DNA from: Halopenitus persicus
GTDB lineage: Archaea; Halobacteriota; Halobacteria; Halobacteriales; Haloferacaceae
Length of the DNA stretch: 64,000 nucleotides
Reading direction: 5' to 3'
Assembly (NCBI RefSeq): GCF_002355635.1
Contig: NZ_AP017558.1
Location: 2,108,001 to 2,172,000, forward strand
Shown here: piece by piece, positions 1 to 64,000 of the stretch
Position numbering within the stretch: the first letter of the stretch is position 1
How the letters are laid out: the number at the start of each line of letters is the position of its first letter
Notes under the pieces: generated by a model
What the model saw: the letters and a program-made list of their open reading frames with translations, nothing else
The model's database searches: none
What the model was told of the DNA's origin: nothing
Position numbers and translations under genes: made by a program

Positions 1-685
1 CGTGGGCGGCCGCGTAGGAGTCGGAGACGAACACGACGGCGCTTGCACCGTCCGTGATCGGACAGGCGTCGAACAGGTGAAGCGGCGTCGCCACCGGCGG
101 GGCCGACAGGGCCTCCTCGACGCTCACCGCCCGGCGGAACTGGGCGTACTCGTTCGGGATCGCGTGATCGTGGTTCTTGCTCGCGACGTGCGCCAGATCC
201 GTCCGCGTCCCGCCGAACCGGTCGAAGTACGCGCGCGCCATCAGCCCGTACGCCCCGGGGAAGGTCATCCCCGAACGGACCTCGAGGAGGTCGTCCGCCG
301 CCGTGGCCAGCCCCGCGGTGACGTCAGCGGTCTCGAGGTGGCTCATCCGCTCCATCCCGCCGGCGACGACGACGTCCGCCTCGCCGGACCGGACCGTCCG
401 GACGGCCTCCCGGACCGCGACCCCGGCGGAGGCACACGCCTCCTCGTACCGCGTGGCCGGACACGACAGCCCCGCGGCCTCGGCCATCAGCGGGGCCTGA
501 TGGCCCTGCCGCTCGGCGAGCGATCCCATAAAGTTCCCGTAGTTGAGCGCGTCGACGTTCGCTCGCGGAACCCCCGCGTCGGCGATGGCGGCGGCGGCTG
601 CCTCCGCGAAGAGGTCACGCCCGGTTCGGTCGGGATGACTGCCGAAGGGCGTGAGCCCGACTCCGGCGATGCGTGCGGTTCCCAT
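1..685 (-). CDS. Thiolase family protein (acetyl-CoA C-acyltransferase type), C-terminus cut by window edge
   Basis: The 228 visible residues begin MGTARIAGVGLTPFG and match the N-terminal half of archaeal thiolase/SCP-x-like acetyl-CoA C-acetyltransferases. The nucleophilic Cys lies in EEACASAG (about residue 83), and a second typical block, CPITDGASAVVF, sits near the cut end. The family condenses or cleaves beta-ketoacyl-CoA in the cytosol. In archaea such proteins often pair with a DUF35/OB-fold partner and HMG-CoA synthase, but the downstream neighbour lies outside the window. A TATA-like box (CCTATACGG on the minus strand, 707-715) is about 26 nt upstream, fitting a leaderless start. 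The exact substrate cannot be told from this fragment. Confidence 0.88.
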   Translation of the reverse strand, partial: MGTARIAGVGLTPFGSHPDRTGRDLFAEAAAAAIADAGVPRANVDALNYGNFMGSLAERQGHQAPLMAEAAGLSCPATRYEEACASAGVAVREAVRTVRSGEADVVVAGGMERMSHLETADVTAGLATAADDLLEVRSGMTFPGAYGLMARAYFDRFGGTRTDLAHVASKNHDHAIPNEYAQFRRAVSVEEALSAPPVATPLHLFDACPITDGASAVVFVSDSYAAAH

Positions 686-706
686 ACACACACGATCATC
701 GTCGAT

Positions 707-715
707 CCGTATAGG
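707..715 (-). promoter_or_regulatory. TATA-like box of the thiolase gene
   Basis: CCTATACGG on the minus strand, centred about 26 nt before the ATG at 685. This is the spacing of a leaderless haloarchaeal promoter. Confidence 0.45.
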
Positions 716-832
716 CCTGCCGAAGGGTCGTCACTCGTCGACGTCGTGTGATTTCATCCGAACCATCGACCGAAAACGTCGTCAAACGGATCGACGATCG
801 ACGAAGCAATGATCACCTCGACGAACCGAGCG

Positions 833-1585
833 TTACCCGATGTATCGCAGCTCGTCGTCGCCGACCGCCGGTCCGTCCTGCATCTCCTGGATCTTGCCGG
901 CGACCTCCTCCATCTCCTCGGCTCGCTCCTCGAGGGAGTCGAACGCGACCTCGAAGCCGAGCCGTTTCTGCAGCACCTCAAGCACCGCCCGGGCGCTCTT
1001 GGGGTCGACGAGGTACCCGCTCGTCTCACCCATCAGGCAGGCCGCGTCGAACCCGCGACGTTCGCCGAGTCCGAGGATCAGCCCCGAGACGCCGACGATC
1101 CCGCCCGCCGGCTCGTCGGCGCGGAACTGGACGTCCACGGCCTCCAGTTCCTCGCGCAGCTCCGCGTTGCTGACCGCGCCGAGGACGGTGTACTCCTCGA
1201 CGAGTTCGCCGGTCGGGACGCCCCCGAGCGCGTACGCCCGGCGCACGCCGAACTCCTCGGCGACGTCGAGAAACGCCGAGGTCAGCCGATAATGGCCGGC
1301 GTTCGTCGCTGCCTGGTGATCCCCGGTCAACACCAGCAGGTCCGTGCCCTCGGTCTCGACCGCGTGAAACTCCGCACAGGTCAGCTCGGTGACGCCGTCG
1401 TCGTCGACGGTCACCTGCGGGGGAAACTCGGTGGTGTAGACCCGCCGTACGAGCGTGCCGTCACCCTCCTCCAGAAGCTGCTCGGCCGCCAGCTTCCCGA
1501 CGTGGCCCACGCCCGGAAGCCCCTCGATCAGCACCGGGTCCTCGAGCTCCGGCGTCGCGACCACGTCGATCTCGATGTCGTCCAT
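833..1585 (-). CDS. PAC2 family (proteasome assembly chaperone-like) protein
   Basis: A 250-residue protein of the archaeal PAC2/DUF75 family, related to eukaryotic proteasome assembly chaperone 2. The N-terminal block LIEGLPGVGHVGKLAAEQL and the central GDHQA and ALGGVPTGE motifs are characteristic. The ATG at 1585 (MDDIEIDVV) is preferred over an in-frame GTG three codons upstream. It is the last gene of the L44e-S27e-aIF2-alpha-Nop10 cluster, an order typical of haloarchaea, so it is probably co-transcribed with translation genes. The C-terminal 60 residues are predicted helical and acidic (SLEERAEEMEEVAGKIQEMQ). The biochemical role in archaea is unproven, and chaperoning of 20S proteasome assembly is inferred from the family only. 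Confidence 0.85.
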   Translation of the reverse strand: MDDIEIDVVATPELEDPVLIEGLPGVGHVGKLAAEQLLEEGDGTLVRRVYTTEFPPQVTVDDDGVTELTCAEFHAVETEGTDLLVLTGDHQAATNAGHYRLTSAFLDVAEEFGVRRAYALGGVPTGELVEEYTVLGAVSNAELREELEAVDVQFRADEPAGGIVGVSGLILGLGERRGFDAACLMGETSGYLVDPKSARAVLEVLQKRLGFEVAFDSLEERAEEMEEVAGKIQEMQDGPAVGDDELRYIG

Positions 1586-1621
1586 ACCGTACACTCCCGG
1601 CCGCGGCGCATAAGTGCGTGG

Positions 1622-1837
1622 CTATTCGGATTCCGCGTCCTCGCCGTCAACGGAGCGTTCCCCGGATCGTCGCCGTGCTCGGCGTCGATACTCGCCGTGG
1701 CGGTCCTCGGGTGAAAACGGCGGCGGCGCACTGTTCTCGGCCGCGGCTCCACAGTCGGGACACCGCTCTTTGAAGGTGTACACCGGCCGTTCGTGGGTCG
1801 TCCGCCACTCGCTGCAGCGGCGGATCGGCGATTTCAC
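1622..1837 (-). CDS. nop10: Nop10, H/ACA RNP protein
   Basis: A 71-aa protein matching archaeal Nop10, the small scaffold of the H/ACA ribonucleoprotein that carries out guide-directed pseudouridylation and binds Cbf5. The linker block RPVYTFKERCPDCG, followed by NSAPPPFSPED and the basic helix GEYRRRARRR, is diagnostic. In many archaeal Nop10 proteins four Cys bind zinc as CxxC...CxxC. Here the first knuckle reads CSEW, leaving Cys8 alone, while Cys26/Cys29 are intact. Beyond about residue 58 the tail is a short acidic haloarchaeal extension. It lies between aIF2-alpha (66 bp upstream) and the PAC2 gene (36 bp downstream) in one operon. Confidence 0.9.
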   Translation of the reverse strand: MKSPIRRCSEWRTTHERPVYTFKERCPDCGAAAENSAPPPFSPEDRHGEYRRRARRRSGERSVDGEDAESE

Positions 1838-1903
1838 GTTCGGCCCTCCAGGTCCCGCGGACGATGGTCGCCGGGCGTGTGGGGAATCACGGTCCCGACC
1901 GAG

Positions 1904-2704
1904 TTACTCGTCGTCCTCGCGTCGTTCACGGTGGAACTCGCCGCTACCGCCGGTCGCCTCGATCGACTCGCGGGCGCGTTCGGCGGCCGCCTCAAGCTGG
2001 TCCTCGGCCGTCTTGTAGTCCGGGGCCTTGACTTGGATGCGGTACTCCGGCGACCCGACGTAGGAGACCGTCAACTCGACCTCGTCCGGAACGTCCCCGT
2101 TCCCCTCGGCGGCCTGCAGCGCCTCCTTCAGCCGGTCGACGCCGTCGGGATCGAAGCTCTCGAGGTCGACGTACCCGGTCACGTTGACGTACGGGACCGA
2201 GACGTTCTCCCGCGCCGTCTCGACGATCGTCTCGACGACGTCGTCGTCCAGATCGACGTCCGCGAGCGCGTCCTCGCCGTGGATCGCGGCGCTCTCGAAG
2301 GCATCGTACAGCGAGTCGTGTTCCGCGAGCAGGGCGTTCGCGACCGTGCTGTAGCGGTCGTCGGAGACGTCCTCGCCGAGGGCCAACAACATCCAATTGT
2401 CGGCCTTCTGTTCGTTCTTCCACTCCTGGATCTTCTCCTTGCGCTGGTGTTCGTTGACGTCCTTGATCGAGAGGTCGATCTGCTGGGACGACTCGTCGAC
2501 GTCGAGCACCTTCGCGACGACCGTCTGTCCCTCCCGGACGTGGTCCCGGACGTTCTTGATCCAGCCGGAGGCCACCTCGCTGATGTGACAGAGGCCGCGT
2601 TTGTTCTCGTACTCGTCGAGGTCGACGAAGACGCCGAAGTCGGCGATCTCGTCGATCTCGCCGACGACGAGTTCACCGGGTTCGGGCCAGCCGCTGTACT
2701 GCAT
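1904..2704 (-). CDS. eif2a: Translation initiation factor aIF2 subunit alpha
   Basis: A 266-aa alpha subunit of archaeal initiation factor 2, which with beta and gamma carries Met-tRNAi to the small ribosomal subunit. An S1 RNA-binding domain occupies about residues 8-84 ([20 protein letters not shown], then GLCHISEV and DLSIKDV), followed by the helical domain and the C-terminal alpha-beta domain that binds gamma ([19 protein letters not shown]). The length is normal for the family. The ATG at 2704 is 17 nt after the S27e stop, consistent with one transcript from the L44e promoter. The tail is acidic, as is usual in halophiles. Confidence 0.97.
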
Positions 2705-2721
2705 TCTGGGGTTCGAGGCGG

Positions 2722-2895
2722 TTACCGCGCCTCAACGGTCTCGACGATCTCGCCTTCGATCGCGGCCTTGCCGCCGGTCGGCGTTGCCAGCGTCGTGCCG
2801 CAGACGGCACAGGCGACGCTTGAGGACGCCTTCTCGAAGACGGTCTGTTCGTTCTCACAGTCCCCGCAGGCGACGCGAAGGAAGTTCCCCGCCAT
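2722..2895 (-). CDS. rps27e: Ribosomal protein eS27 (S27e)
   Basis: A 57-aa zinc-ribbon protein of the small ribosomal subunit. It starts [20 protein letters not shown] and carries two knuckles, Cys10/Cys13 and Cys29/Cys32 (CAVCG), followed by the conserved LATPTGGKA strand. This gives the normal eS27 length. Its ATG is only 2 bp after the L44e stop and the gene is followed directly by aIF2-alpha, the standard archaeal L44e-S27e-aIF2-alpha order. Confidence 0.97.
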
Positions 2896-2897
2896 CG

Positions 2898-3179
2898 TTA
2901 CTCCTGGAACGTGAGGCGGCCGGCGCGCCAGCCTTCACGCATATGGGCCTTCCCGCAGTCGGAACAGCGGTACTTCAGGTGCGTCTTCTTGGTGGGCTTG
3001 TCGCCACCGGGCACCTTCGAGTATCCGCCGGCGTTGCCGATCGTCGCGAGCGCCCGGCGCCGCTGACGGGCGTCGCGTTTCAGACCGGTCTGGCGACCGG
3101 ATCGAACCTTCTCCACCTCGTGTTCCTGGTGGGAATCGCAATGAGGACAGTACGTGTTAAAGCGGCGTGGCATCTCCAT
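2898..3179 (-). CDS. rpl44e: Ribosomal protein eL42 (L44e)
   Basis: A 93-aa large-subunit protein of the E-site region. It begins [20 protein letters not shown] and has a four-Cys zinc site, Cys11/Cys14 and Cys72/Cys75 (CSDCGKAH). The basic [11 protein letters not shown] segment and the GGYSKVPGG loop are diagnostic of the family. Starts at 3179 (MEM) or 3173 (MPRR) are both possible. The first gives a leader of about 12 nt after the TATA-like GGTTTTAAGAG box. It is the first gene of a five-gene minus-strand translation/RNP cluster. Confidence 0.97.
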
Positions 3180-3571
3180 GGTATCTACCTTATCGGCGGG
3201 TTGGACACGGGCTCTTAAAACCTGTTTGGTCTGCGCCGCGGCCGGCGTCGCCCGTCCGTACGTTTATCACGGATATGGCAGCACCCGACGTATGCGCTGA
3301 CCGCGACCGACCCCGTGCGCCGAGGCGGGTGCGCGACGACCGTGCGGGGATCGATCGACCGTCGCCTGTTCGCCACCCGCGATCATCCGTTAGTCACTGC
3401 TGGCCACCCGTCCGCCACTGCTGGCCACCCGTCCGCCACTGCTGGCCACCCGTCCGCCACTGCTGGCCACCCGTCTGCCACTGCTGGCCACCCGTCTGCC
3501 ACTGCTGGCCACCCGTCTGCCACTGCTGGCCACCCGTCTGCCACTGCTGGCCACCCGTCTGCCACTGACGG
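3180..3571. other. Gene-free interval upstream of L44e
   Basis: About 390 bp between the mfnA stop and the L44e start. The first 50 bp hold the L44e promoter, 3223-3393 show nothing recognisable, and the rest is the 21-bp tandem array described separately. Open frames across it exist only because the repeat length is a multiple of three. Confidence 0.7.
3212..3222 (-). promoter_or_regulatory. TATA-like box of the L44e operon
   Basis: GGTTTTAAGAG on the minus strand, about 38 nt before the ATG at 3179. It is the best promoter candidate in the gene-free interval for the ribosomal-protein cluster. Confidence 0.45.
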
Positions 3572-3582
3572 TCACCCGTCCG
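3394..3582. repeat. 21-bp tandem repeat (minisatellite), nine units
   Basis: Nine head-to-tail 21-bp units share the core CACTGCTGGCCACCCGT. Units 1-3 end in CCG and units 4-8 end in CTG. Unit 1 differs in its first base, and unit 9 (3562-3582) is degenerate (ACTGACGGTCACCCGTC). The last unit contains the TGA stop of mfnA, so the array grew from the 3' end of that gene into the spacer before L44e. The two variant blocks point to serial unit duplication. All frames are open through the array, but none looks like a gene. Confidence 0.95.
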
Positions 3583-4672
3583 CTCTTCGCCTCTTTCCGT
3601 TTGACCCGGCGATCCGGTCGAGATCCGCCAGGAACGCCTCCAGCGCGTCCCGCGTCACGTGTGGCATACAGACGATCCGCAACTCGCCGCGCTCGGTTCG
3701 TGCGATCTTCCAGCCCGCCGAGCGGAGCTTCTCGAAGGTCGGCGTCGTGATCGAGGCGGCAACGATCGGGAGGCTCGGGTCGACGACCTCGTAGCCCCGA
3801 TCCGAGAAGGCCGCCGCGAGCCACTCGGCGTTCCGCTGGCATCGTGCCGCAGTCTCCCGGTAGCCGTCCGGCCACAGCTCCTCCATCGCGGCGACCGCCC
3901 CGGCAACCCCGGCCCCGCTTCGCGTTCCCGTTACGGTCGCTTGCGCGTGCGTCTCGAGATACGGCGTCTCGATCGCCAGCGCGTCGAGCGTCGCCGGCTC
4001 CCGGACCACGAGCCCGCCGGCCGGGACCACCGCCCGTCCGAACTTGTGGGGGTCGATGGTCATCGTGTCGATCGGCGCGTCCGCGAACGTCCACGACACG
4101 TCGCGAAACGGCAGGACGAACCCGCCCCACGCCGCGTCGACGTGCATTCGTGCGTCCGCCTCGTGAGCGATCGCGCACAGGTCCGGGATCGGATCGACCC
4201 GTCCGTACTCCGTGGAGCCCGCCACCCCGACGACGAGCGCCGTGTTTTCGTCCACCGCTGCGGACACCGCCTCCGGATCGGCTCGATGGTCGCGGTCGAG
4301 CGGGACCGTTCGGAGCTCCACCTCGAGCATCGCCGCGGCCTTTCGGAACGAGAAGTGCGCGCTCTCGGGCGCGACCACGTTGACGTCGTCACCCGACGCC
4401 AGGTTACGGGCCGCTCGGACCGCCTGGAGGTTCGCCTCCGTCCCGCCGGACGTGAGGTAGCCGTGTTCGGGCCCTCCCGCGGGGTGATCGACGACGGTAC
4501 AGAGGAGATCGACTGCCCTCGATTCCAACTCCGCGACCGTCCCGTAGGTCGCGGGATCGCCGGGATTCGTCGCCAGGAACCGTTCGGCTGCCGTCCGAGC
4601 GGCCGGATGTGGTTCCGTACACATCGAGGAGAGGACGCGGTCGAACGATTGTGGTGTGTGCTGGCCGTTCAT
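3572..4672 (-). CDS. mfnA: Tyrosine/aspartate decarboxylase MfnA (PLP-dependent)
   Basis: A 366-aa group II PLP decarboxylase. The PLP-binding Lys is in [10 protein letters not shown] (about Lys210), with [13 protein letters not shown] upstream holding the Asp and Ala that contact the cofactor, and [11 protein letters not shown] at about 74-84. The archaeal family decarboxylates tyrosine for methanofuran or aspartate to beta-alanine for coenzyme A. Haloarchaea lack methanofuran, so beta-alanine supply is the likely role (inference). The stop codon lies in the last, degenerate unit of a 21-bp tandem repeat. Upstream, 114 bp separate it from the ppsA stop. Confidence 0.93.
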
Positions 4673-4786
4673 TCGTCGGGGTCGTGACTCATTTCCAGTT
4701 CGTGATCGCTTGCCGTCCGGGCTCTCGCCGGTCTGCCGGTCCGGACGCTGCGGTCCTAACCGGTGGTTTCGAGATGTTCGGTCCCG

Positions 4787-7120
4787 TCACCGGACCGAAT
4801 CGAGCAGGATCCGTTGTTCCTTGCGTTTGACCTCGTGTTGCACGTCACGCACCGCGTCGATGTTCGCCGAGATGGAGGAGACGCCCTCCTCGACGAGGAA
4901 GTTCACCATCTCCGTCTTCGATCCTGCCTGTCCGCAGATGCTCGTGTCGATGCCGAGCTCGCGACACGTCTCGATGGTCCGTCCGATCAGCTCGAGCACC
5001 GCCGGATGGGTCTCGTCGAACCGTTCGGCGACGTGCTCGTTGTTCCGGTCGACCGCGAGCGTGTACTGGGTGAGGTCGTTCGTGCCGAACGACGCGAAGT
5101 CGATGCCCGCCGCCGCGAGCTCCTCGATACGGAGCGCGCTGGCGGGCGTCTCTATCATCACGCCCCATCGTCGCTCGTTCGGATCGATCCCGGCCTCGCG
5201 CATCTGTCGTTTGGCGGCCGCCAGGTCCGCGGCGTCGTTGACGAGCGGAAGCATCAACTCCACGTTATCGTACCCCATCTCGTAGATCCGGTCGAAGGCC
5301 GCCAGCTCCTGCTGGAAGACGTCCGGTTTGTCGAGACTCCGTCGGATCCCGCGCCAGCCGAGCATCGGGTTGTGCTCGCGGGGTTCGTCGGCGCCTCCCT
5401 CCAGGTCACGGAACTCGTCCGTCGGGGCGTCGATCGTTCGGACGCGGACGGGCCGGGGATAGAACTCCTCGGCGACGGTCCGGATCCCCTCGATGAGCTC
5501 GTCCTGGTAGGCCCGTGCGCCGTGGTCGGCAATGTAGCGTTCGGGCGTCTTCCCGAGCGTGAGCACCATATGCTCGATCCGGAGCAGGCCGACGCCGTCG
5601 GCGCCGGTCGCCGCGGCGCGCTCGGCAGCCTCGGGGATCGAGACGTTGACCTTGACCTCGGTCGCGGTCATCGGCTTCACGGGCGTCTGCGGTCGCGCGG
5701 CCTCGACGGGTTCGAACTCCTCGGCCGGTTCGGCCTCGCTGTCGGCGCCGGCGCGGATGGTTCCCTTGTCGCCGTCGATCGTGACCTGTTGTCCGTTCTC
5801 GAGCTGCTTGGTCCCGGTTCGCGTCCCGACGACCGCCGGCACCCCGAGCTCCCGGGAGATGATCGCCGCGTGGCTCGTCATACCGCCCTCGTCGGTGACG
5901 ATCCCGGCAGCACGTTTCATCGCGGGCACCATATCGGGCATCGTCATCTCGGTCACGAGGATGTCGCCCTCCTGTACCTGATCGAGATGGTCGAGCTTCG
6001 TGACGATCCGGACGGTGCCCGAGACCACGCCGGGGCTCGATCCGAGGCCCTGCACGAGGACGTCCTCGTCCTCGTCGGTCTCGTCGACCGTCCCGCTCGC
6101 GTGGTTGGCGGCGTCCGTGTCGACGTCTTCGGCGAGCTCCGCGTCCTCCGCACCGGCGTCCGACGCGGACTCGGAGATCGTCGTGATCGGACGCGACTGC
6201 AGCATAAAGACTTCCTCGCCCACGATCGCCCATTCGACGTCCTGCGGCTGGCCGTAGTGGTCCTCGACGCGCTCGCCGAGCTCGACGAGCGACTCGATCT
6301 CCGCGTCGCTCAACACGCGCTCGGACCGGCGGTCCGCCGGGACCTCGCGCTCGACGGTCTCGCCGGTCTCGGAGTCCTTCTCCATCATCGTCTTCTTGTC
6401 CGCGACGGTGACGTCTGAGACGGCCTTCTCGACGCGGTCGTACACGTAGTTGTCGGGGGAGACGGAGCCCGAAACGACCGCCTCGCCGAGCCCCCACGCG
6501 GCCTCGATAATGATCTGCGGATCGCCGGTCGAGGGGTGGCTCGTGAACATCACGCCGGACTTTTCGGCGTCGACCATCCGCTGGACGACGACGGCGATGT
6601 CAACGTCCTCGTGGGGAAATCCCTGCTGTTGCCGATAGTATATGGCACGCTGGGTGAACAGCGAGGCCCAACACTCCTTGACGCGCTGGAGGAGCTTCTC
6701 CTCCCGGACGTTGAGATACGTCTCCTGTTGACCTGCGAAGGACGCGTCGGGGAGGTCCTCGGCGGTCGCCGACGATCGAACGGCGACGAACGCCTCCTCG
6801 TCGTCCGTGCCGAGCTGGCGGTAGCTCTCGACGATCTCCTCGCGAACCGACTCGGGTAGGTCGGTTCCGAGGATCAGTTCCGACGCCCGCTCCTCGGCGG
6901 CTCGAAGCGCGTCGGAGTCCTCGGGGTCGACGTCGACGGCCGCGAAGAGCTCCTCGTCGATCCCGGCCTCCTCGATGAAGGTTCGATACGTCTCGGCGGT
7001 CACCGTGAACCCCGGCGGGACGGGCAATCCGGCACCGGTAAGCTCACCGAGCGAGGCCGCCTTGCCGCCGACCGTCTCGAGGTCGTCAGCGTCCACGTCG
7101 TCCAGCCAGAGTACAGCCAT
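4787..7120 (-). CDS. ppsA: Phosphoenolpyruvate synthase
   Basis: A 777-aa enzyme converting pyruvate and ATP to PEP, AMP and phosphate, the entry to gluconeogenesis. The N-terminal ATP-grasp domain (1 to about 330, GGKAASLGEL and VRSSATAEDLPDASFAGQQET) is followed by an acidic, low-complexity linker at about 318-355. Next comes the swivelling phospho-His domain with GGMTSHAAIISRELGVPAV (His417), and then the C-terminal PEP/pyruvate TIM barrel ending in the catalytic-Cys region TSICGQAGSK. Length and motif order are normal. The acidic linker is a halophilic elaboration. A TATA-like box lies about 35 nt upstream. Confidence 0.97.
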   Translation of the reverse strand: MAVLWLDDVDADDLETVGGKAASLGELTGAGLPVPPGFTVTAETYRTFIEEAGIDEELFAAVDVDPEDSDALRAAEERASELILGTDLPESVREEIVESYRQLGTDDEEAFVAVRSSATAEDLPDASFAGQQETYLNVREEKLLQRVKECWASLFTQRAIYYRQQQGFPHEDVDIAVVVQRMVDAEKSGVMFTSHPSTGDPQIIIEAAWGLGEAVVSGSVSPDNYVYDRVEKAVSDVTVADKKTMMEKDSETGETVEREVPADRRSERVLSDAEIESLVELGERVEDHYGQPQDVEWAIVGEEVFMLQSRPITTISESASDAGAEDAELAEDVDTDAANHASGTVDETDEDEDVLVQGLGSSPGVVSGTVRIVTKLDHLDQVQEGDILVTEMTMPDMVPAMKRAAGIVTDEGGMTSHAAIISRELGVPAVVGTRTGTKQLENGQQVTIDGDKGTIRAGADSEAEPAEEFEPVEAARPQTPVKPMTATEVKVNVSIPEAAERAAATGADGVGLLRIEHMVLTLGKTPERYIADHGARAYQDELIEGIRTVAEEFYPRPVRVRTIDAPTDEFRDLEGGADEPREHNPMLGWRGIRRSLDKPDVFQQELAAFDRIYEMGYDNVELMLPLVNDAADLAAAKRQMREAGIDPNERRWGVMIETPASALRIEELAAAGIDFASFGTNDLTQYTLAVDRNNEHVAERFDETHPAVLELIGRTIETCRELGIDTSICGQAGSKTEMVNFLVEEGVSSISANIDAVRDVQHEVKRKEQRILLDSVR

Positions 7121-7149
7121 TGCCTATACTCGGGTGTCTGCGAGCCGAC

Positions 7150-7160
7150 TCAAGAAACTT
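7150..7160 (-). promoter_or_regulatory. Candidate TATA box of ppsA
   Basis: AGTTTCTTGAG on the minus strand, preceded by GGTTCGGA, about 35 nt before the ppsA ATG. The match is moderate. Confidence 0.35.
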
Positions 7161-7267
7161 CCGAACCGAATGGTGGCGGTAGTCAGTGACATCGACCGAG
7201 GATCCCCGACGGCGGCGGTCGTGACCATCGGACGTTCCGTTTTGGGATCTCGAAACGGCGGAGTCGG

Positions 7268-7399
7268 CTATTCCGACTCGGGCTCGGTTCCGGAATCGCC
7301 GTCCTCGCTCGCTCGATCGGTGGTCCGGTTCTCGTCCGTCGCGTTCGTCGGAACGATCGTCGGGTGGTCGATTCCGAACCGGGGAGATCGTGCTGCCAT
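7268..7399 (-). CDS. Small acidic hypothetical protein (43 aa)
   Basis: A 43-aa frame starting MAARSPRFGIDHPTIVPTN and ending in DGDSGTEPESE. The composition is that of a haloarchaeal protein (acidic tail, few Lys), and the frame is preceded by an AT-rich TATA-like element (TAATTATATCCCC, minus strand) about 33 nt from the ATG. It sits alone between ppsA and ppa on the same strand. No family is recognised and the function is unknown. The longer overlapping frames in this spacer lack any such start signal. Confidence 0.55.
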   Translation of the reverse strand: MAARSPRFGIDHPTIVPTNATDENRTTDRASEDGDSGTEPESE

Positions 7400-7425
7400 C
7401 GTGTGTCATCCGAGGGTTCCGACGG

Positions 7426-7439
7426 GGATATAATTACCC
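7426..7439 (-). promoter_or_regulatory. TATA-like box before the 43-aa frame
   Basis: GGTAATTATATCCC on the minus strand, a strongly AT-rich island in GC-rich DNA, placed about 33 nt before the ATG at 7399. It may also drive ppsA through a longer transcript. Confidence 0.45.
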
Positions 7440-7566
7440 ATACGCATAACTCATCGAACGAACGACGCCGTATTCGTGCCGAGCATACCGCCGCGATGGC
7501 AGCGGAAGAATTTCGGCTGGTCGTCGAGGCCGTTTTCGGGACTCGGCGAAACGTTCGTCGTCGGGA

Positions 7567-8100
7567 CTAAGCGAAGTGTTCGTCGTACAGGTCCTGCGCG
7601 TGTTCGATCGCGTCGAGGGCCGCCTCGCGGTCCTCCCACCCGAGCGTCTCGACTTCCTTGCCCTCCTCGAGGTTCTTGTAGGTCGCGAAGAACTCGTCGA
7701 TCTCGTCGAGCGTCTGCTGCGGCACGTCCTCGAGGTCCTGGATGTGGTCGTAGCGGGGGTCCTCGCTCGGCACGGCGATGACCTTGTCGTCCTGCTCGCC
7801 GTCGTCGTCCATCTGCATCAGCGCGACCGGACGCGCCTCGATGACGCAACCGGGGAACGTCTGGTCCTCGACGAGCACCAGGACGTCGAAGGGGTCCTCG
7901 TCGTCGTAGTAGGTCTGCGGGATGAACCCGTAATCCGACGGATAGTGGACGTTCGAGTGGAGCACGCGGTCGAGGACGACGCCGGGAACGTCCTTGTCGT
8001 ACTCGTATTTGTTTCGTTCGCCCTTCAGACACTCCACGACGGCGTAGATCGTTTCCGGCGGGTTCGGTCCGGTCTCGAGGTCTTCCCAGAGGTTCGTCAT
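7567..8100 (-). CDS. ppa: Inorganic pyrophosphatase (family I)
   Basis: A 177-aa soluble pyrophosphatase that hydrolyses PPi with Mg2+. The start MTNLWEDLETGPNPPETIYAV matches archaeal family members. The metal-binding signature DEDPFDVLVL and the ERNKYEYDK and YPSDYGFIPQT blocks are intact. An in-frame extension to 8196 is not family-like and is rejected. A weak TATA-like GTGCTTTGGG (8126-8135, minus) preceded by CGAAA lies about 30 nt upstream. The gene diverges from the PadR regulator across a 235-bp spacer. Confidence 0.97.
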   Translation of the reverse strand: MTNLWEDLETGPNPPETIYAVVECLKGERNKYEYDKDVPGVVLDRVLHSNVHYPSDYGFIPQTYYDDEDPFDVLVLVEDQTFPGCVIEARPVALMQMDDDGEQDDKVIAVPSEDPRYDHIQDLEDVPQQTLDEIDEFFATYKNLEEGKEVETLGWEDREAALDAIEHAQDLYDEHFA

Positions 8101-8202
8101 ACACCCGCCCGTCCGGGAAACGGGCCCAAAGCACTTTCGAGTCGGAGCGGTCGGTGCTGGGGACTCGACGTCGACTGTGCTTTGAACGAAAAACAACTTA
8201 CT

Positions 8203-8216
8203 ATGGATTTATCCAT
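8203..8216. promoter_or_regulatory. Perfect inverted repeat in the ppa-PadR intergenic region
   Basis: ATGGAT-TT-ATCCAT is a perfect 6+6 palindrome with a 2-nt spacer in an AT-rich patch between the divergent ppa and PadR genes. It is a candidate operator for the adjacent PadR-type regulator, by position only. Confidence 0.4.
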
Positions 8217-8306
8217 ATACTAAACGTAGAATATTATAAATGGATCCGTCGCAATCTTGCGATTTCAACTCGATCTTGCTGAAAACCCCATTCCGGTTGC
8301 GAAGCG

Positions 8307-8317
8307 TTATATATTCG
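8307..8317 (+). promoter_or_regulatory. TATA box of the PadR gene
   Basis: GTTATATATTC, centred about 25 nt before the ATG at 8336. It supports a leaderless transcript and the choice of this start over the upstream ATG at 8240. Confidence 0.6.
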
Positions 8318-8335
8318 GATCCCGTGGCTGCCAGT

Positions 8336-8695
8336 ATGTCAGAGGCGCAAGCTGTTCGGAACGAGGGGGACATCGTCAGCGAGCTGACCGCGTTTCAACA
8401 GAACATCCTGGTCATCCTTTCGAAGGAGCCGATGTACGGGCTCGCGATCAAGCGGGAGCTCGAGGAGTATTACGGGGACGACGTCAACCACGGCCGGCTC
8501 TACCCGAACCTGGACGAACTGGTCGACATCGGGCTGATCGAAAAGAGCGAGCTCGACAAGCGGACGAACCAGTACGAGCTGACCGACGCGGGGCGACGCG
8601 TCGTCCTGTCCCGCCTCGAATGGGTCTTCTCGAAGTTCGTCACCGACGCCGAACGAGCCGGCGAGCTGCGGCAGCTCGTCGACGACAGCCGGTAG
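8336..8695 (+). CDS. PadR family transcriptional regulator
   Basis: A 119-aa winged-helix protein. The PadR core LTAFQQNILVILSKEPMYGLAIKRELEEYY, then the recognition helix and wing region NHGRLYPNLDELVDIGLIEKSELDKRTNQYELTDAGR, is complete, followed by a helix. The start at 8336 (MSEAQAVRNEGD) is fixed by the TATA box 25 nt upstream. PadR proteins are usually repressors that sense small molecules or stress. The target here is unknown, but a perfect inverted repeat at 8203-8216 lies in its own upstream region. The gene converges on the RnhA-operon protein. Confidence 0.92.
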   Translation: MSEAQAVRNEGDIVSELTAFQQNILVILSKEPMYGLAIKRELEEYYGDDVNHGRLYPNLDELVDIGLIEKSELDKRTNQYELTDAGRRVVLSRLEWVFSKFVTDAERAGELRQLVDDSR

Positions 8696-8702
8696 GGGGA
8701 GC

Positions 8703-8818
8703 TCCCGGCGACGTACCGGCGGTTGGCAACGTGTCGGGGACGCGTCGGCGACGTGTCGGCGCGTGCCGGCGGCGTACCGGGGACGCGTCGGGGATGCGTC
8801 GGAGATGCGTCGGATCCG
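8703..8818. repeat. Degenerate 11-bp tandem repeats
   Basis: Around ten imperfect tandem copies of a roughly 11-bp unit resembling GACGCGTCGGG (variants GACGTGTCGG, GATGCGTCGG, GCGTACCGG) lie in the convergent spacer after the PadR gene. No credible gene lies in the region. Confidence 0.6.
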
Positions 8819-8866
8819 GTGAGCGGCTATGATGGGTGGTGAAAGTGGGCGGCGAGGACGGAGCAA

Positions 8867-9628
8867 TCACGAGTCGCCGGTCTCGTCATCGATCTCCGCG
8901 TCGTCGAGTTCCTCCACGAGCGCCAGTGATCGGTCGAGTAGTTCCCGTTGGTCCGCGCTGGGCCAGGCGTTCCGTGGGTAATACTCCGTGCGGAACTCCT
9001 CTCGTTCCGCGGCCGTCGCGTCGGTCACGCGCCGGACGTAGTGGTTGCTCATGAAGTCCGCGAACGCCCGGACGTTGGCGGCGTGATCCGGACCGTGTTC
9101 GGCCGCGATCCGGTCCACGACCGCGTCGTTTGCGGCCGCGATCTCGTCAAATCGGTCGGCGTCGCCCGGCCCCGACAGGGAGACCTCGACGGCACGGTCG
9201 GTCTCCTCGATGCGGTTGAGTTGTACCGTTCCGTCCGCCATCCACTCGCTCGGGTACAGCACGAGGGTGTCGTCCTCCTCGCGTACTCGCGGCGTGTAGT
9301 CGTGGTCGGCCGCGAGTTCGTCGCGCCGGCGCCGGTAGAGGTCGGCTGCCTCCGGATCGGCCGCGTTCCGGGCGAGCCGCGTCAGTCGCTCGGCCTCCTC
9401 GACGGCATCCGGCGGGACGTCGGGGATTCGGTCCGTCCCCTGGTCGTCGCCGGACGCCGTCATTGCGGTATCGTCGCCGGCCGCTCCGTCCTCGGGTTCC
9501 GTGTCGATCGACCGTTCGGTCGGCGCGAAATCGGTCATCTCGATCCGATCGAACGGCATCACGTCGTTTTTACCCGTCGATCCGCGGTCCGTCGACGGGA
9601 TCGCTTGGAGGTCCGGCTCGTCGTCCAC
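8867..9628 (-). CDS. RnhA-operon protein (haloarchaeal DUF7108-type)
   Basis: Up to 253 aa. The conserved core starts near VPPDAVEEAERLTRLARNAADPEAADLYRRRRDEL and continues through TPRVREEDDTLVLYPSEW to HYVRRVTDATAAEREEFRTEYYPRNAWPS. It is a haloarchaea-specific family encoded right after rnhA, with no known function. The start is uncertain: the GTG at 9628 gives the longest frame, while ATGs at 9559 and 9538 would remove a low-complexity head. It lies in the same frame as rnhA, 45 bp after that stop, so co-transcription is likely. Confidence 0.8.
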   Translation of the reverse strand: MDDEPDLQAIPSTDRGSTGKNDVMPFDRIEMTDFAPTERSIDTEPEDGAAGDDTAMTASGDDQGTDRIPDVPPDAVEEAERLTRLARNAADPEAADLYRRRRDELAADHDYTPRVREEDDTLVLYPSEWMADGTVQLNRIEETDRAVEVSLSGPGDADRFDEIAAANDAVVDRIAAEHGPDHAANVRAFADFMSNHYVRRVTDATAAEREEFRTEYYPRNAWPSADQRELLDRSLALVEELDDAEIDDETGDS

Positions 9629-9673
9629 TGGCTCGTCGTTGACCGGTTCGGCATCTCCGGATGAGCAAAGCGG

Positions 9674-10264
9674 TCACTCGTCGAGCGCCTCGTTGGCGAG
9701 GTCGTCGGCCCGCTCGTTTACCGACCGGGGAACGTGCGCGATCGACCATCGGTCGAACTTCTCCAGGAGCGTCCGGGCGTCGACGCGGTACTCACGCAGC
9801 GTCGGGTCGTTCGTGTTCCACTCGCCCCGGACCTGCTTGACGATCAGCTCCGAGTCGCCCCGGACGTCGATCTCGTCGAACCCGAAGTCGGTGGCCGCCT
9901 CCAGGGCGGCGATCAGCGCCTCGTACTCGGCTTGGTTGTTCGTCGCGCGACCGATCCGCTCGCCCCCTTCCGCGACGATCCCGTCGCTCGTCACGAGACA
10001 CCATCCGACTGCGGCCGGACCGGGGTTCCCGCGGGAGGCCCCGTCGAAGTAGACGTGGGCGCGATCCCCGGCGTCCCGCAGCAGGGCGGTCAGCGCGGTC
10101 GGCGAGGATCCCTGGACGACCACCGTCCCGTCGTAGGCGACCGCGACCGCCCCGTCACGCTCGGCTCGCCAGCGTTCGTGCGGGGTGTTCCCCGGCTTGA
10201 TCTCGACGCCGGCCGCCGCCAGTCGCTCGCGGGCCTCGGACGGATCGCAGTCGATGGTCGGCAT
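9674..10264 (-). CDS. rnhA: Ribonuclease HI
   Basis: A 196-aa RNase HI of the archaeal Halobacterium Rnh1 type, which cleaves the RNA strand of RNA-DNA hybrids. An N-terminal segment of about 67 residues precedes the catalytic domain AHVYFDGASRGNPGPAAVGW (first Asp). The other acidic residues are in NNQAEYEALIAALEAA (Glu), DVRGDSELIVKQV (Asp) and NERADDLANEA (last Asp). The start MPTIDCDPSEA is supported by a TATA-like CTTTATCC 27 nt upstream. The gene is divergent from tfb across 141 bp. Confidence 0.95.
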   Translation of the reverse strand: MPTIDCDPSEARERLAAAGVEIKPGNTPHERWRAERDGAVAVAYDGTVVVQGSSPTALTALLRDAGDRAHVYFDGASRGNPGPAAVGWCLVTSDGIVAEGGERIGRATNNQAEYEALIAALEAATDFGFDEIDVRGDSELIVKQVRGEWNTNDPTLREYRVDARTLLEKFDRWSIAHVPRSVNERADDLANEALDE

Positions 10265-10286
10265 CGTCGGGTCCTCGTACCGCGCC

Positions 10287-10295
10287 GGATAAAGG
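10287..10295 (-). promoter_or_regulatory. TATA-like box of rnhA
   Basis: CCTTTATCC on the minus strand, centred 27 nt before the ATG at 10264. It implies leaderless rnhA mRNA. Confidence 0.5.
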
Positions 10296-10365
10296 GGCCT
10301 CGATCGTTCCGGATCGTGCCGGCGCCGATCACGGTCCCGTCGGCGCCTCGACCCCTGTTTCAGGC

Positions 10366-10376
10366 GAACATTTAAC
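10366..10376 (+). promoter_or_regulatory. Candidate TATA box of tfb
   Basis: ACATTTAACAC ends about 30 nt before the tfb ATG. A second, stronger TATA-like run, CTATATAAAT (10391-10400), is too close to the ATG for a +27 start unless the true start is further downstream. Confidence 0.4.
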
Positions 10377-10405
10377 ACGCCCGGAAGGGATACTATATAA
10401 ATGCG

Positions 10406-11422
10406 ATGACACGGCCCACCCGCCAGCGGGAGCACGACCGGCAGCGCACGCGACATGGCGACGAACGAACGGCCGAGGAGGAGGAGGAGGACGGGACGAG
10501 CGCGGACGCGGACGAGGTGGTCGCCGAGGACGTCGACGTCGACGACCTCGACCCCGAGGAACTGACGCGGACGGCCGACGGCGAGCTGATACACGAAGAA
10601 ACCGGCCTCATCATCGAGGAGGAACAGATCGATCCCGGGCCGGAATGGCGGGCGTTCAACCACTCCGAGCGACAGGAGAAGTCCCGCGTGGGCGCGCCGA
10701 CCACGCAGACGATGCACGACAAGGGGCTAACGACGACGATCGACTGGAAGGACAAGGACGCCTACGGACGGTCGATCTCGTCGAAGAAGCGCTCGCAGAT
10801 GCACCGGCTGCGCAAGTGGCAGGAGCGCATCCGGACGAAGGACGCGGGCGAGCGGAACCTCCAGTTCGCGCTCTCGGAGATCGACCGCATGGCCTCCGCG
10901 CTGGGCGTCCCCCGCTCGGTCCGGGAGGTCGCCTCGGTGATGTACCGGCGTGCGCTGAAGGAGGACCTCATTCGAGGTCGGTCAATCGAGGGCGTCGCCA
11001 CCTCCACCCTCTATGCGGCCTGTCGGAAGGAGGGCATTCCTCGCTCGCTCGAGGAGATCTCGGACGTCTCCCGCGTCGAGCGCAAGGAGATCGGTCGGAC
11101 CTATCGCTACATCTCCCAGGAACTGGGCCTCGAAATGAAGCCGGTCGACCCGAAGAAGTACGTTCCGCGATTCTGTTCCGAGCTCGAACTGTCCGAGGAG
11201 GTCCAGTCGAAGGCCAACGAGATCATCGAGACCACGGCGGAGAAGGGGCTGTTGTCCGGCAAATCCCCGACCGGGTACGCCGCGGCGGCGATCTACGCGG
11301 CCTCGCTGCTGTGCAACGAGAAGAAGACCCAACGCGAGGTCGCCAGCGTCGCGCAGGTGACCGAGGTCACCATCCGAAACCGGTATCAGGAGCAGATCGA
11401 GGCGATGGGCATTCCGAACTAG
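10406..11422 (+). CDS. tfb: Transcription initiation factor IIB (TFB) paralogue lacking zinc-ribbon cysteines
   Basis: A 338-aa TFB that recruits RNA polymerase to TBP-bound promoters. The B-reader/B-linker ([23 protein letters not shown], about 78-100, to [22 protein letters not shown]) and both cyclin repeats ([19 protein letters not shown], and [18 protein letters not shown] to the end) are intact. The N-terminal zinc ribbon of canonical TFB (CPxC...CxxCG) is replaced at about 47-72 by [20 protein letters not shown], so no Cys remains before the cyclin folds, although the surrounding ribbon spacing is kept. The start MTRPTRQRE matches family starts. It is divergent from rnhA. Confidence 0.95.
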
Positions 11423-11483
11423 ACCGTTTCGATTCTCCCGAGCGGGCAACCTTCAAGCCGGTCGCCGCCGAAGCCGCGATCGA

Positions 11484-12767
11484 ATGCGGCTCGACGAGTT
11501 CGTGGAACTCGAGCGGAACGAGCGCGCCGAGCGACGGCGACTCGCGGAGCGGAAGGACTACGCGATCCTCGACCACGTCGAGACCTTTCAGGACCGGTTC
11601 GAGGAGTCGTTGTCGGGCGATTCGCTCGTGGGATCGGTCTCACCGTCGATCTTCGTCGGCCGGGCGGAGTATCCCAACGTCTCCACGGGGATCCTCTCGC
11701 CGGTCGGCCGCGAGGACCGAGCCGACGCGTTCCGGACCTCCGGCGCGTGGTACGAGGAGGGCGTCTCCATCGCCGACGTCTTCGAGCGTCGGACGAGCCT
11801 GCTCAACTCCAACCGGACGACGGCGGCCGACTCCGTCCACGACGCCTGGGACGGCTGGCTCGGAACCCAGCGCGAGGTCGCGATCGCGGACCGCCCCGTC
11901 GACGTGGAGATCGGCCTCGACTCGACCCCGGATCTGGACCTCGACGTCGACCGTGGCGACCTCGGAGCCCCGGTCGGACCGAGCGCCCGCGCCAGGGAGG
12001 CGAGCCTCGGTGAGAACCCCCACGTTCCCCGCCCGGTGAAGAAGACCCTCGAGGACGACGACTGGCGGGCACAGGGGGCGATGACCTACCTCTACCGCCG
12101 CGGGTTCGACGTCTACGACATCAACTCGATCCTCTCCGCCGGCGCGCTCGGGCGGGGTGACGACCGGCGGCTCGTCCCCACGCGCTGGTCGATCACCGCG
12201 GTCGACGACACGATCGGCCAGTACCTCCGCGGAACGATCCGGGACGCGCAGAGCGTCGACCGGGTCGAGATCCACCGGAACGAGTACCTCGGGAACGCCT
12301 TCTGGGTCATCCTCGCGCCCGGCCGGTGGGAGTACGAACTCGTCGAGATGAAGGCGCCCGGCAGCGTCTGGAACCCGGACCCGGAGGCCGGCACGTACCT
12401 CGCCGCGGCCCACGAGGGACGGGAGGGTCGAACCGCCTACGTCGAGGAGACGGCCGGCGCGTACTACGCGGCCCGCCTCGGCGCGCTCGAGCACCTCTCG
12501 GACCGCGGCCGGCAGGCGAAGGTGCTCGTCCTGCGGCACGTCTCCGACGAGTACTGGGGTCCCGTCGGCGTCTGGCAGGTCCGCGAGTCGGTGCGCGACG
12601 CCTTCGAGGGCGAACACGGAACCGCGGAGACGTTCGGCGACGCGGTTCGCGGCGTGACCGACCATCTCCCGATCTCGCTCGGCGACCTTCGAAGAAAGTC
12701 GACGATGGCGGCCGGCCTCCAGACCGACCTCAGCTCGTTCCTCCGCGATTCGGACGCGACCACGTGA
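11484..12767 (+). CDS. nreA: DNA repair protein NreA (DUF650/DUF651)
   Basis: A 427-aa archaeal Nre protein. The N-terminal block SPSIFVGRAEYPNVSTGILSP and the C-terminal block NEYLGNAFWVILAPGRWEYE are typical. NreA has been linked to mitomycin C resistance and PCNA binding in haloarchaea. A PIP-like motif, QTDLSSFL, lies at about 413-420, eight residues from the C-terminus, as expected for that interaction. The segment LDSTPDLDLDVDRGDLGAP is conserved-looking but acidic. It lies 61 bp after tfb on the same strand and converges on the DUF302 gene. Confidence 0.9.
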   Translation: MRLDEFVELERNERAERRRLAERKDYAILDHVETFQDRFEESLSGDSLVGSVSPSIFVGRAEYPNVSTGILSPVGREDRADAFRTSGAWYEEGVSIADVFERRTSLLNSNRTTAADSVHDAWDGWLGTQREVAIADRPVDVEIGLDSTPDLDLDVDRGDLGAPVGPSARAREASLGENPHVPRPVKKTLEDDDWRAQGAMTYLYRRGFDVYDINSILSAGALGRGDDRRLVPTRWSITAVDDTIGQYLRGTIRDAQSVDRVEIHRNEYLGNAFWVILAPGRWEYELVEMKAPGSVWNPDPEAGTYLAAAHEGREGRTAYVEETAGAYYAARLGALEHLSDRGRQAKVLVLRHVSDEYWGPVGVWQVRESVRDAFEGEHGTAETFGDAVRGVTDHLPISLGDLRRKSTMAAGLQTDLSSFLRDSDATT

Positions 12768-12819
12768 GGGAGTCCGCGATCCGTCGCCGACGCAGGGACC
12801 CGGAGCGGAACCGCCGCTG

Positions 12820-13293
12820 CTACGCGTCGATCGCCGCTTCGCTTTCGGCAAGCTGGTCGAACACGTCCGCGACGAGCTCGCCGGTATCGGCGATGATCGC
12901 GTCCATCTCCTCGGCCGCGTCCGCCTCCGGCAGCCCGAGGAGCCGCGCGATCCGCATGATCGACACGTGGTAGACGCGTTGGGTCCCCGGATCGACCTCC
13001 TGAATCACCATGTTACAGGGAAACAGCGCGCCGACGTCGCCGCCGGTCGCGTCAAGCGCCCGGTCGGCCATCGTCGGGTTACACGCGCCGAGCACGTAGT
13101 AGGGATCCCGGTCGGCGTCGACCTTCTCGTTGAGCAGTTCCGACGGGGAGAACTCCACGGGCACCCCGAATCCGGCGTCCGAACAGACGGCTCGAACGCG
13201 CTCGATCGCCTCCTCGTGGTCCATCGCCAGCAGCTGCTCCTCCTCGCCGAAGTCCTCGCCGTCGATCTCGGCCGGGTCAAACGGGAGCGTCAT
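12820..13293 (-). CDS. DUF302 domain protein
   Basis: A 157-aa cytosolic protein. The DUF302 core spans about 24-120 (AIERVRAVCSDAGFGVPVEFSPSELLNEKV, YYVLGACNPTMADRAL, GALFPCNMVIQEV), a fold resembling the CGGC/TT1751 family. Function is unknown. Two Cys (in GACNP and FPCNM) are conserved family positions. A TATA-like box (CTTTTACC, 13316-13324, minus) is 27 nt before the ATG. The gene converges on nreA and has no operon partner. Confidence 0.85.
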   Translation of the reverse strand: MTLPFDPAEIDGEDFGEEEQLLAMDHEEAIERVRAVCSDAGFGVPVEFSPSELLNEKVDADRDPYYVLGACNPTMADRALDATGGDVGALFPCNMVIQEVDPGTQRVYHVSIMRIARLLGLPEADAAEEMDAIIADTGELVADVFDQLAESEAAIDA

Positions 13294-13315
13294 ACCCGTG
13301 GTTCGTACGGTGCGT

Positions 13316-13324
13316 GGTAAAAGG
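13316..13324 (-). promoter_or_regulatory. TATA-like box of the DUF302 gene
   Basis: CCTTTTACC on the minus strand, centred 27 nt before the ATG at 13293, a leaderless arrangement. Confidence 0.45.
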
Positions 13325-13373
13325 GATCGGTGGTCGGTCGGGTCGGTCTGGATGCGAGCTCGACGCGGATCGG

Positions 13374-13664
13374 CTATTCGGTCGCGACCGGACCGCGGCC
13401 GACCGTCTCCGCGACCGTCCCGACGAACGCGCCGCGGGAGTCGAACAGCGTCTCGTCCGTCTCCTCGAGCACGTCTGCCAGTTCCCGCGCGCCGTCGGGC
13501 GTCCGTATCCTCGCGTCGCCCTCCTGGTCGATGACGTCGCTCTTCGACTTCGGCCAGACGAGTCGGGAGGCGACCCGCGTGACCGGCTGTCCCTCGACCG
13601 CTTCGCCGGAGCCGAGCTCGACGGCGGGCTCGTCCGGCGCCTCCTCGTCAGCGTCCTCGCTCAT
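13374..13664 (-). CDS. Small haloarchaeal DUF5789-type protein
   Basis: A 96-aa acidic protein starting MSEDADEEAPDEPAVELG. The block VTRVASRLVWPKSKSDVIDQEGDARIRTPDG, followed by a helix and GAFVGTVAETVGRGPVATE, resembles the DUF5789 family that is abundant in haloarchaea and has no assigned role. The ATG at 13664 is chosen because the longer frame adds a basic, non-family head. A TATA-like AGTATTACCG (13692-13701, minus) lies about 30 nt upstream. Confidence 0.75.
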   Translation of the reverse strand: MSEDADEEAPDEPAVELGSGEAVEGQPVTRVASRLVWPKSKSDVIDQEGDARIRTPDGARELADVLEETDETLFDSRGAFVGTVAETVGRGPVATE

Positions 13665-13835
13665 ACGCCGTCGGTTCCGCGGGCACGACGGTAATACTTT
13701 CGAAGGTGGACCGTCGCTCCTCGCCAACCGAGTTCGTGAGTCCGCCGTTCCGACCGACGCCTCGACGGGTCGAACCGCCGGACGTCACGCGCCCGTCTGA
13801 CGTAGTGTTTTGGGGATGGACGACGAAGGGCGCGT

Positions 13836-14987
13836 ATGACGAGTCTCTCGGAGGTCTATGGGGGGCGGGGTCGATCGACCGCGAGCCTCCGACGGCTGTA
13901 TCTCGGGGTGGCACTGTTCGCCGTCGGGATCCTGCTCATCGTCGCCGGCATCATCGCGGCCGGGACCGACCTCATCCCGTCGATGGAGGCGTACAGCCTC
14001 GCGGACGCGCGCTGGTACGGGGGGATCCTCGGAGGAACCGGGCTCCCGTTGGCGATGCTGGGCGTGATGAGCGTGCTGCCCGCGGGGCGACGGACGCGCG
14101 CGTCGGCGGTCGTCGGCGCGTCGATTATGGCTCTCGGAGTCGTAGTGTTCTCGTACGCCTACCCGTATCACTGGGTCAACAGCCCACGCCCCGAGCTGGT
14201 CGATCTCACGCTGCCGACCGCCGGCATCTACTTCCTCGGCGGAGCGACCGTCTTCTGGTGTCTGTTCGTCGGCGTCGCCAACTTCAAGACCCGAAACGAC
14301 CCCGGCGGTATGGTCACGCTCGAGGTGACCCACAAGGGCGAAACGAAGGTCGTCGAGGTCGACCGCCGACAACTCGACGAGTTCGGCGGCGTCGGGCTCC
14401 TCGGCGGGACTCCCGACGGCTCCGTCGAGACGCAGACGAACGACCCGGACGCGAACACCCTCGGCGGCAGCGGAGCCGAGGTCTCACACGCCACCGACGA
14501 CTCCGCGACGGCTCCCGTCTCGGACGACTCCGCGACGGACATCTTCGACGATACGAGTAGCGCAGGCGGGTCGAGCCGGCCGAGCGGGCCGAGCACCCCG
14601 ACCTCCTCCGGCGGACCGGCCGGACCCGGTGCCGCGAGCGTCAGCGACGGCGGGTCCGACCCCGAATCGATCCGGACGCCGGCCGGATCCGAGACACCCT
14701 CGAGCGGATCCGAGACACCCTCGAGCGGATCCGGGGCGCCATCGACCGGGACCGATCAGTCCTCGAACGGAGGGACGGGCGGCGATGACGGGTTCTCGAC
14801 CGACTGGCCGGATCCCGGCCGAAATCGGACCGGTGAACGGGATCGCGACGATGATCGGAACCGAAGCCGGAACCACAGCACCGACGGATCGGGTCGATCC
14901 GTCGACCATCCCGCCGGGACGTCCACCGATCAGTTCGCCGCGTCGAACGCGTCCACGGACGACGAGGACGTCGAGTTCATCGAGTAG
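13836..14987 (+). CDS. Four-helix membrane protein with long low-complexity tail (DUF7139-type)
   Basis: A 383-aa protein. About four transmembrane helices occupy residues 20-155 (LYLGVALFAVGILLIVAGIIA, the GLPLAMLGVMSVL region, VVGASIMALGVVVFSYAYP, AGIYFLGGATVFWCLFVGVA), followed by a small soluble domain (MVTLEVTHKGETKVVEVDRRQL) and a Ser/Gly/Pro/Asp-rich tail. The tail includes tandem copies of GSETPSS coded by a 21-bp repeat (14685-14747). It ends in an acidic DEDVEFIE. The family is haloarchaeal and of unknown function. Its 3' end overlaps the convergent Mut7-C gene by 11 bp. Confidence 0.8.
   Translation: MTSLSEVYGGRGRSTASLRRLYLGVALFAVGILLIVAGIIAAGTDLIPSMEAYSLADARWYGGILGGTGLPLAMLGVMSVLPAGRRTRASAVVGASIMALGVVVFSYAYPYHWVNSPRPELVDLTLPTAGIYFLGGATVFWCLFVGVANFKTRNDPGGMVTLEVTHKGETKVVEVDRRQLDEFGGVGLLGGTPDGSVETQTNDPDANTLGGSGAEVSHATDDSATAPVSDDSATDIFDDTSSAGGSSRPSGPSTPTSSGGPAGPGAASVSDGGSDPESIRTPAGSETPSSGSETPSSGSGAPSTGTDQSSNGGTGGDDGFSTDWPDPGRNRTGERDRDDDRNRSRNHSTDGSGRSVDHPAGTSTDQFAASNASTDDEDVEFIE
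14685..14747. repeat. 21-bp tandem repeat inside a coding region
   Basis: Two exact units (14685-14705 and 14706-14726) and one diverged unit code GSETPSS repeats in the tail of the membrane protein. Being a multiple of three, they keep the frame. Confidence 0.85.
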
Positions 14988-15672
14988 CGTTTCCGTTCTT
15001 CGACCCACACCCGTTTTTCGCCGCGGTTCGTCGCGCGGTTCGCAACCGCTCTCGGACGTCACGCCAATGGCTTCCCCTCCAGAACCACTGGCCACAGTTC
15101 CGGCACTGCCAGGACACGACGTCGGACGGGACGTATCCCGGCCGATCGCTCTCGCCAGTGGTCGCCCCCGACACGCGTTCGAGCCGTCCGTTGCATCGGC
15201 CACAGCGCGTGGGGACGTCCGCGAGCTCGAGGTCCACGCCGGTGGCCGCAAGTTCCGTGAGTTGGTCAGCCGGCTCCCGACTTTCGAGGAGCAGCGCTCC
15301 GTCGACGCGCTCCGCGAGTTCGCGGTCACGGGTCACGAGCGTTCGTTCCTCGGTCGCGGCGATCGTCGCGATCCGGTCGTCGGCCTCGACGCCCCGGTCG
15401 AGCGCGTAGGCGGCGTCGTAGCCGCAGAACCGGAGGTATCTGGCGACCGTCCCACACATCACGTCGACCAGGAACCGCGTCTCCCGCGGCGGTCGGTTCG
15501 CGCCGTCCTCCTCCGTCGGCGATCCGGTCGTTTCATCCGACGCCGTATCCCCGTCCCCCGTCGTGCATCCGTCGCTGTTCGTGGTGTGTCCATCGTTTCC
15601 CGTCGTGCGTCCGTCGTCATCGGTCCTCGCTCCGGCGTTTTCGCGGTCCTCGCTCGACTCGCCGCCGGTCAT
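14977..15672 (-). CDS. Mut7-C RNase domain protein with zinc ribbon
   Basis: A 231-aa protein. The first 65 or so residues are Asp/Thr/Gly-rich low complexity. The Mut7-C (PIN-fold) domain then starts at RFLVDVMCGTVARYLRFCGYDAAY, with DDRIATIAATEERTLVTRDRELAERV carrying the acidic cluster. It ends in a four-Cys ribbon (CGRCNGRL and CRNCGQWFWRGSHW). The family is predicted to be RNases, but the substrate is unknown. Its ATG overlaps the polX stop by 4 bp (ATGA), indicating translational coupling with PolX. Confidence 0.85.
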   Translation of the reverse strand: MTGGESSEDRENAGARTDDDGRTTGNDGHTTNSDGCTTGDGDTASDETTGSPTEEDGANRPPRETRFLVDVMCGTVARYLRFCGYDAAYALDRGVEADDRIATIAATEERTLVTRDRELAERVDGALLLESREPADQLTELAATGVDLELADVPTRCGRCNGRLERVSGATTGESDRPGYVPSDVVSWQCRNCGQWFWRGSHWRDVRERLRTARRTAAKNGCGSKNGNATR

Positions 15673-17417
15673 TCCTCGAGGAACGATCGGACCCCGTCCG
15701 CCGAGCGCGCGTTGAGCACGTCCGCGCGTTCGGCCCAGCCGCGTCGGGCGGTGTGGACCCCGTACCGGACGTGGTCGAACTCCCGCGGCGTGTGGGCGTC
15801 CGTGTTGATGACGACGGTCGCCCCGGCATCCACCGCGGCGTGGACTGCCTCGCCGTTCGCGTCCAGCCGGGCCGGGTTCGCGTTCACCTCGATCGCCACG
15901 CCTTCGCGGACGGCGGCCTCGGCGAGCCGCTCGAAGTCGACGGTTAACCCCTCGCGTCTGTTGATGAGCCGACCGGTTGGATGACCGAGGACGTCGACCT
16001 CGGGGTGTTCGATCGCCCGGATGAGTCGGTCGGTGGCGTCGTCGCTCGTCCCGAGCGCGGCGTGGGGCGACGCCACGACGAGATCGAGGCTCGCGAGCGT
16101 CCCGTCGTCGGTCGCGAGGTCGCCGTCCGCGGTGATGTTGGCCTCGACCCCGTGGAACACGGGGATCGGCGCGTCCTCCCGAACCGCGTCGACGGCCTTC
16201 GCCTGTTCGGCCAGGTCGTCCGGATCGAGCCCGGCGTTGCCGAAGACTCCGGGGCCGGTCGCGTGGTCGGTGACCGCGTGGTAGTCGTAGCCCCGCTCGG
16301 CGGCCGCGGCGACCATCGTCTCGATCGAGTCGTCGCCGTCGGACCAGTCGGTGTGCGTGTGGAGGTCGCCACGGACGTCGCCCTCCTCGATCAACGCCGG
16401 CAGGGATCCTGCCGCCGCGGCCGCAACCTCGCCCGTGTTCTCCCGGAGCTCGGGCGGGACCCACGACATGTCCAGCGCCGCGTACACGCCGGCTTCGGTC
16501 TCGCCGGCGATCCGGTCGCCGACGCGCTGGCCTGCGTCGGGGTCCGCGACGTCGCTCACGTCGAAGACGCCGTACTCGTTCACCTTCAGTCCGCGGTCGA
16601 GCGCGCGGTTCCGGACCGCGATGTTGTGGTCCCGCGAGCCGGTGAAGTACTGTAGTGCGGCGCCGAACTCCGCGACGGCGACCACGCGGAGGTCGACGCG
16701 GAGGCCGTCGGTCCGGACGCTCGCCTTGTTCGTACCGGCCTCGATGACCGCGTCCGCCTCGGGCCAGTCCGTGAACGCCGCGACGACTGCCTCGTGCTCG
16801 TCGCTCCCGACGAGGAGGTCGACGTCGCCGATCGTGTCCCGCCACCGCCGAATCGAGCCGCAGACCTCGAGGGTCGCGACCGGGTCGGCGTCCGCCAGAT
16901 ACGTCACTGCCGCGTCCGCGATCGGTCGGGCGTCCCCGAGCCGCTCGCGCTCCCGTGCCTGCCGGGCGAACGGGACGTTCTCGCGAATGTTCTCCTCGGT
17001 CGTCTCGCCGAAGCCCGTGATCTCGCGGATCTTCCCGGCCTCGGCGGCGGCCGCCAGCTCGTCGAGGGTGGTGATCCCGAGCTCCTCGTAGAGGGTTCCC
17101 ACCGTCTTCGGGCCGACCCCTTCGACCCGGGTGAGCGCGCCGATCTCCACCGGCAACTCGGCCCGGAGCTCCTCGAGTTCCTCGATCGATCCGGTCCGAA
17201 CGTACTCGACGATCTTGGCCGCGATCGCGTCCCCGACGCGGTCGATCCCCCGTACCGCCTCCGCGCCATCCTCGACGAGGGCCTCGATCGGCGTCGGGTG
17301 GTCCCGGACGTTCTCGGCCGCCCGCCGGTAGGCGGTGGGTTTGTACTCGACTCCGGTCGCCTCGAGCCGGTCGGCGAACTCCTCGAGGACGCTCGCGACC
17401 TCGTCGTTGCGACTCAT
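15669..17417 (-). CDS. polX: DNA polymerase/3'-5' exonuclease PolX
   Basis: A 582-aa family X polymerase with a C-terminal PHP nuclease domain, used in base-excision and gap-filling repair. The N-terminal 8-kDa/HhH region includes LTRVEGVGPKTVGTLYEELG. The polymerase nucleotidyl motif is CGSIRRWRDTIGDVDLLVGS, with the third catalytic Asp in GLRVDLRVV. The PHP domain starts at about residue 342 with DLHTHTDWSDG and continues with HAVTDHATGPG, HGVEANI and INTDAHTPREFDHVRYG. Full length. The ATG at 17417 follows a TATA-like GTTTATAAGTT by about 31 nt. It is coupled to Mut7-C downstream. Confidence 0.96.
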   Translation of the reverse strand: MSRNDEVASVLEEFADRLEATGVEYKPTAYRRAAENVRDHPTPIEALVEDGAEAVRGIDRVGDAIAAKIVEYVRTGSIEELEELRAELPVEIGALTRVEGVGPKTVGTLYEELGITTLDELAAAAEAGKIREITGFGETTEENIRENVPFARQARERERLGDARPIADAAVTYLADADPVATLEVCGSIRRWRDTIGDVDLLVGSDEHEAVVAAFTDWPEADAVIEAGTNKASVRTDGLRVDLRVVAVAEFGAALQYFTGSRDHNIAVRNRALDRGLKVNEYGVFDVSDVADPDAGQRVGDRIAGETEAGVYAALDMSWVPPELRENTGEVAAAAAGSLPALIEEGDVRGDLHTHTDWSDGDDSIETMVAAAAERGYDYHAVTDHATGPGVFGNAGLDPDDLAEQAKAVDAVREDAPIPVFHGVEANITADGDLATDDGTLASLDLVVASPHAALGTSDDATDRLIRAIEHPEVDVLGHPTGRLINRREGLTVDFERLAEAAVREGVAIEVNANPARLDANGEAVHAAVDAGATVVINTDAHTPREFDHVRYGVHTARRGWAERADVLNARSADGVRSFLEE

Positions 17418-17442
17418 TCGATGCGGACGTTTCGCGCGTGAT

Positions 17443-17453
17443 AACTTATAAAC
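17443..17453 (-). promoter_or_regulatory. TATA box of polX
   Basis: GTTTATAAGTT on the minus strand, centred about 31 nt before the polX ATG, a strong TATA match. Confidence 0.6.
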
Positions 17454-17535
17454 CGCGGGGCGATCCGGACCGCGTGAGTTTCGTCGCCGCTTCGTACAGC
17501 GGTCGACGTCTTCGCGAGCTGCGGTCGCCGTCCCC

Positions 17536-17601
17536 CCGAGCCGCAGCCGCCGTTTCTCCGAGCCGTAGCCGCCATTTCCCCGAGCCGCGGCCGTTATGCC
17601 G
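17536..17601. repeat. Three tandem 22-bp repeats in the polX-AKR divergent spacer
   Basis: Three consecutive copies (17536-17557, 17558-17579, 17580-17601) share CCGAGCCGYRGCCGYY. Copy 3 runs into the TTATG element just before the aldo/keto reductase start. Confidence 0.8.
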
Positions 17602-17622
17602 CGGGCGACCCTACGAGCGGCG

Positions 17623-18810
17623 ATGGCAACACGAGAGGGCACCTGGCGCTATCGGGACCGGTTCGGCGACGCCTTCGGTCGGACCTACTTTCGCCGGTTC
17701 GGTCCCGGCGTCGCCTCCAGCATCGGGATCGGGACCTACCTCGGCGACCCGACCGACGCGGTCGACGACCGGTACCGCGAGTCGATACGGGTCGCGCTCG
17801 AGTCCGGGGTGAACCACGTCGACACCGCGAGCAACTACCGCTGTGGGCGTTCGGAACGGGTCGTCGGCGAGGCCCTGTCCGAGGCCGCCGTCGATCGGGA
17901 GTCGGTCGTCGTGGCCTCGAAGGCCGGCTTCGTCCCGTTCGACGGCGAACGTCCCGACGATCCGGCCGCCTACGTCCGCGAGACGTTCCTCGAGACCGGG
18001 ATCCTCTCCGCTGACGACCTCGTCCACGGCAGCCACGCGATCGCCCCGGCGTTCATCGAGGCGATGCTCGACCGGTCGCTGGACGCGATCGGCGTGGAGA
18101 CGATCGACTGCTATTACGTCCACAACCCGGAGACACAACTCGCCGAACGGTCGCCCGAGGCGGTCTATGACGCCCTCGAGACCGCCTTCGAGCGCCTCGA
18201 ACGGCGGCGGCTCGCGGGCGACATCGGCGGCTACGGCGTCGCGACCTGGGACGCCTTTCGCGTCCCGCCGGACCACGACGCGGCGCTCTCGCTGCCCGCG
18301 ATCATCGAGCGCGCCGAGCGGGCAGCCGCGACGGTCGACGCCGACGCTCACGGCTTTCGCGCCGTACAGCTCCCGTTCAACGTCCGGATGGCCGACGCGT
18401 TCACGCGGGCGACGCAGCCGGCGCCGGGGAGCGATGGGACGGACGACGAGGCGACCATCGACGGAACGGACGAAGACGCGACGTCCAGCGGCGGATCGGC
18501 CGAGAACGAGCGGGACGAGACCGGGCGGTGGTCGCTGTTGGAGTGCGCTCACGAGGCCGGCATCGACGTCGTGACGAGCGCGAGCATCGGGCAAGGATCG
18601 CTGGCGGAACCGGGGGCGATCCCGGAGCCGATCGCCGACCGACTCGCGGGCGAGACGCCGGCACAGCGGGCGATCAACTTCGCGCGCAGCGCGCCCGGCG
18701 TGACGAGCGCGCTCGTCGGCGCTCGCGATCCTGACCACGTACGGGAGAACGTCGCAGCGGGCACGTTCGACCCGCTCGGCGCGAACGCGTTCGATGCCGT
18801 CTTCGAGTAG
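17623..18810 (+). CDS. Aldo/keto reductase family protein (long form)
   Basis: A 395-aa TIM-barrel oxidoreductase. The AKR catalytic tetrad region is visible: Asp/Tyr in GVNHVDTASNYRCGRSERVVG, Lys in VVVASKAGF, His in DCYYVHNPETQ. The C-terminal NAD(P)-binding block is TPAQRAINFARSAPGVTSALVGARDPDHVRENV. An acidic insertion of about 45 residues (SDGTDDEATIDGTDEDATSSGG region, about 265-305) splits the barrel, which is unusual for the family. The ATG at 17623 (MATREGTWRYRDRFGD) is preferred over the ATG at 17596. The substrate is unknown. It is divergent from polX. Confidence 0.88.
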   Translation: MATREGTWRYRDRFGDAFGRTYFRRFGPGVASSIGIGTYLGDPTDAVDDRYRESIRVALESGVNHVDTASNYRCGRSERVVGEALSEAAVDRESVVVASKAGFVPFDGERPDDPAAYVRETFLETGILSADDLVHGSHAIAPAFIEAMLDRSLDAIGVETIDCYYVHNPETQLAERSPEAVYDALETAFERLERRRLAGDIGGYGVATWDAFRVPPDHDAALSLPAIIERAERAAATVDADAHGFRAVQLPFNVRMADAFTRATQPAPGSDGTDDEATIDGTDEDATSSGGSAENERDETGRWSLLECAHEAGIDVVTSASIGQGSLAEPGAIPEPIADRLAGETPAQRAINFARSAPGVTSALVGARDPDHVRENVAAGTFDPLGANAFDAVFE

Positions 18811-18872
18811 GTTCGTCACCGAGGAGCGTTCGTCTTCGAGTGCGTTTCGTCACCGATCGAGCGTCCCGGCGT

Positions 18873-19043
18873 CTAGCGGAGCTCCTTGTACGTGGCGCCA
18901 CACTCGGGACAGACCCTCACCGCGAACACCTCGTCGGGGTCGTTCTCCTTTTTGAGCACCTTATCACACTCCGCACACGTGAGCCGCTCGTAGGTGTCCT
19001 TCTTCAGGTCGCCGTCGCGCAGGCCCTTCCGGGTCGACTTCAT
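18873..19043 (-). CDS. HVO_0758-type zinc-finger micro-protein
   Basis: A 56-aa protein starting MKSTRKGLRDGDLKKDTYER with two CxxC knuckles, LTCAEC (Cys23/Cys26) and VCPECG (Cys45/Cys48). Length and sequence fit the haloarchaeal HVO_0758 family of zinc-finger micro-proteins, which have been studied in Haloferax. A nucleic-acid or protein contact role is inferred. A TATA-like GTATTTAACAC lies 29 nt upstream, so it is leaderless. A perfect inverted repeat overlaps the start codon. It converges on the aldo/keto reductase and diverges from the glycosyltransferase. Confidence 0.9.
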   Translation of the reverse strand: MKSTRKGLRDGDLKKDTYERLTCAECDKVLKKENDPDEVFAVRVCPECGATYKELR

Positions 19044-19056
19044 ACGCCGACGTATG
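19041..19056. promoter_or_regulatory. Perfect inverted repeat over the zinc-finger protein start codon
   Basis: CATACG-CCGA-CGTATG is a perfect 6+6 inverted repeat. Its left arm contains the start codon of the 56-aa zinc-finger protein (minus strand), and it lies between that ATG and its TATA box. Confidence 0.5.
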
Positions 19057-19066
19057 TCACCGGACG

Positions 19067-19077
19067 TGTTAAATACC
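19067..19077 (-). promoter_or_regulatory. TATA box of the zinc-finger micro-protein
   Basis: GTATTTAACAC on the minus strand, centred 29 nt before the ATG at 19043. Confidence 0.55.
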
Positions 19078-19239
19078 GTGCCCGAGGTCGTTTCGGCTCG
19101 TCAACACGTCGGATCCGACGTGGTCGGCGACGGAGCGGACGTTCTCGACCGCGCGCCAGTCGACCGGAGTGCCGCGTTCAGTGAGACGTCGCCGACGGAA
19201 GCGGGTCGTTTTTCCCCCGTCCGCCCCAGTGATCCGCCG

Positions 19240-20361
19240 ATGGAGTACGTCCAGGAGCGCGTGACCACGCTGCACGCCCTGCGCGACCGGACGCCCGAGG
19301 CGCCGACCGACCGCGCCGCGGTCGTCGTCCCGATGACGGAACGGGAGTTCGGCGGGCTGGCGGTCGAGCGCGTCCTCGGCGCCCTCGAAACGGTCGATCC
19401 CGCCCGCGTCGTGGTCCCGCTTCGCGCCTCGCCGGACCGCGTCGAGTCCGTCCGGGAGTGGCTCCGGGAGTTCGACCTGCCGACCGAGATCATCTGGTGC
19501 GACGGCCCGCGGTTGGAACGGCTGTTGGCCGACCACGGCCTCGACGGTCAACGCGGGAAGGGACGCGACGTCTGGGTCGGGCTCGGCCCGGCGCTGTCCG
19601 AGGAGTACGTCGTCGTCCACGACGCCGACACGCTGAGCTACTCGCCGGCCTACGTCGCCCGGCTGCTGTTTCCGCTCACACACGGGTACGCGTTCTCGAA
19701 GGGGTACTACGCGCGGATCGAGGACGACCGCCTCTACGGCCGGCTCTTCCGCCTGCTGTTTCGCCCGCTCGTTCGCGCGCTCGCCGACGCTCACGACGAT
19801 CCGGTGATCGATTACCTCGCGTCGTTCCGATACGCCCTCGCCGGGGAGTTCGCAGCGACGAGCGACCTCGTCGCCGACCTGCGGGTCCAACGCGGGTGGG
19901 GCCTCGAGATCGGCACCCTCGGCGACGCCTTCGAGCACGGCGGGTTCGATGGCTCCGCGCAGGTCGATCTCGGACGATACGAACACGACCACCGGTCCGT
20001 CGGCGGGCCGACCGGGCTCGCGGATATGAGCGACGCCGTCGTCGACGCCACGCTGCGGATCCTGAGCGACCGCGGGATCGAGGTCGATCACGACGCGCTC
20101 GCCGACCGGTACGTCGCCGCCGCGCGGGACCTCGTCCGGGCGTACGCGACGGACGCCTCGTTCAACGCGTTCGAGTTCGATCGCAACGCCGAGCTCGAAC
20201 AGGTCGACACCTACGCCGACGCGATCGGTCCGCCGGCGGCCGACGACCGGCTTCCTCCGTGGCGGGACTCGCCGATCTCGGTCGCCGACCTCCGCGAGGC
20301 CGCGGCTGCAGACCTCCGGACGGTCGCGACTGCCGGCTACCAGGAGGTCGTCGAGGAATGA
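19240..20361 (+). CDS. Glycosyltransferase, GpgS/GT81-like
   Basis: A 373-aa GT-A fold protein resembling glucosyl-3-phosphoglycerate synthases. The metal-binding DxD is in EEYVVVHDADTLSYSP (Asp128/Asp130). The following HGYAFSKGYYARI and GRLFRLLFRPLVRAL blocks are the family's acceptor-site region, and GWGLEIGTLGDAF and YEHDHRSVG follow. In GpgS enzymes this makes a compatible solute precursor from NDP-glucose and 3-phosphoglycerate. That product is inferred, and no phosphatase gene is adjacent. The stop overlaps the next ATG (ATGA), so it is coupled to the DUF7109-type gene. Confidence 0.82.
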   Translation: MEYVQERVTTLHALRDRTPEAPTDRAAVVVPMTEREFGGLAVERVLGALETVDPARVVVPLRASPDRVESVREWLREFDLPTEIIWCDGPRLERLLADHGLDGQRGKGRDVWVGLGPALSEEYVVVHDADTLSYSPAYVARLLFPLTHGYAFSKGYYARIEDDRLYGRLFRLLFRPLVRALADAHDDPVIDYLASFRYALAGEFAATSDLVADLRVQRGWGLEIGTLGDAFEHGGFDGSAQVDLGRYEHDHRSVGGPTGLADMSDAVVDATLRILSDRGIEVDHDALADRYVAAARDLVRAYATDASFNAFEFDRNAELEQVDTYADAIGPPAADDRLPPWRDSPISVADLREAAAADLRTVATAGYQEVVEE

Positions 20362-21002
20362 CCGACGCTCCCGAGACTGACGATCCCGAGGCTGCGGCTT
20401 CCGAGGCTGCTGATTCTGGGACTGCTGATTCTGGGACTGCTGATTCTGGGACTGCTGATTCTGGGACTGCTGATTCTGGGACTGACGACGCCGGCGTCGC
20501 GGCTCGCGACGACCTCGCCGGGATCGTGGACCTCTTCGGCGCGATGACGCGCCCGGAGCTGCGGCGGGGGCTCTCCGAACTCGCCTTCAAGCGCGGCGTG
20601 GACGTCGACGACGGGACGCTCCGAGCGACGATCGACGCGGCCGTTCGCGGCTATCATCTCGTCCCGGTCGAGGGCACGGATGCCGGGGTGGACCCGGCCG
20701 ACGAGACGTTCCTGGTGGCCGGCCCGGCGGCGTTTCCCTCGGTGCCGCCGAACGCCGAGGACCTCCCCCACATCCTCGACGTTCCCGATCGTCGGCTCGA
20801 GCGCGAGGCACTCGGTCGGACGGTGCGGGACCGTCTGGCGACGGACGTCGCTGACGCCGTCGCCTCGGCCGACCGGTCACGGCTGGAGGAGCTCCTGGAG
20901 GTCACCTACGACCTCGAGACGTGGGCACCGGTGGACGGGGACGACCTCCGCGGCCGTATCCGCGCGACGCTCGACGGACTCGGCGAGGATGCCGACGGCT
21001 GA
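20358..21002 (+). CDS. Haloarchaeal DUF7109-type protein with ADSGT repeats
   Basis: A 214-aa protein. Residues 1-50 are low complexity with five ADSGT repeats. The conserved part begins ARDDLAGIVDLFGAMTRPELRRGLSELAFKRG and continues through FLVAGPAAFPSVPPNAEDLPHILD, the pattern of DUF7109, a haloarchaeal family without a known role. The repeat uses A/T-ending codons (GCT GAT TCT GGG ACT), unlike the GC3-rich rest. It is coupled by a 4-bp overlap to the glycosyltransferase. Confidence 0.8.
   Translation: MTDAPETDDPEAAASEAADSGTADSGTADSGTADSGTADSGTDDAGVAARDDLAGIVDLFGAMTRPELRRGLSELAFKRGVDVDDGTLRATIDAAVRGYHLVPVEGTDAGVDPADETFLVAGPAAFPSVPPNAEDLPHILDVPDRRLEREALGRTVRDRLATDVADAVASADRSRLEELLEVTYDLETWAPVDGDDLRGRIRATLDGLGEDADG
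20409..20483. repeat. Five exact 15-bp tandem repeats in coding sequence
   Basis: Five identical units, GCTGATTCTGGGACT, encode (ADSGT)x5. Perfect identity and unusual T-ending codons suggest recent slippage expansion. Confidence 0.95.
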
Positions 21003-21055
21003 CGACGGCACCTGCTGTCGAGCCGAGCGTCGGCAACTGGCGCCCTCGGGACCGG

Positions 21056-21652
21056 TCACGGCGAGACGTCCGCGTCCGGGTCGACGACGCGGTCCGGCTG
21101 CTCGGGGATCCGCCAGTCGGTCGTGAGCTCGAGCAGCTGGGCGACCATCCGGCCGGTCGCCCCCCAGACCGTGTAGCCGTCGACGCGGAAGTAGTGGATC
21201 CGGAGGCTCCCGTAGTCGGTTTCACGGCGTTCCGACTCGTAGTTCGCCGGATCGGTCAGGTCGTCGACGGCGAGGACCGCGATCTCGGCCACCTCGCGCT
21301 CGTCGGGGACGTACTCCCGGTCGACGATCGTCGCGACGAAGGGGCGAACCGCGTAGTCGGTGACGGTCGTGATGTCGTCGAGCCGACCGACGACGTCGAC
21401 CTCCTCGGCGGCGAGGCCGATCTCCTCGTCGGCCTCCCGGAGGGCAGTGTCCCGGAGCGTCCCGTCGACGGGCTCGCGGCCCCCGCCCGGGAAGCTCATC
21501 TGTCCAGGGTGTTCCCCGAGGTGGTCCGCCCGCTTCGTGAACAGGAGGTAGGGCTCGTCGTTTCGGTGGAGGACGGGGGCGAGCACCGCGGCCTCCCGCG
21601 TCGCCCCGGCGGCGCCCCGTGGCGTGTGTCGGTCGAGTGCCGACAGGTCCAT
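21056..21652 (-). CDS. CoA pyrophosphatase-type Nudix hydrolase
   Basis: A 198-aa Nudix protein. The NUDIX-CoA signature LLFTKRADHLGEHPGQMSFPGG precedes the Nudix box core TALREADEEIGL (about residues 69-80, with the metal-binding READEE). The family hydrolyses CoA and acyl-CoA to phosphopantetheine and 3',5'-ADP. A C-terminal acidic tail follows IPEQPDRVV. A TATA-like AGACTAAGGC (21679-21687, minus) is about 31 nt before the ATG. It lies 61 bp after the nth stop on the same strand. Confidence 0.88.
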   Translation of the reverse strand: MDLSALDRHTPRGAAGATREAAVLAPVLHRNDEPYLLFTKRADHLGEHPGQMSFPGGGREPVDGTLRDTALREADEEIGLAAEEVDVVGRLDDITTVTDYAVRPFVATIVDREYVPDEREVAEIAVLAVDDLTDPANYESERRETDYGSLRIHYFRVDGYTVWGATGRMVAQLLELTTDWRIPEQPDRVVDPDADVSP

Positions 21653-21713
21653 ATCGACCGGAGGGGCGCCGCGTGCCTTAGTCTTACCTCTCGAGGTCGA
21701 CCCTCCGTCCCGA

Positions 21714-22520
21714 CTACCCCTCGACGGCGTCGGCGGGGTCCCGGACCCCACCGTCCACCTCGTCGATCCCGACCCGGTCACAGCGGTCGTAGAGCGGACA
21801 CGCCTTCGGACCGTCCAGACACGCGGGCTTGCGTGCAGTGCAGTAATCGCGTCCGAACTGGATCATCGCGGTGTGTCCGAAGCCGCACTTCTCGGCCGGG
21901 ACCGCGGCCTCGATCGCCTCCCGAACCGCCTCGTGGTCGGCGTCCGGCGGCGCGATCCCCATCCGCCGCGCGATCCGGTGAACGTGAGTGTCGACGGGGA
22001 AGACTCCGCCGCGTCCGCCCGCGAACAGCAGGACGCAGTCGGCGGTCTTCGGACCGACGCCGGAGACGGACAACAGCGTCTCGCGTACCTCGTCGGGGTC
22101 GCTCTCGGCGACGAACGCGTCGAAGGCGGCGGTCGAGCCGAACTCCTCGAGCGCCCACCGTGCGGCCTCCTGGATGACCTTCGACTTCCGGTTGTACAGC
22201 CCGGCGGCCGAGATCGTCTCGGCGAGATCGTCCCGATCGGCATCGGTCAGCGTCTCGGCCAACTCCTCGGGCGGACCGTATCGGTTCACCAGGTCGTCGT
22301 GGGCCGGCTGGCTCGCGACGTCCGAGGTGTTCTGTGAGAGGATCGTCCGGACGAGGCACTCGAAGCCGTCCCGCCCGCCGTACTCCTTCTGCCAGTACAG
22401 GTCGCCCAGCTCGTCGACGATCGCCTCCGCGCGGGACGCTTCGTCGCCCGGCTCGAAGCTCGCCGGCGTGCCGCCGCCGGAGGCGCCGCCGCTGATGTTT
22501 CGGTCGGGTTCCTCGGCCAT
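21714..22520 (-). CDS. nth: Endonuclease III (HhH-GPD DNA glycosylase/AP lyase)
   Basis: A 268-aa base-excision repair enzyme removing oxidised pyrimidines. The helix-hairpin-helix LLSVSGVGPKTADCVLLF holds catalytic Lys158, and VFPVDTHVHRIARRMG holds Asp177. The C-terminal [4Fe-4S] loop has Cys227, Cys234, Cys241 and Cys247, spacing C-x6-C-x6-C-x5-C, whereas bacterial Nth has C-x6-C-x2-C-x5-C. An acidic N-terminal head of about 28 residues is a halophile trait. A TATA-like GTCTTAAACGG lies 28 nt upstream. Confidence 0.94.
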   Translation of the reverse strand: MAEEPDRNISGGASGGGTPASFEPGDEASRAEAIVDELGDLYWQKEYGGRDGFECLVRTILSQNTSDVASQPAHDDLVNRYGPPEELAETLTDADRDDLAETISAAGLYNRKSKVIQEAARWALEEFGSTAAFDAFVAESDPDEVRETLLSVSGVGPKTADCVLLFAGGRGGVFPVDTHVHRIARRMGIAPPDADHEAVREAIEAAVPAEKCGFGHTAMIQFGRDYCTARKPACLDGPKACPLYDRCDRVGIDEVDGGVRDPADAVEG

Positions 22521-22543
22521 TACGGGACCGTTCGTCGGGCTCC

Positions 22544-22553
22544 GTTTAAGACA
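22544..22553 (-). promoter_or_regulatory. TATA-like box of nth
   Basis: TCTTAAACGG on the minus strand, centred 28 nt before the ATG at 22520. Confidence 0.5.
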
Positions 22554-22593
22554 TTCGGGGGTGACGGGGTCGCGTCGGCGACGACCCTGATCG

Positions 22594-23031
22594 TCAGGCC
22601 TCGACCGCGAGCCGGAGGGTACACGGCGCGCCGTCCGCGAGCGCCGCGACGAGATCCCGGTCGAAGTCGGCAGCAGCCCTGTCCGCGTCGACCATCACCG
22701 TCCGGTCGTCCACGTACGTGCTCGTTCGCGCGACTGCCGATCGGTCGTCGACCAGCGTGAGGTCCGGATGGCCCGACCCGACGACGGTCTCCTCGTGGAT
22801 CCGGTCGGGACCTTCGACGGTCAGCGTCGCCGTGATCGTCGCTTCGTGGCTTCGACAGGCCTCCTTGAACGCGGGACCGAACTTCCGGGGCGTTGCGTCT
22901 GCCTCGACAGCGAGGATGCAGTCGCCGGCGGGCGTGAGCCAGTCGTCGGTGGTCACCTCGAAGGTGCTCGCGTGCTCGGCCCGGACGTTGTCGTGGCCGC
23001 GCGCCGCGATGGTCTCGACGAGCTCGGTCAT
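22594..23031 (-). CDS. DUF371 family protein
   Basis: A 145-aa protein of the archaeal DUF371 family. The core ETIAARGHDNVRAEHASTFEVTTDDWLTPAGDCILAVEAD is diagnostic and is followed by FGPAFKEACRS and GHPDLTLVDDRSAV. The role is unknown. The ATG at 23031 (MTELVETIAARGH) fits homologues best. An in-frame ATG at 23100 would lie about 22 nt after the TSS predicted from a strong TATA element at 23148-23160, so the start is not settled. Confidence 0.85.
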   Translation of the reverse strand: MTELVETIAARGHDNVRAEHASTFEVTTDDWLTPAGDCILAVEADATPRKFGPAFKEACRSHEATITATLTVEGPDRIHEETVVGSGHPDLTLVDDRSAVARTSTYVDDRTVMVDADRAAADFDRDLVAALADGAPCTLRLAVEA

Positions 23032-23380
23032 CGTGTCGCTGCCTCCATACAGCCGCGTCGTTGCCCCCCGTCGAAAGCCGTTCGGATCCCGCCCGACCAT
23101 CGGAGCCGGCCATCCCGCCGGACCGTGTGAGTGGTTGTCATTTATATATCCCCGGGACTCGGACGATATCGGTCGAAACGCCCGAATTCGGGGGGTATGG
23201 TACCTCTTTTCACACTCCTACCACCGAAGTATTTATATATCATACGGAACAAGGAGTAGGTACCAGAACGCATCCGGCGCTGGTGGAACCGCACGACGAA
23301 TGATCGGGAATTCTTATCCACGGTCGGACGCATCGGGGCGAGCGTCTGCCATATCCGGAGCGGTGATGGAGTGATAAAAA
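23032..23380. other. 349-bp divergent regulatory interval with two strong TATA elements
   Basis: The space between the divergent DUF371 and coiled-coil genes is AT-rich in patches. CATTTATATATCC (23148-23160) reads as a TATA box in either direction. GTATTTATATATCAT (23228-23242) precedes the coiled-coil gene by about 140 nt. Short frames crossing the interval have no family resemblance. A 5' leader of roughly 100-120 nt for the coiled-coil gene is implied. Confidence 0.55.
23228..23242 (+). promoter_or_regulatory. TATA box of the coiled-coil gene (long leader)
   Basis: GTATTTATATATCAT is a near-ideal archaeal TATA element. A start about 27 nt downstream would leave about 115 nt of untranslated leader before the ATG at 23381. 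Confidence 0.5.
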
Positions 23381-24304
23381 ATGGTAACGAAACAGGAAGT
23401 CATCGAACAGTACGAAATCGAAGCGCTTGCAGAATCGGACAACGTCGACCTTTCGGAGGACGAACTCGAGAACGGCTCGAAGGGACAGCTCATCAAACGC
23501 GCGGGGCAACTGCGCGACCGACGGAACGAGCTGAACCAGATGGCCTCCGAGCGTGCCTCGAAACGCGACGACCTCAACGCGAAGACACGCGAGAAGGTCG
23601 ACGAGGCCCAGGAACACCGCGAGAAGCGTGACGAGCTCAACGAGCAGGTCCAGGAGCACAAGGAGAGCCGCAACGAGCTCAACGCCGAGGCCAACGAGCT
23701 GTTCGACGAGGTCGAGGAGCTGAAGGAGGACCTCGAGCTCGACGAGGGCAAGTCCATCGAGGAGCTCGAGGAGGAGATCGAGGATCTCGAGTTCCGCCAG
23801 CAGACCGAGGTGCTCTCGGCCGAGGACGAACGCGAACTCATCGAGAAGATCGAGGACAAGCGCGAGCAGCTCGCCGAGAAGAAGGACAAGGTGCAGGACA
23901 CCGGCGAACTCGAGGACCTCATCGAGGAGGCGGAAGAGGTCCGTTCGGAGGCCTCCAAACACCACCAGAAGGTCACCGAGCTCGCGGACAAGGCCCAGGA
24001 GCACCACAACCAGATGATCGAGGCCTACCGCGAGGCCGACGACATCCGCGACGAGGCCGACGAGATGCACGAGCTCTTCGTGGAGGCCCAGGAGGCGGCC
24101 GACCGCCACCACGAGGACTTCGTCCGCGTCCAGAAGCGCCTGCGCGAGCTCGACAAGCAGGAGGAGGAGGAGCGCAAGGACGAGCGCGCCGAGAAGCGCG
24201 AGGAGGAGAAGGCCGAGGCCGAGGAGATCTACCAGAAGTTCAAGGAGGGCGAGACCCTCGACACCGAGGACCTGATGAAGCTCCAGAAGACGGGGCTGCT
24301 CTAG
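23381..24304 (+). CDS. Long coiled-coil protein (COG1340-like, haloarchaeal DUF7121-type)
   Basis: A 307-aa protein, almost entirely charged heptad-repeat coiled coil (residues 35 to about 285, for example RDRRNELNQMASERASKRDD and LEEEIEDLEFRQQTEVLSAE). It has a short N-terminal globular head (MVTKQEVIEQYEIEALAESDN) and a conserved tail (FKEGETLDTEDLMKLQKTGLL). No signal peptide or membrane segment is visible, so it is cytosolic. The sequence is strikingly similar to abundant haloarchaeal homologues, suggesting a structural or filament role (inference). The start is preceded by GATAAAAA without a clear Shine-Dalgarno. A TTTTT tract follows about 30 bp after the stop. Confidence 0.88.
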   Translation: MVTKQEVIEQYEIEALAESDNVDLSEDELENGSKGQLIKRAGQLRDRRNELNQMASERASKRDDLNAKTREKVDEAQEHREKRDELNEQVQEHKESRNELNAEANELFDEVEELKEDLELDEGKSIEELEEEIEDLEFRQQTEVLSAEDERELIEKIEDKREQLAEKKDKVQDTGELEDLIEEAEEVRSEASKHHQKVTELADKAQEHHNQMIEAYREADDIRDEADEMHELFVEAQEAADRHHEDFVRVQKRLRELDKQEEEERKDERAEKREEEKAEAEEIYQKFKEGETLDTEDLMKLQKTGLL

Positions 24305-24335
24305 ACCGGCGCCGGATCACGGTCGCTTGACGCGG

Positions 24336-24340
24336 TTTTT
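24336..24340 (+). terminator. Poly-T terminator candidate after the coiled-coil gene
   Basis: A TTTTT tract in GC-rich DNA 32 nt after the stop, the usual form of archaeal intrinsic termination. Confidence 0.3.
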
Positions 24341-24438
24341 CTCGATCCGTTCGGGTTTCGGGGTCACGTCACCAGTCTCTGACGTCCGATAGCGACGCCG
24401 TCAGGAGGTTTAACCCGACACGGCCCGACCCGTTCCGT

Positions 24439-25461
24439 ATGGAAATCCACAACGAGACGCTTCGAGGCACCCTGACCCTCGTCGCCGCGGTCCTCGCGGC
24501 CGCGGTCGGGGTCGCCGTCGGCTGGATCGCCTTCCTCGAGATCCCGACGACCGGGCCGGAGCTCGCGGGAGTTCTCCTGACGATCGTTCTCGCCGCCGCG
24601 GCGGGAAAGGTCGGCGTCTCGGCCGTCACGAACGCCCTCGCGGGGTACGACGTCGCCGAGGTGACCGTCGAGGGGCCGATCACTCGTGACGGCGGGCGTC
24701 CCTCGCCGGTCGCCGCGGCGGCCGGCGCGACCGCCGACGAGATCGTCGAGACGATCGACCGCGCCGACGACGACCCGGCGGTCGACGCGCTGTTGCTCAC
24801 GCTCGATACGCCGGGCGGCGAGGTGCTGCCGAGCGACGACATCCGGCGCGCGGCCGAGCGGTTCGACGGAGTCACGATCGCCCACGCGCGGGACGTCTGT
24901 GCCTCCGGCGGCTACTGGATCGCCGCCGGCTGCGAGGAGGTGTGGGCCCACGAGGCGAGCCTCGTCGGCTCGATCGGCGTTCGCGGCTCGCGGCCCAACG
25001 CGGCGGAACTGGCCGACAAGCTGGGGATCCGATACGAGGAGTTCGCGGCCGGCCGGTTCAAGGAGGCCGGCAACCCGCTCTCGGAGACCGACGACGCCGA
25101 GCGCGAGTACCTCCAGGGGATCGTCGACGACCTCTACGGGCAGTTCGTCGCGACGGTGAGCGAGGGCCGTGACCTCGATCCCGACGCCGTCCGCGAGACC
25201 GAGGCCCGCGTCTTCCTCGGTCCGGACGCCCGCGATCGGGGATTGGTGGACGACCTCGGCACGAGCGAGGACGTCGCGGACCGGCTCGCCGAGCGGCTCG
25301 ACCGCGATCGGGCGGTCGAGATTCGGGAGTTCGAACCCCGGCGGGGGCTCACCGACCGGATCGGAGTCGGCATCCGCTCGGTCGCGTACGCGTTCGGCTC
25401 CGGGATCGCCGGCGTGGTCGCCGACTCCGACTCCGCCGACCTCGACCTTCGGGCGCGGTGA
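24439..25461 (+). CDS. sppA: Signal peptide peptidase SppA-type serine protease (S49)
   Basis: A 340-aa membrane protease. Two N-terminal transmembrane helices (about 10-33 and 42-62) are followed by the S49 domain. Catalytic Ser156 is in DVCASGGYWIAAGC and the Lys general base, Lys208, is in AAGRFKEAGNPLS. The LTLDTPGGEVLPSDDIRRA and LVGSIGVRGSR blocks are also typical. It degrades signal-peptide remnants or membrane peptides. A TATA-like GGTTTAACCC (24408-24417) is 28 nt upstream. The C-terminal acidic tail is short. Confidence 0.92.
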   Translation: MEIHNETLRGTLTLVAAVLAAAVGVAVGWIAFLEIPTTGPELAGVLLTIVLAAAAGKVGVSAVTNALAGYDVAEVTVEGPITRDGGRPSPVAAAAGATADEIVETIDRADDDPAVDALLLTLDTPGGEVLPSDDIRRAAERFDGVTIAHARDVCASGGYWIAAGCEEVWAHEASLVGSIGVRGSRPNAAELADKLGIRYEEFAAGRFKEAGNPLSETDDAEREYLQGIVDDLYGQFVATVSEGRDLDPDAVRETEARVFLGPDARDRGLVDDLGTSEDVADRLAERLDRDRAVEIREFEPRRGLTDRIGVGIRSVAYAFGSGIAGVVADSDSADLDLRAR

Positions 25462-25577
25462 CCGTTCGGACGCGGTGGCCGTTCGGACGCGGTGGCCGCT
25501 TTGGCGCTGCCGGATCGTTCATCAGGTCCCGAGTGTGCGGTCACATCTCGGCGTGTGCGGTCGTCACCTCGAGTATG

Positions 25578-25588
25578 AGGGTTTTTAC
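25578..25588 (+). promoter_or_regulatory. TATA-like box of the DUF373 gene
   Basis: GGGTTTTTACC, centred about 29 nt before the GTG at 25612. The spacing favours that GTG over the in-frame GTG at 25603. Confidence 0.45.
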
Positions 25589-25611
25589 CGCACCCGCCCC
25601 TGGTGACGAAC

Positions 25612-26748
25612 GTGACGTCGTTGGTCTGTTGTGTGGACCGATCGGGTGAGGTGGCCCGGAAGACGACGGTTCCGATGCCGGTCTCCGGGTGGGAGGCCGT
25701 CCGCTCGTTGGTCACGGAGATCGGCCTCGCGGACCCCGAGGACGCGAGCGTCAACTGCATCCTTGAGGCGCTTCGCGTGGCCCGCGAGCTTCGGGACGGC
25801 CGCGAGGAGGCGGTCGTCGCCGTGGTCTCCGGGCGTACCGACTCCCGGGTCGGCGCGGACCGGTCCATCGCCGCCCAGATCGACGAGCTCGTCGAGCGCC
25901 ACGACCCCGAGTCGGCGATCGTCGTCGTCGACTCGGCCGAGGACGAGCGCGTCCTCCCCATCGTCGAATCGCGGCTTCCGGTCGACTCCGTCGACCGCGT
26001 GGTCGTCCGACAGGCCCACGACCTGGAATCGTCGTATTACCTCCTCAAACAGTTCCTCGCCGACGAGGAGCTCCGGTCGACGGTGCTGGTTCCGGTCGGC
26101 ATCGGGCTGCTCGTGGTCCCGTCGCTGCTGTTCTGGTTCTCCCCGGAGGTCGCCGTCGCCGGGCTCACCGGACTGCTCGGGACCGCGCTTCTTTATAAAG
26201 GGCTCGCGATCGACGAGTACCTCGCCGGCGTTCCCGACCGCGTCCGGGCGGCGCTGTACGCCGGTCAGGTGTCGATCGTGACCTACGTCGTCGCGGCCGG
26301 ACTCTCGCTCGTCGGGATCTTCCTCGGCGCGCTCTCGATCTCGGAGCTGCCCGGATCCCAACCGCTCGTGGTCGAGGCGATCCAGCTCGTATACGCCGCG
26401 GTTCCGTGGCTCGCGGGCGCGGCGCTCACCGCCGCGACCGGGCGGCTCCTCGACGAGCTCATCCGCGACGAGGGGATCCGGAGCCACTTTCTGAACCTTC
26501 CGTTCGTCGCGGTCGCGGTCGGACTCGTGGTTCGCGGATTCGCCGGCTACTTCCTCGAGCAGGAACGGCTGCTGTCGCCGCTGTCCGCCGGCGGGGTCGT
26601 CGTCTCGCCGACGCAGCGGCTGGCGCTGTTCATCGTCGGCGGGGTCGTCGTCTCGCTGCTCGGCGTCGCGGTCGCGGCGGACATGGGCGGCGACCGCCTC
26701 GAGGACGTTATCGACGCCGAGGAGGACGACCGCGGCCGCGAGACCTGA
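25612..26748 (+). CDS. DUF373 family membrane protein
   Basis: A 378-aa archaeal DUF373 protein. The soluble N-terminal domain (about 1-155) starts TSLVCCVDRSGEVARKTTVP, with NCILEALRVARELRDG and AIVVVDSAEDERVLPIVESR. The C-terminal half has about six to seven transmembrane helices (from VLVPVGIGLLVVPSLLFWF onward). Function is unknown. The initiator is GTG. The codon at 25612 places the start at the expected leaderless position and matches homologous starts. It ends 2 bp from the convergent PhzF gene. Confidence 0.87.
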   Translation: MTSLVCCVDRSGEVARKTTVPMPVSGWEAVRSLVTEIGLADPEDASVNCILEALRVARELRDGREEAVVAVVSGRTDSRVGADRSIAAQIDELVERHDPESAIVVVDSAEDERVLPIVESRLPVDSVDRVVVRQAHDLESSYYLLKQFLADEELRSTVLVPVGIGLLVVPSLLFWFSPEVAVAGLTGLLGTALLYKGLAIDEYLAGVPDRVRAALYAGQVSIVTYVVAAGLSLVGIFLGALSISELPGSQPLVVEAIQLVYAAVPWLAGAALTAATGRLLDELIRDEGIRSHFLNLPFVAVAVGLVVRGFAGYFLEQERLLSPLSAGGVVVSPTQRLALFIVGGVVVSLLGVAVAADMGGDRLEDVIDAEEDDRGRET

Positions 26749-26750
26749 TC

Positions 26751-27677
26751 TCACGCCTCGAGAATGTCGTCGTCGTCCGGCTCGGGAACCGCGATCTCGC
26801 CGTCGAGGGCCTGCGATGCATACCCCGCGACCGAGACGCTCGCGGCGGACGCGTCCGTCCTCGCGACGCGAACGCGGACGCGGCCGGGACGGTCCAGGAC
26901 GTGACCCTGTTCCACCACGATCTCCTCGGGAGGATCCCCGTCGAACGCCGCCTGCCGGTGGAGGTAGGCTCCACAGGCGCCGCTCGCGGTGCCGGTTACG
27001 GGGTCCTCGGGGATCCCGGCTCCGGGTGCCCACGCCCGGGCGTGAATCGTCGCGTCGGCCGCGACCGTATCGAAGGTGAACGCGAAGACGCCGGCGGCAT
27101 CGACCTCGTCGGTCAGCGTCTCGATCGCTTCCATCGACGGATCCGCCTCCAGGAGCCGTTCGAGGAAGTTCACCGGAACCATCAGGAACGGAAGCCCCGT
27201 CGAGGCGCGCGCGAGCGGCAGGTCGGCACCCACGTCCGCGAGCGCGGCCGGATCGATCCCGACCGCCTCGCCGACCCGGTCGTACGGGAGATCGACCGGC
27301 TCGACGGTCGGGGACGACTGCGTCATCCGGATGAGACCGTCCGCGGTCACCTCGATCGGCAACACCCCGACGTTCGTCTCCAGTTGGTGCGTTCCGGCCT
27401 CGATCGCGCCCGCGGCGAACAGGTGTGCGTGGCTCGCGACCGTCGCGTGTCCGCAGAGGTCGACCTCCTGCGTCGGCGTGAAATATCGAACCCGGCGGTC
27501 GGCCTCGGGCGCGGTTGGGTCGGAGAGGAACGCCGTCTCGCTGGCCCCCAGCTCGGCCGCGATCCGTTGGGCCTGATCGTCCGAAAGCCCCGTCGCGTCC
27601 GGCACCACGCCAGCGGCGTTGCCCGTGAACGGATCGGTCGTGAACGCGTCGACGAGGAGGGCGCGTCGCGTTTCCAT
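26751..27677 (-). CDS. PhzF family phenazine-biosynthesis-like isomerase/epimerase
   Basis: A 308-aa protein with the two-fold PhzF/diaminopimelate-epimerase fold. The N-terminal block ALLVDAFTTDPFTGNAAGVV and the catalytic Glu47 in GASETAFL are present. VDLCGHATVASHAHLF and PVTGTASGACGAYLHRQ complete the site. The archaeal function is unknown, and phenazine synthesis is not implied. A TATA-like GGTTTTCACC (27697-27706, minus) is about 25 nt before the ATG. It shares a 66-bp divergent promoter region with the phosphatase-like gene. Confidence 0.92.
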   Translation of the reverse strand: METRRALLVDAFTTDPFTGNAAGVVPDATGLSDDQAQRIAAELGASETAFLSDPTAPEADRRVRYFTPTQEVDLCGHATVASHAHLFAAGAIEAGTHQLETNVGVLPIEVTADGLIRMTQSSPTVEPVDLPYDRVGEAVGIDPAALADVGADLPLARASTGLPFLMVPVNFLERLLEADPSMEAIETLTDEVDAAGVFAFTFDTVAADATIHARAWAPGAGIPEDPVTGTASGACGAYLHRQAAFDGDPPEEIVVEQGHVLDRPGRVRVRVARTDASAASVSVAGYASQALDGEIAVPEPDDDDILEA

Positions 27678-27710
27678 ATGCCGTGGTGCCGCGGGGCGGT
27701 GAAAACCTCC

Positions 27711-27720
27711 ACGCTTTTTA
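27711..27720 (+). promoter_or_regulatory. TATA-like box of the alkaline-phosphatase-superfamily gene
   Basis: ACGCTTTTTA, centred about 28 nt before the ATG at 27744, which it supports over the ATG at 27735. Confidence 0.45.
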
Positions 27721-27743
27721 CCGCGCTACGTGGTATGGATCGT

Positions 27744-29093
27744 ATGGGGCTGATCGACCGGTTGCGCGGAACGGACGACCCTCGCGTGGTCTTCCTCGGG
27801 ATCGACGGCGTGCCGTATCGGCTCATCGCCTCGGAACCCGAGACGTTCCCGAACCTGACCGCGATGATCGAATCGGGATCCGCGGGGTCGATCGAGAGCA
27901 TCTACCCGCCCGAGACGACCGCCTGCTGGCCGGCGATAACCACCGGGTCGAACCCCGGAGAAACCGGCGTCTACGGCTACCAGGACCGGGAGATCGGCTC
28001 GTACGACACCTACGTGCCGATGGGACGTGACGTCCAGCACGAGCGGATCTGGGACCTGGTCACCGAGGCGGGTCGCGACGCGAGCGTCTTCAACGTTCCC
28101 GTGACGTTCCCGCCGCAACGGACGGTCCAGCGGATGGTGTCGGGCTTTCTCGCGCCCGACGTCGACGCGGCCGCGACGCCCGAGGAGCTGCGATCGTATC
28201 TGGACTCCATCGACTACCTGATCGACGTCAACGCCAAGCTGGGCCATCGAACGGACAAATCCGACTTCCTCGACCACGCCCGTCGAACGCTCGACCGCCG
28301 CCAGAAGGCGTTCCGCGAGTACGTCGAACGCGACGACTGGGACCTGTTCGTCGGCGTCTATCTCACTCCCGACCGGATCAACCATTTCCTGTTCGACCAG
28401 TACGTCTCCGGCGGGCCCGACCGCGAGGCGTTCCTCGCGTTCTACGAGCGGCTCGACGAGTGTATCGGCGAGATCCGTACCGCCCTCGACCGCGACACGA
28501 CCCTCGTCGTCGCCTCCGACCACGGGTTCGCGCCGATCGACCGGGTCGTCAACTGCAACGAGTGGCTCGAACGAAGCGACTGGCTCGTCTTTCGGGACCG
28601 AGACCACGACGCGCTCGCCGACATCGACGACGACGCCCGCGCCTACTCGCTCGGGCCGGGTCGGTTCTACCTGAACCTCGAGGGGCGCGAGCCCCGCGGA
28701 TCGGTTCCGCAAGCGGAGTACGAGGAGACGCGTGCGGAGTTGAAACGACAGCTCGAGGAGCTCGAGTCGCCGGCCGGCAAGCCCGTCGTTCGGCGGGTCG
28801 TCGAGACCGAGACCGCCTTCCGCGGCGACCACGACGAGATCGCCCCCGACCTGGTCGCCATCCCGCACGACGGCTTCGACCTCAAGGCCGACTTCCTCGG
28901 CCACGAGGCGGTCTTCGAGGACCCGGGGCCGCGGACCGGGATGCACAGCTTCGACGACGCCGCGCTGCTGATCGACGAGCCGGGCGTCACGATCGACGAC
29001 GCCGACATTCTCGACATCGCGCCGACGCTGCTCCAGCTGCTCGACGTGTCGTTCCAACGCACCGCCTTCGACGGCGCGAGCCTGGTGCAGTGA
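27744..29093 (+). CDS. Alkaline phosphatase superfamily (type I phosphodiesterase/nucleotide pyrophosphatase) protein
   Basis: A 449-aa soluble enzyme. The metal/nucleophile segments are VVFLGIDGVPYRLI (Asp), PPETTACWPAITTGSNPGETG (catalytic Thr region), VVASDHGFAPID (Asp-His), and GMHSFDD (His). The central region QKAFREYVERDDWDLFVGVYLTPDRINHFLFDQY is typical of archaeal members. No signal peptide is present, so it acts in the cytosol. The substrate is unknown (phosphodiester or nucleotide). The start MGLIDRLRG is favoured by the TATA spacing. An open upstream extension of more than 1 kb overlaps other genes and is not coding. Confidence 0.9.
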   Translation: MGLIDRLRGTDDPRVVFLGIDGVPYRLIASEPETFPNLTAMIESGSAGSIESIYPPETTACWPAITTGSNPGETGVYGYQDREIGSYDTYVPMGRDVQHERIWDLVTEAGRDASVFNVPVTFPPQRTVQRMVSGFLAPDVDAAATPEELRSYLDSIDYLIDVNAKLGHRTDKSDFLDHARRTLDRRQKAFREYVERDDWDLFVGVYLTPDRINHFLFDQYVSGGPDREAFLAFYERLDECIGEIRTALDRDTTLVVASDHGFAPIDRVVNCNEWLERSDWLVFRDRDHDALADIDDDARAYSLGPGRFYLNLEGREPRGSVPQAEYEETRAELKRQLEELESPAGKPVVRRVVETETAFRGDHDEIAPDLVAIPHDGFDLKADFLGHEAVFEDPGPRTGMHSFDDAALLIDEPGVTIDDADILDIAPTLLQLLDVSFQRTAFDGASLVQ

Positions 29094-29151
29094 CGCTCGG
29101 CGGAGTTGTGTGCCCCGCCGCAGCCACGTCGCCGCCGGTGGACCGCGGCCG

Positions 29152-29161
29152 ACCCTTTTAA
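29152..29161 (+). promoter_or_regulatory. TATA box of the 43-aa membrane peptide
   Basis: CCCTTTTAAG, centred 29 nt before the ATG at 29186. It is good evidence that the tiny frame is expressed. Confidence 0.5.
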
Positions 29162-29185
29162 GATAGCGGGGGTCGATCCGCCGGT

Positions 29186-29317
29186 ATGGACCTCGATACG
29201 CTGTCTCACCCCGGCTTCCGGACGCTCCTCGGCGTCGGACTCGGGTACGGAGCGCTGCTCGCGTTCATCCTCATCGCGCTGTTTCTCGTTCCGTACGCGC
29301 TCTTCGTCGGCCTCTGA
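29186..29317 (+). CDS. Small single-pass membrane protein (43 aa)
   Basis: A 43-aa frame. A short polar head (MDLDTLSHPGFRTLL) is followed by one hydrophobic helix (GYGALLAFILIALFLVPYAL, about 20-39) and a very short tail. It has its own TATA-like CCCTTTTAAG at leaderless distance and lies in the convergent space between the phosphatase-like gene and pan. It is too short for most gene finders. No family is recognised, and the function is unknown. Confidence 0.65.
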   Translation: MDLDTLSHPGFRTLLGVGLGYGALLAFILIALFLVPYALFVGL

Positions 29318-29412
29318 GGGCACACGCGGTTCAAAACGGAGCGAACGGAAAACCACATTCGCATCGGCGTGACCGTCGATGTGGGGATCGAGGACGACCG
29401 CGGAATCGCCCG

Positions 29413-30630
29413 CTATGCGAACGCGACCGAGTCGGCGATATCGGTCTCCTCGGTCTGCTGGAGCTTCTCGTGTGCGGCCTCGAAGTCGGCCATCGTCACC
29501 TCGGTCCGGTCGTCGCGGATCGCGAACATCCCGGCCTCGGTACAGATCGCCTTGATGTCGGCGCCGGAGGCGTCCGAGACCGTCTCGGCCAGCGCGTCGA
29601 AGTCGACGTCGTCGGCGACGTTCATCTTCCGAGTGTGGATGCGGAAGATGATCTCCCGGCCGGCGGCGTCGGGCTTGGGGACCTCGATGAGCCGGTCGAA
29701 CCGGCCCGGCCGGAGGATCGCCTCGTCGAGCATGTCGAACCGGTTGGTCGCGGCGATGATGCGGACCTCGCCACGCTCCTCGAAGCCGTCCATCTCGGAG
29801 AGCAGCTGCATCATCGTCCGCTGGACCTCGGCGTCGCCGGAGGTCTTCGAGTCCGTCCGCTTGGCGGCGATCGCGTCGATCTCGTCGATGAAGATCACCG
29901 CGGGCTCGTTCTCGCGGGCGACCTCGAAGAGGTCGCGAACGAGCTTGGCACCCTCGCCGATGAACTTGTGGACCAGCTCGGAGCCGGCCATCTTGATGAA
30001 GGAGGCGTCCGTCTGGTTGGCGACCGCCTTCGCGAGCATCGTCTTGCCGGTCCCCGGCGGGCCGTGCAGCAGAACGCCGCTCGGCGGCTGGATGCCGACG
30101 TCCGCGAACATATCGGGCTGCTTGAGGGGCATCTCGACCGTCTCGCGAACCTCCTGGAGCTGGTCGTCCAGGCCGCCGATGTCCTCGTAGGTCACGTCCG
30201 GCGAGTGGTCGACCTGCATCACGCGGGCGCGGACGTCGGTCTCCTTCTCGAGCCGCTTGACCACCGACAGGGAGTTGTTGACCGCCACCCGGTCGTCGGG
30301 GGCCAGATCCTCGCGCATCTCCGCGGTGACCTCGGTGAGCGCCTCCTGATTGTTGCCGTGCTGTTTGATCACCACGCCGTCGTCGGTGAGCTCCTGGACG
30401 GTGGCCACGAACAGCGGCGACTGCTTCAGCTTCTTGTTCTCGTGGGTGAGCCGCTCGAGCTTCTGTTGGTACTTGTTGTTCTCGGCGTTCGCGTCGAGGA
30501 GCCGGTCACGCATCTCCTCGTTCTGCGACTCGAGGATCTCGAGCCGCTCCTCGAGCACCTCGATCTTCTCCTGTTGCGACGTCGAATCCTCGTCGTAGGG
30601 CATCTCGACGTCGTCCACAGTGTCGGTCAT
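29413..30630 (-). CDS. pan: Proteasome-activating nucleotidase (PAN) AAA ATPase
   Basis: A 405-aa ring ATPase that unfolds proteins for the 20S proteasome. An N-terminal coiled coil (about 18-70) precedes the OB domain and the AAA module with Walker A GPPGTGKT (190-197), Walker B VIFIDEIDAIA (Asp249/Glu250) and AATNRFDMLDEAILRPGRFDR. The C-terminus is SVAFA. The usual HbYX gate-opening motif (hydrophobic-Tyr-any) has Phe in place of Tyr. Haloarchaea often have two PAN proteins, and which this is cannot be told here. A TATA-like CCTCTTAGTG (30655-30664, minus) lies about 29 nt upstream. Confidence 0.95.
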   Translation of the reverse strand: MTDTVDDVEMPYDEDSTSQQEKIEVLEERLEILESQNEEMRDRLLDANAENNKYQQKLERLTHENKKLKQSPLFVATVQELTDDGVVIKQHGNNQEALTEVTAEMREDLAPDDRVAVNNSLSVVKRLEKETDVRARVMQVDHSPDVTYEDIGGLDDQLQEVRETVEMPLKQPDMFADVGIQPPSGVLLHGPPGTGKTMLAKAVANQTDASFIKMAGSELVHKFIGEGAKLVRDLFEVARENEPAVIFIDEIDAIAAKRTDSKTSGDAEVQRTMMQLLSEMDGFEERGEVRIIAATNRFDMLDEAILRPGRFDRLIEVPKPDAAGREIIFRIHTRKMNVADDVDFDALAETVSDASGADIKAICTEAGMFAIRDDRTEVTMADFEAAHEKLQQTEETDIADSVAFA

Positions 30631-30826
30631 CGAACCGTGTTACGCCGGTCATCACTAAGAGGCTTCGGGTCAGCCACCTTTCGGAGACCCCGTCGTGATC
30701 GTCGCCGATCGACACCGACGTCGGGGTCCGTCACCGGGCGGAACGTCCGGGACGGGAACGCCGGATGTAAGCGTGATCGCCGCCCATCTCCGCCGCCGCG
30801 AGATTCCCAAGAGTAATATTCATCGA

Positions 30827-30845
30827 TAGTAAATATTATTTACTA
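30827..30845. promoter_or_regulatory. Perfect 8+8 inverted repeat over the HTH gene promoter
   Basis: TAGTAAAT-ATT-ATTTACTA is a perfect 19-bp palindromic element. Its centre lies about 31 nt before the ATG of the HTH gene, so it overlaps the expected TATA box (AAATATTATT). Such placement is what an autorepressor operator would show. Confidence 0.6.
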
Positions 30846-30867
30846 GCATCACTCACGTCCAACCACA

Positions 30868-31143
30868 ATGAGCGCACCAGAGGCCGTCCACGCCGACAAC
30901 GCCGATACCGACGACATCGCTGACCGCTGGGATCCCGTCCGCGATCTCCCCCCGAGCGCCAAGCTCGTCGCGAAAGTGCTCGATTACAACGACACGCTGA
31001 CACAGAGCCAGCTCGCCGAGGAGACGCTGCTCCCGCCGCGAACCGTTCGGTATGCCCTCTCCCGGCTCGAGGAGGAGGACGTCGTCGACTCCCGGTTCTC
31101 GTTCGCCGACGCCCGAAAGCGGCTCTACTCCCTGTCCCTGTAG
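30868..31143 (+). CDS. Small winged-helix transcriptional regulator (MarR/ArsR-like)
   Basis: A 91-aa protein. After an acidic head (residues 1-25) comes a single winged helix, PPSAKLVAKVLDYNDTLTQSQLAEETLLPPRTVRYALSRLEEEDVVDSRFSFADARKRLYSL. The helix-turn-helix is at about 44-66 and the wing follows. There is no effector domain. Many haloarchaeal genomes carry such single-domain regulators. The gene is transcribed from a promoter covered by a perfect inverted repeat, suggesting autoregulation. It precedes the hypothetical-mre11-rad50 genes on the same strand but is separated by its own spacer with another promoter. Confidence 0.85.
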   Translation: MSAPEAVHADNADTDDIADRWDPVRDLPPSAKLVAKVLDYNDTLTQSQLAEETLLPPRTVRYALSRLEEEDVVDSRFSFADARKRLYSLSL

Positions 31144-31202
31144 GTCGCCAGTTCCGCATTTCCCTCCCCCCCTTCCATACCCCCGAGCCGACCCCTTCCC
31201 AC

Positions 31203-31213
31203 GGCTTTTATAC
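31203..31213 (+). promoter_or_regulatory. TATA box of the hypothetical-mre11-rad50 operon
   Basis: GGCTTTTATAC, centred about 27 nt before the ATG at 31235. It would drive the three-gene unit. Confidence 0.55.
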
Positions 31214-31234
31214 GGAACCGACGCAGCAGTCCGT

Positions 31235-31615
31235 ATGACTGCCCCCGGAACCCGCCGCGTCAAGCGGACGCTCGAGCTGCTCGCCACTCGAACCGACACC
31301 GATCGACCGCCCTACCTCGCGGTCATCGACGAGGCGGACGCCGCCCGTCGGGACCTCGAGCGCGCCGCCGGCTTCCTCGAGTCCGTCGGTCTCGACCGGC
31401 TCGACGACGCCATCGAGGCGGCCGCCGCGGACGACGCGACCGATGCCGCCGACCGCGGGCGAGCCGCGCGATCGGCGTACCGGGACGTTCGCCGTGCCGC
31501 CGCCGGTGACACCGCTTCCGGCGATGCCGACGCCGATCGCCCTTCCGACCGGGACCACTTCCGCTCCGGCGGCGGAACGGCTAAAAGGCGGACGGCTCAA
31601 GGGTCGGAACAATGA
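31235..31615 (+). CDS. Hypothetical protein, first gene of the mre11-rad50 operon
   Basis: A 126-aa protein starting MTAPGTRRVKRTLELLATRTD, helical through about residue 75 (DEADAARRDLERAAGFLESVGLDRLDDAIEA) and ending in a Gly/Asp/Arg-rich tail. No domain is recognised. Its stop is 16 bp before the mre11 ATG, and a clear TATA element precedes it, so it is probably co-expressed with Mre11/Rad50. A role in double-strand-break processing is only guilt by association. Confidence 0.7.
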   Translation: MTAPGTRRVKRTLELLATRTDTDRPPYLAVIDEADAARRDLERAAGFLESVGLDRLDDAIEAAAADDATDAADRGRAARSAYRDVRRAAAGDTASGDADADRPSDRDHFRSGGGTAKRRTAQGSEQ

Positions 31616-31631
31616 CGCGGGTGACGCGGCT

Positions 31632-32924
31632 ATGACTCGGGTGATCCACACCGGCGACACCCACATCGGGTATCGACAGTACCACTCGTCGGTCCGTCGG
31701 CGGGACTTTCTCGAGGCGTTCGAGGCCGTCGTTTCGGACGCGATCGAGTCGGACGTCGCGGCCGTGGTTCACGCGGGCGACCTCTTTCACGACCGGCGGC
31801 CGGACCTCCCGGACCTGCTTGGGACGCTGTCGGCCCTCCGCCGCCTCGACGACGCGGGGATCCCCTTCCTCGCGATCGTGGGGAACCACGAGTCCACCCG
31901 CCATGGACAGTGGATCGACCTCTTCGAGCGGCTCGAGCTCGCCACCCGGCTCGACGACTCGCCCACCGTCATCGAGGACGTCGCCTTCTACGGGCTCGAT
32001 CACGTTCCAGCTTCGCGGCGGGACGACCTCGAGTACGCCTTCGATCCCCACGAAGCGGACCACGCGGCCCTGGTCGCCCACGGCCTGTTCGAGCCGTTCG
32101 CGCACGCCGACTGGGACACCGAGACCGTCCTCGCGGAGAGCGACGTGGACTTCGACGCGCTGCTGCTCGGGGACAACCACGAGCCGGGACAGGCGACGGT
32201 CCGTGATACCTGGGTGACCTATCCGGGATCCACCGAGCGCGCGAGCGCGAGCGAGCGCGAGGGACGGGGATACAACCTGATCACCTTCGCGGACGACGTC
32301 GACGTCCGGCGCCGGGCCCTCGAGACGCGGCCGTTCGTCTTCGTCGACGTGGAGCTCCGCGACGGCGAGGGAGCGACCCGGGTCCGCGAGCAGCTCCGGC
32401 AGCACGATCTGACCGACGCGGTCGTGATCGTCGAGGTGACCGGCTCGGGCGAGCCGGTGACGCCCGCGGCGGTCGAGGAGGCGGCGGTCGAGGACGGCGC
32501 CCTCATCGCTCGCGTCACCGACCGACGGGAGATCGACGACGAGGCCGACGTCGAGGTCAGCTTCGCGGATCCCGATGACGCCGTCCGCGAGCGCCTCGCG
32601 GACCTCGACCTGTCGCCCGCGGCGATGGACGTCGACGAGACGGTCCGGTCCGAGACGATCGCCGACAGCGCGGTCAGGTCGACGATCACCGATCGGCTCG
32701 AGGAACGTCTCGAGGCCGGCGAGCTGGCAGCGACGACGTCTCCGGCGGCGTCGCCGGACGGAACCGAGACCGCCGGAGGCACGGCCCCGGAACCAGCCAC
32801 GGACGCGACGGCTGACGGACCGAACGCCGCCGATGCATCCGGCGGCAGCCAAGCCTCGATGGAGGCGGACGATCGGGATTCGACGGAACAGGACGATCAA
32901 GCCTCGATGGAGGAGTTCCGATGA
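31632..32924 (+). CDS. mre11: DNA double-strand break repair nuclease Mre11
   Basis: A 430-aa calcineurin-like phosphoesterase. The metal-binding motifs are HTGDTHIG (Asp9/His11), [14 protein letters not shown] (Asp50), AIVGNHES (Asn85/His86) and GDNHEPG. With Rad50 it processes DNA ends. After the capping domain, a low-complexity linker of about 70 residues ends in a duplicated QASME segment. The last copy, QASMEEFR (423-430), looks like a PCNA-interacting (PIP) box lacking the second aromatic residue. The stop overlaps the rad50 start by 4 bp (ATGA). Confidence 0.96.
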
Positions 32925-35623
32925 GGTTCGACCGGATCCAGCTTCGGAACTTCAAACCGTACGGGGACGCCGATCTGTCCCTCACGGAGGGCGTCACCGT
33001 CATCCACGGCGTCAACGGCAGCGGGAAGTCATCGCTGCTCGAGGCGTGCTTCTTCGCCCTCTACGGTTCGCGCGCGCTCGAGGGGACGCTCGAGGACGTC
33101 GTCACGAACGGCGCGGAGGAGACCTCGGTCTCGCTCACGTTCACCCACGAGGGCACGACCTACCGGATCGACCGCGAGCTGCGTGTGTACGACGACCGGG
33201 TCGACCATCGCTGTACCCTCGAGACCGAGGCGGCCGACGGGCCGGCACGCGACGGCGCGCGCGCGGTTCGGGAGTTCGTCACCGAACTGCTCCGGATGGA
33301 CGCGGACGCCTTCGTCAACTGCGCGTACGTCCGACAGGGGGAGGTCAACAAGCTGATCAACGCGACCCCGAGCCAGCGACAGGACACGATCGACGACCTG
33401 CTGCAGCTCGGCGTTCTCGAGGAGTACCGCGAGCGAGCCGGCGAGGCACGCCTCGGCGTCGAGGACGTGCGGACCGCGAAACGGGCCGTCCTGGAGGAGA
33501 TCGAGTCGCGTATCGAGCGGCTCGAGGAGCGGGACCTCCACGCGACGCTGTCGGAACTCGAGACCGAGCTCGAGGAGGTCACCGGGAAGATCGACCACTA
33601 CGAAACCCAACGCGAGGCCGCGGAGCGAACGCGTGAGGAGGTGGCCGCCGTCCTCGAGGAGTACGAGCAGAAACGCGAGACGCTGACGGGGATCGAGGAC
33701 GACGTCGAGTCGCTGGCCGAGACGATCCGCGAGGCCGAAGCCGAACGCGAGGACCACCGCGACTCCATCTCGGACGCCCGCGACCGGATCGCCGAGCACC
33801 GATCGTCGATCGACGACCTGCTCGCCGAGACCGAACTCGAGACGGCCGACGCGGAGGCGATCGAACGGCGTCGCTCCGAGTTCGACGAGCGCGAGGCTGA
33901 CCTCCGGGAGGAGCGAACGGACGCGAAGACCGACGCGACCGGCTATCGGAACCAGGCCCGGAACCTGGCCGAGAAGGCCGACGATCTCGAGGACCGTGCC
34001 GCCGACGCCCGGGCGGAGGCGGACGACCTCGAGGAACGGGCGCAGGAGGCCGAGGCCGCCGTCGAGGACCACGAGGAACGGACCGCGGAGATCGATGCCG
34101 AGATCGAGGAGCTGGCCGACCGGTTCGACGCCGCGGACGGCGTCGAGGTTGACCGCGGCGAGGCCGCGGACCGGCTCGCGGATCGCACGGACGACCGCGC
34201 TGCCCTGCGCGAACGGATCGCCGAGCTGGAGACGGAGCTGAAGAACGCGCGCGACCGGGTGGCGGAGGCGGAGGAGCTGCTCGCGGCGGGGAAGTGTCCG
34301 GAGTGTGGCCAGCCGGTCGCGGACTCCCCGCACGCGAACCGGATCGACGAGGACCGTGATCGGGTCGCCGAGCTCGAGACCGAGCTCGAGGCGGCGCGGG
34401 ATCGGCTGTCGGTGCTCGAGGACGAGGTCGGGACGCTCGAGGGTCTCGCGGACGCCGAGGACCGGATCGACGAGCTGGAGTCCGAACGCGAGCGGCTCGC
34501 CGAACGGATCGAAACGCGAAGCGAGGAGGCCACGGACCGCCGCGAGGAGGCGGCGGCGAAACGCGACCGGGCCGACGAGCTCCGCGAGGAGGCGTCCTCG
34601 ACTCGCGAGGTCGCCGCGGCGAAACGCGAGGACGCCGCAGACGCCGACGACCGGGTCGAAACGCTCGAGGCCGAGCTCGAGGCGGTCACACGGCGGCGCG
34701 AGCGCCTCGCGACGATCGAATCCGAGCTGGAATCCATCGCGGACCTCGAGGACCGGATCGAGCGGCTCGAGGAGAAGCGCGACTCCCTCGCCGAGCTCGC
34801 CGACGAACGCCGCGATCGGCTCGCCGAGAAACGCGAGCGGCGCGACGAGCTCCGGGAGGCGGTCGATGAGGGGGCGATCGACGACGCCAGGTCCCGCAAA
34901 CGGGAGGCCGAGGAGTACCTCGAGAACGTCGCGGAGACGCTGCAGGACCTCGCCGACCGCCGCGCCGGGATCCAGACGCGGATCGGCAGCGTCACCGGCG
35001 ACATCGAGACGTTGGAGTCGACCCGTGCGGAACGGGACGAGCTGGCGGAAACGGTCGCAGCCCTCGATGCGGTCCACGAGGAGACGCGGGAGCTGGAGTC
35101 GATGTACGGCGACCTCCGCGCGGAACTGCGACGGCGGAACGTCCGAACGCTCGAGCGAATGCTCAACGAGACGTTCGACCTGGTCTACGGCAACGACGCG
35201 TACTCGCACATCGACCTCGACGGCGAGTACGAGCTCACGGTCTACCAGAAGGACGGCGAGCCGCTGGAGCCGGAGCAGCTCTCGGGCGGCGAGCGGGCGC
35301 TGTTCAACCTCTCGCTGCGCTGTGCGATCTATCGGCTTCTTGCCGAGGGGATCGAGGGAGCGACGCCGACGCCGCCGCTCATCCTCGACGAGCCGACGGT
35401 CTTCCTCGACTCGGGCCACGTCGCCCGGCTGGTCGACCTCGTCGAGGAGATGCGTGGATTCGGCGTCCGGCAGATCGTCATCGTGAGCCACGACGACGAG
35501 CTGATCGGCGCGGCCGACGAGCTCGTCACGGTCGAGAAGGACCCCCGATCGAACCGGTCGACGGTCTCGCGGACCGATGCCGCCGCGGCGGGAGCGCTCA
35601 TCACCGAGTCGGACGACGACTGA
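32921..35623 (+). CDS. rad50: DNA double-strand break repair ATPase Rad50
   Basis: A 900-aa SMC-like protein. The N-terminal Walker [14 protein letters not shown] (30-42), is followed by a Q-loop region with [14 protein letters not shown]. About 550 residues of antiparallel coiled coil are broken at the tip by the zinc hook CPECGQPV (Cys459/Cys462). The C-terminal ABC signature [18 protein letters not shown] (from about 787) and Walker [12 protein letters not shown] follow, with the D-loop. It tethers DNA ends and controls the Mre11 nuclease. It is translationally coupled to mre11. Confidence 0.97.
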
Positions 35624-35626
35624 TCG

Positions 35627-36064
35627 TCACTCCGCCCCGATCGATCGGAGCCCGTCGACCGCTTCCTCGGCCACGCTGGTCGCGGCGTAGCCGCGTCCCC
35701 CGGCGGCATCGGCCTCGACGATCAGCCCCGCGGCGCGAAGCTCCGAGAGGAGGCCGTGGAGGTCCGATTCGCAGTACTCGGTCCCGTCGAGCAGCTCCCG
35801 GACCGACAGCGGGCCGCGGTCGACCAGCGCGACGAGGAGCCCCAGGGACCGGTCGTCGTGGACCGCGGTGAGGACGCGGCGCACCGACGCCGGCGCGACC
35901 GCGGCCGCCGCGGTTTCGAGCCCGGACTCGTCGCTGATCGGTTCCAGGTCGGCGGTCGGAACGTACCGCTCCTCGCCCGTTTCGGGGTCGCGAACCCGAC
36001 TCGAGTCCGCCGACCGTTTCACGAGCAGATAGCGGTTGCCGGACGCGTCACGGACCGGTTTCAC
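35627..36064 (-). CDS. Haloarchaeal DUF7346-type protein with winged-helix-like C-terminus
   Basis: A 145-aa protein. The N-terminal part MKPVRDASGNRYLLVKRSADSSRVRDPETGEERYVP is a small beta domain. The C-terminal part VRELLDGTEYCESDLHGLLSELRAAGLIVEADAAGGRGYAAT reads like a winged helix. A DNA-binding role is inferred. The GTG start at 36064 fits homologous starts and lies about 29 nt from a TATA-like CCCTAATCC (36089-36097, minus). It converges on rad50 (3 bp apart) and follows the DUF7322-type gene. Confidence 0.8.
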   Translation of the reverse strand: MKPVRDASGNRYLLVKRSADSSRVRDPETGEERYVPTADLEPISDESGLETAAAAVAPASVRRVLTAVHDDRSLGLLVALVDRGPLSVRELLDGTEYCESDLHGLLSELRAAGLIVEADAAGGRGYAATSVAEEAVDGLRSIGAE

Positions 36065-36090
36065 GGGTCGACTCAGGGCCGCAACGTGGA

Positions 36091-36609
36091 TTAGGGTTGC
36101 GACCCGTCCGGATTCGGATCGGTCGTTTCCGACCCGTCCGACCCATCCGACTCGTCCGCGCCCTCGTTCGACCCATCCGACCCGTCCGCGTCCTCGTCCT
36201 CCGTGTCGCGCTCTCGCCGATACTGCTGCCACGACCGGTAGTGCTGGAACGTTCGGATGCCCGCGAGCACGCCGAGTCCGGCGAGGCCGAGACCGATCGA
36301 CCACTGGCCCCGGAAGTACACGAGCATCGCGCCGAGGCTGACACAGAAGAGCGCGGCGTTGCTCAACAGCACGCAGACGATGAACGTCCGGTAGGTCCGC
36401 GGATCGAGGTCGGAACCGAGTCCGAAATCGTCGGCGTCCGGCTCCGGGAAGCGATCCTCGTAGTTCTCGACCGAGGGCTGGTCGGGCGCGAGCTCCTCCT
36501 CGGCGGGGCTCGTCTCGTCGAACGCGAACTCGACGTCGTCATCGCCCTCCCTCGGAAGCACGTCTCCCGGTCCGAGCGAGGCAAGGAAAGGCGTTCCGGT
36601 CGGATCCAC
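36091..36609 (-). CDS. Two-helix membrane protein (DUF7322-type)
   Basis: Up to 172 aa. An acidic N-terminal half (DETSPAEEELAPDQPSVENY) is followed by two transmembrane helices (TFIVCVLLSNAALFCVSLGAMLVYF and WSIGLGLAGLGVLAGIRTF) and a Ser/Asp/Gly repeat tail (DGSDGS-like). This matches the haloarchaeal DUF7322 pattern and has no known function. The only in-frame initiator near the 5' end is a GTG at 36609, so the start is uncertain. It sits 26 bp before the DUF7346-type gene on the same strand. Confidence 0.75.
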   Translation of the reverse strand: MDPTGTPFLASLGPGDVLPREGDDDVEFAFDETSPAEEELAPDQPSVENYEDRFPEPDADDFGLGSDLDPRTYRTFIVCVLLSNAALFCVSLGAMLVYFRGQWSIGLGLAGLGVLAGIRTFQHYRSWQQYRRERDTEDEDADGSDGSNEGADESDGSDGSETTDPNPDGSQP

Positions 36610-36716
36610 GACTCAAGCCGGTCGAGCGAACCGCGGGAACCGGACAAACGGGTCGGACCGGTGAGCCGGACGGACCGGCGGGTGGATCGGCGAGCCGGAC
36701 GGACCGCTACATCGAG

Positions 36717-36884
36717 TCAGGCCACGTCTCGAAGCCGAACCGTGTTGCTGGACTCGACCCACGCGAGCGGGTTATCCGGATCGAAAAGCACGACGTTGCC
36801 CCCGTCCTCATAGGCCTCGACGTCGGTCACGCCTGCTTGACCGTCCGAGCGCTGCCTCTCGTCCGCATTGGGGGTGGACGTCAT
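36717..36884 (-). CDS. Small DUF7331-type haloarchaeal protein
   Basis: A 55-aa protein, MTSTPNADERQRSDGQAG followed by the conserved VEAYEDGGNVVLFDPDNPLAWVESSNTVRLRDVA, the pattern of DUF7331. Function is unknown. A TATA-like GCATATATTG preceded by GGAAAGG is 27 nt upstream, so it is leaderless. It is divergent from polB, sharing a 127-bp promoter region. Confidence 0.8.
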   Translation of the reverse strand: MTSTPNADERQRSDGQAGVTDVEAYEDGGNVVLFDPDNPLAWVESSNTVRLRDVA

Positions 36885-36905
36885 GGAACGTGCTAAGATG
36901 TACCA

Positions 36906-36915
36906 CAATATATGC
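36906..36915 (-). promoter_or_regulatory. TATA box of the DUF7331-type gene
   Basis: GCATATATTG on the minus strand with an upstream purine-rich BRE-like GGAAAG, centred 27 nt before the ATG at 36884. Confidence 0.6.
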
Positions 36916-36979
36916 CTTTCCGTCGGCGAGGTCGGAGTTCGAACCCGGACCGGCCGGACGCGCCCCTCCCGAATGGTCG

Positions 36980-36989
36980 ACCTTTTTAG
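36980..36989 (+). promoter_or_regulatory. TATA-like box of polB
   Basis: ACCTTTTTAG, centred 27 nt before the polB ATG at 37012, giving leaderless mRNA. Confidence 0.5.
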
Positions 36990-37011
36990 CCGGGTGCGAC
37001 AAAGGCGGCGT

Positions 37012-40000
37012 ATGACGCAGACGGGGCTCACCGAGTTCTCATCCGGCGGGGACGCCGCCACCGACGCGGGCGACGGCACCGACGACGGCCGGTCGGCGGA
37101 GGTCGTTCGCGAGGAGGCTCGCGTCGTGGCCGGCGGTGGCGGCGGCCACGTCAACGACGTGGTCGACGTCGACGACGCGAAGTTCCCCGACTCGACCGGA
37201 ACCGTCGAGCTGGCGGTCACGCAGGTCGATTACGCCGTCGAGGGGCGCGGCAGCGACGAGTATCCCGTCGTCCACGTGTTCGGGCGCCGGCCGAACCCCG
37301 ACGGCGAGGACGTCCGTGAACACCTCCGCGTGCTCGGCGTCGAGCCCTACTTCTACGTGCCGACGGCCGACCTCGAGCGCGACCCGGTCGAGGAGTACGA
37401 CGTCGTGATCGGCACCCGAGAATCGGACGCCAACGACGTCGCCTACGAGAGCATCCGCGGCGAGCCGCTCACCCGGATCGTCACGCGCACGCCGCGTGAC
37501 GTCGGAAACATCCGTGACGACTTCGAGACGACCTTCGAGGCCGACATCCTGTTCCCGAACCGCTTTCTGATCGACAACGGGATCGCCGGCGGGCTTCGGG
37601 TCGAGGAGCGGCGGCTCGAGGACGGCCGGATCCAGGTCGCAGAGAACCACCTCGAACCGGCCGCCGTCGAGGCCGACGTCCGGGTGAACACCTTCGACAT
37701 CGAGGTCGACGACCGGCGAGGATTCCCGGAGGACGGTGAGGAACCGATCGTCTGTCTGACCAGCCACGACTCCTACGACGACGAGTACGTCGTCTGGCTC
37801 TACGAGGCTCCCGGGGGTGACGCGTCGCCGCCCGAGGATCTACCGGAGTACGAGGGGATCGAGGACGGCGGCATCGACGCCCGCGTCGAGTCCTTCGAGA
37901 CCGAGGAGGCGATGCTGGCGGCGTTCATCGACTACCTCCGCGAGACCGACCCCGACGTCCTCTGCGGGTGGAACTTCGAGGACTTCGACGCGCCCTACCT
38001 CCTCGATCGGCTGGAACGGCTCGATTCCCGGACCGACCACGACCTCTCGGTCGACCGGCTCTCGCGGATCGGCGAGGTCTGGCGATCGGGCTGGGGCGGC
38101 CCGGACATCAAGGGGCGGGTCGTCTTCGACCTGCTGTACGCCTACAAGCGCACGCAGTTCACGGAGCTCGAGTCCTACCGGCTCGACGCCGTCGGGGAGA
38201 CGGAACTCGACGTCGGCAAGGAACGATACGCCGGCGACATCGGAGACCTGTGGGAGCAGGACCCGGAACGGCTGCTCGAGTACAACCTTCGTGACGTCGA
38301 GCTCTGCGTGGAGATCGACCGCAAGCAGAACCTGATCGACTTCTGGAACGAGGTGAAGAAGTTCGTCGGCTGCAAGCTCGAGGACGCGCCCACGCCCGGC
38401 GACGCGGTCGACGTCTACGTCCTGCACAAGGCCCACGGCAAGTTCGCGCTCCCGACGAAGGGCCAACAGGAGTCCGAGGAGTTCGAGGGCGGCGCCGTCT
38501 TCGACCCGATCTCCGGCGTCAAGGAGATGGTGACCGTACTCGATCTGAAATCACTCTACCCGATGTGCATGGTGACGATCAACGCGGGCCCGGAGACGAA
38601 AGTCGATCCCGACGAGTACGACGGCGAGACGTACCTGGCGCCCAACGGGACCCACTTCCGCAAGGAGCCGGACGGCATTATGCGCGAGATGGTCGACGAA
38701 CTGCTCTCCGAGCGCGAACGGAAGAAGGAGCTCCGAAACGACCACGATCCGGGCACCCAGCCGTACGAGCAGTACGACCGACAGCAGGCAGCTGTCAAGG
38801 TTATTATGAACTGTTTCACGCCGGACACCGACGTCCTCACGCCGGACGGCGTACGGTCGATCACGGACCTCGAGGTCGGCGACGAGGTGTACTCGCTCGA
38901 TCCGGAGACGGAGGAAATGGAAGTCAAGAGCGTCGAGGAGACCCACGCGTATCCGGAGTATCGCGGCGAGCTCGTGGACATCGAGACTTCCAACATCGAC
39001 TTTCGGGTCACGCCGAACCACCGGATGCTCGTCCGGAAGAACGAGACGAACGGGATCACCGAAGACGGCTACGAGTTCGTCGAGGCCGGCGACCTCGATC
39101 GGGCGACGAACTACGAGCTCCCGCACGGCTGGGACGGGCCTGACGGCGATCGGATCGAGGAGGTGGATCTCACGGAACTGATCACCGGCGAGTACGAGGT
39201 GTGGGTCCGGCCGGAAGTACACGGACATACCTTCACCGCCGAGCTCGGCTGGACGCCCCGGCGCGTCCCGAAGGCCGACCTCGGGCAGGTCGGCTACGTC
39301 TTTACTGCCGAGGAGTTCGAGGACCACCGTGAGTACGTCGAGTCGGTCTGTGAGACGAGTTTCATCCACCGCGAATCCGGGCGGAAGTGGGTCCCACGGA
39401 CCTACGACGGCGACGACTTCCTCGACCTGTTGGCGTGGTACATCACGGAGGGGAACGTCTACACGTCCGAGGAGAAGACGTTCGGGAACCACCACCGCGG
39501 ATCCGCGACGACGGTGAAGATCGCCCAGAACGCGATCCCGGACGGCGGCGGCCATCACGCAGGGATCGGCGACCTCCTCGACGGGATGGGGCTCGACTGC
39601 TACGTCGACGACCGCGCACATCAGTTCACGTCACTGCTCCTCGGGGAGCTGCTTCGAGAACGCTGTGGCGGGGACAGCTTCGACAAGCGGATCCCCGAGT
39701 TCGTCTTCGAGGCGACCGGCGAACAGAAGCGGCGATTCCTGGAGACGCTCATCGACGGCGACGGAGATAGACAGTCCAACTCCTGGCGGTATACGACCTC
39801 GAGCGACCGGCTTCGGGACGACGTTCTCAGGCTCTGTGCGCACCTGGGGTTGACCGCGAAGTACGCGCGAGACAGCGGGAGTTGGCGGATCTACGTGGGC
39901 GAAGACACGAAGAACACGCTCCGGATGCACCGGAGCGGGTCGACGAGCCAGGCCGAGGAGGGCGTCTACTGCGTCACCGTTGCCGACAACCACACGCTGC

Positions 40001-41019
40001 TTGCCGGGCGCAACGGAACGTTCCAGTTCGTCGGTCAGTCGCTGTACGGCGTCACGGGATGGGATCGATTCCGACTCTACGACAAGGAGGGCGCAGCGGC
40101 CGTGACGGCGACGGGCCGTGAGGTGATCTCCTTCACCGAGGAGGCGGCGTCGGAAATTGATATGGAAGTGACATATGGGGACACTGACAGCGTTATGTTG
40201 GAGCTCGGACAGGAAACCGGAGTCGAGTCCGCCATCGAGCAGTCGTTCGCGATCGAGGACCACATCAACGGCCGATACGACGACTTCGCGCGCGAGGAGT
40301 TGAACGCGGAGATGCACCGCTTCCAGATCGAGTTCGAGAAGCTCTACCGGCGCTTCTTCCAGGCGGGACGCAAGAAGCGGTACGCGGGTCACATCGTCTG
40401 GAAGGAGGGGAAGGACGTCGACGACATCGACATCACCGGCTTCGAGTACAAGCGCTCGGACATCGCGCCGATCACGAAGGAGGTGCAAAAGCGCGTCATC
40501 GAGACGATCGTCACCGGTGACGACATCGAGGAGGACATGGCGGAGGTGAAGACGTACCTCTCGGACGTCATCGACGACTTCCTCTCCGGGGAGGTGGATC
40601 TCGAGGAGATCGGCATCCCGGGCGGGATCGGGAAGCGTCTGGACGCCTACGAGACGGACACCGCGCAGGTCCGCGGGGCGAAATACGCCAACCTGCTGCT
40701 CGACACGAACTTCGATCGGGGATCCAAGCCGAAGCGGCTCTACCTCGAGAAGGTTCACCCGGACTTCTGGCGGCGGATCGAGGACGAACGGGGGCTCGAT
40801 CCCCACACCGATCCGTTGTACGGCGAGTTCAAACGCGATCCGGACGTGATCTGCTATGAGTACGCCGACGAGATCCCCGAGGAGTTCTCCATCGACTGGG
40901 AGCTGATGCTCGAGAAGACGCTGAAGGGACCGATATCACGAGTGATCGAGGCGCTCGGGATGAGCTGGGATGAGATCAAAACCGGACAGGAGCAGAGCGG
41001 CCTCGGTCAATTCATGTGA
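37012..41019 (+). CDS. polB: DNA polymerase B (family B replicative polymerase) with in-frame intein
   Basis: A 1335-aa precursor, of which 926 aa are polymerase once the 409-aa intein is removed. The exonuclease domain has NTFDIEVDD (about 225), CGWNFEDFDAPYL and YNLRDVELC. Motif A is VLDLKSLYP (Asp511). Motif B, QQAAVKVIMN, is interrupted after Asn600 and resumes SLYGVTGWDRF. Motif C is TYGDTDSVM (from residue 1054). KxY-type thumb residues follow (FEYKRSDIAP). The start MTQTGLTEFSSGG has a TATA box 27 nt upstream. Codons around motifs B and C are unusually AT-rich. Confidence 0.97.
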   Translation: MTQTGLTEFSSGGDAATDAGDGTDDGRSAEVVREEARVVAGGGGGHVNDVVDVDDAKFPDSTGTVELAVTQVDYAVEGRGSDEYPVVHVFGRRPNPDGEDVREHLRVLGVEPYFYVPTADLERDPVEEYDVVIGTRESDANDVAYESIRGEPLTRIVTRTPRDVGNIRDDFETTFEADILFPNRFLIDNGIAGGLRVEERRLEDGRIQVAENHLEPAAVEADVRVNTFDIEVDDRRGFPEDGEEPIVCLTSHDSYDDEYVVWLYEAPGGDASPPEDLPEYEGIEDGGIDARVESFETEEAMLAAFIDYLRETDPDVLCGWNFEDFDAPYLLDRLERLDSRTDHDLSVDRLSRIGEVWRSGWGGPDIKGRVVFDLLYAYKRTQFTELESYRLDAVGETELDVGKERYAGDIGDLWEQDPERLLEYNLRDVELCVEIDRKQNLIDFWNEVKKFVGCKLEDAPTPGDAVDVYVLHKAHGKFALPTKGQQESEEFEGGAVFDPISGVKEMVTVLDLKSLYPMCMVTINAGPETKVDPDEYDGETYLAPNGTHFRKEPDGIMREMVDELLSERERKKELRNDHDPGTQPYEQYDRQQAAVKVIMNCFTPDTDVLTPDGVRSITDLEVGDEVYSLDPETEEMEVKSVEETHAYPEYRGELVDIETSNIDFRVTPNHRMLVRKNETNGITEDGYEFVEAGDLDRATNYELPHGWDGPDGDRIEEVDLTELITGEYEVWVRPEVHGHTFTAELGWTPRRVPKADLGQVGYVFTAEEFEDHREYVESVCETSFIHRESGRKWVPRTYDGDDFLDLLAWYITEGNVYTSEEKTFGNHHRGSATTVKIAQNAIPDGGGHHAGIGDLLDGMGLDCYVDDRAHQFTSLLLGELLRERCGGDSFDKRIPEFVFEATGEQKRRFLETLIDGDGDRQSNSWRYTTSSDRLRDDVLRLCAHLGLTAKYARDSGSWRIYVGEDTKNTLRMHRSGSTSQAEEGVYCVTVADNHTLLAGRNGTFQFVGQSLYGVTGWDRFRLYDKEGAAAVTATGREVISFTEEAASEIDMEVTYGDTDSVMLELGQETGVESAIEQSFAIEDHINGRYDDFAREELNAEMHRFQIEFEKLYRRFFQAGRKKRYAGHIVWKEGKDVDDIDITGFEYKRSDIAPITKEVQKRVIETIVTGDDIEEDMAEVKTYLSDVIDDFLSGEVDLEEIGIPGGIGKRLDAYETDTAQVRGAKYANLLLDTNFDRGSKPKRLYLEKVHPDFWRRIEDERGLDPHTDPLYGEFKRDPDVICYEYADEIPEEFSIDWELMLEKTLKGPISRVIEALGMSWDEIKTGQEQSGLGQFM
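38812..40038 (+). other. Intein in PolB motif B with LAGLIDADG endonuclease domain
   Basis: 409 aa between VIMN and SLYG of polymerase motif B. It starts CFTPDTDVLTPDG (block A, Cys1), with block B FRVTPNHRMLVR (TxxH). Two LAGLIDADG-type helices, DLLAWYITEGN and RRFLETLIDGDG, mark a dodecapeptide homing endonuclease. Block F is CVTVADNHTLLAG, and block G ends FQFVGQ followed by Ser+1. The usual penultimate His and terminal Asn are replaced by Gly and Gln, an uncommon but known type of splice junction. The reading frame is intact, so splicing is expected, though not shown. Confidence 0.95.
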
Positions 41020-41054
41020 GGTGAGGGGCCGATCCCGACCGCTGATCCACACGG

Positions 41055-41059
41055 TTTTT
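41055..41059 (+). terminator. Poly-T terminator candidate after polB
   Basis: A TTTTT tract 36 nt after the polB stop, followed by an AT-rich patch. Confidence 0.3.
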
Positions 41060-41069
41060 CGTTTCGAAA

Positions 41070-41081
41070 AGAAAATTTTCT
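41070..41081. promoter_or_regulatory. 12-bp perfect palindrome upstream of sufC
   Basis: AGAAAATTTTCT, a perfect palindrome in an AT-rich patch (CGAAAAGAAAATTTTCTC) about 40 nt before the sufC TATA element. It is a candidate operator for metal or redox control of the suf operon, by position only. Confidence 0.4.
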
Positions 41082-41110
41082 CTTGACACCCGTTTGCACG
41101 GGGGAATCCG

Positions 41111-41121
41111 TAACCATTAAC
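41111..41121 (+). promoter_or_regulatory. Candidate TATA box of the suf operon
   Basis: TAACCATTAAC. A start about 27 nt downstream would leave about 20 nt of leader before the sufC ATG. Confidence 0.4.
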
Positions 41122-41164
41122 CGCGGTAGCGACCAGTATTCACGTACGAGGAATCAATATAGCC

Positions 41165-42085
41165 ATGGCAACTCTCGAGATCAACAACCTCCACGCCGAA
41201 GTGGCCGAAGAGGGCGGAGAACACATCCTCCGTGGCGTCGACCTGGAGGTCGCCTCCGGGGAGATCCACGCGCTGATGGGGCCGAACGGCTCCGGCAAGT
41301 CGACGACCGCGAAGGTCATCGCCGGACATCCGGCCTACGAGGTCACCGACGGCGAGATCATCCTTCACCTCGACGAGGACGACGTCGACGACGTCGATGT
41401 CGAACTCGACGAGGAGGACTATCGGTGGAACCTCCTGGAGCTGGAGCCCAACGAGCGCGCCGCGCTCGGCATCTTCCTCGGATTCCAGTATCCGGCGGAG
41501 ATCGAGGGCGTCACCATGACGAACTTCCTCCGGCAGGCGCTCAACGCGAAACACGATGAGCGCGAGGAGCTCTTCGCGGGCGAGGACGAGGCCGACGCGG
41601 ACGGCGAGGACGAGGACGCGGGCTACGAGACCTCCCCGATGGAGGGGCCCGCGGACGACGGCGAGATCGGCGTCGCCGAGTTCCAGGAGCTGCTCACGGA
41701 GAAGATGGACCTGCTCGACATGGACGAGAAGTTCATGCAGCGGTACCTCAACGCCGGGTTCTCCGGCGGCGAGAAGAAGCAGAACGAGGTCCTGCAGGCC
41801 GCCCTGCTGGAGCCGGCGATCGCGGTCCTCGACGAGATCGACTCGGGGCTCGACATCGACCGCCTCCAGGACGTCTCCGAGGGGATCAACGCGCTTCGCG
41901 ACGAACAGGGAACCGGCATCCTCCAGATCACCCACTACCAGCGCATCCTCGACTACGTCGAGCCCGACCACGTGCACGTGATGCTCGACGGCAAGATCGC
42001 CAAAAGCGGCGGCGCCGAGCTGGCGACCGAGCTCGAGGACGAGGGGTACGACTGGGTCCGCGAGGAAGCCTACGAGGCGGCGTAA
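41165..42085 (+). CDS. sufC: Fe-S cluster assembly ATPase SufC
   Basis: A 306-aa ABC ATPase of the SufBCD scaffold for [Fe-S] assembly. Walker A is GPNGSGKSTT (39-48), the Q-loop is FLGFQYPAEIEGVTM, the signature is FSGGEKKQNE (about 198), and Walker B is AIAVLDEIDSGLDID. An acidic insertion (about 135-165, EDEADADGEDEDAGYETSP) and an acidic stretch after strand 3 make it longer than bacterial SufC (about 250 aa). It is the first gene of sufC-sufB-sufD. Confidence 0.96.
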   Translation: MATLEINNLHAEVAEEGGEHILRGVDLEVASGEIHALMGPNGSGKSTTAKVIAGHPAYEVTDGEIILHLDEDDVDDVDVELDEEDYRWNLLELEPNERAALGIFLGFQYPAEIEGVTMTNFLRQALNAKHDEREELFAGEDEADADGEDEDAGYETSPMEGPADDGEIGVAEFQELLTEKMDLLDMDEKFMQRYLNAGFSGGEKKQNEVLQAALLEPAIAVLDEIDSGLDIDRLQDVSEGINALRDEQGTGILQITHYQRILDYVEPDHVHVMLDGKIAKSGGAELATELEDEGYDWVREEAYEAA

Positions 42086-42137
42086 CGTCTCGTGATTACG
42101 CATACACCTATCCGACAGGAGACGTAACCAACACACA

Positions 42138-43562
42138 ATGAGTTCAGAAGACCTGCAAGACACCGACACCGAAGCCCGCTTCGAGTTCAAGAAGGAACAG
42201 AAGTCGGCCTTCCAGGCGGAGAAGGGGCTCACCGAGGAGACCATCCGCCTCATCTCGGAGGACAAGGACGAACCGGAGTGGATGCTCCAGCGGCGCCTTC
42301 GCGCGCTCGAGCAGTTCCACGAGATGCCGATGCCGACCGACTGGCCCGGACAGCCGGACCTCTCGGAGGTCGACGTCGACGAGATCATCCCGTACATCCG
42401 GCCGGACGTGGACGTCCGGGCCGGCGTGGACGACTGGACGGAGCTGCCCGACGACATCAAGGACACCTTCGACAAGCTCGGCATTCCGGAGGCCGAGAAG
42501 AACGCCCTCTCGGGCGTCGGCGCCCAGTACGAGTCCGAGGTCGTCTACCAGAACATGCGCGACCGATGGGAGGAGAAGGGCGTCATCTTCTGCAATATGG
42601 ACAAGGCCGTCCAGGAACACGAGGAGCTCGTCCGCGAGCACTTCATGACGAAGTGCGTCCCGCCGTCGGACAACAAGTTCGCCGCGCTCCACGGGGCGAT
42701 CTGGTCGGGCGGATCGTTCGTCTACGTGCCAGAGGACACGACCGTCGATATGCCCGTCCAGGCGTACTTCCGGATGAACTCCGAGGGGATGGGCCAGTTC
42801 GAGCACACGCTCATCATCGCCGAGGAGAGCTCCGAGGTCCACTACATCGAGGGCTGCTCGGCGCCGAAGTACTCGGCGTTCAACCTCCACTCCGGCGGCG
42901 TCGAGGTGTTCGTCGGCGAGGACGCCCACGTCCAGTACTCGACCGTGCAGAACTGGTCGAAGAACACCTACAACCTGAACACCAAACGCGCCATCGTCGA
43001 GGAGAACGGCCGGATGGAGTGGATCTCCGGATCGATGGGGTCGAAGGCGACGATGCTGTACCCGTCGACGATCCTGAAGGGCCGCGGCGCCTCCGACAAC
43101 CACATCACGATCGCCTTCGCGGGCGAGGGCCAGGACATCGACACCGGCGCGAAGGTCTACCACAACGCGCCGAACACCAAATCCACGATCGAGTCGAAGT
43201 CGATCTCCAAGGACGGCGGCCGGACGAACTACCGCGGGCTCGTCCACATCGCCGACGGAGCCGAGGGCTCCTCGACCGCCGTCGAGTGTGACGCGCTGAT
43301 GTTCGACAACGAGTCCACCTCCGACACGATGCCGTACATGGAGATCAACGAATCGACCGTCGACGTCGCCCACGAGGCGACCGTCGGGAAGATCGGCGAC
43401 GAGGACATCTTCTACCTCCAGTCGCGCGGTCTCGACGACGACGACGCCAAGCAGATGATCGTCTCGGGCTTCATCGAGCCGATCACGGAGGAGCTGCCCA
43501 TCGAGTACGCCGTCGAGCTGAACCGACTGGTGGAACTCGAGATGGAGGGTTCACTCGGATAA
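42138..43562 (+). CDS. sufB: Fe-S cluster assembly protein SufB
   Basis: A 474-aa scaffold subunit. The family core includes FVYVPEDTTVDMPVQAYFRMNSEGMGQFEHTLII, HYIEGCSAP (with the conserved Cys), and HEATVGKIGDEDIFYLQSRGL near the C-terminus. Clusters are assembled at the SufB-SufD interface with ATP hydrolysis by SufC. It is of normal length. It follows sufC by 52 bp and precedes sufD by 1 bp, an operon. The acidic N-terminus is a halophilic feature. Confidence 0.97.
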   Translation: MSSEDLQDTDTEARFEFKKEQKSAFQAEKGLTEETIRLISEDKDEPEWMLQRRLRALEQFHEMPMPTDWPGQPDLSEVDVDEIIPYIRPDVDVRAGVDDWTELPDDIKDTFDKLGIPEAEKNALSGVGAQYESEVVYQNMRDRWEEKGVIFCNMDKAVQEHEELVREHFMTKCVPPSDNKFAALHGAIWSGGSFVYVPEDTTVDMPVQAYFRMNSEGMGQFEHTLIIAEESSEVHYIEGCSAPKYSAFNLHSGGVEVFVGEDAHVQYSTVQNWSKNTYNLNTKRAIVEENGRMEWISGSMGSKATMLYPSTILKGRGASDNHITIAFAGEGQDIDTGAKVYHNAPNTKSTIESKSISKDGGRTNYRGLVHIADGAEGSSTAVECDALMFDNESTSDTMPYMEINESTVDVAHEATVGKIGDEDIFYLQSRGLDDDDAKQMIVSGFIEPITEELPIEYAVELNRLVELEMEGSLG

Positions 43563-43563
43563 C

Positions 43564-44793
43564 ATGAGCACGCAGGTACTCGACAGCCTCTCGGAGGACA
43601 CGGTCAGACGCATCGCCGAGGAACGTGACGAGCCCGACTGGCTCCTCGAAACGCGGTTGGACGCGCTCGAGGCGCTCGATGAGCTCGATCTGCCGGACGT
43701 CATTCAGACGCCCGGCCGCCGCTGGACGAACCTCGAGGCGCTCGATTTCGAATCGTTGGTCGATCCGCTCGATCAGGCCGACGTCACCGAGCGCGACGGC
43801 GAGGACGACGTCGTCGTCCTCCCCTTCACGGAGGCGTTCGCGGAGTACGGCGACGTCATCGAGGCGAACTTCGGGTCCGTCCTGGATCCACAGGAGAACT
43901 ATCTCACCGCGCTCTCGGTCGCGCTGTTCACGACCGGGACGTTCGTCTACGTCCCCGCCGGCGTCGACGCCGAGGACGTGACGATCCGGGCGGAGATGAA
44001 CTCCCGGTCGCTGTTCAGTCAGACGCTCGTCGTCACCGAGGAATCCTCGTCGGTCACGATCCTCGAGGGGATCGAATCCGGTACGGACGCCGCGGCGGAC
44101 GCGAGTCCGGCCGACGCCGACCGGTACTTCTCGAACCTGGTCGAGGTCGTCGCCGGCGAGAACGCCTACGTCCAGTACGGCTCGCTGCAGAACCTGGCGG
44201 CGGACACCTACACGTACACGCTCAAGCGCGGCGCGACGGACACCTACTCGACTATCAACTGGATCGAAGGGAATCTCGGGTCCGCGCTCACCCGGTCGGA
44301 CGTCGAGACGGAGCTCGACGGCGACGATTCGGAGACCCAGATCGTCGGCGCCTTCTTCGGGCACGGCGACCAGCACCTCGATCTCAACGCGCGCGTCTGG
44401 CACAACGCCGAGAACACGACCGCCGACCTCGTCACGCGCGGCGTGCTCGACGAGGAGGCCCGGTCGGTCTACGAGGGCGTCCAGGACGTCGGCCGCGAGG
44501 CCTGGAACACCTCCTCCTACCAGCGGGAGAACACGCTGATGCTGTCGGACGACGCCGAGGCGGACGCGTCCCCGAAGCTCATCATCCACAACCACGACAC
44601 CGAGGCGTCCCACTCGGCGACCGTGGGACAGGTGGATGCCGAGGAGCTGTTCTACATGGAGAGCCGCTCCATCGACGAGGAGACCGCGCGGAACATGCTC
44701 GTCGAGGGCTTCTTCGTGCCCGTCTTCGAGGAGATCCGCGTCGACGAGTTCCGCGACGACCTCGAGGACCTCGTGCAGGCGCGGCTGCGGTAG
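43564..44793 (+). CDS. sufD: Fe-S cluster assembly protein SufD
   Basis: A 409-aa SufD paralogue of SufB. The beta-helix core includes GTFVYVPAGVDAEDVTIRAEMN, the C-terminal block HSATVGQVDAEELFYMESRSI, and the conserved His in this block. An acidic loop (ESGTDAAADASPADADRYFS) interrupts the core. It partners SufB and SufC, and its start is 1 bp after the sufB stop. Confidence 0.96.
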   Translation: MSTQVLDSLSEDTVRRIAEERDEPDWLLETRLDALEALDELDLPDVIQTPGRRWTNLEALDFESLVDPLDQADVTERDGEDDVVVLPFTEAFAEYGDVIEANFGSVLDPQENYLTALSVALFTTGTFVYVPAGVDAEDVTIRAEMNSRSLFSQTLVVTEESSSVTILEGIESGTDAAADASPADADRYFSNLVEVVAGENAYVQYGSLQNLAADTYTYTLKRGATDTYSTINWIEGNLGSALTRSDVETELDGDDSETQIVGAFFGHGDQHLDLNARVWHNAENTTADLVTRGVLDEEARSVYEGVQDVGREAWNTSSYQRENTLMLSDDAEADASPKLIIHNHDTEASHSATVGQVDAEELFYMESRSIDEETARNMLVEGFFVPVFEEIRVDEFRDDLEDLVQARLR

Positions 44794-44942
44794 GCGCGGC
44801 TCGGACCCCCCGGTTCGGAACGCACCGCGTCGCTGGCCCGCCGCTTCGGTTGGGGATTCGGCCCGGTTCGAGGGGAACTTCTTAAGTCGGTCACCACCTG
44901 AGAGACGTGTATGCGACCGGTATCGCCGATCGGGGGTGTTCG

Positions 44943-45428
44943 ATGAGCGTCGGAAACCGGATCACCTCCGACGATCAGCTCGCGCGCCTCCTCCAGATCG
45001 GAATCGTTCTCGAGGAGGTCGTCGAAGCGCGCGCGTACCACCACTACTCGAGCCTGGACGCGGAGCTCGACGCGGAGGTCGAGGACCTGCTGGAACACGC
45101 CGCCGAGGAGTCGGCCGACCACCGGCGACGACTCGAGGACCTCATCGAGGACCTCGGCGTCGAGAGCGTTCCCTTCGACGAGATCGAGGGGTTGGTCGAG
45201 GCCCGCTACGGGCGGACCCAGCCCGACGACTTCGACGGCGTGCTCTACGACGCGCTCTGTAACGAGGAGACGGCCTACAAGTTCTACGACGACCTCATCG
45301 AGGCGATCGAAGCCTCGGACGCCGAGTTCTCGGTCGACCGCGAGGAACTGATCGCGACGCTGTCGGCGATCCGCGAGGAGGAGGCCGAGGGCGTCGAGGA
45401 GGTCACGGCGATCATGGAGGAACGATGA
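44943..45428 (+). CDS. Ferritin-like/rubrerythrin-type helical protein
   Basis: A 161-aa, nearly all-helical protein. The helices LLQIGIVLEEVVEARAYHHY, LLEHAAEESADHRRRLEDLIEDL and DALCNEETAYKFYDDLIEAIEAS carry Glu/His positions resembling a ferritin-like diiron bundle, but the exact ExxH pairs are not clear. Location between sufD and a DtxR-family regulator suggests iron handling. The ATG at 44943 is chosen. A GTG at 44907 would also be open, and a TATA-like TTCTTAAG (44879-44886) would make that one leaderless. Confidence 0.7.
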   Translation: MSVGNRITSDDQLARLLQIGIVLEEVVEARAYHHYSSLDAELDAEVEDLLEHAAEESADHRRRLEDLIEDLGVESVPFDEIEGLVEARYGRTQPDDFDGVLYDALCNEETAYKFYDDLIEAIEASDAEFSVDREELIATLSAIREEEAEGVEEVTAIMEER

Positions 45429-45486
45429 GGGAGACGAGAGCCCACACCGACGACCGACCGACCGCGACGATCCAGGAGGGTCAGCC

Positions 45487-45918
45487 GTGAACACCGCCGA
45501 CCAGTATCTCAAGACGATCTACCTGATCCAGAACCAGGAGGACGGGCCGGCCTCGACGGGGTCGATCGCCGACGCCCTCGACGTGAGTCCCGCCAGCGCG
45601 AACGAGATGATCGGCAAGCTCGAGGAGCGCGGTCTGGCGGACCACGAGAAGTACAAGGGCGTGAAGCTCTCCGAGGAGGGGATCGTCCGCGCCCGGGACG
45701 CGCTCCAGACCTACTGCATCATCGAGCGCTTCCTCGCGAACGTGCTCGGGGTCGAGGAGTTCCGCGCCGAGGCGCGCCAGCTGGAGGCCGTGATCGACGA
45801 TACCGTCGCGGATCGGCTCGATACGATCATCGACCGGGAGCCCGAGTGTCCGGACTGCTTCGACGCGGAGGCGGACGCCTGTGCCTGCCTCGAGGCGGCC
45901 TTCGAGGGCGCGGACTGA
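45487..45918 (+). CDS. sirR: DtxR/SirR-family metal-dependent transcriptional regulator
   Basis: A 143-aa protein. The winged helix DQYLKTIYLIQNQEDGPASTGSIADALDVSPASANEMIGKLEERGLADHEKYKGVKLSEEG is the DtxR/IdeR DNA-binding domain. The dimerisation helix follows, and the C-terminus has a Cys-rich metal-binding segment (CPDCFDAEADACACLEAA). Family members repress or activate iron and manganese genes when metal is bound. It starts with GTG after a good Shine-Dalgarno (AGGAGGG), 58 bp after the ferritin-like gene, and is probably the regulator of the iron cluster. Confidence 0.88.
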   Translation: MNTADQYLKTIYLIQNQEDGPASTGSIADALDVSPASANEMIGKLEERGLADHEKYKGVKLSEEGIVRARDALQTYCIIERFLANVLGVEEFRAEARQLEAVIDDTVADRLDTIIDREPECPDCFDAEADACACLEAAFEGAD

Positions 45919-45946
45919 GGCGACCGGCCGCGATCGATCTTCCCAC

Positions 45947-45956
45947 CTATTTAACG
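45947..45956 (+). promoter_or_regulatory. TATA box of the PD-(D/E)XK endonuclease gene
   Basis: CTATTTAACG, centred 28 nt before the ATG at 45980. It gives the accessory gene its own leaderless promoter. Confidence 0.55.
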
Positions 45957-45979
45957 CCTACACCGAGCTACGTTCGTGT

Positions 45980-46387
45980 ATGGCTGAGGCCAGAGGCGCC
46001 AGTTCGAACCGAGCTGGAGAAGTCGCAGAGAACATCGTGAGTACGAAACTCCTCCGTCTCGGATACAACGTCGCAGAGCCACGGATCCCCTGCCCGTATG
46101 ACGTGATCGCCGATTTGGATGACCAGCTCGTGAAGGTGCAAGTAAAACGGGGATTTGATGATTCAAGCCGGGACGAGACTCTTCGTGTTAATCTGCTTGG
46201 CTCGATTCATAAAGGCGGTACGGAGTACAAAAGCGTCAAATATCAGCCGGACGAAGTCGACTCGTTCGCAATATACGATCCCATACAGGACGAAGTATAC
46301 TGGCTTTGGTTCGACGAGGCGCCGTCCACGGAACTCCGGCGAAAATATACATCGTTAAGGCGTCATAGGATCGAACAAAAATTGTAG
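45980..46387 (+). CDS. PD-(D/E)XK endonuclease, group I intron-associated type
   Basis: A 135-aa protein resembling the group I intron-associated PD-(D/E)XK endonuclease family. RAGEVAENIVSTKLLRLGYNVAEP is followed by the catalytic strand pair PYDVIADLDDQLVKVQVKRG (Asp and the QxK/ExK motif). The second half of the gene is clearly more AT-rich than its neighbours (codons such as AAA, TAT, ATA, TTA), a sign of acquisition. The stop is 6 bp before tRNA-Gln. No group I intron is visible near it. It could be a restriction-like or mobile nuclease of unknown target. Confidence 0.82.
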   Translation: MAEARGASSNRAGEVAENIVSTKLLRLGYNVAEPRIPCPYDVIADLDDQLVKVQVKRGFDDSSRDETLRVNLLGSIHKGGTEYKSVKYQPDEVDSFAIYDPIQDEVYWLWFDEAPSTELRRKYTSLRRHRIEQKL

Positions 46388-46393
46388 TCTCAT

Positions 46394-46467
46394 AGTCCCG
46401 TGGTGTAGCTGGCCAATCATATGGGCCTTTGGAGCCCATGACGGCGGTTCGAATCCGCCCGGGACTA
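46394..46467 (+). tRNA. tRNA-Gln (anticodon TTG)
   Basis: Acceptor stem AGTCCCG/CGGGACT with discriminator A. Anticodon arm TGGGC-CTTTGGA-GCCCA puts TTG at 34-36, reading CAA (Gln). T arm GGCGG-TTCGAAT-CCGCC is complete. There is no intron and CCA is not encoded. It is flanked by the endonuclease gene (6 bp upstream) and accessory DNA, as is common for integration sites. Confidence 0.95.
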
Positions 46468-46577
46468 TCCCATCCTCTATTTGTAGTCCAGACCCACAGC
46501 GATCAGCCACGCGCACCCGACTCGCATCGTCCGGTATGGACGGACGGCGCTCACGCAGCCACACGCGAAGCGAGTAC

Positions 46578-46802
46578 TCACGGCCACGGATGTGCGACGT
46601 AGTTCCATCCTGTGCCGTCGGTCAACCGCGTGCGGATCAGATTCCGCTCCACGGCATTCGCGACCGTGGGCGTCACGAGCGGAATCTCGTCATCTTCGGT
46701 CGGATTATGGGCATCGATTACATCCTCAAGGAATTCCCAGCCCTCCGATCGCGCCGCCTCGTCGAGGGCGTCACTGATGCGCTCGTGGTACGGCCAGAAC
46801 AC
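46578..46802 (-). CDS. Hypothetical protein, possible 5'-truncated remnant
   Basis: A 74-aa frame (MFWPYHERISDALDEAARSEGWEF, then IPLVTPTVANAVERNLIRTRLTDGTGWNYVAHPWP) with protein-like, acidic composition. The only starts are GTG. The frame stays open upstream with similarly protein-like codons (SGNQSGDTYRD) to a TAG near 46890 but without an ATG, so it may be the 3' part of a gene whose 5' end was lost. No family is recognised. It lies between tRNA-Gln and the toxin-antitoxin pair, opposite in strand. Confidence 0.45.
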   Translation of the reverse strand: MFWPYHERISDALDEAARSEGWEFLEDVIDAHNPTEDDEIPLVTPTVANAVERNLIRTRLTDGTGWNYVAHPWP

Positions 46803-46869
46803 GTCCCGATACGTATCGCCACTTTGGTTCCCCGAGCACCGATTTGCGGTGCGGCGTGACGACGCCTAC

Positions 46870-46910
46870 CGTTACATCTATTGTGCATCGTAACGTACTG
46901 GATCGTAACG
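46870..46910. promoter_or_regulatory. Three CGTTAC/GTAACG half-sites before the toxin-antitoxin operon
   Basis: CGTTAC (46870-46875) is inverted relative to GTAACG (46890-46895). A second GTAACG (46905-46910), within the direct repeat ATCGTAACG, abuts the antitoxin ATG. The set looks like an autoregulatory operator bound by the antitoxin. Confidence 0.45.
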
Positions 46911-47204
46911 ATGAAGACGGTCACCACGCGCATCCCGAAAGACGACGAGGAGGCACTCGCCGAACTGGAAGCGGAGATGAGTGCCGATCGCTCGGAAGTG
47001 CTTCGTCGCCTCATCCGACAGGGCCTGGATGACTGGCGCACGGAACGGGCACTCGACCAGCTTCGAGACCATACCATTACGCTCCGAAAAGCAGCCGAAC
47101 TGGCGGACGTCTCCTACGTCGAGATACTGACGCTCGCCGCCGAAGAGGGCATCGACGTCGGGTACACGACCGACGACCTCGAACGCGACCTCGACCGCAT
47201 CTAA
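46911..47204 (+). CDS. UPF0175 family antitoxin-like protein
   Basis: A 97-aa protein. The N-terminal ribbon-helix-helix-like part is MKTVTTRIPKDDEEALAELEAEMSADRSEVLRRLIRQGLDDW. The C-terminal UPF0175 part is TLRKAAELADVSYVEILTLAAEEGIDVGYTTDDLERDL. Such proteins act as DNA-binding antitoxins paired with PIN-like toxins. The stop overlaps the next ATG by one base (TAATG), so the two are coupled. Operator-like repeats abut its start. Confidence 0.85.
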   Translation: MKTVTTRIPKDDEEALAELEAEMSADRSEVLRRLIRQGLDDWRTERALDQLRDHTITLRKAAELADVSYVEILTLAAEEGIDVGYTTDDLERDLDRI

Positions 47205-47692
47205 TGGTCGTCGTAGGCTCGTCCGCGCTGATTCCGCTCGCGTGGGTCAGTCGACTCGACCTCGTCTCGACTACGTTCGACGAGATTCGAACGACCGAGG
47301 ACGTCCGCGAGGAAGTCCTCACCGAGGGCAAGCGCGGCACGGCGACCCTCGACGAGTTTCTGGCGGACGTGACCGTTCACGACACGCCGATCCGGGCCGC
47401 TGAGGTGGCGTCGATGGAGGGGATCGCGGTGGCCGACGCGTCCGTGATCCTGCTGGCGGACGACGACGAGGAAGTTCTCCTCGCCAACGACAAAGGGTTG
47501 ATCGAGGTCGCCCGGAGCCACGGGGTTGAGTGCTGGTGGGTGACGACGCTGTTGCTCAGTTGTACCAAAGGTGGGGTGGTGACAGCGGATGAGGCGGTCG
47601 ATCTCCTCTACGACCTCGTGGACGAGGGGATGAACCTCCACCCGCAGGTCTACGCGCAGGTGCAGAAGAAACTCCGAGAACTCGGGGACTGA
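47204..47692 (+). CDS. PIN-like (DUF3368-type) toxin, first catalytic Asp replaced
   Basis: A 162-aa PIN-domain-like protein: MVVVGSSALIPLAWVSRLDL, then VREEVLTEGKRGT, GIAVADASVILLADDD and VLLANDKGLIEVARSHGVECWWVTTLLL. Family members normally start V-x-D-[ST]-[SN], the Asp being the first metal ligand. Here the codon is GGC (Gly5). The later acidic residues (ADAS, ANDKGL) remain. It is therefore probably an inactivated or altered RNase toxin. It is coupled to the UPF0175 antitoxin and ends 64 bp before the convergent acs gene. Confidence 0.83.
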   Translation: MVVVGSSALIPLAWVSRLDLVSTTFDEIRTTEDVREEVLTEGKRGTATLDEFLADVTVHDTPIRAAEVASMEGIAVADASVILLADDDEEVLLANDKGLIEVARSHGVECWWVTTLLLSCTKGGVVTADEAVDLLYDLVDEGMNLHPQVYAQVQKKLRELGD

Positions 47693-47756
47693 TTCGGAGC
47701 ACTCGACAGCCGGAGTGACGCACTCAACAGATTGCAAGCGGTACCCCGCTACCGCC

Positions 47757-49757
<2,001 letters not shown>

Positions 49758-49782
49758 ACGTGTCGATGATTCGCACCATCCG

Positions 49783-49792
49783 CTATAAACGT
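49783..49792 (-). promoter_or_regulatory. TATA box of acs
   Basis: GTTTATAGCG on the minus strand, centred about 30 nt before the ATG at 49757. Confidence 0.55.
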
Positions 49793-49879
49793 GTGGTACT
49801 TCCGCTCGTGGCTTCGGTTGGCATATACGAAAATCGTTTATGGAGTCGGCCCGAACCGATCTCGTTTCGGCGGCCGTTC

Positions 49880-50527
49880 TCAGCCGAAGTTTTCGACCTT
49901 CGCGCCGTCGACCCCCGATCCGGTCGCCTCGAGGGCTGCCTCGACGTCCTCGATGAACGAGGCGAACCCGTACACGAATACCTGTTCATCTGGATCGGCC
50001 GTGACGACGTCGGTCACCGCGTCGGCGAGGTCGGCGGTACCGTTCTCGAGGAGTCGAACCGTCGCGCCGCGATCCTCGAGATCGGCGAGCCGCTCCCGGT
50101 GTGCGGGCGCGTCGTCCCGGTAGACGATCGCCGCCTCGTTGCCGTCGGCGAGCGCTCGCTCGCCGATCCCGACCGCGGGGCCGATGCCGGGGCCGCCGGC
50201 AAGCACCACGACGCGACGCTCGCCCTCGTAGTGGTCGCTCCCGAAGGGTCCGCTCATCTGGAGCTCGTCGCCGGGCTCGAGCGAGGCGAGGTACGCGGAG
50301 AACGGTCCGCCCTCCTCGTGGTCGATCTCGATCGTCGTCTCGAAGGTCCCCTCGACGTCCGGCGAGGAGAGCGTGTAGAACCGCGAGTACTCCTCGCCGT
50401 CGACGGTTCCGGTGAGCTTGATGAACTGTCCGGGCTCGGCCTCGAACCCGTCGGGCGATTCGAACTCGACCGCGATCGTGTCCGTGCCGACCTCGTCGAT
50501 CGACGCGATGACTACGGCTGCGTCCAT
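49880..50527 (-). CDS. FAD/NAD(P)-binding ferredoxin-reductase-type oxidoreductase
   Basis: A 215-aa flavin reductase fold. The FAD-binding beta barrel has GQFIKLTG and the flavin motif SRFYTLSSPD (RxYS/T). The NAD(P) domain has VVVLAGGPGIGPAVGIGERAL and ends with VFVYGFASFIEDVEAAL. No [2Fe-2S] domain is present. The electron partner is unknown. The start is the ATG at 50527 (MDAAVVIASIDEVGTDTI). A weak TATA-like GGTTTGTGTC is about 30 nt upstream. Upstream frames do not extend the family match. Confidence 0.88.
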   Translation of the reverse strand: MDAAVVIASIDEVGTDTIAVEFESPDGFEAEPGQFIKLTGTVDGEEYSRFYTLSSPDVEGTFETTIEIDHEEGGPFSAYLASLEPGDELQMSGPFGSDHYEGERRVVVLAGGPGIGPAVGIGERALADGNEAAIVYRDDAPAHRERLADLEDRGATVRLLENGTADLADAVTDVVTADPDEQVFVYGFASFIEDVEAALEATGSGVDGAKVENFG

Positions 50528-50821
50528 ACGTCCGGTTGCGCGTTGAGACACAAACCAGTTCCCGTCCCGGTCGACGCTGCGGGAACCGATGACGATGGAA
50601 CCGGCAACGCGTTCGATGATTCGACAGTCGTCGAATTCCCGGGGTCGCAAAACTCGCCGATCCGATAGCGTCGGTTGACGTTTGGATATATATGAGTCTA
50701 AATACGGGTGGAAAATATTTGTTTGTGCTCTCATTTAGTATAATATGGTCGTTCGTACACCTTCACGCCGGGTCGCCTTTCAGAAGCCTTTTGATTGCTG
50801 CAAGAGAAGGACCGAAATAGT
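50528..50821. other. 294-bp divergent spacer with several AT-rich elements
   Basis: This interval between the flavin reductase and korA holds TATA-like runs GGATATATATGAG (50683-50695), AAAATATTTG (50714-50723) and TAGTATAATATGG (50734-50746), plus CCTTTTGATT at the position expected for korA. No convincing gene lies here. A small RNA or leader transcript is possible. Confidence 0.4.
50787..50796 (+). promoter_or_regulatory. TATA-like box of korAB
   Basis: CCTTTTGATT, centred about 30 nt before the korA ATG at 50822. Confidence 0.4.
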
Positions 50822-52567
50822 ATGGTCGCGGACTTCAACTGGGCCATCGGCGGGGAAGCCGGCGATGGCATCGACTCGACGGGCAAGATCTTCGCCCAGG
50901 CGCTGTCTCGCTCGGGTCGGCACGTCTTCACCTCCAAGGACTTCGCCTCCCGGATCCGGGGCGGGTACACCGCCTACAAGGTGCGGACGTCCGTCGACAG
51001 GGTACAGAGCGTCGTCGACCGACTGGACGTACTGATCGCGTTAACCCCGCGAACGATCGAGGAGAACCTCCCGGAGCTCCACGAGGACTCGGTCATCATC
51101 TACGACGGCGAGCGGACCACGATGCAGAACGCCGAGATCCCCGAGGAGATGATCGGCCTCGACGTCCCGCTCAAGCGCCTCGCGGAGGAGGCCGGCGGGG
51201 CCATCATGCGCAACGTGGTCGCGCTCGGCGCCGCCTGCGAGGTCACCGACTTCCCGATCGAGAACCTCGATTCGGCACTCGAGAAACGGTTCAAGGACAA
51301 GGGGCAGAAGCTGGTCGAGAACAACCAGGAGGCCGCACGCGCCGGCCAATCCTACGTCGCCGAGGAGTTCGACCACGAGTTCGATTACGAGCTCGAGACG
51401 ACCGACAACGACTACGTGCTCTTAAACGGCGACGAGGCGATCGGGATGGGCGCCATCGCGGCCGGCTGCCGGTTCTACTCCGGCTACCCGATCACGCCCG
51501 CGACGGACGTGATGGAGTACCTCACCGGCCGGATCGAACGATACGGCGGCCACGTCGTGCAGGCCGAGGACGAGCTCTCGGCGATCAATATGGCGCTCGG
51601 CGCCGCCCGCGGCGGCGCCCGGTCGATGACCGCGACTTCCGGGCCGGGGATCGACCTGATGACGGAGACGTTCGGCCTCGTCGCGACCTCCGAGACCCCG
51701 CTCGTCATCTGTAACGTGATGCGGTCGGGCCCCTCCACCGGGATGCCGACGAAACAGGAGCAGGGCGACCTGAACGGGATGCTCTACGGCGGCCACGGCG
51801 AGATCCCGCGGTTCGTCCTCGCGCCGACGACGATCGACGAGTGCTTCTGGAAGACGGTCGAGGCGTTCAACCTGGCCGAGAAGTACCAGACGCCGGTCTA
51901 TCTCACTGCGGACCTCTCGCTTGCGGTCACCGAACAGACCTACGAACCGGACGCGTTCGACATGGACGCCGTCGAGGTCGACCGCGGCTTCCTCGTCGAC
52001 GAGGAGACGATCGGCGACCACCAGACCGACGCCGAGCAGTTCAAGCCCCACGAGATCACCGACGACGGGATCTCCCCGCGTGCGTTCCCCGGAACGAGCG
52101 GCGGTGCCCACATGTCGACGGGGCTCGAACACGACGAACTCGGTCGCCGGACCGAGGAGCAGGACATGCGCGTCGAGCAGGTCGACAAGCGCAACCGGAA
52201 GGTCGAGACCGCCGAGGAACGCGAGGACTGGAACCCGCGCGAGTTCGGCGACCCCGAAGCCGACGCGCTCGTCGTCTCGTGGGGCTCGAACGAGGGGGCA
52301 CTCATCGAGGCCCTCGAGATACTCGAGGCCGACGGCATCGACGTCCGCGTCATTTCGGTGCCGTACATCTTCCCCCGGCCGGACCTCACCGAGGACGTGC
52401 AGGCGGCCGAGGAGACGATCGTCGTCGAGTGTAACGCGACCGGACAGTTCGCGGACCTCGTCGAACACGACGTTCTCGAGCGCGTCGAGCGGATAAACAA
52501 GTACACGGGCGTGCGGTTCAAGGCCGACGAACTCGCACGTGACATCAAGGAGACCCTGGAGGCGTAA
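50822..52567 (+). CDS. korA: 2-oxoacid:ferredoxin oxidoreductase subunit alpha (KorA-type)
   Basis: A 581-aa fused gamma-alpha subunit. The gamma domain (about 1-180) begins NWAIGGEAGDGIDSTGKIFAQALSRSG. The alpha domain starts near LLNGDEAIGMGAIAAGCRFYSGYPITPATDVMEYL, with MTATSGPGIDLMTETFGL and PSTGMPTKQEQGDLN. With KorB it oxidises a 2-oxoacid (2-oxoglutarate is likely) to acyl-CoA and reduces ferredoxin, replacing the dehydrogenase complex in haloarchaea. The pairing with a 287-aa beta subunit fits Kor rather than Por. The ATG at 50822 is preferred over upstream in-frame codons. Confidence 0.92.
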   Translation: MVADFNWAIGGEAGDGIDSTGKIFAQALSRSGRHVFTSKDFASRIRGGYTAYKVRTSVDRVQSVVDRLDVLIALTPRTIEENLPELHEDSVIIYDGERTTMQNAEIPEEMIGLDVPLKRLAEEAGGAIMRNVVALGAACEVTDFPIENLDSALEKRFKDKGQKLVENNQEAARAGQSYVAEEFDHEFDYELETTDNDYVLLNGDEAIGMGAIAAGCRFYSGYPITPATDVMEYLTGRIERYGGHVVQAEDELSAINMALGAARGGARSMTATSGPGIDLMTETFGLVATSETPLVICNVMRSGPSTGMPTKQEQGDLNGMLYGGHGEIPRFVLAPTTIDECFWKTVEAFNLAEKYQTPVYLTADLSLAVTEQTYEPDAFDMDAVEVDRGFLVDEETIGDHQTDAEQFKPHEITDDGISPRAFPGTSGGAHMSTGLEHDELGRRTEEQDMRVEQVDKRNRKVETAEEREDWNPREFGDPEADALVVSWGSNEGALIEALEILEADGIDVRVISVPYIFPRPDLTEDVQAAEETIVVECNATGQFADLVEHDVLERVERINKYTGVRFKADELARDIKETLEA

Positions 52568-52570
52568 CCA

Positions 52571-53434
52571 ATGAGCTCAGACGTTCGATTCACCGACTTC
52601 AAATCCGACAAGCAGCCGACGTGGTGTCCCGGATGTGGCGACTTCGGCACGATGAACGGGATGATGAAGGCACTCGCTGAGACGGGCAACGATCCCGACA
52701 ACACCTTCGTCGTGGCCGGGATCGGCTGTTCGGGCAAGATCGGGACGTACATGCGAAGCTACGCGCTCCACGGCGTTCACGGCCGCGCGCTCCCGGTGGG
52801 CACGGGCGTCAAGCTCGCGCGCCCCGACGTCGAGGTGATGGTCGCCGGCGGCGACGGCGACGGCTACTCCATCGGCGCCGGCCACTTCGTCCACGCCGTC
52901 CGCCGGAACGTGGACATGACCTACGTCGTGATGGACAACCGGATCTACGGGCTGACCAAGGGACAGGCCTCCCCGACCTCCCGGTCCGACTTCGAGACGT
53001 CGACGACTCCCGAGGGGCCGAAACAGCCGCCGGTCAACCCGCACGCGCTCGCGCTCGCCTCCGGAGCGAGCTTCATCGCCCAGTCGTTCTCCTCGGACGC
53101 GCTGCGCCACCAGGAGATCATCCAGGAGGCGATCGAACACGACGGGTTCGGCTTCGTCAACGTCTACTCGCCGTGCGTCACGTTCAACGACGTCGACACC
53201 TACGACTACTTCCGCGACTCGCTGGTCGACCTCGAGGAGACCGACCACGACCGCCACGACTACGACGACGCCAAGGAGGTCATCCTCGACGCGGATAAGG
53301 AGTATCAGGGCGTCATCTACCAGGACGAGAACTCGGTGCCGTACGCCGAACAGCACGGCATCGGCGCGGACATGTCCGACATCCCGGACGGCGCGCCGGA
53401 GGACGCCACGGACCTCGTCCGCGAGTTCTACTGA
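52571..53434 (+). CDS. korB: 2-oxoacid:ferredoxin oxidoreductase subunit beta (KorB-type)
   Basis: A 287-aa thiamine diphosphate subunit. The [4Fe-4S] Cys are in TWCPGCGDFGTMNGMMKAL and GIGCSGKIGTYM, with a further Cys in NVYSPCVTFND. The TPP motif is MVAGGDGDGYSIGAGHFVHAVRRNVDMTYVVMDNRIYGLTKGQASPTS. It starts 3 bp after the korA stop, in one operon. It ends in an acidic tail. Confidence 0.94.
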   Translation: MSSDVRFTDFKSDKQPTWCPGCGDFGTMNGMMKALAETGNDPDNTFVVAGIGCSGKIGTYMRSYALHGVHGRALPVGTGVKLARPDVEVMVAGGDGDGYSIGAGHFVHAVRRNVDMTYVVMDNRIYGLTKGQASPTSRSDFETSTTPEGPKQPPVNPHALALASGASFIAQSFSSDALRHQEIIQEAIEHDGFGFVNVYSPCVTFNDVDTYDYFRDSLVDLEETDHDRHDYDDAKEVILDADKEYQGVIYQDENSVPYAEQHGIGADMSDIPDGAPEDATDLVREFY

Positions 53435-53620
53435 GCCGACGTCGGCCGACGTCGCCGATCGCCGATCGTCCCGCGGTGTCGGTGCCTGACCGCGTCCCGC
53501 CCGAGCGGCGCGTGATCGGACCCTCTCAACGCCGTTTTCGACCCTTTCGCGGGGACGAAAACCACGGGACGGCCGGGACGCATCAACAACACTCATTAGC
53601 GGCACGCGACACGTTCGGGT

Positions 53621-54880
53621 ATGAGCGATCGCTTCGACGTGGTCATCGCCGGGGCCGGCCCAGCGGGCGCCCAGTGTGCCCGCGATCTCGCCGCGCGGGA
53701 CTACGACGTCCTCGTTCTCGAGACGGAACCGGAGGCGGAGTTCCCGCGCCAGAGCAACAAATCCACCGCGGGAACCTTCCCGTCGATGATGGCCGCCTTC
53801 GGCGTCCCGGACGACGTCGTGATGCAGTTCACCGACTCGGTGGTTCTCGAGTCGCCCAACGATTTCTACGTCCAGAACCAGCCGGGTGCCGTCCTCGAGT
53901 TCGCGGAGTTCAAACGGTGGCTCGTCGCCGACGGACGCGAGCAGGGCGTCGAGTACCGGTTCGATTCCCGGGCGACCGCGCCGATCGAGTCGGACGGGTC
54001 GGTCGTCGGCGTCCGGTACGACGGGTCCGAGGAGGTGTTTGCCGACGTGGTCGTCGACGCGACCGGCCCCGCCGCGCCGCTGGCGAAGGCGCTGGACGTC
54101 TGTGACTTGCGTCGCGAGAACCAGGCGATCGGCATCGAGTGGGAGCTTGAAGGGATCGAGACGGACCATCCGGGCTACGCCGACCTCCACGACGCGATGA
54201 TGCTGCGGCTCGACCACGACGTCGCGCCGGGTGGGTACTCGTGGATCTTCCACACCGGCGGGGATACCGCCAAGGTCGGAGTCTGTTACATCCAGAACGA
54301 CCGCCACCGCGAGCACGCCGACGAGGACCTCACGATCGACGGGTACCTCGAGCGCTGGCTCGAGTCGGATCCGCGGTTCGCCGACGCCGAGAAGATCGAG
54401 GGGAAGATCCATCGTGGCTCCGCGCACATCCAGCAGCCGGCCGGGATGAGCACCGACGGCTTCGTCGCGATCGGGGATACGGTTCCCTCGATCGACCCCC
54501 TCTGGGGCGAGGGGATCCACAAGGGGATGAAGTCCGCCCGCGCGGCGGCGGCGGCGATCGACCGCTGTCTGAGCCCCGCCGAGTCGGACACCTCGGCCGC
54601 ACAGCTATCGACCTACGACGACCTCTGGCACCGCGATGTCGCGCCGAAGGCCCGACAGCGGCTGTTGATGACCGAACTCCTCTATCTCGCCTCCAACGAC
54701 CGATACGACCGCTTGATGCGTGACCTCCGGGCCACCGACGAGGACACCCTCGCACAGATCAACGGCGGGAACCTTGCCGCCTTCCCGAAGCTCCTCCATC
54801 TCGAGGACCTCTCGCTGCTTGCGACCTTCGGCAAGGAACGGTTCCTCGAGGGGTCGGCCCGCTGGACCGGCGGCGCCTGA
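53621..54880 (+). CDS. Geranylgeranyl-reductase-type FAD oxidoreductase
   Basis: A 419-aa flavoprotein of the geranylgeranyl reductase family. The Rossmann motif is DVVIAGAGPAGAQCARDLAARDYDVLVLE (from residue 6), the second FAD block is VVDATGPAAPLA, and GFVAIGDTVPSIDPLWGEGIHKGMKSARAAA is the conserved FAD/lipid block. Related archaeal enzymes saturate the isoprenoid chains of membrane lipids or reduce other unsaturated substrates. The precise substrate is not shown. A TATA-like CTCATTAGCG (53593-53602) lies 24 nt upstream of the ATG. Confidence 0.87.
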   Translation: MSDRFDVVIAGAGPAGAQCARDLAARDYDVLVLETEPEAEFPRQSNKSTAGTFPSMMAAFGVPDDVVMQFTDSVVLESPNDFYVQNQPGAVLEFAEFKRWLVADGREQGVEYRFDSRATAPIESDGSVVGVRYDGSEEVFADVVVDATGPAAPLAKALDVCDLRRENQAIGIEWELEGIETDHPGYADLHDAMMLRLDHDVAPGGYSWIFHTGGDTAKVGVCYIQNDRHREHADEDLTIDGYLERWLESDPRFADAEKIEGKIHRGSAHIQQPAGMSTDGFVAIGDTVPSIDPLWGEGIHKGMKSARAAAAAIDRCLSPAESDTSAAQLSTYDDLWHRDVAPKARQRLLMTELLYLASNDRYDRLMRDLRATDEDTLAQINGGNLAAFPKLLHLEDLSLLATFGKERFLEGSARWTGGA

Positions 54881-54948
54881 TCGGCCGACCCTCAACGGTC
54901 GCGCTCCGCCCCGCAACCTCTTTCTCGACCGCGTTCGTCGGCTCGGGT

Positions 54949-55791
54949 ATGACGAACCTGACGCGGCACGGCGACGGATCACGCGCGGTGCCCACCCGCG
55001 ACGGAATGGCGATGCTCGGATACGGAACCTGGAAGCTGGCCGACCGGGAGACGTGCGTCGACGCGATCACGACCGCGATCGAAACCGGGTATCGGCATCT
55101 CGACACGGCTCGGATGTACGACAACGAGACCTACGTCGGGGAGGCGATCGCGGACGCCGACGTCGACCGCGAGGAGGTGTTCCTCGCGACGAAGATCTGG
55201 CCGGACGACCTCGCCTACGGGGACGCGATCGACGCCGCCTACGACAGTCTGGAGAACCTGGACACCGACTACCTCGACCTGCTATACGTCCACTGGCCGG
55301 CGAAGGCGTACGACCCGGCCGAGACGCTTGAGGCCTTCGACCGGCTCGTCGAGGAGGGGGTCACCGAGCGGATCGGCGTCTCCAATTTCACCCCCGAGCT
55401 GCTCGCGGACGCGTGCGACCGGACGACGGCGCCGATCTTCGCGAACCAGTTCGAGTGTCATCCCCTGCTCCCCCGGCGGCGCTGGCGTGAGGCGTGTGCC
55501 GACCACGGCGTCCATCCGGTGGCGTACGCCCCGATCGCGCGCCAGGAGGTCTTCGAGGAGTCGACGATCGTCGAGATCGCGGAGACACACGACGTCAGTC
55601 CGGCGCAGGTTTCGCTCGCCTGGCTCCGACAGCGCGACGTGACCGCCATCCCGAAGGCCGCGAGCGCGGACCACATCCGCGAGAACTGGGAATCGCTGTC
55701 GCTCGAGCTCGAGGAAGCGGAGCTGGCGGCGATCGACGGGATCGAAACGCGATCCCGGAAGGTCGACCCGTCATTTGCGCCCTGGAACTGA
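54949..55791 (+). CDS. Aldo/keto reductase (AKR)
   Basis: A 280-aa TIM-barrel NAD(P)H oxidoreductase of the 2,5-diketogluconate-reductase-like group. The catalytic tetrad is visible: Asp and Tyr in RHLDTARMYDNETYVGEA, Lys in FLATKIWPDDL and His in DLLYVHWPAK. The coenzyme block IPKAASADHIRENWESL lies near the C-terminus. The length is normal. A TATA-like CCTCTTTCTC (54918-54927) is about 27 nt upstream. The substrate is unknown. Confidence 0.93.
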   Translation: MTNLTRHGDGSRAVPTRDGMAMLGYGTWKLADRETCVDAITTAIETGYRHLDTARMYDNETYVGEAIADADVDREEVFLATKIWPDDLAYGDAIDAAYDSLENLDTDYLDLLYVHWPAKAYDPAETLEAFDRLVEEGVTERIGVSNFTPELLADACDRTTAPIFANQFECHPLLPRRRWREACADHGVHPVAYAPIARQEVFEESTIVEIAETHDVSPAQVSLAWLRQRDVTAIPKAASADHIRENWESLSLELEEAELAAIDGIETRSRKVDPSFAPWN

Positions 55792-55903
55792 CCGATCCGC
55801 AACCGTCCCGGCCCGACGGCGCTCGTCCGGCGGTGGGGCGCCGAGCGCGTCCATCGTCGAACCGTCCGGCGGCGGCCGTCCCGAGGCACAAAGTTCACGT
55901 TAC

Positions 55904-55915
55904 CTCACGCGTGAG
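55904..55915. promoter_or_regulatory. 12-bp palindrome just upstream of a membrane-protein gene
   Basis: CTCACGCGTGAG, a perfect palindrome ending 9 nt before the ATG at 55925. It may be an operator or part of the leader. Confidence 0.35.
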
Positions 55916-55924
55916 TTGACGCCG

Positions 55925-56662
55925 ATGGAACGACGGTCACCGGGGTTGATCGGCGCGGTCCGCATCGACGTCACCCGGCTACACGACACGTGGATGGAGG
56001 TGGCCTTCCCACGCCAGCTCGACGCCAGCAGCGTGCTCGGGAAGTGGAAGCCGGAGACGACGCCCCAGCGGATCGCCTACAAGCTGTGGGCGGCGATCGG
56101 GATTCCGCTCGTCCTGTTCGGCTACCCGCTGTTGCTCATCGGCTTCGCGACCCGGTATTACGCCACCCGACTCGACTCGGCGGTGGCGCGCATCGGCGTT
56201 CTCGGCGTCCTTCTCGTCGCGACGCTCGCCTGGGGCACGCTGACAGTCATCACGCGCCTCCAGCTCTCGACGGAGGCGTTCCTCGCCGTGGGGGCCGCCA
56301 GCGTGGTCGCGGTCGTCTCGGCGGGGCTGGCTGCGCTCTTCTCGAAGGTCGGCGGCCGGGTCACGAGCGTCCTCCTCGCGTATCCGTTCGCGATGACGGC
56401 GCTGTTCCTCCCGCCGGTGGTGGCCGCCCTCTTCACCCCCTCGCTCGGCGAGGTGATCTTCCCGAACAGCACCGAGCTCGCCGTCTGGATCCTCGACACG
56501 CTGTTGGCAGTCGGCGGGATCAACGACTGGCTGCGCGCCAACTTCACCCTCGAGGGCACCGGCTACGTCCTGATGTGGTTCGGGCTCGCGATCCCGACCG
56601 GCTGGCTGCTCGGCCTGCTCGTGGCGCTGGCGGACGTGATTCGGCCCAAGCCGGCCGACTAA
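55925..56662 (+). CDS. Haloarchaeal membrane protein of unknown function
   Basis: A 245-aa protein. The N-terminal cytosolic part (about 1-50, VDVTRLHDTWMEVAFPRQL-like with GVLGKWKPETTPQRIAYKLW following) precedes six or so transmembrane helices (IPLVLFGYPLLLIGFATRYY, VARIGVLGVLLVATLAWGTL, FLAVGAASVVAVVSAGLAAL, LLAYPFAMTALFLPPVVAAL, the LAVWILDTLLAVGG region, GYVLMWFGLAIPTGWLLGLLV). No family name is recognised with certainty. The last codons overlap the stop of the convergent HNH-like gene by 4 bp. Confidence 0.78.
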   Translation: MERRSPGLIGAVRIDVTRLHDTWMEVAFPRQLDASSVLGKWKPETTPQRIAYKLWAAIGIPLVLFGYPLLLIGFATRYYATRLDSAVARIGVLGVLLVATLAWGTLTVITRLQLSTEAFLAVGAASVVAVVSAGLAALFSKVGGRVTSVLLAYPFAMTALFLPPVVAALFTPSLGEVIFPNSTELAVWILDTLLAVGGINDWLRANFTLEGTGYVLMWFGLAIPTGWLLGLLVALADVIRPKPAD

Positions 56663-57354
56663 CTGTTCCCCGAGCCGTCGCCCTCGGTCCCGTCGGCGTA
56701 TCGGTCGCGGGCGGACGTGAACGACAGCTCGGCTTGCTCGGCGCTGCGGCGACGCTCCCGTTCGGCGATCGCGTCCGGATCGGGGCTCGCGTCGTCGTCG
56801 ATCCGGGCGATCGATCGATGGACCTTGGCGTGACACCACCGACAGAGCGAGACCGTGATCTCGTGGGGACCTGCCTCGGACGCGGTCGCGTCGCCGGTCG
56901 CGTTGCCGGTCCCGCCGTCCTCGCCGCCTTCGTCGTCCTCGCTGCCTTCGTCGTCCTCGCCGCCTTCGTCGTCCTCACTAGCTCTGTCGTCCGTGCCGCC
57001 CTCGTCGGCGGCGGAAGTTCCGATCCCGGGTTCGCTTCCGGCGTACTGCAGGTGATGTTCCTCGATCAACGGGTGGGTCGGCTCGTGCGCCAGTCGAAGC
57101 GACTCCAGTCCGCACCGAAGACAGGCACGGCCGTCGGTCGTCGACCGGTACCGGGGACACGCGGCCCAGTTCCCGTCCTCGCCGACGTGACAGGCGTATC
57201 CATCGCGCCGTCGCTCGGCGGCGAACGCCGGGTCCGCGCCCGCATGCTCGAGCGCGTACCGACACCGTCCGTCGTCGGTCAGGTGGTCACAGATCCCGGC
57301 GACGTCGTAGGGGTCGTCGACCCCCACGGGCGTTCCGTTCGGGGTCCGCTCCAT
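56659..57354 (-). CDS. HNH-like zinc protein (DUF7097-type)
   Basis: A 231-aa protein. The N-terminal Cys/His-rich region (PYDVAGICDHLTDDGRCRYA, YACHVGEDGNWAACPRYRS, CLRCGLESLRLAHE) is followed by HPLIEEHHLQY and, after an acidic repeat linker, SLCRWCHAKVHRSIARI, an HNH-nuclease-like beta-beta-alpha metal site. The linker contains three EDDEGGE-like repeats coded by an 18-bp tandem repeat (about 56924-56977). The pattern fits haloarchaeal DUF7097. Nuclease activity is unproven. The ATG at 57354 is preferred to a GTG at 57360. Confidence 0.78.
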   Translation of the reverse strand: MERTPNGTPVGVDDPYDVAGICDHLTDDGRCRYALEHAGADPAFAAERRRDGYACHVGEDGNWAACPRYRSTTDGRACLRCGLESLRLAHEPTHPLIEEHHLQYAGSEPGIGTSAADEGGTDDRASEDDEGGEDDEGSEDDEGGEDGGTGNATGDATASEAGPHEITVSLCRWCHAKVHRSIARIDDDASPDPDAIAERERRRSAEQAELSFTSARDRYADGTEGDGSGNS

Positions 57355-57419
57355 ACGCACGCTGGGGTCCAGCGATGGAAAAACGCACCGTCGATGGTAA
57401 CCGGGACGTCGCCGAGCGG

Positions 57420-57554
57420 CTAGTGCCGCACGATCGACACCGTGACCGCGTATAACGCGCCGCAGTCACAGCGAACCCTGACGTTCGGCTCGGCCTCGTC
57501 GGAGACGTATTCGATGGTCGATCCACACGTCGTACACTCGAGTCCGATCTCCAT
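57420..57554 (-). CDS. Small zinc-ribbon protein (44 aa)
   Basis: A 44-aa protein, MEIGLECTTCGSTIEYVSDEAEPNVRVRCDCGALYAVTVSIVRH, with a CxxC (Cys7/Cys10) and a CxC (Cys29/Cys31) pair forming a likely zinc ribbon. A TATA-like GTATATCCC (minus, 57618-57626) would give a leader of about 40 nt. A TTG at 57611 is an alternative longer start. Such mini zinc ribbons are frequent in haloarchaea, and the role is unknown. Confidence 0.7.
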   Translation of the reverse strand: MEIGLECTTCGSTIEYVSDEAEPNVRVRCDCGALYAVTVSIVRH

Positions 57555-57615
57555 TTGGGTATCCCACACACGCAGTGCTTGCCCCGTCGGAAACGCCGAT
57601 GGATCGGGCAAGAGA

Positions 57616-57628
57616 CGGGATATACCGT
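57616..57628 (-). promoter_or_regulatory. TATA-like box of the 44-aa zinc-ribbon gene
   Basis: ACGGTATATCCCG on the minus strand, about 65 nt before the ATG at 57554. It implies a short leader or the longer TTG start at 57611. Confidence 0.4.
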
Positions 57629-57852
57629 GTCAACACGCCACATCTTTACCCTCGCGTCGATAACCCTCGACCGCTCCCACCGTGGGGGCCGTTCGAGAGG
57701 GAGCGCTGAAGCTTGGTGGGCTCCGTTCCCTCTCGCGCACCTGTCGTGCGCACGACCGAATTCTTCGCACAGCATTAAGAAGCTACGGGCCGGATTATCG
57801 ATACGGATATCGGGCTCCCGATCCGGGACGGGGGATCGGTCCGGATTCACCG

Positions 57853-58698
57853 ATGGCCGCTCCAACGACGTACGTCGACGTTCATCTGGCGTTTCTCCTG
57901 CCGCCGATCGTCGGTCTCGGCCTCCTCGCGTCTCGCCGATCGCTGCTCGACCGGCGGTTCCTCGGCGGGCTCGCGGTCCTGATCGCCCTGGCGGTCGGCT
58001 ACACGACGCCCTGGGACGCACGCCTGATCGCGATCGGGGTGTGGTGGTACGGAGAGGGGGCCGTGGGTCGACGGTTCCTCGGCGTTCCGGTCGGCGAGTA
58101 CGCCTTCTTCGTGCTTCAACCGGTGCTGACGCTGCTGTGGGTGCGGTGGATCACGCGGAACGGGAACGGACCGACCCGCGGCGCGCCGAACGGACCGACC
58201 CGCGGCGCGCCGCGACCGTCTCCGGGCGTCCGCCTCATCGGACTCCTCTCGGGCGCGGCGGTCGCGGCGGTCGGCGGCTGGCTGGTGATCGCCGGGGCCG
58301 AAACGCGGCTCTACCTCGGCGCGATCCTCCTGTGGGCGGGGCCGGTCCTCGCGATCCAGTGGGCGTACGACTGGCCGAGCCTCCGTCGTCGCGGCCGAAC
58401 GGTCGCGGTCGGCGTCCTCGTGCCGACCGGCTACCTCTGTCTGGTCGACCGGATCGCGATCGACGCGGGGATCTGGACGATCGCTCCGGACTACACGACC
58501 GGCCTCACGATCGGCGGATTACCGGTCGAGGAGGGGTTGTTCTTCCTCGTGACGAACTGCTTTCTCGTGCAGGGATACCTGTTGTACGACGATCTGATCG
58601 ACCGCCGAACGGCGGACGGTGCCCGCCGATCGTCAGGTGCTGCACCCCGATCGACCGGCGCTACATCCCGATCGACGGACGCTCGAAAGGAGGCGTGA
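57853..58698 (+). CDS. crtY: Lycopene beta-cyclase (archaeal fused CrtYc/CrtYd type)
   Basis: A 281-aa integral membrane enzyme with about seven helices, built from two homologous halves of the heterodimeric bacterial cyclase. The paired signature sites are GVPVGEYAFFVLQPVLTLLW and GGLPVEEGLFFLVTNCFLVQGYLLYDD, with acidic residues after the PxE motif. It cyclises lycopene to beta-carotene. A cytosolic loop holds two copies of NGPTRGAP from a 24-bp duplication (58165-58212). The tail RRSSGAAPRSTGATSRST is low complexity. It is followed by brp with its own Shine-Dalgarno, a retinal-synthesis pair. Confidence 0.93.
   Translation: MAAPTTYVDVHLAFLLPPIVGLGLLASRRSLLDRRFLGGLAVLIALAVGYTTPWDARLIAIGVWWYGEGAVGRRFLGVPVGEYAFFVLQPVLTLLWVRWITRNGNGPTRGAPNGPTRGAPRPSPGVRLIGLLSGAAVAAVGGWLVIAGAETRLYLGAILLWAGPVLAIQWAYDWPSLRRRGRTVAVGVLVPTGYLCLVDRIAIDAGIWTIAPDYTTGLTIGGLPVEEGLFFLVTNCFLVQGYLLYDDLIDRRTADGARRSSGAAPRSTGATSRSTDARKEA
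58165..58212. repeat. 24-bp tandem duplication in crtY
   Basis: Two identical 24-bp units encode NGPTRGAP twice in a loop between transmembrane helices. The frame is preserved. Confidence 0.9.
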
Positions 58699-58702
58699 CT
58701 CC

Positions 58703-59890
58703 ATGGATGCCACGACGTCGCGGGTGTCGACCGGCAACGGGGCCGCCCCCACGGCTCACGCTCTGGCATACCTCGCGGTGGTCCCCGGCTGGATCGCCGC
58801 GGGCGTCCTGACGATCGCGTTCTCGTTCGGAGCGACGGTCCCGCCCCGCTACCGGTGGATCCCGCTTGCGGCGAGCGTTCTCGTGATCGGGTTCCCCCAC
58901 GGGGCCGTCGACCACCTGATGGTCGCGCGGGTGCGGACGGGACGGGCTCCCGATCGAGCCCTGACGCGAGTCGGCATCGTTTACGCCGTCCTCGGCGGCG
59001 GCTACGCACTCGCGTGGTTTCTCGTCCCCCGCGTGGCGGTCGTCGCGTTCCTGCTGTTGACCGTCGTGCACTGGGGCACCGGCGAGCTGTATCCCCTGAT
59101 CGGGATCGTCGGCGTCGACCATCTCGGGTCGTCGACCGTCCGGCTCGCGACGGCGGCGGTCCGGGGGACGCTCCCGATCCTCGTCCCGCTCATCGCCTTC
59201 CCGGACCGGTTTCTGACGGTCGTCTCGCTGCTTCTGGACCCGTTCCTCGGAACCTCGCCCGCGTGGCTCGACGCGCTCGCCGGAGGCCGGGCGCGCACCG
59301 CGCTCGCCGCGGTGGTGGGTGCGTCCATCGTCGTGACGCTCGCGGTCGGCGCGCGTCGCGCCCTGGCGCTTCGGGCTGATGCGACGTCCCGTGACGGCAC
59401 ACCGGCGACGGGCACCGACGCCGGAACGACGCGGCGGTCCGTCGCCATCGTCCGGCCCCGGACAGCGGTCGGCGGCTGGCTGCTCGACGCTGCCGAGACG
59501 CTGCTTTTGTGTGCGTTCTTCCTGACCGTCCCGCCGGTGTTGGCCGTCGGGACCTACTTCTGTCTCTGGCACTCGCTCCGGCACGTGGGACGGCTGCTCG
59601 CGCTCGACGAGCGCTCGAACGCCGACCTCGCCGCCGGCCGGGTCGGGCTGCCCCTGTGGCGGTTCGCCCGTGACGCCGCCCCGCTCACCGCGGGCGGCTT
59701 GCTCGTCGTCGCCGGACTGTTCCTCGCCGTTCCCCGTCGTCCCGGGACGCCGGTCGAGTCGATCGCGGTGTATCTCGTCGCGGTCGCCGTCCTGACGCTC
59801 CCCCACACGGTGATCGTGGCGTGGGCGGACCGGAAGCAGGGGCTCGTCGGTCGGTGGTCCGAGCGAGGGATCGGCGGGCGGTGGTCGTGA
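58703..59890 (+). CDS. blh: Brp/Blh family beta-carotene 15,15'-dioxygenase
   Basis: A 395-aa membrane enzyme cleaving beta-carotene to two retinal molecules. The His iron ligands are visible in GFPHGAVDHLMVARV, LLTVVHWGTGELY, CLWHSLRHVGRLL and TLPHTVIVAW. About ten helices are present, with an extra loop (RDGTPATGTDAGTTRRS). A strong Shine-Dalgarno, AAAGGAGG (58686-58693), lies inside the end of crtY, 9 nt before the ATG, coupling translation. No opsin gene is adjacent, so retinal serves a rhodopsin encoded elsewhere. Confidence 0.93.
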   Translation: MDATTSRVSTGNGAAPTAHALAYLAVVPGWIAAGVLTIAFSFGATVPPRYRWIPLAASVLVIGFPHGAVDHLMVARVRTGRAPDRALTRVGIVYAVLGGGYALAWFLVPRVAVVAFLLLTVVHWGTGELYPLIGIVGVDHLGSSTVRLATAAVRGTLPILVPLIAFPDRFLTVVSLLLDPFLGTSPAWLDALAGGRARTALAAVVGASIVVTLAVGARRALALRADATSRDGTPATGTDAGTTRRSVAIVRPRTAVGGWLLDAAETLLLCAFFLTVPPVLAVGTYFCLWHSLRHVGRLLALDERSNADLAAGRVGLPLWRFARDAAPLTAGGLLVVAGLFLAVPRRPGTPVESIAVYLVAVAVLTLPHTVIVAWADRKQGLVGRWSERGIGGRWS

Positions 59891-59902
59891 GCGAGGGACC
59901 GG

Positions 59903-59964
59903 CGGTCGGTGACTGCGGGCAGGGAATCCGCGGTCGGTGACTGCGGGCAGGGAATCCGCGGTCG
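59903..59964. repeat. 28-bp tandem duplication upstream of gatB
   Basis: Two exact 28-bp copies (59903-59930, 59931-59958) with core GGTCGGTGACTGCGGGCAGG, followed by 6 nt of a third copy, between the blh stop and the gatB promoter. Confidence 0.9.
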
Positions 59965-59991
59965 CGAGCCCCGAGCCGCCCGACTCGACAC

Positions 59992-60000
59992 GCTTTACAC
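59992..60000 (+). promoter_or_regulatory. TATA-like box of gatB
   Basis: GCTTTACAC, centred 28 nt before the ATG at 60024, a leaderless arrangement. Confidence 0.5.
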
Positions 60001-60023
60001 CCCGCGTTCACAACGACTGCCCA

Positions 60024-61511
60024 ATGAGTACGCGGACCGCGACCGAGGAGCGAGCGGTCGTCATCGGACTCGAGGTGCACGTGCAGCTCGAGACGGACAC
60101 GAAGATCTTCTGCGGCTGCTCGACCGAGGCCGCCGAGGACGAGGAGCCGAACACCCGGACCTGTCCGGTCTGCCTGGGCCTGCCCGGCGCCCTGCCGGTG
60201 CTCAACGAGGGCGCCGTCGAGGCCGCCGTCAAGATCGGCAAGGCGCTCGAGGCGGACATCCCCGAGCGGACGACCTTCCACCGGAAGAACTACTACTACC
60301 CGGACCTCCCGAAGAACTTCCAGATCACCCAGTACGACGCCCCCGTCTGCGCCGACGGCGAGCTCGAGGTCTCCGTCGAGGGCTCGCGTCGCACCATCGG
60401 GATCACCCGGGCGCATCTCGAGGAGGATCCCGGTAGCCTCCAGCACGCCGGCGGGTCGATCGACACCGCCGACCACACGCTCGTCGATTACAACCGCGCC
60501 GGCACGCCCCTCGTGGAGATCGTCACCGAGCCGGACTTCCGGTCGCCCGCGGAGACGCGCGCGTTCCTCGCGAAGCTCGAGGAGGTCCTCGAGTACCTCG
60601 GGGTCTTCGACGCGACCCGCGACGGCAGCCTTCGGGTGGACGCGAACGTGTCGCTCGTCCCGGGCGAGGCGGTCGCCGACGACGGCTCGATCACCGAGGA
60701 CGCCCTCGCCGAGGCCAACCGCACCGAGGTGAAGAACATCTCGAGCCACAAGGGCGCCGAGAAGGCGCTCGCCTACGAGGTCACCCGCCAGCGGAACGCC
60801 CTGCGCCGGGGCCGGGCGGTCGACCAGGAGACGCGCCACTGGGACGAGTCCCGCGGCATCACCGTCTCGATGCGCTCGAAGGAGGCCGAGAAGGATTACC
60901 GCTACTTCCGTGAGGCCGATCTGCCCCCCCTGGAGGTGAGCGACTGGCGGGAGTCGATCCCGATCCCCGAGCTGCCCGATGCCCGCCGCGAGCGGTTCCG
61001 GGAGGAGTACGACCTCGACGCCGAGTCGGCCGACAAGCTCACCTCCCGGAAGGCGGTCGCGGACTTCTATGAGGACGTCGCCGACCGGTTCGACCCGGGC
61101 CTGGCGGCCACCTGGGTCGCCGACAACCTCCTCGGCGAGCTCAACTACCGCGACATGGCGATCGCCGACGTCGACGACCGGCTCGAGGAGTTCGCCCGCC
61201 TGATCGAGCTCGTCGACGCCGGCGAGCTCACGACGAAGAACGCCGAGGAGGTCGTGCTCCGTGGAATGTTGGACGACGGCGACGACCCCGACGCGATCGT
61301 CGAGCGCGAGGGGCTCGGCACGGCCGACACCGGCGAGGTCGCGGCCGCCGTCGCGGACGCGATCGACGACAACCCCGAGGCGGTCGCCGACTACAACGAC
61401 GGCGACGAGGGCGCGATCAACTTCCTCGTCGGCCAGGTGATGCAGCGGACCGGCGGCTCCGCCGACCCCGGCGAGGTCAACGCGCTGCTTCGCGAGCAGC
61501 TGGACGAGTGA
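60024..61511 (+). CDS. gatB: Asp-tRNA(Asn)/Glu-tRNA(Gln) amidotransferase subunit B
   Basis: A 495-aa GatB, the kinase/tRNA-binding subunit that with GatA and GatC makes Asn-tRNA or Gln-tRNA by transamidation. It begins with GLEVHVQLETDTKIFCGCST and the zinc-binding CPVCLGLPG. The conserved core NYYYPDLPKNFQITQYD, DYNRAGTPLVEIVTEPD and DANVSLVPG is complete, followed by the tail domain with LLGELNYR and the YqeY-like helical end LVGQVMQRTGGSADPGEVNALL. The start is set by a TATA box 28 nt upstream. Confidence 0.97.
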   Translation: MSTRTATEERAVVIGLEVHVQLETDTKIFCGCSTEAAEDEEPNTRTCPVCLGLPGALPVLNEGAVEAAVKIGKALEADIPERTTFHRKNYYYPDLPKNFQITQYDAPVCADGELEVSVEGSRRTIGITRAHLEEDPGSLQHAGGSIDTADHTLVDYNRAGTPLVEIVTEPDFRSPAETRAFLAKLEEVLEYLGVFDATRDGSLRVDANVSLVPGEAVADDGSITEDALAEANRTEVKNISSHKGAEKALAYEVTRQRNALRRGRAVDQETRHWDESRGITVSMRSKEAEKDYRYFREADLPPLEVSDWRESIPIPELPDARRERFREEYDLDAESADKLTSRKAVADFYEDVADRFDPGLAATWVADNLLGELNYRDMAIADVDDRLEEFARLIELVDAGELTTKNAEEVVLRGMLDDGDDPDAIVEREGLGTADTGEVAAAVADAIDDNPEAVADYNDGDEGAINFLVGQVMQRTGGSADPGEVNALLREQLDE

Positions 61512-61591
61512 TCCCGGCTCGGATACGCTGAGTCCGTAATCCCGATCCCGATACGCCGAGTCCGAAGCCCCGATCCCGATTTCCGATTCAT

Positions 61592-61633
61592 TTATAAGTG
61601 TCTCCTCGCCGTCCCGAGGGGTATTTATAAATA
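61592..61633. promoter_or_regulatory. Two TATA-like elements in the gatB-MATE convergent spacer
   Basis: CATTTATAAGTG (61591-61602) and the perfect palindrome TATTTATAAATA (61622-61633) are strong TATA-like sequences with no gene downstream in either direction. The spacer also holds an imperfect direct repeat of CGATACGCCGAGTCC (around 61519 and 61552). A non-coding or antisense transcript is possible. Confidence 0.35.
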
Positions 61634-61668
61634 GTTCCCGCGGTGGCTGGCCGCCGTTCCCGCTTCGC

Positions 61669-63123
61669 TCAGTCGTCGTCGATCGGGACGAGGTCAGGAT
61701 CGGCGGCGTCCGAACCGTTCTCGCCCTCGAGGACGCCCTCCCGCCAGGTCCCGCGCAGGAACCACGCGAGCCCGATCCCGAACGAGATCACGGCCGCGGC
61801 GGCGTAGCCCCACCAGAGCCCGACGACGCCCCAGTCGAGCCCGGTGTAGGTGAGGCCGATCACGGGGATCGTGACGGTCCCGAACGCGAGAGCTGCGGCG
61901 AGCGGGACCCGGAATATCCATCGCGACAGCAGCGAGAGGACCATCGCGATCCGGGTGTCGCCCGCGCCGCGGAACGCGCCCTGCAGGACCATCAGGCCGC
62001 CGAAGAATCCCCACGAGAGCGCGATGACGCGGAGGAACACGACGCCCTCGGCGATCACGGCGGGCTCGTCGATGAACACGCCGATCGCGGCGTCCGGGAG
62101 CAGCCACACGGCGCCCCCGGCCGCAGTCAGGAGGGCCATCGTCGCCGCCGTGGCGACCATCGTCACTCGGTGAGCGCGGTCGGGCATCTCCGCGCCGAGG
62201 TTCTGTCCGACGCCGGTCGCGGTCGCCTGTCCGACCGCGCCCGAGACGGTCCAGGAGACGGACATCAGCCGGACGCCGATGCCGTAGGCCGCGGTGGCGA
62301 CGGGGCCGAACCGGGCGACGAGCGCGGCCATCGCCACCGCGGCGAACGACCGCGCCCAGCCGTCCAGCGTCGCCGGGTAGCCGACGTCGACGAGCCGCCG
62401 CAGGATCGCGGGATCCGGCCTGAGGTCACGGGGATGCAGCTGGACGCCCCAGTCGCCACGAACGAGGACGTAGATCCCGATCGCGGCGGCGAAGAGCCGG
62501 GAAACGAACGTCGCCACCGCGGCCCCTCGCGTTCCCATTGCCGGGGCGGGCCCCCAGCCGAGCACGAGGAACGGGTCGATCACGATGTTGAGGCCGGCGG
62601 AGGCCGCCACGAGCCACATCGCGGTCTTGGTGTCGCCGGCGCCCTGCAGCGACGCGCGGAACGCGAAGAACAGGAACGTCAGGGGGAGCGCCGCGAGGAT
62701 CACCTCGATGTACGCGAGCGACTCGACGAGCACCTGCCCGCGGGCGCCGATCCAGTAGAGCAGCCAGTGACGGCCGAGGAATCCGGCGACCGCGAGGACC
62801 GCCGAGACGACCGTCGCGAGCAGACACGTCTGGGCGACGATCCGGTCAGCCTGCCGGTCGTTGCCGGCCCCGACGTGCTGGGACACCAGTGCGATCGTCG
62901 CCGCGGTGACGCCCATCGCGGTCGAGACGAACATCCACGACAGCGGAAACATCAGCGAGACCGCCGCGACCGCCTCCGGGCTCACCCGGCCGACCCAGAA
63001 CATGTCCGCGAGGTTGTACAGCGTCTGCAGCAGGTTCCCGAGCACGAGCGGCCAGGCCAGGGTGAACAGCCTGGGCGCGATCGGGCCCGACGTCATGTCC
63101 ACGCGCGCGTCCTGGTTGGCCAC
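61669..63123 (-). CDS. MATE family multidrug/cation antiporter
   Basis: A 484-aa protein with twelve predicted transmembrane helices in two six-helix halves. Typical MATE blocks are LAWPLVLGNLLQTLYNLADMFWVGR, SLQGAGDTKTAMW and the second-half AFRGAGDTRIAMV, with GLTYTGLDWGVVGLWWGYA near the end. It exports organic cations or drugs using Na+ or H+. The tail (ENGSDAADPDLVPIDDD) is acidic. The start is either the GTG at 63123 or the ATG at 63096 (MTSGPIAPRLF), and the latter is common in homologues. Confidence 0.93.
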   Translation of the reverse strand: MANQDARVDMTSGPIAPRLFTLAWPLVLGNLLQTLYNLADMFWVGRVSPEAVAAVSLMFPLSWMFVSTAMGVTAATIALVSQHVGAGNDRQADRIVAQTCLLATVVSAVLAVAGFLGRHWLLYWIGARGQVLVESLAYIEVILAALPLTFLFFAFRASLQGAGDTKTAMWLVAASAGLNIVIDPFLVLGWGPAPAMGTRGAAVATFVSRLFAAAIGIYVLVRGDWGVQLHPRDLRPDPAILRRLVDVGYPATLDGWARSFAAVAMAALVARFGPVATAAYGIGVRLMSVSWTVSGAVGQATATGVGQNLGAEMPDRAHRVTMVATAATMALLTAAGGAVWLLPDAAIGVFIDEPAVIAEGVVFLRVIALSWGFFGGLMVLQGAFRGAGDTRIAMVLSLLSRWIFRVPLAAALAFGTVTIPVIGLTYTGLDWGVVGLWWGYAAAAVISFGIGLAWFLRGTWREGVLEGENGSDAADPDLVPIDDD

Positions 63124-63214
63124 GGGTCTCGCTCCGTCGATCGGATCGATCGGCGACCGTGTAGGTCTTGTGACTTGGTGGCGTGGTTTGATTCGGAACC
63201 GGCCGCGGACAACG

Positions 63215-63224
63215 CGCTTTTACT
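63215..63224 (+). promoter_or_regulatory. TATA-like box of the DUF2103 gene
   Basis: GCTTTTACTC, centred 27 nt before the ATG at 63247. Confidence 0.5.
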
Positions 63225-63246
63225 CGCCCCGATCCTGGGATCGGAC

Positions 63247-63996
63247 ATGGACTGTCGGCGGTGTGGCACGCCACTGGAGAAACCGGGGGACTACTGTCTC
63301 ACCTGCAACACCGCCAACTGCGACGGCGTGGTCATCGAGTTCCGGCCCGATCGCGCCGAGGTGACGATGCTCGATGCGGACGACGTCGTCGGCCGGACGA
63401 CGGTCACCACGACGCCCGAGCGCGAGGATCCCGGCGAGCGCGGCGTCGTACAGATCCGGAACTTCGCGGGGCGCGTCGCCGACGAGGTGCGTCGAAAGCG
63501 CCCCGAGACCGTCTACGCCGCCGGCGAGCGCGATCCCCTCCGGGAGGCGCGCGCGCAGCTTCACTACGAGTTCTACCGCGTCCCGGCGGCGGGACGCCGC
63601 GACGGCGACGGCCTCGTCGAGTGGGTCCGCGACCGGCGCGGGGAGCGCTCGCTCGCGGTCGTCGACGCCGCCCCCGGCGAGAAGATCGGCGGCACCCACT
63701 CGACGCTCATCGGCGGGCGGACCGGCCGGACCGCGATCCGGACGGTGGCCGAACACCCGCACGTCAAGAAGATCGTTCCCGGACCGATCGACGCCGGCGG
63801 CACGGGCTCGCGGACCGGCCTCCGCGCGAAGGCGACCCGCGCGGATACGAACGGGAACGTTCGGCTCCTCCTCCGCGACGGTTCGAGCGTCCAGGAGAAC
63901 CGCGTCGTGACGACCGCGATGGACCGGGAGACCGGTGAGCGCGTCCGAGAGGACCTGAACGAGGCGCTCGTCGAGGCCGAACTCCGCGAGGCGTGA
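63247..63996 (+). CDS. DUF2103 (predicted metal-binding) protein
   Basis: A 249-aa archaeal protein. The N-terminal zinc knuckles are MDCRRCGTPLEKPGDYCLTCNTANCD (Cys3/Cys6 and Cys17/Cys20). A mixed alpha/beta domain has ERSLAVVDAAPGEKIGGTHSTLIGGRTGRTAIRTVAEHPHVKKIVPGPI, the DUF2103 core. The tail VRLLLRDGSSVQENRVVTTAMDRETGERV completes it. Function is unknown. The start is fixed by the TATA box at leaderless distance. An open upstream extension antisense to the MATE gene is not coding. Confidence 0.9.
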   Translation: MDCRRCGTPLEKPGDYCLTCNTANCDGVVIEFRPDRAEVTMLDADDVVGRTTVTTTPEREDPGERGVVQIRNFAGRVADEVRRKRPETVYAAGERDPLREARAQLHYEFYRVPAAGRRDGDGLVEWVRDRRGERSLAVVDAAPGEKIGGTHSTLIGGRTGRTAIRTVAEHPHVKKIVPGPIDAGGTGSRTGLRAKATRADTNGNVRLLLRDGSSVQENRVVTTAMDRETGERVREDLNEALVEAELREA

Positions 63997-64000
63997 GCGC

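Follow-up and report, generated by a model that had tools for sequence, protein, structure and literature searches.

A Gly-Gln-terminated intein at motif B of the haloarchaeal DNA polymerase PolB and its relatives

Results and Discussion

In the 64,000-nt stretch of the Halopenitus persicus genome analyzed here (hereafter, the window), the gene for a family B DNA polymerase carries an in-frame insert that is very probably a class 1 intein of the haloarchaeal polB-b allele, mobile and equipped with an endonuclease; its terminal residue, Gln409, would cyclize with the help of His394. It is not a canonical His-Asn intein, as it ends in Gly-Gln; judged from its sequence and its relatives, it is nevertheless genuine, was read correctly and is nothing unusual within its lineage. 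What had appeared as a lone oddity thus becomes a testable pattern across haloarchaeal intein sites.

Anatomy of the intein

The PolB precursor (PolB3 group, the haloarchaeal 'PolB1') is encoded at positions 37012..41019, has 1335 amino acids and a likely ATG start at 37012; all coordinates in this paragraph are on the plus strand. Its reading frame runs uninterrupted through a 409-aa insert between VIMN and SLYG of polymerase motif B (38812..40038), and neither motif A (DLKSLYP) nor motif C (YGDTDS) is interrupted in this protein. The insert begins with Cys1 (codon TGT, 38812..38814), the nucleophile of step 1, which is invariant across all aligned relatives, and contains block B TPNH with Thr67 and His70 (residues 67-70; 39010..39021), the LAGLIDADG motifs LLAWYITEG with the acidic Glu213 (residues 206-214; 39427..39453) and LIDGDGD (residues 313-319; 39748..39768), and block F VYCVTVADNHTLLAG (residues 385-399; 39964..40008), in which Cys387 occupies position F:4 and His394 (39991..39993), the proposed helper of Gln cyclization, position F:13. 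It closes with block G, FQFVGQ (40021..40038; FVGQ is residues 406-409), where Gly408 stands in place of a penultimate His and the last codon, CAG (40036..40038), encodes Gln409. Ser+1 of the C-extein (SLYG; codon TCG, 40039..40041) follows directly. A preliminary description of this DNA had given the same anatomy, from the VIMN/SLYG junctions and Cys1 to FVGQ before Ser+1, and its coordinates proved exact when the TGT, CAG and TCG codons were placed. Its precursor of about 150 kDa agrees with the computed mass of 151.1 kDa; spliced PolB (926 aa) and the intein would weigh 104.8 and 46.3 kDa, respectively. As predicted from the sequence, the tryptic peptide VIMNSLYGVTGWDR would be diagnostic of spliced PolB, and VIMNCFTPDTDVLTPDGVR and NGTFQFVGQSLYGVTGWDR of the precursor.

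Pfam profiles for Hint (9e-8), Hint_2 (1e-8) and LAGLIDADG_3 (PF14528; 4e-7) matched the insert. The fold predicted with AlphaFold2 from 60 relatives (pLDDT 91, pTM 0.90) had PI-PkoII (KOD PolB intein 2, PDB 2cw7) as its top solved-structure match (E 4e-21), and this intein was the top match by sequence too. Taken together, the Pfam and predicted-fold matches indicate that the domain assignment is not due to chance. PI-PkoII, the nearest solved structure, shares the Hint and LAGLIDADG fold at an aligned identity of only 16%, and it also sits at PolB motif B.

The class 1 features Cys1, block B TxxH (here TPNH), a cyclizable terminal residue (Gln409) and Ser+1 are all present, and an alignment of 60 sequences has Cys1, Thr67, Asn69, His70 and Ser+1 invariant. 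The class 1 penultimate His is absent, with Gly408 here and Gly or Ser in 83/83 inteins at the site; however, some 5% of functional inteins carry a different residue at this position, so that this His is not strictly defining (PMC4031507). Among named alleles, the intein shares its host gene with polB-b of Halobacteria (Soucy et al. 2014, PMC4071816), and we infer that this published name denotes the motif B site: polB-b, with 38 halobacterial examples, is the commonest PolB allele in that study, as the motif B intein is here. The main text of that paper does not discuss the terminal residue (Gln or glutamine is not mentioned).

Since the insert cuts motif B, PolB that retains it should be inactive. 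The small contig holds another PolB-family gene (G000:C2:79849-80955; L174:520-2694, plus strand), which has a 725-aa frame free of inteins and may be of the PolB2 type. In H. volcanii, deletion succeeded for polB2 and failed for polB1 (unpublished data quoted in PMC7776575); the second gene is therefore probably no substitute for the window's PolB.

Distribution of the Gly-Gln ending

Relatives of the intein were identified in 92 of the 293 genomes of the order. Among 83 related inteins at the VIMN/SLYG point, 77 end in Gly-Gln, four in Gly-Asn, two in Ser-Asn and none in His-Asn; this survey proceeded by similarity to the window's intein, so an unrelated intein at the same point could escape it, and the 83 include one (L074) whose host is another PolB, about 1490 aa long. 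A scan of genome contigs with a single sequence yielded four loci only. Outside the order, the PolB intein of L137 shares the motif B site and the Hint and LAGLIDADG fold and differs in having Ser1 and an AHN end (YAHN). By these counts, Gly-Gln is the rule for the haloarchaeal motif B intein, a well-spread variant rather than an oddity. The preliminary description, which had proposed this check of how far the ending has spread at the site, was correct about the anatomy and made too much of the rarity.

By the same description, its reading would be refuted if all inteins at the site ended in His-Asn and the Gln were an error, which the counts above contradict. A sequencing error was rejected because the same ending is found in dozens of independent genomes (e.g., in the intein of L004, 88% identical to the window's) and because an Asn codon lies two base changes from CAG. 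More generally, a dead intein or a sequence error is extremely improbable: the noncanonical dipeptide is the sole hint of it, the frame is open, and the insert splits motif B, so that PolB would be inactive without splicing. Gln is conserved, along with all the other main residues for splicing, in about 80 polymerases, which speaks for adequate splicing of the window's intein.

Both haloarchaeal replicative polymerases have inteins that end in Gly-Gln or Lys-Gln (at PolB motifs A and B and in Pol-II), in contrast to His-Asn at PolB motif C and, in the window's genome, in GyrB, RFC and RNA polymerase. In the surveyed PolB genes, all 17 motif A inteins end in Gly-Gln. The motif C inteins end in His-Asn in 18 of 18 cases (17 of the form Ser1...Leu-His-Asn in the surveyed genes, plus L213). 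It is common for a haloarchaeal PolB gene to carry inteins at two or all three of motifs A, B and C (L013, L015, L025, L036, L043, L046, L047, L049, L050, L053, L056, L060, L064, L066, L077, L079, and L084); in such genes, the A and B inteins end in Gly-Gln (B in Asn in a short clade) and the C inteins in His-Asn with Ser1. At the Pol-II (DP2) site, 30 genes (L135 and L183-L211) were read, of which nine were empty and 21 had an intein, 17 ending in Gly-Gln (including L135, from another order) and four in Lys-Gln. Some Pol-II inteins are mini-inteins of 178-184 aa ending in Gly-Gln or Lys-Gln, and in some, Asn replaces the block F His.

Three further inteins of the same genome, all outside the window, end in His-Asn: those of GyrB (G000:C1:155669-156940; VFVHN, then S; with an HNH-like endonuclease region), the RFC small subunit (G000:C1:2026491-2028626; TVMHN, then T), and RNA polymerase A'' (G000:C1:1697727-1699061; VVTHN, then T). 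A genome-wide peculiarity was thereby ruled out, and the Gly-Gln ending is therefore tied to polymerase intein lineages and not to the organism.

Proposed splicing route and alternatives

We propose that, after translation, an N-S shift at Cys1, aided by Thr67 and His70, would transfer the N-extein to Cys1, from which it would be passed to Ser+1. Gln409, rather than Asn, would then cyclize to a glutarimide and free the joined PolB, and an O-N shift would complete the reaction. As the window's intein has no penultimate His, His394 of block F would be the main helper of this cyclization, acting alone. A review places Gln-terminal inteins on the class 1 route with Gln cyclization (PMC4031507), and in structures of Pol-II inteins the block F His adjoins the terminal Gln (PMC8229266, PMC8175363). 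This His is kept in 70 of 75 Gly-Gln polB-b inteins and in 17/17 polB-a inteins; on the other hand, five Gly-Gln inteins and several Pol-II inteins have Asn instead, so the residue would not be indispensable.

The chemical kinship to the Gln-terminal Pol-II (DP2) inteins suggested in the preliminary description holds; those of Pab, Pho, M. marisnigri and haloarchaea share with the window's intein the terminal Gln, the class 1 residues, the block F His and a polymerase host. They differ in Cys+1 and in their insertion site, and on the tree they acquired Gln independently. The haloarchaeal members mostly end in Gly-Gln, like the window's intein, whereas the Pho Pol-II intein ends in His-Gln (PMC8229266), and the structurally studied Pol-II inteins have the penultimate His that is absent here.

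These Pol-II inteins also provide the main grounds for supposing that Gly-Gln makes step 3 slow or dependent on salt, temperature or redox conditions and so acts as a switch on PolB supply. With Gln, the Pol-II inteins of Pab and M. marisnigri are slow to splice, and Asn speeds them up (PMC4031507); splicing of the Pho and Pab Pol-II inteins is temperature-dependent (PMC8175363), and one motif B clade went back to Asn. However, in the viral CIV RNR intein, Gln supports better splicing than Asn does (PMC4031507), so Gln alone is no predictor of slowness; moreover, Gly-Gln has been retained in 77 polymerases with no decay seen, and about 70% of the genomes lack the intein and hence manage without such a switch. 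The preliminary description had raised the possibility of slow or conditional splicing; we consider such a switch unlikely.

Less probable still is a step 3 without Gln cyclization, in which the C-terminus would be released by hydrolysis or another route and Gln would be passive. The missing penultimate His, the repeated loss of the block F His and the Val or Ala found at the terminal position of stand-alone relatives would agree with it, but the 83 polymerase inteins always end in Gln or Asn, the two cyclizable amides, and Val and Ala are confined to those stand-alone, splicing-dead relatives.

Origin of the terminal glutamine

On a rooted tree built without the last two intein residues, Gly-Gln lies at the base of the clade of PolB a and b inteins, whose sister group and outgroup consists of MCM, NadE and Nrd inteins with Gly-Asn ends and the block F His (support 99). 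Because this sister group is entirely Gly-Asn, the penultimate Gly is old in the family and the change was from Asn to Gln. These closest relatives (MCM/Cdc21, NadE, Nrd; ends of the form ...R(R/E)NGxxxxCGN) share the penultimate Gly, the block F His and the RNG motif, and differ in their terminal Asn, the Cys before Gly and a mostly Thr+1. On this topology, Gly-Gln is the inherited state of haloarchaeal PolB motif A and B inteins, which share a Gly-Asn ancestor with the MCM/NadE-type inteins. A wider tree, with a midpoint root and long branches, tentatively indicates three changes: Gln was acquired at least twice, in Pol-II and in the PolB a+b group, and was replaced again by Asn once.

The six Asn-terminal motif B inteins are short (353-358 aa), group with L091 (SH-aLRT 95-97), and differ in the splicing domain mainly at residues 394, 406 and 409. 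In five of them, Asn is found both at residue 394 (mostly His elsewhere) and at residue 406 (otherwise aromatic); the sixth, L092, has Gln394 and keeps Trp406. L091 and L213 are also short, yet they keep His394 and Gln409, with Phe (L091) or Pro (L213) at residue 406. Since five full-length inteins have Asn394 and yet end in Gly-Gln, loss of His394 can come first and does not on its own require an Asn end. With just two changes at residue 409 across the tree, the coupling of positions 394, 406 and 409 is beyond the reach of statistics and is put forward as a lead. The idea that Asn follows endonuclease loss or shortening, drawn from the six short inteins, is weakened by the short Gly-Gln inteins L091 and L213 and by the 178-184 aa Pol-II mini-inteins ending in Gly-Gln or Lys-Gln.

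A bolder reading, which we consider unlikely, treats the Gln end of haloarchaeal polymerase inteins as a setting of step 3 that has been under selection and has evolved more than once, given its separate gains in Pol-II and PolB a+b against the His-Asn ends of the other inteins read from these cells. Such a setting would be linked to the block F His and to the residue three positions from the end, and it might tune how fast the replicative polymerases splice. Within a single fold and host gene, nature supplies inteins with Asn or His in block F and with Gln or Asn as the last residue, so that cyclization of the two amides in the absence of a penultimate His can readily be compared, and this in a group amenable to genetics.

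Putative endonuclease and mobility

The insert has the marks of a LAGLIDADG (DOD) endonuclease, with two motifs bearing conserved acidic residues and structural matches to I-DmoI and PI-PkoII, and this endonuclease would home into intein-free polB alleles. The intein is patchily distributed, being present in slightly under 30% of the 293 genomes of the order and missing from a congener (G149), and intein and extein identities are only weakly correlated (rho 0.28; e.g., L039 and L044 are 78% identical in the intein and 69% in the extein). Together, the patchy presence, the absence from a congener and the weak correlation fit horizontal spread by homing, with cleavage predicted. The PolB homing endonuclease of Hvo is active in vivo and its intein has 437 aa (PMC3024317); judging by size, which is that of motif C inteins (431-439 aa here), it is probably not a homologue of the window's intein.

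The divergent PolB of about 1490 aa (L074:1229-5704, minus strand), on a 135 kb contig, has a Gly-Gln motif B intein approximately 46% identical to the window's, and this contig is a possible carrier between genomes. A search of a phage collection gave distant Hint matches only, and a plasmid collection gave no match.

Stand-alone intein-derived genes

A by-product more unusual than the Gly-Gln ending is a set of stand-alone ORFs in eight genomes (L078, L080, L081, L085, L087, L088, L089, and L090; e.g., L078:2486-3796, minus strand), which are about 410-440 aa long (a 700-aa open frame in L085) and align over intein residues 2-408. They have Gly for Cys1, Tyr or Phe for His394 and Val or Ala for Gln409, mostly lack Thr67 and Cys387, and keep the Hint scaffold and both LAGLIDADG motifs. 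Seven of the eight were placed in the tree as sister to the L074 PolB intein (98). From these replacements, they look like splicing-dead inteins that survive as endonuclease genes in their own right. In Haloferax, free-standing LAGLIDADG genes of a different Pfam family have been reported (PMC5867893), and we found no description of intein-derived ORFs like these eight. In a genome of another order, a stand-alone intein-like ORF of 381 aa (L139:1558-2700, plus strand) was also detected, which lacks Cys1 and ends in FSGSN.
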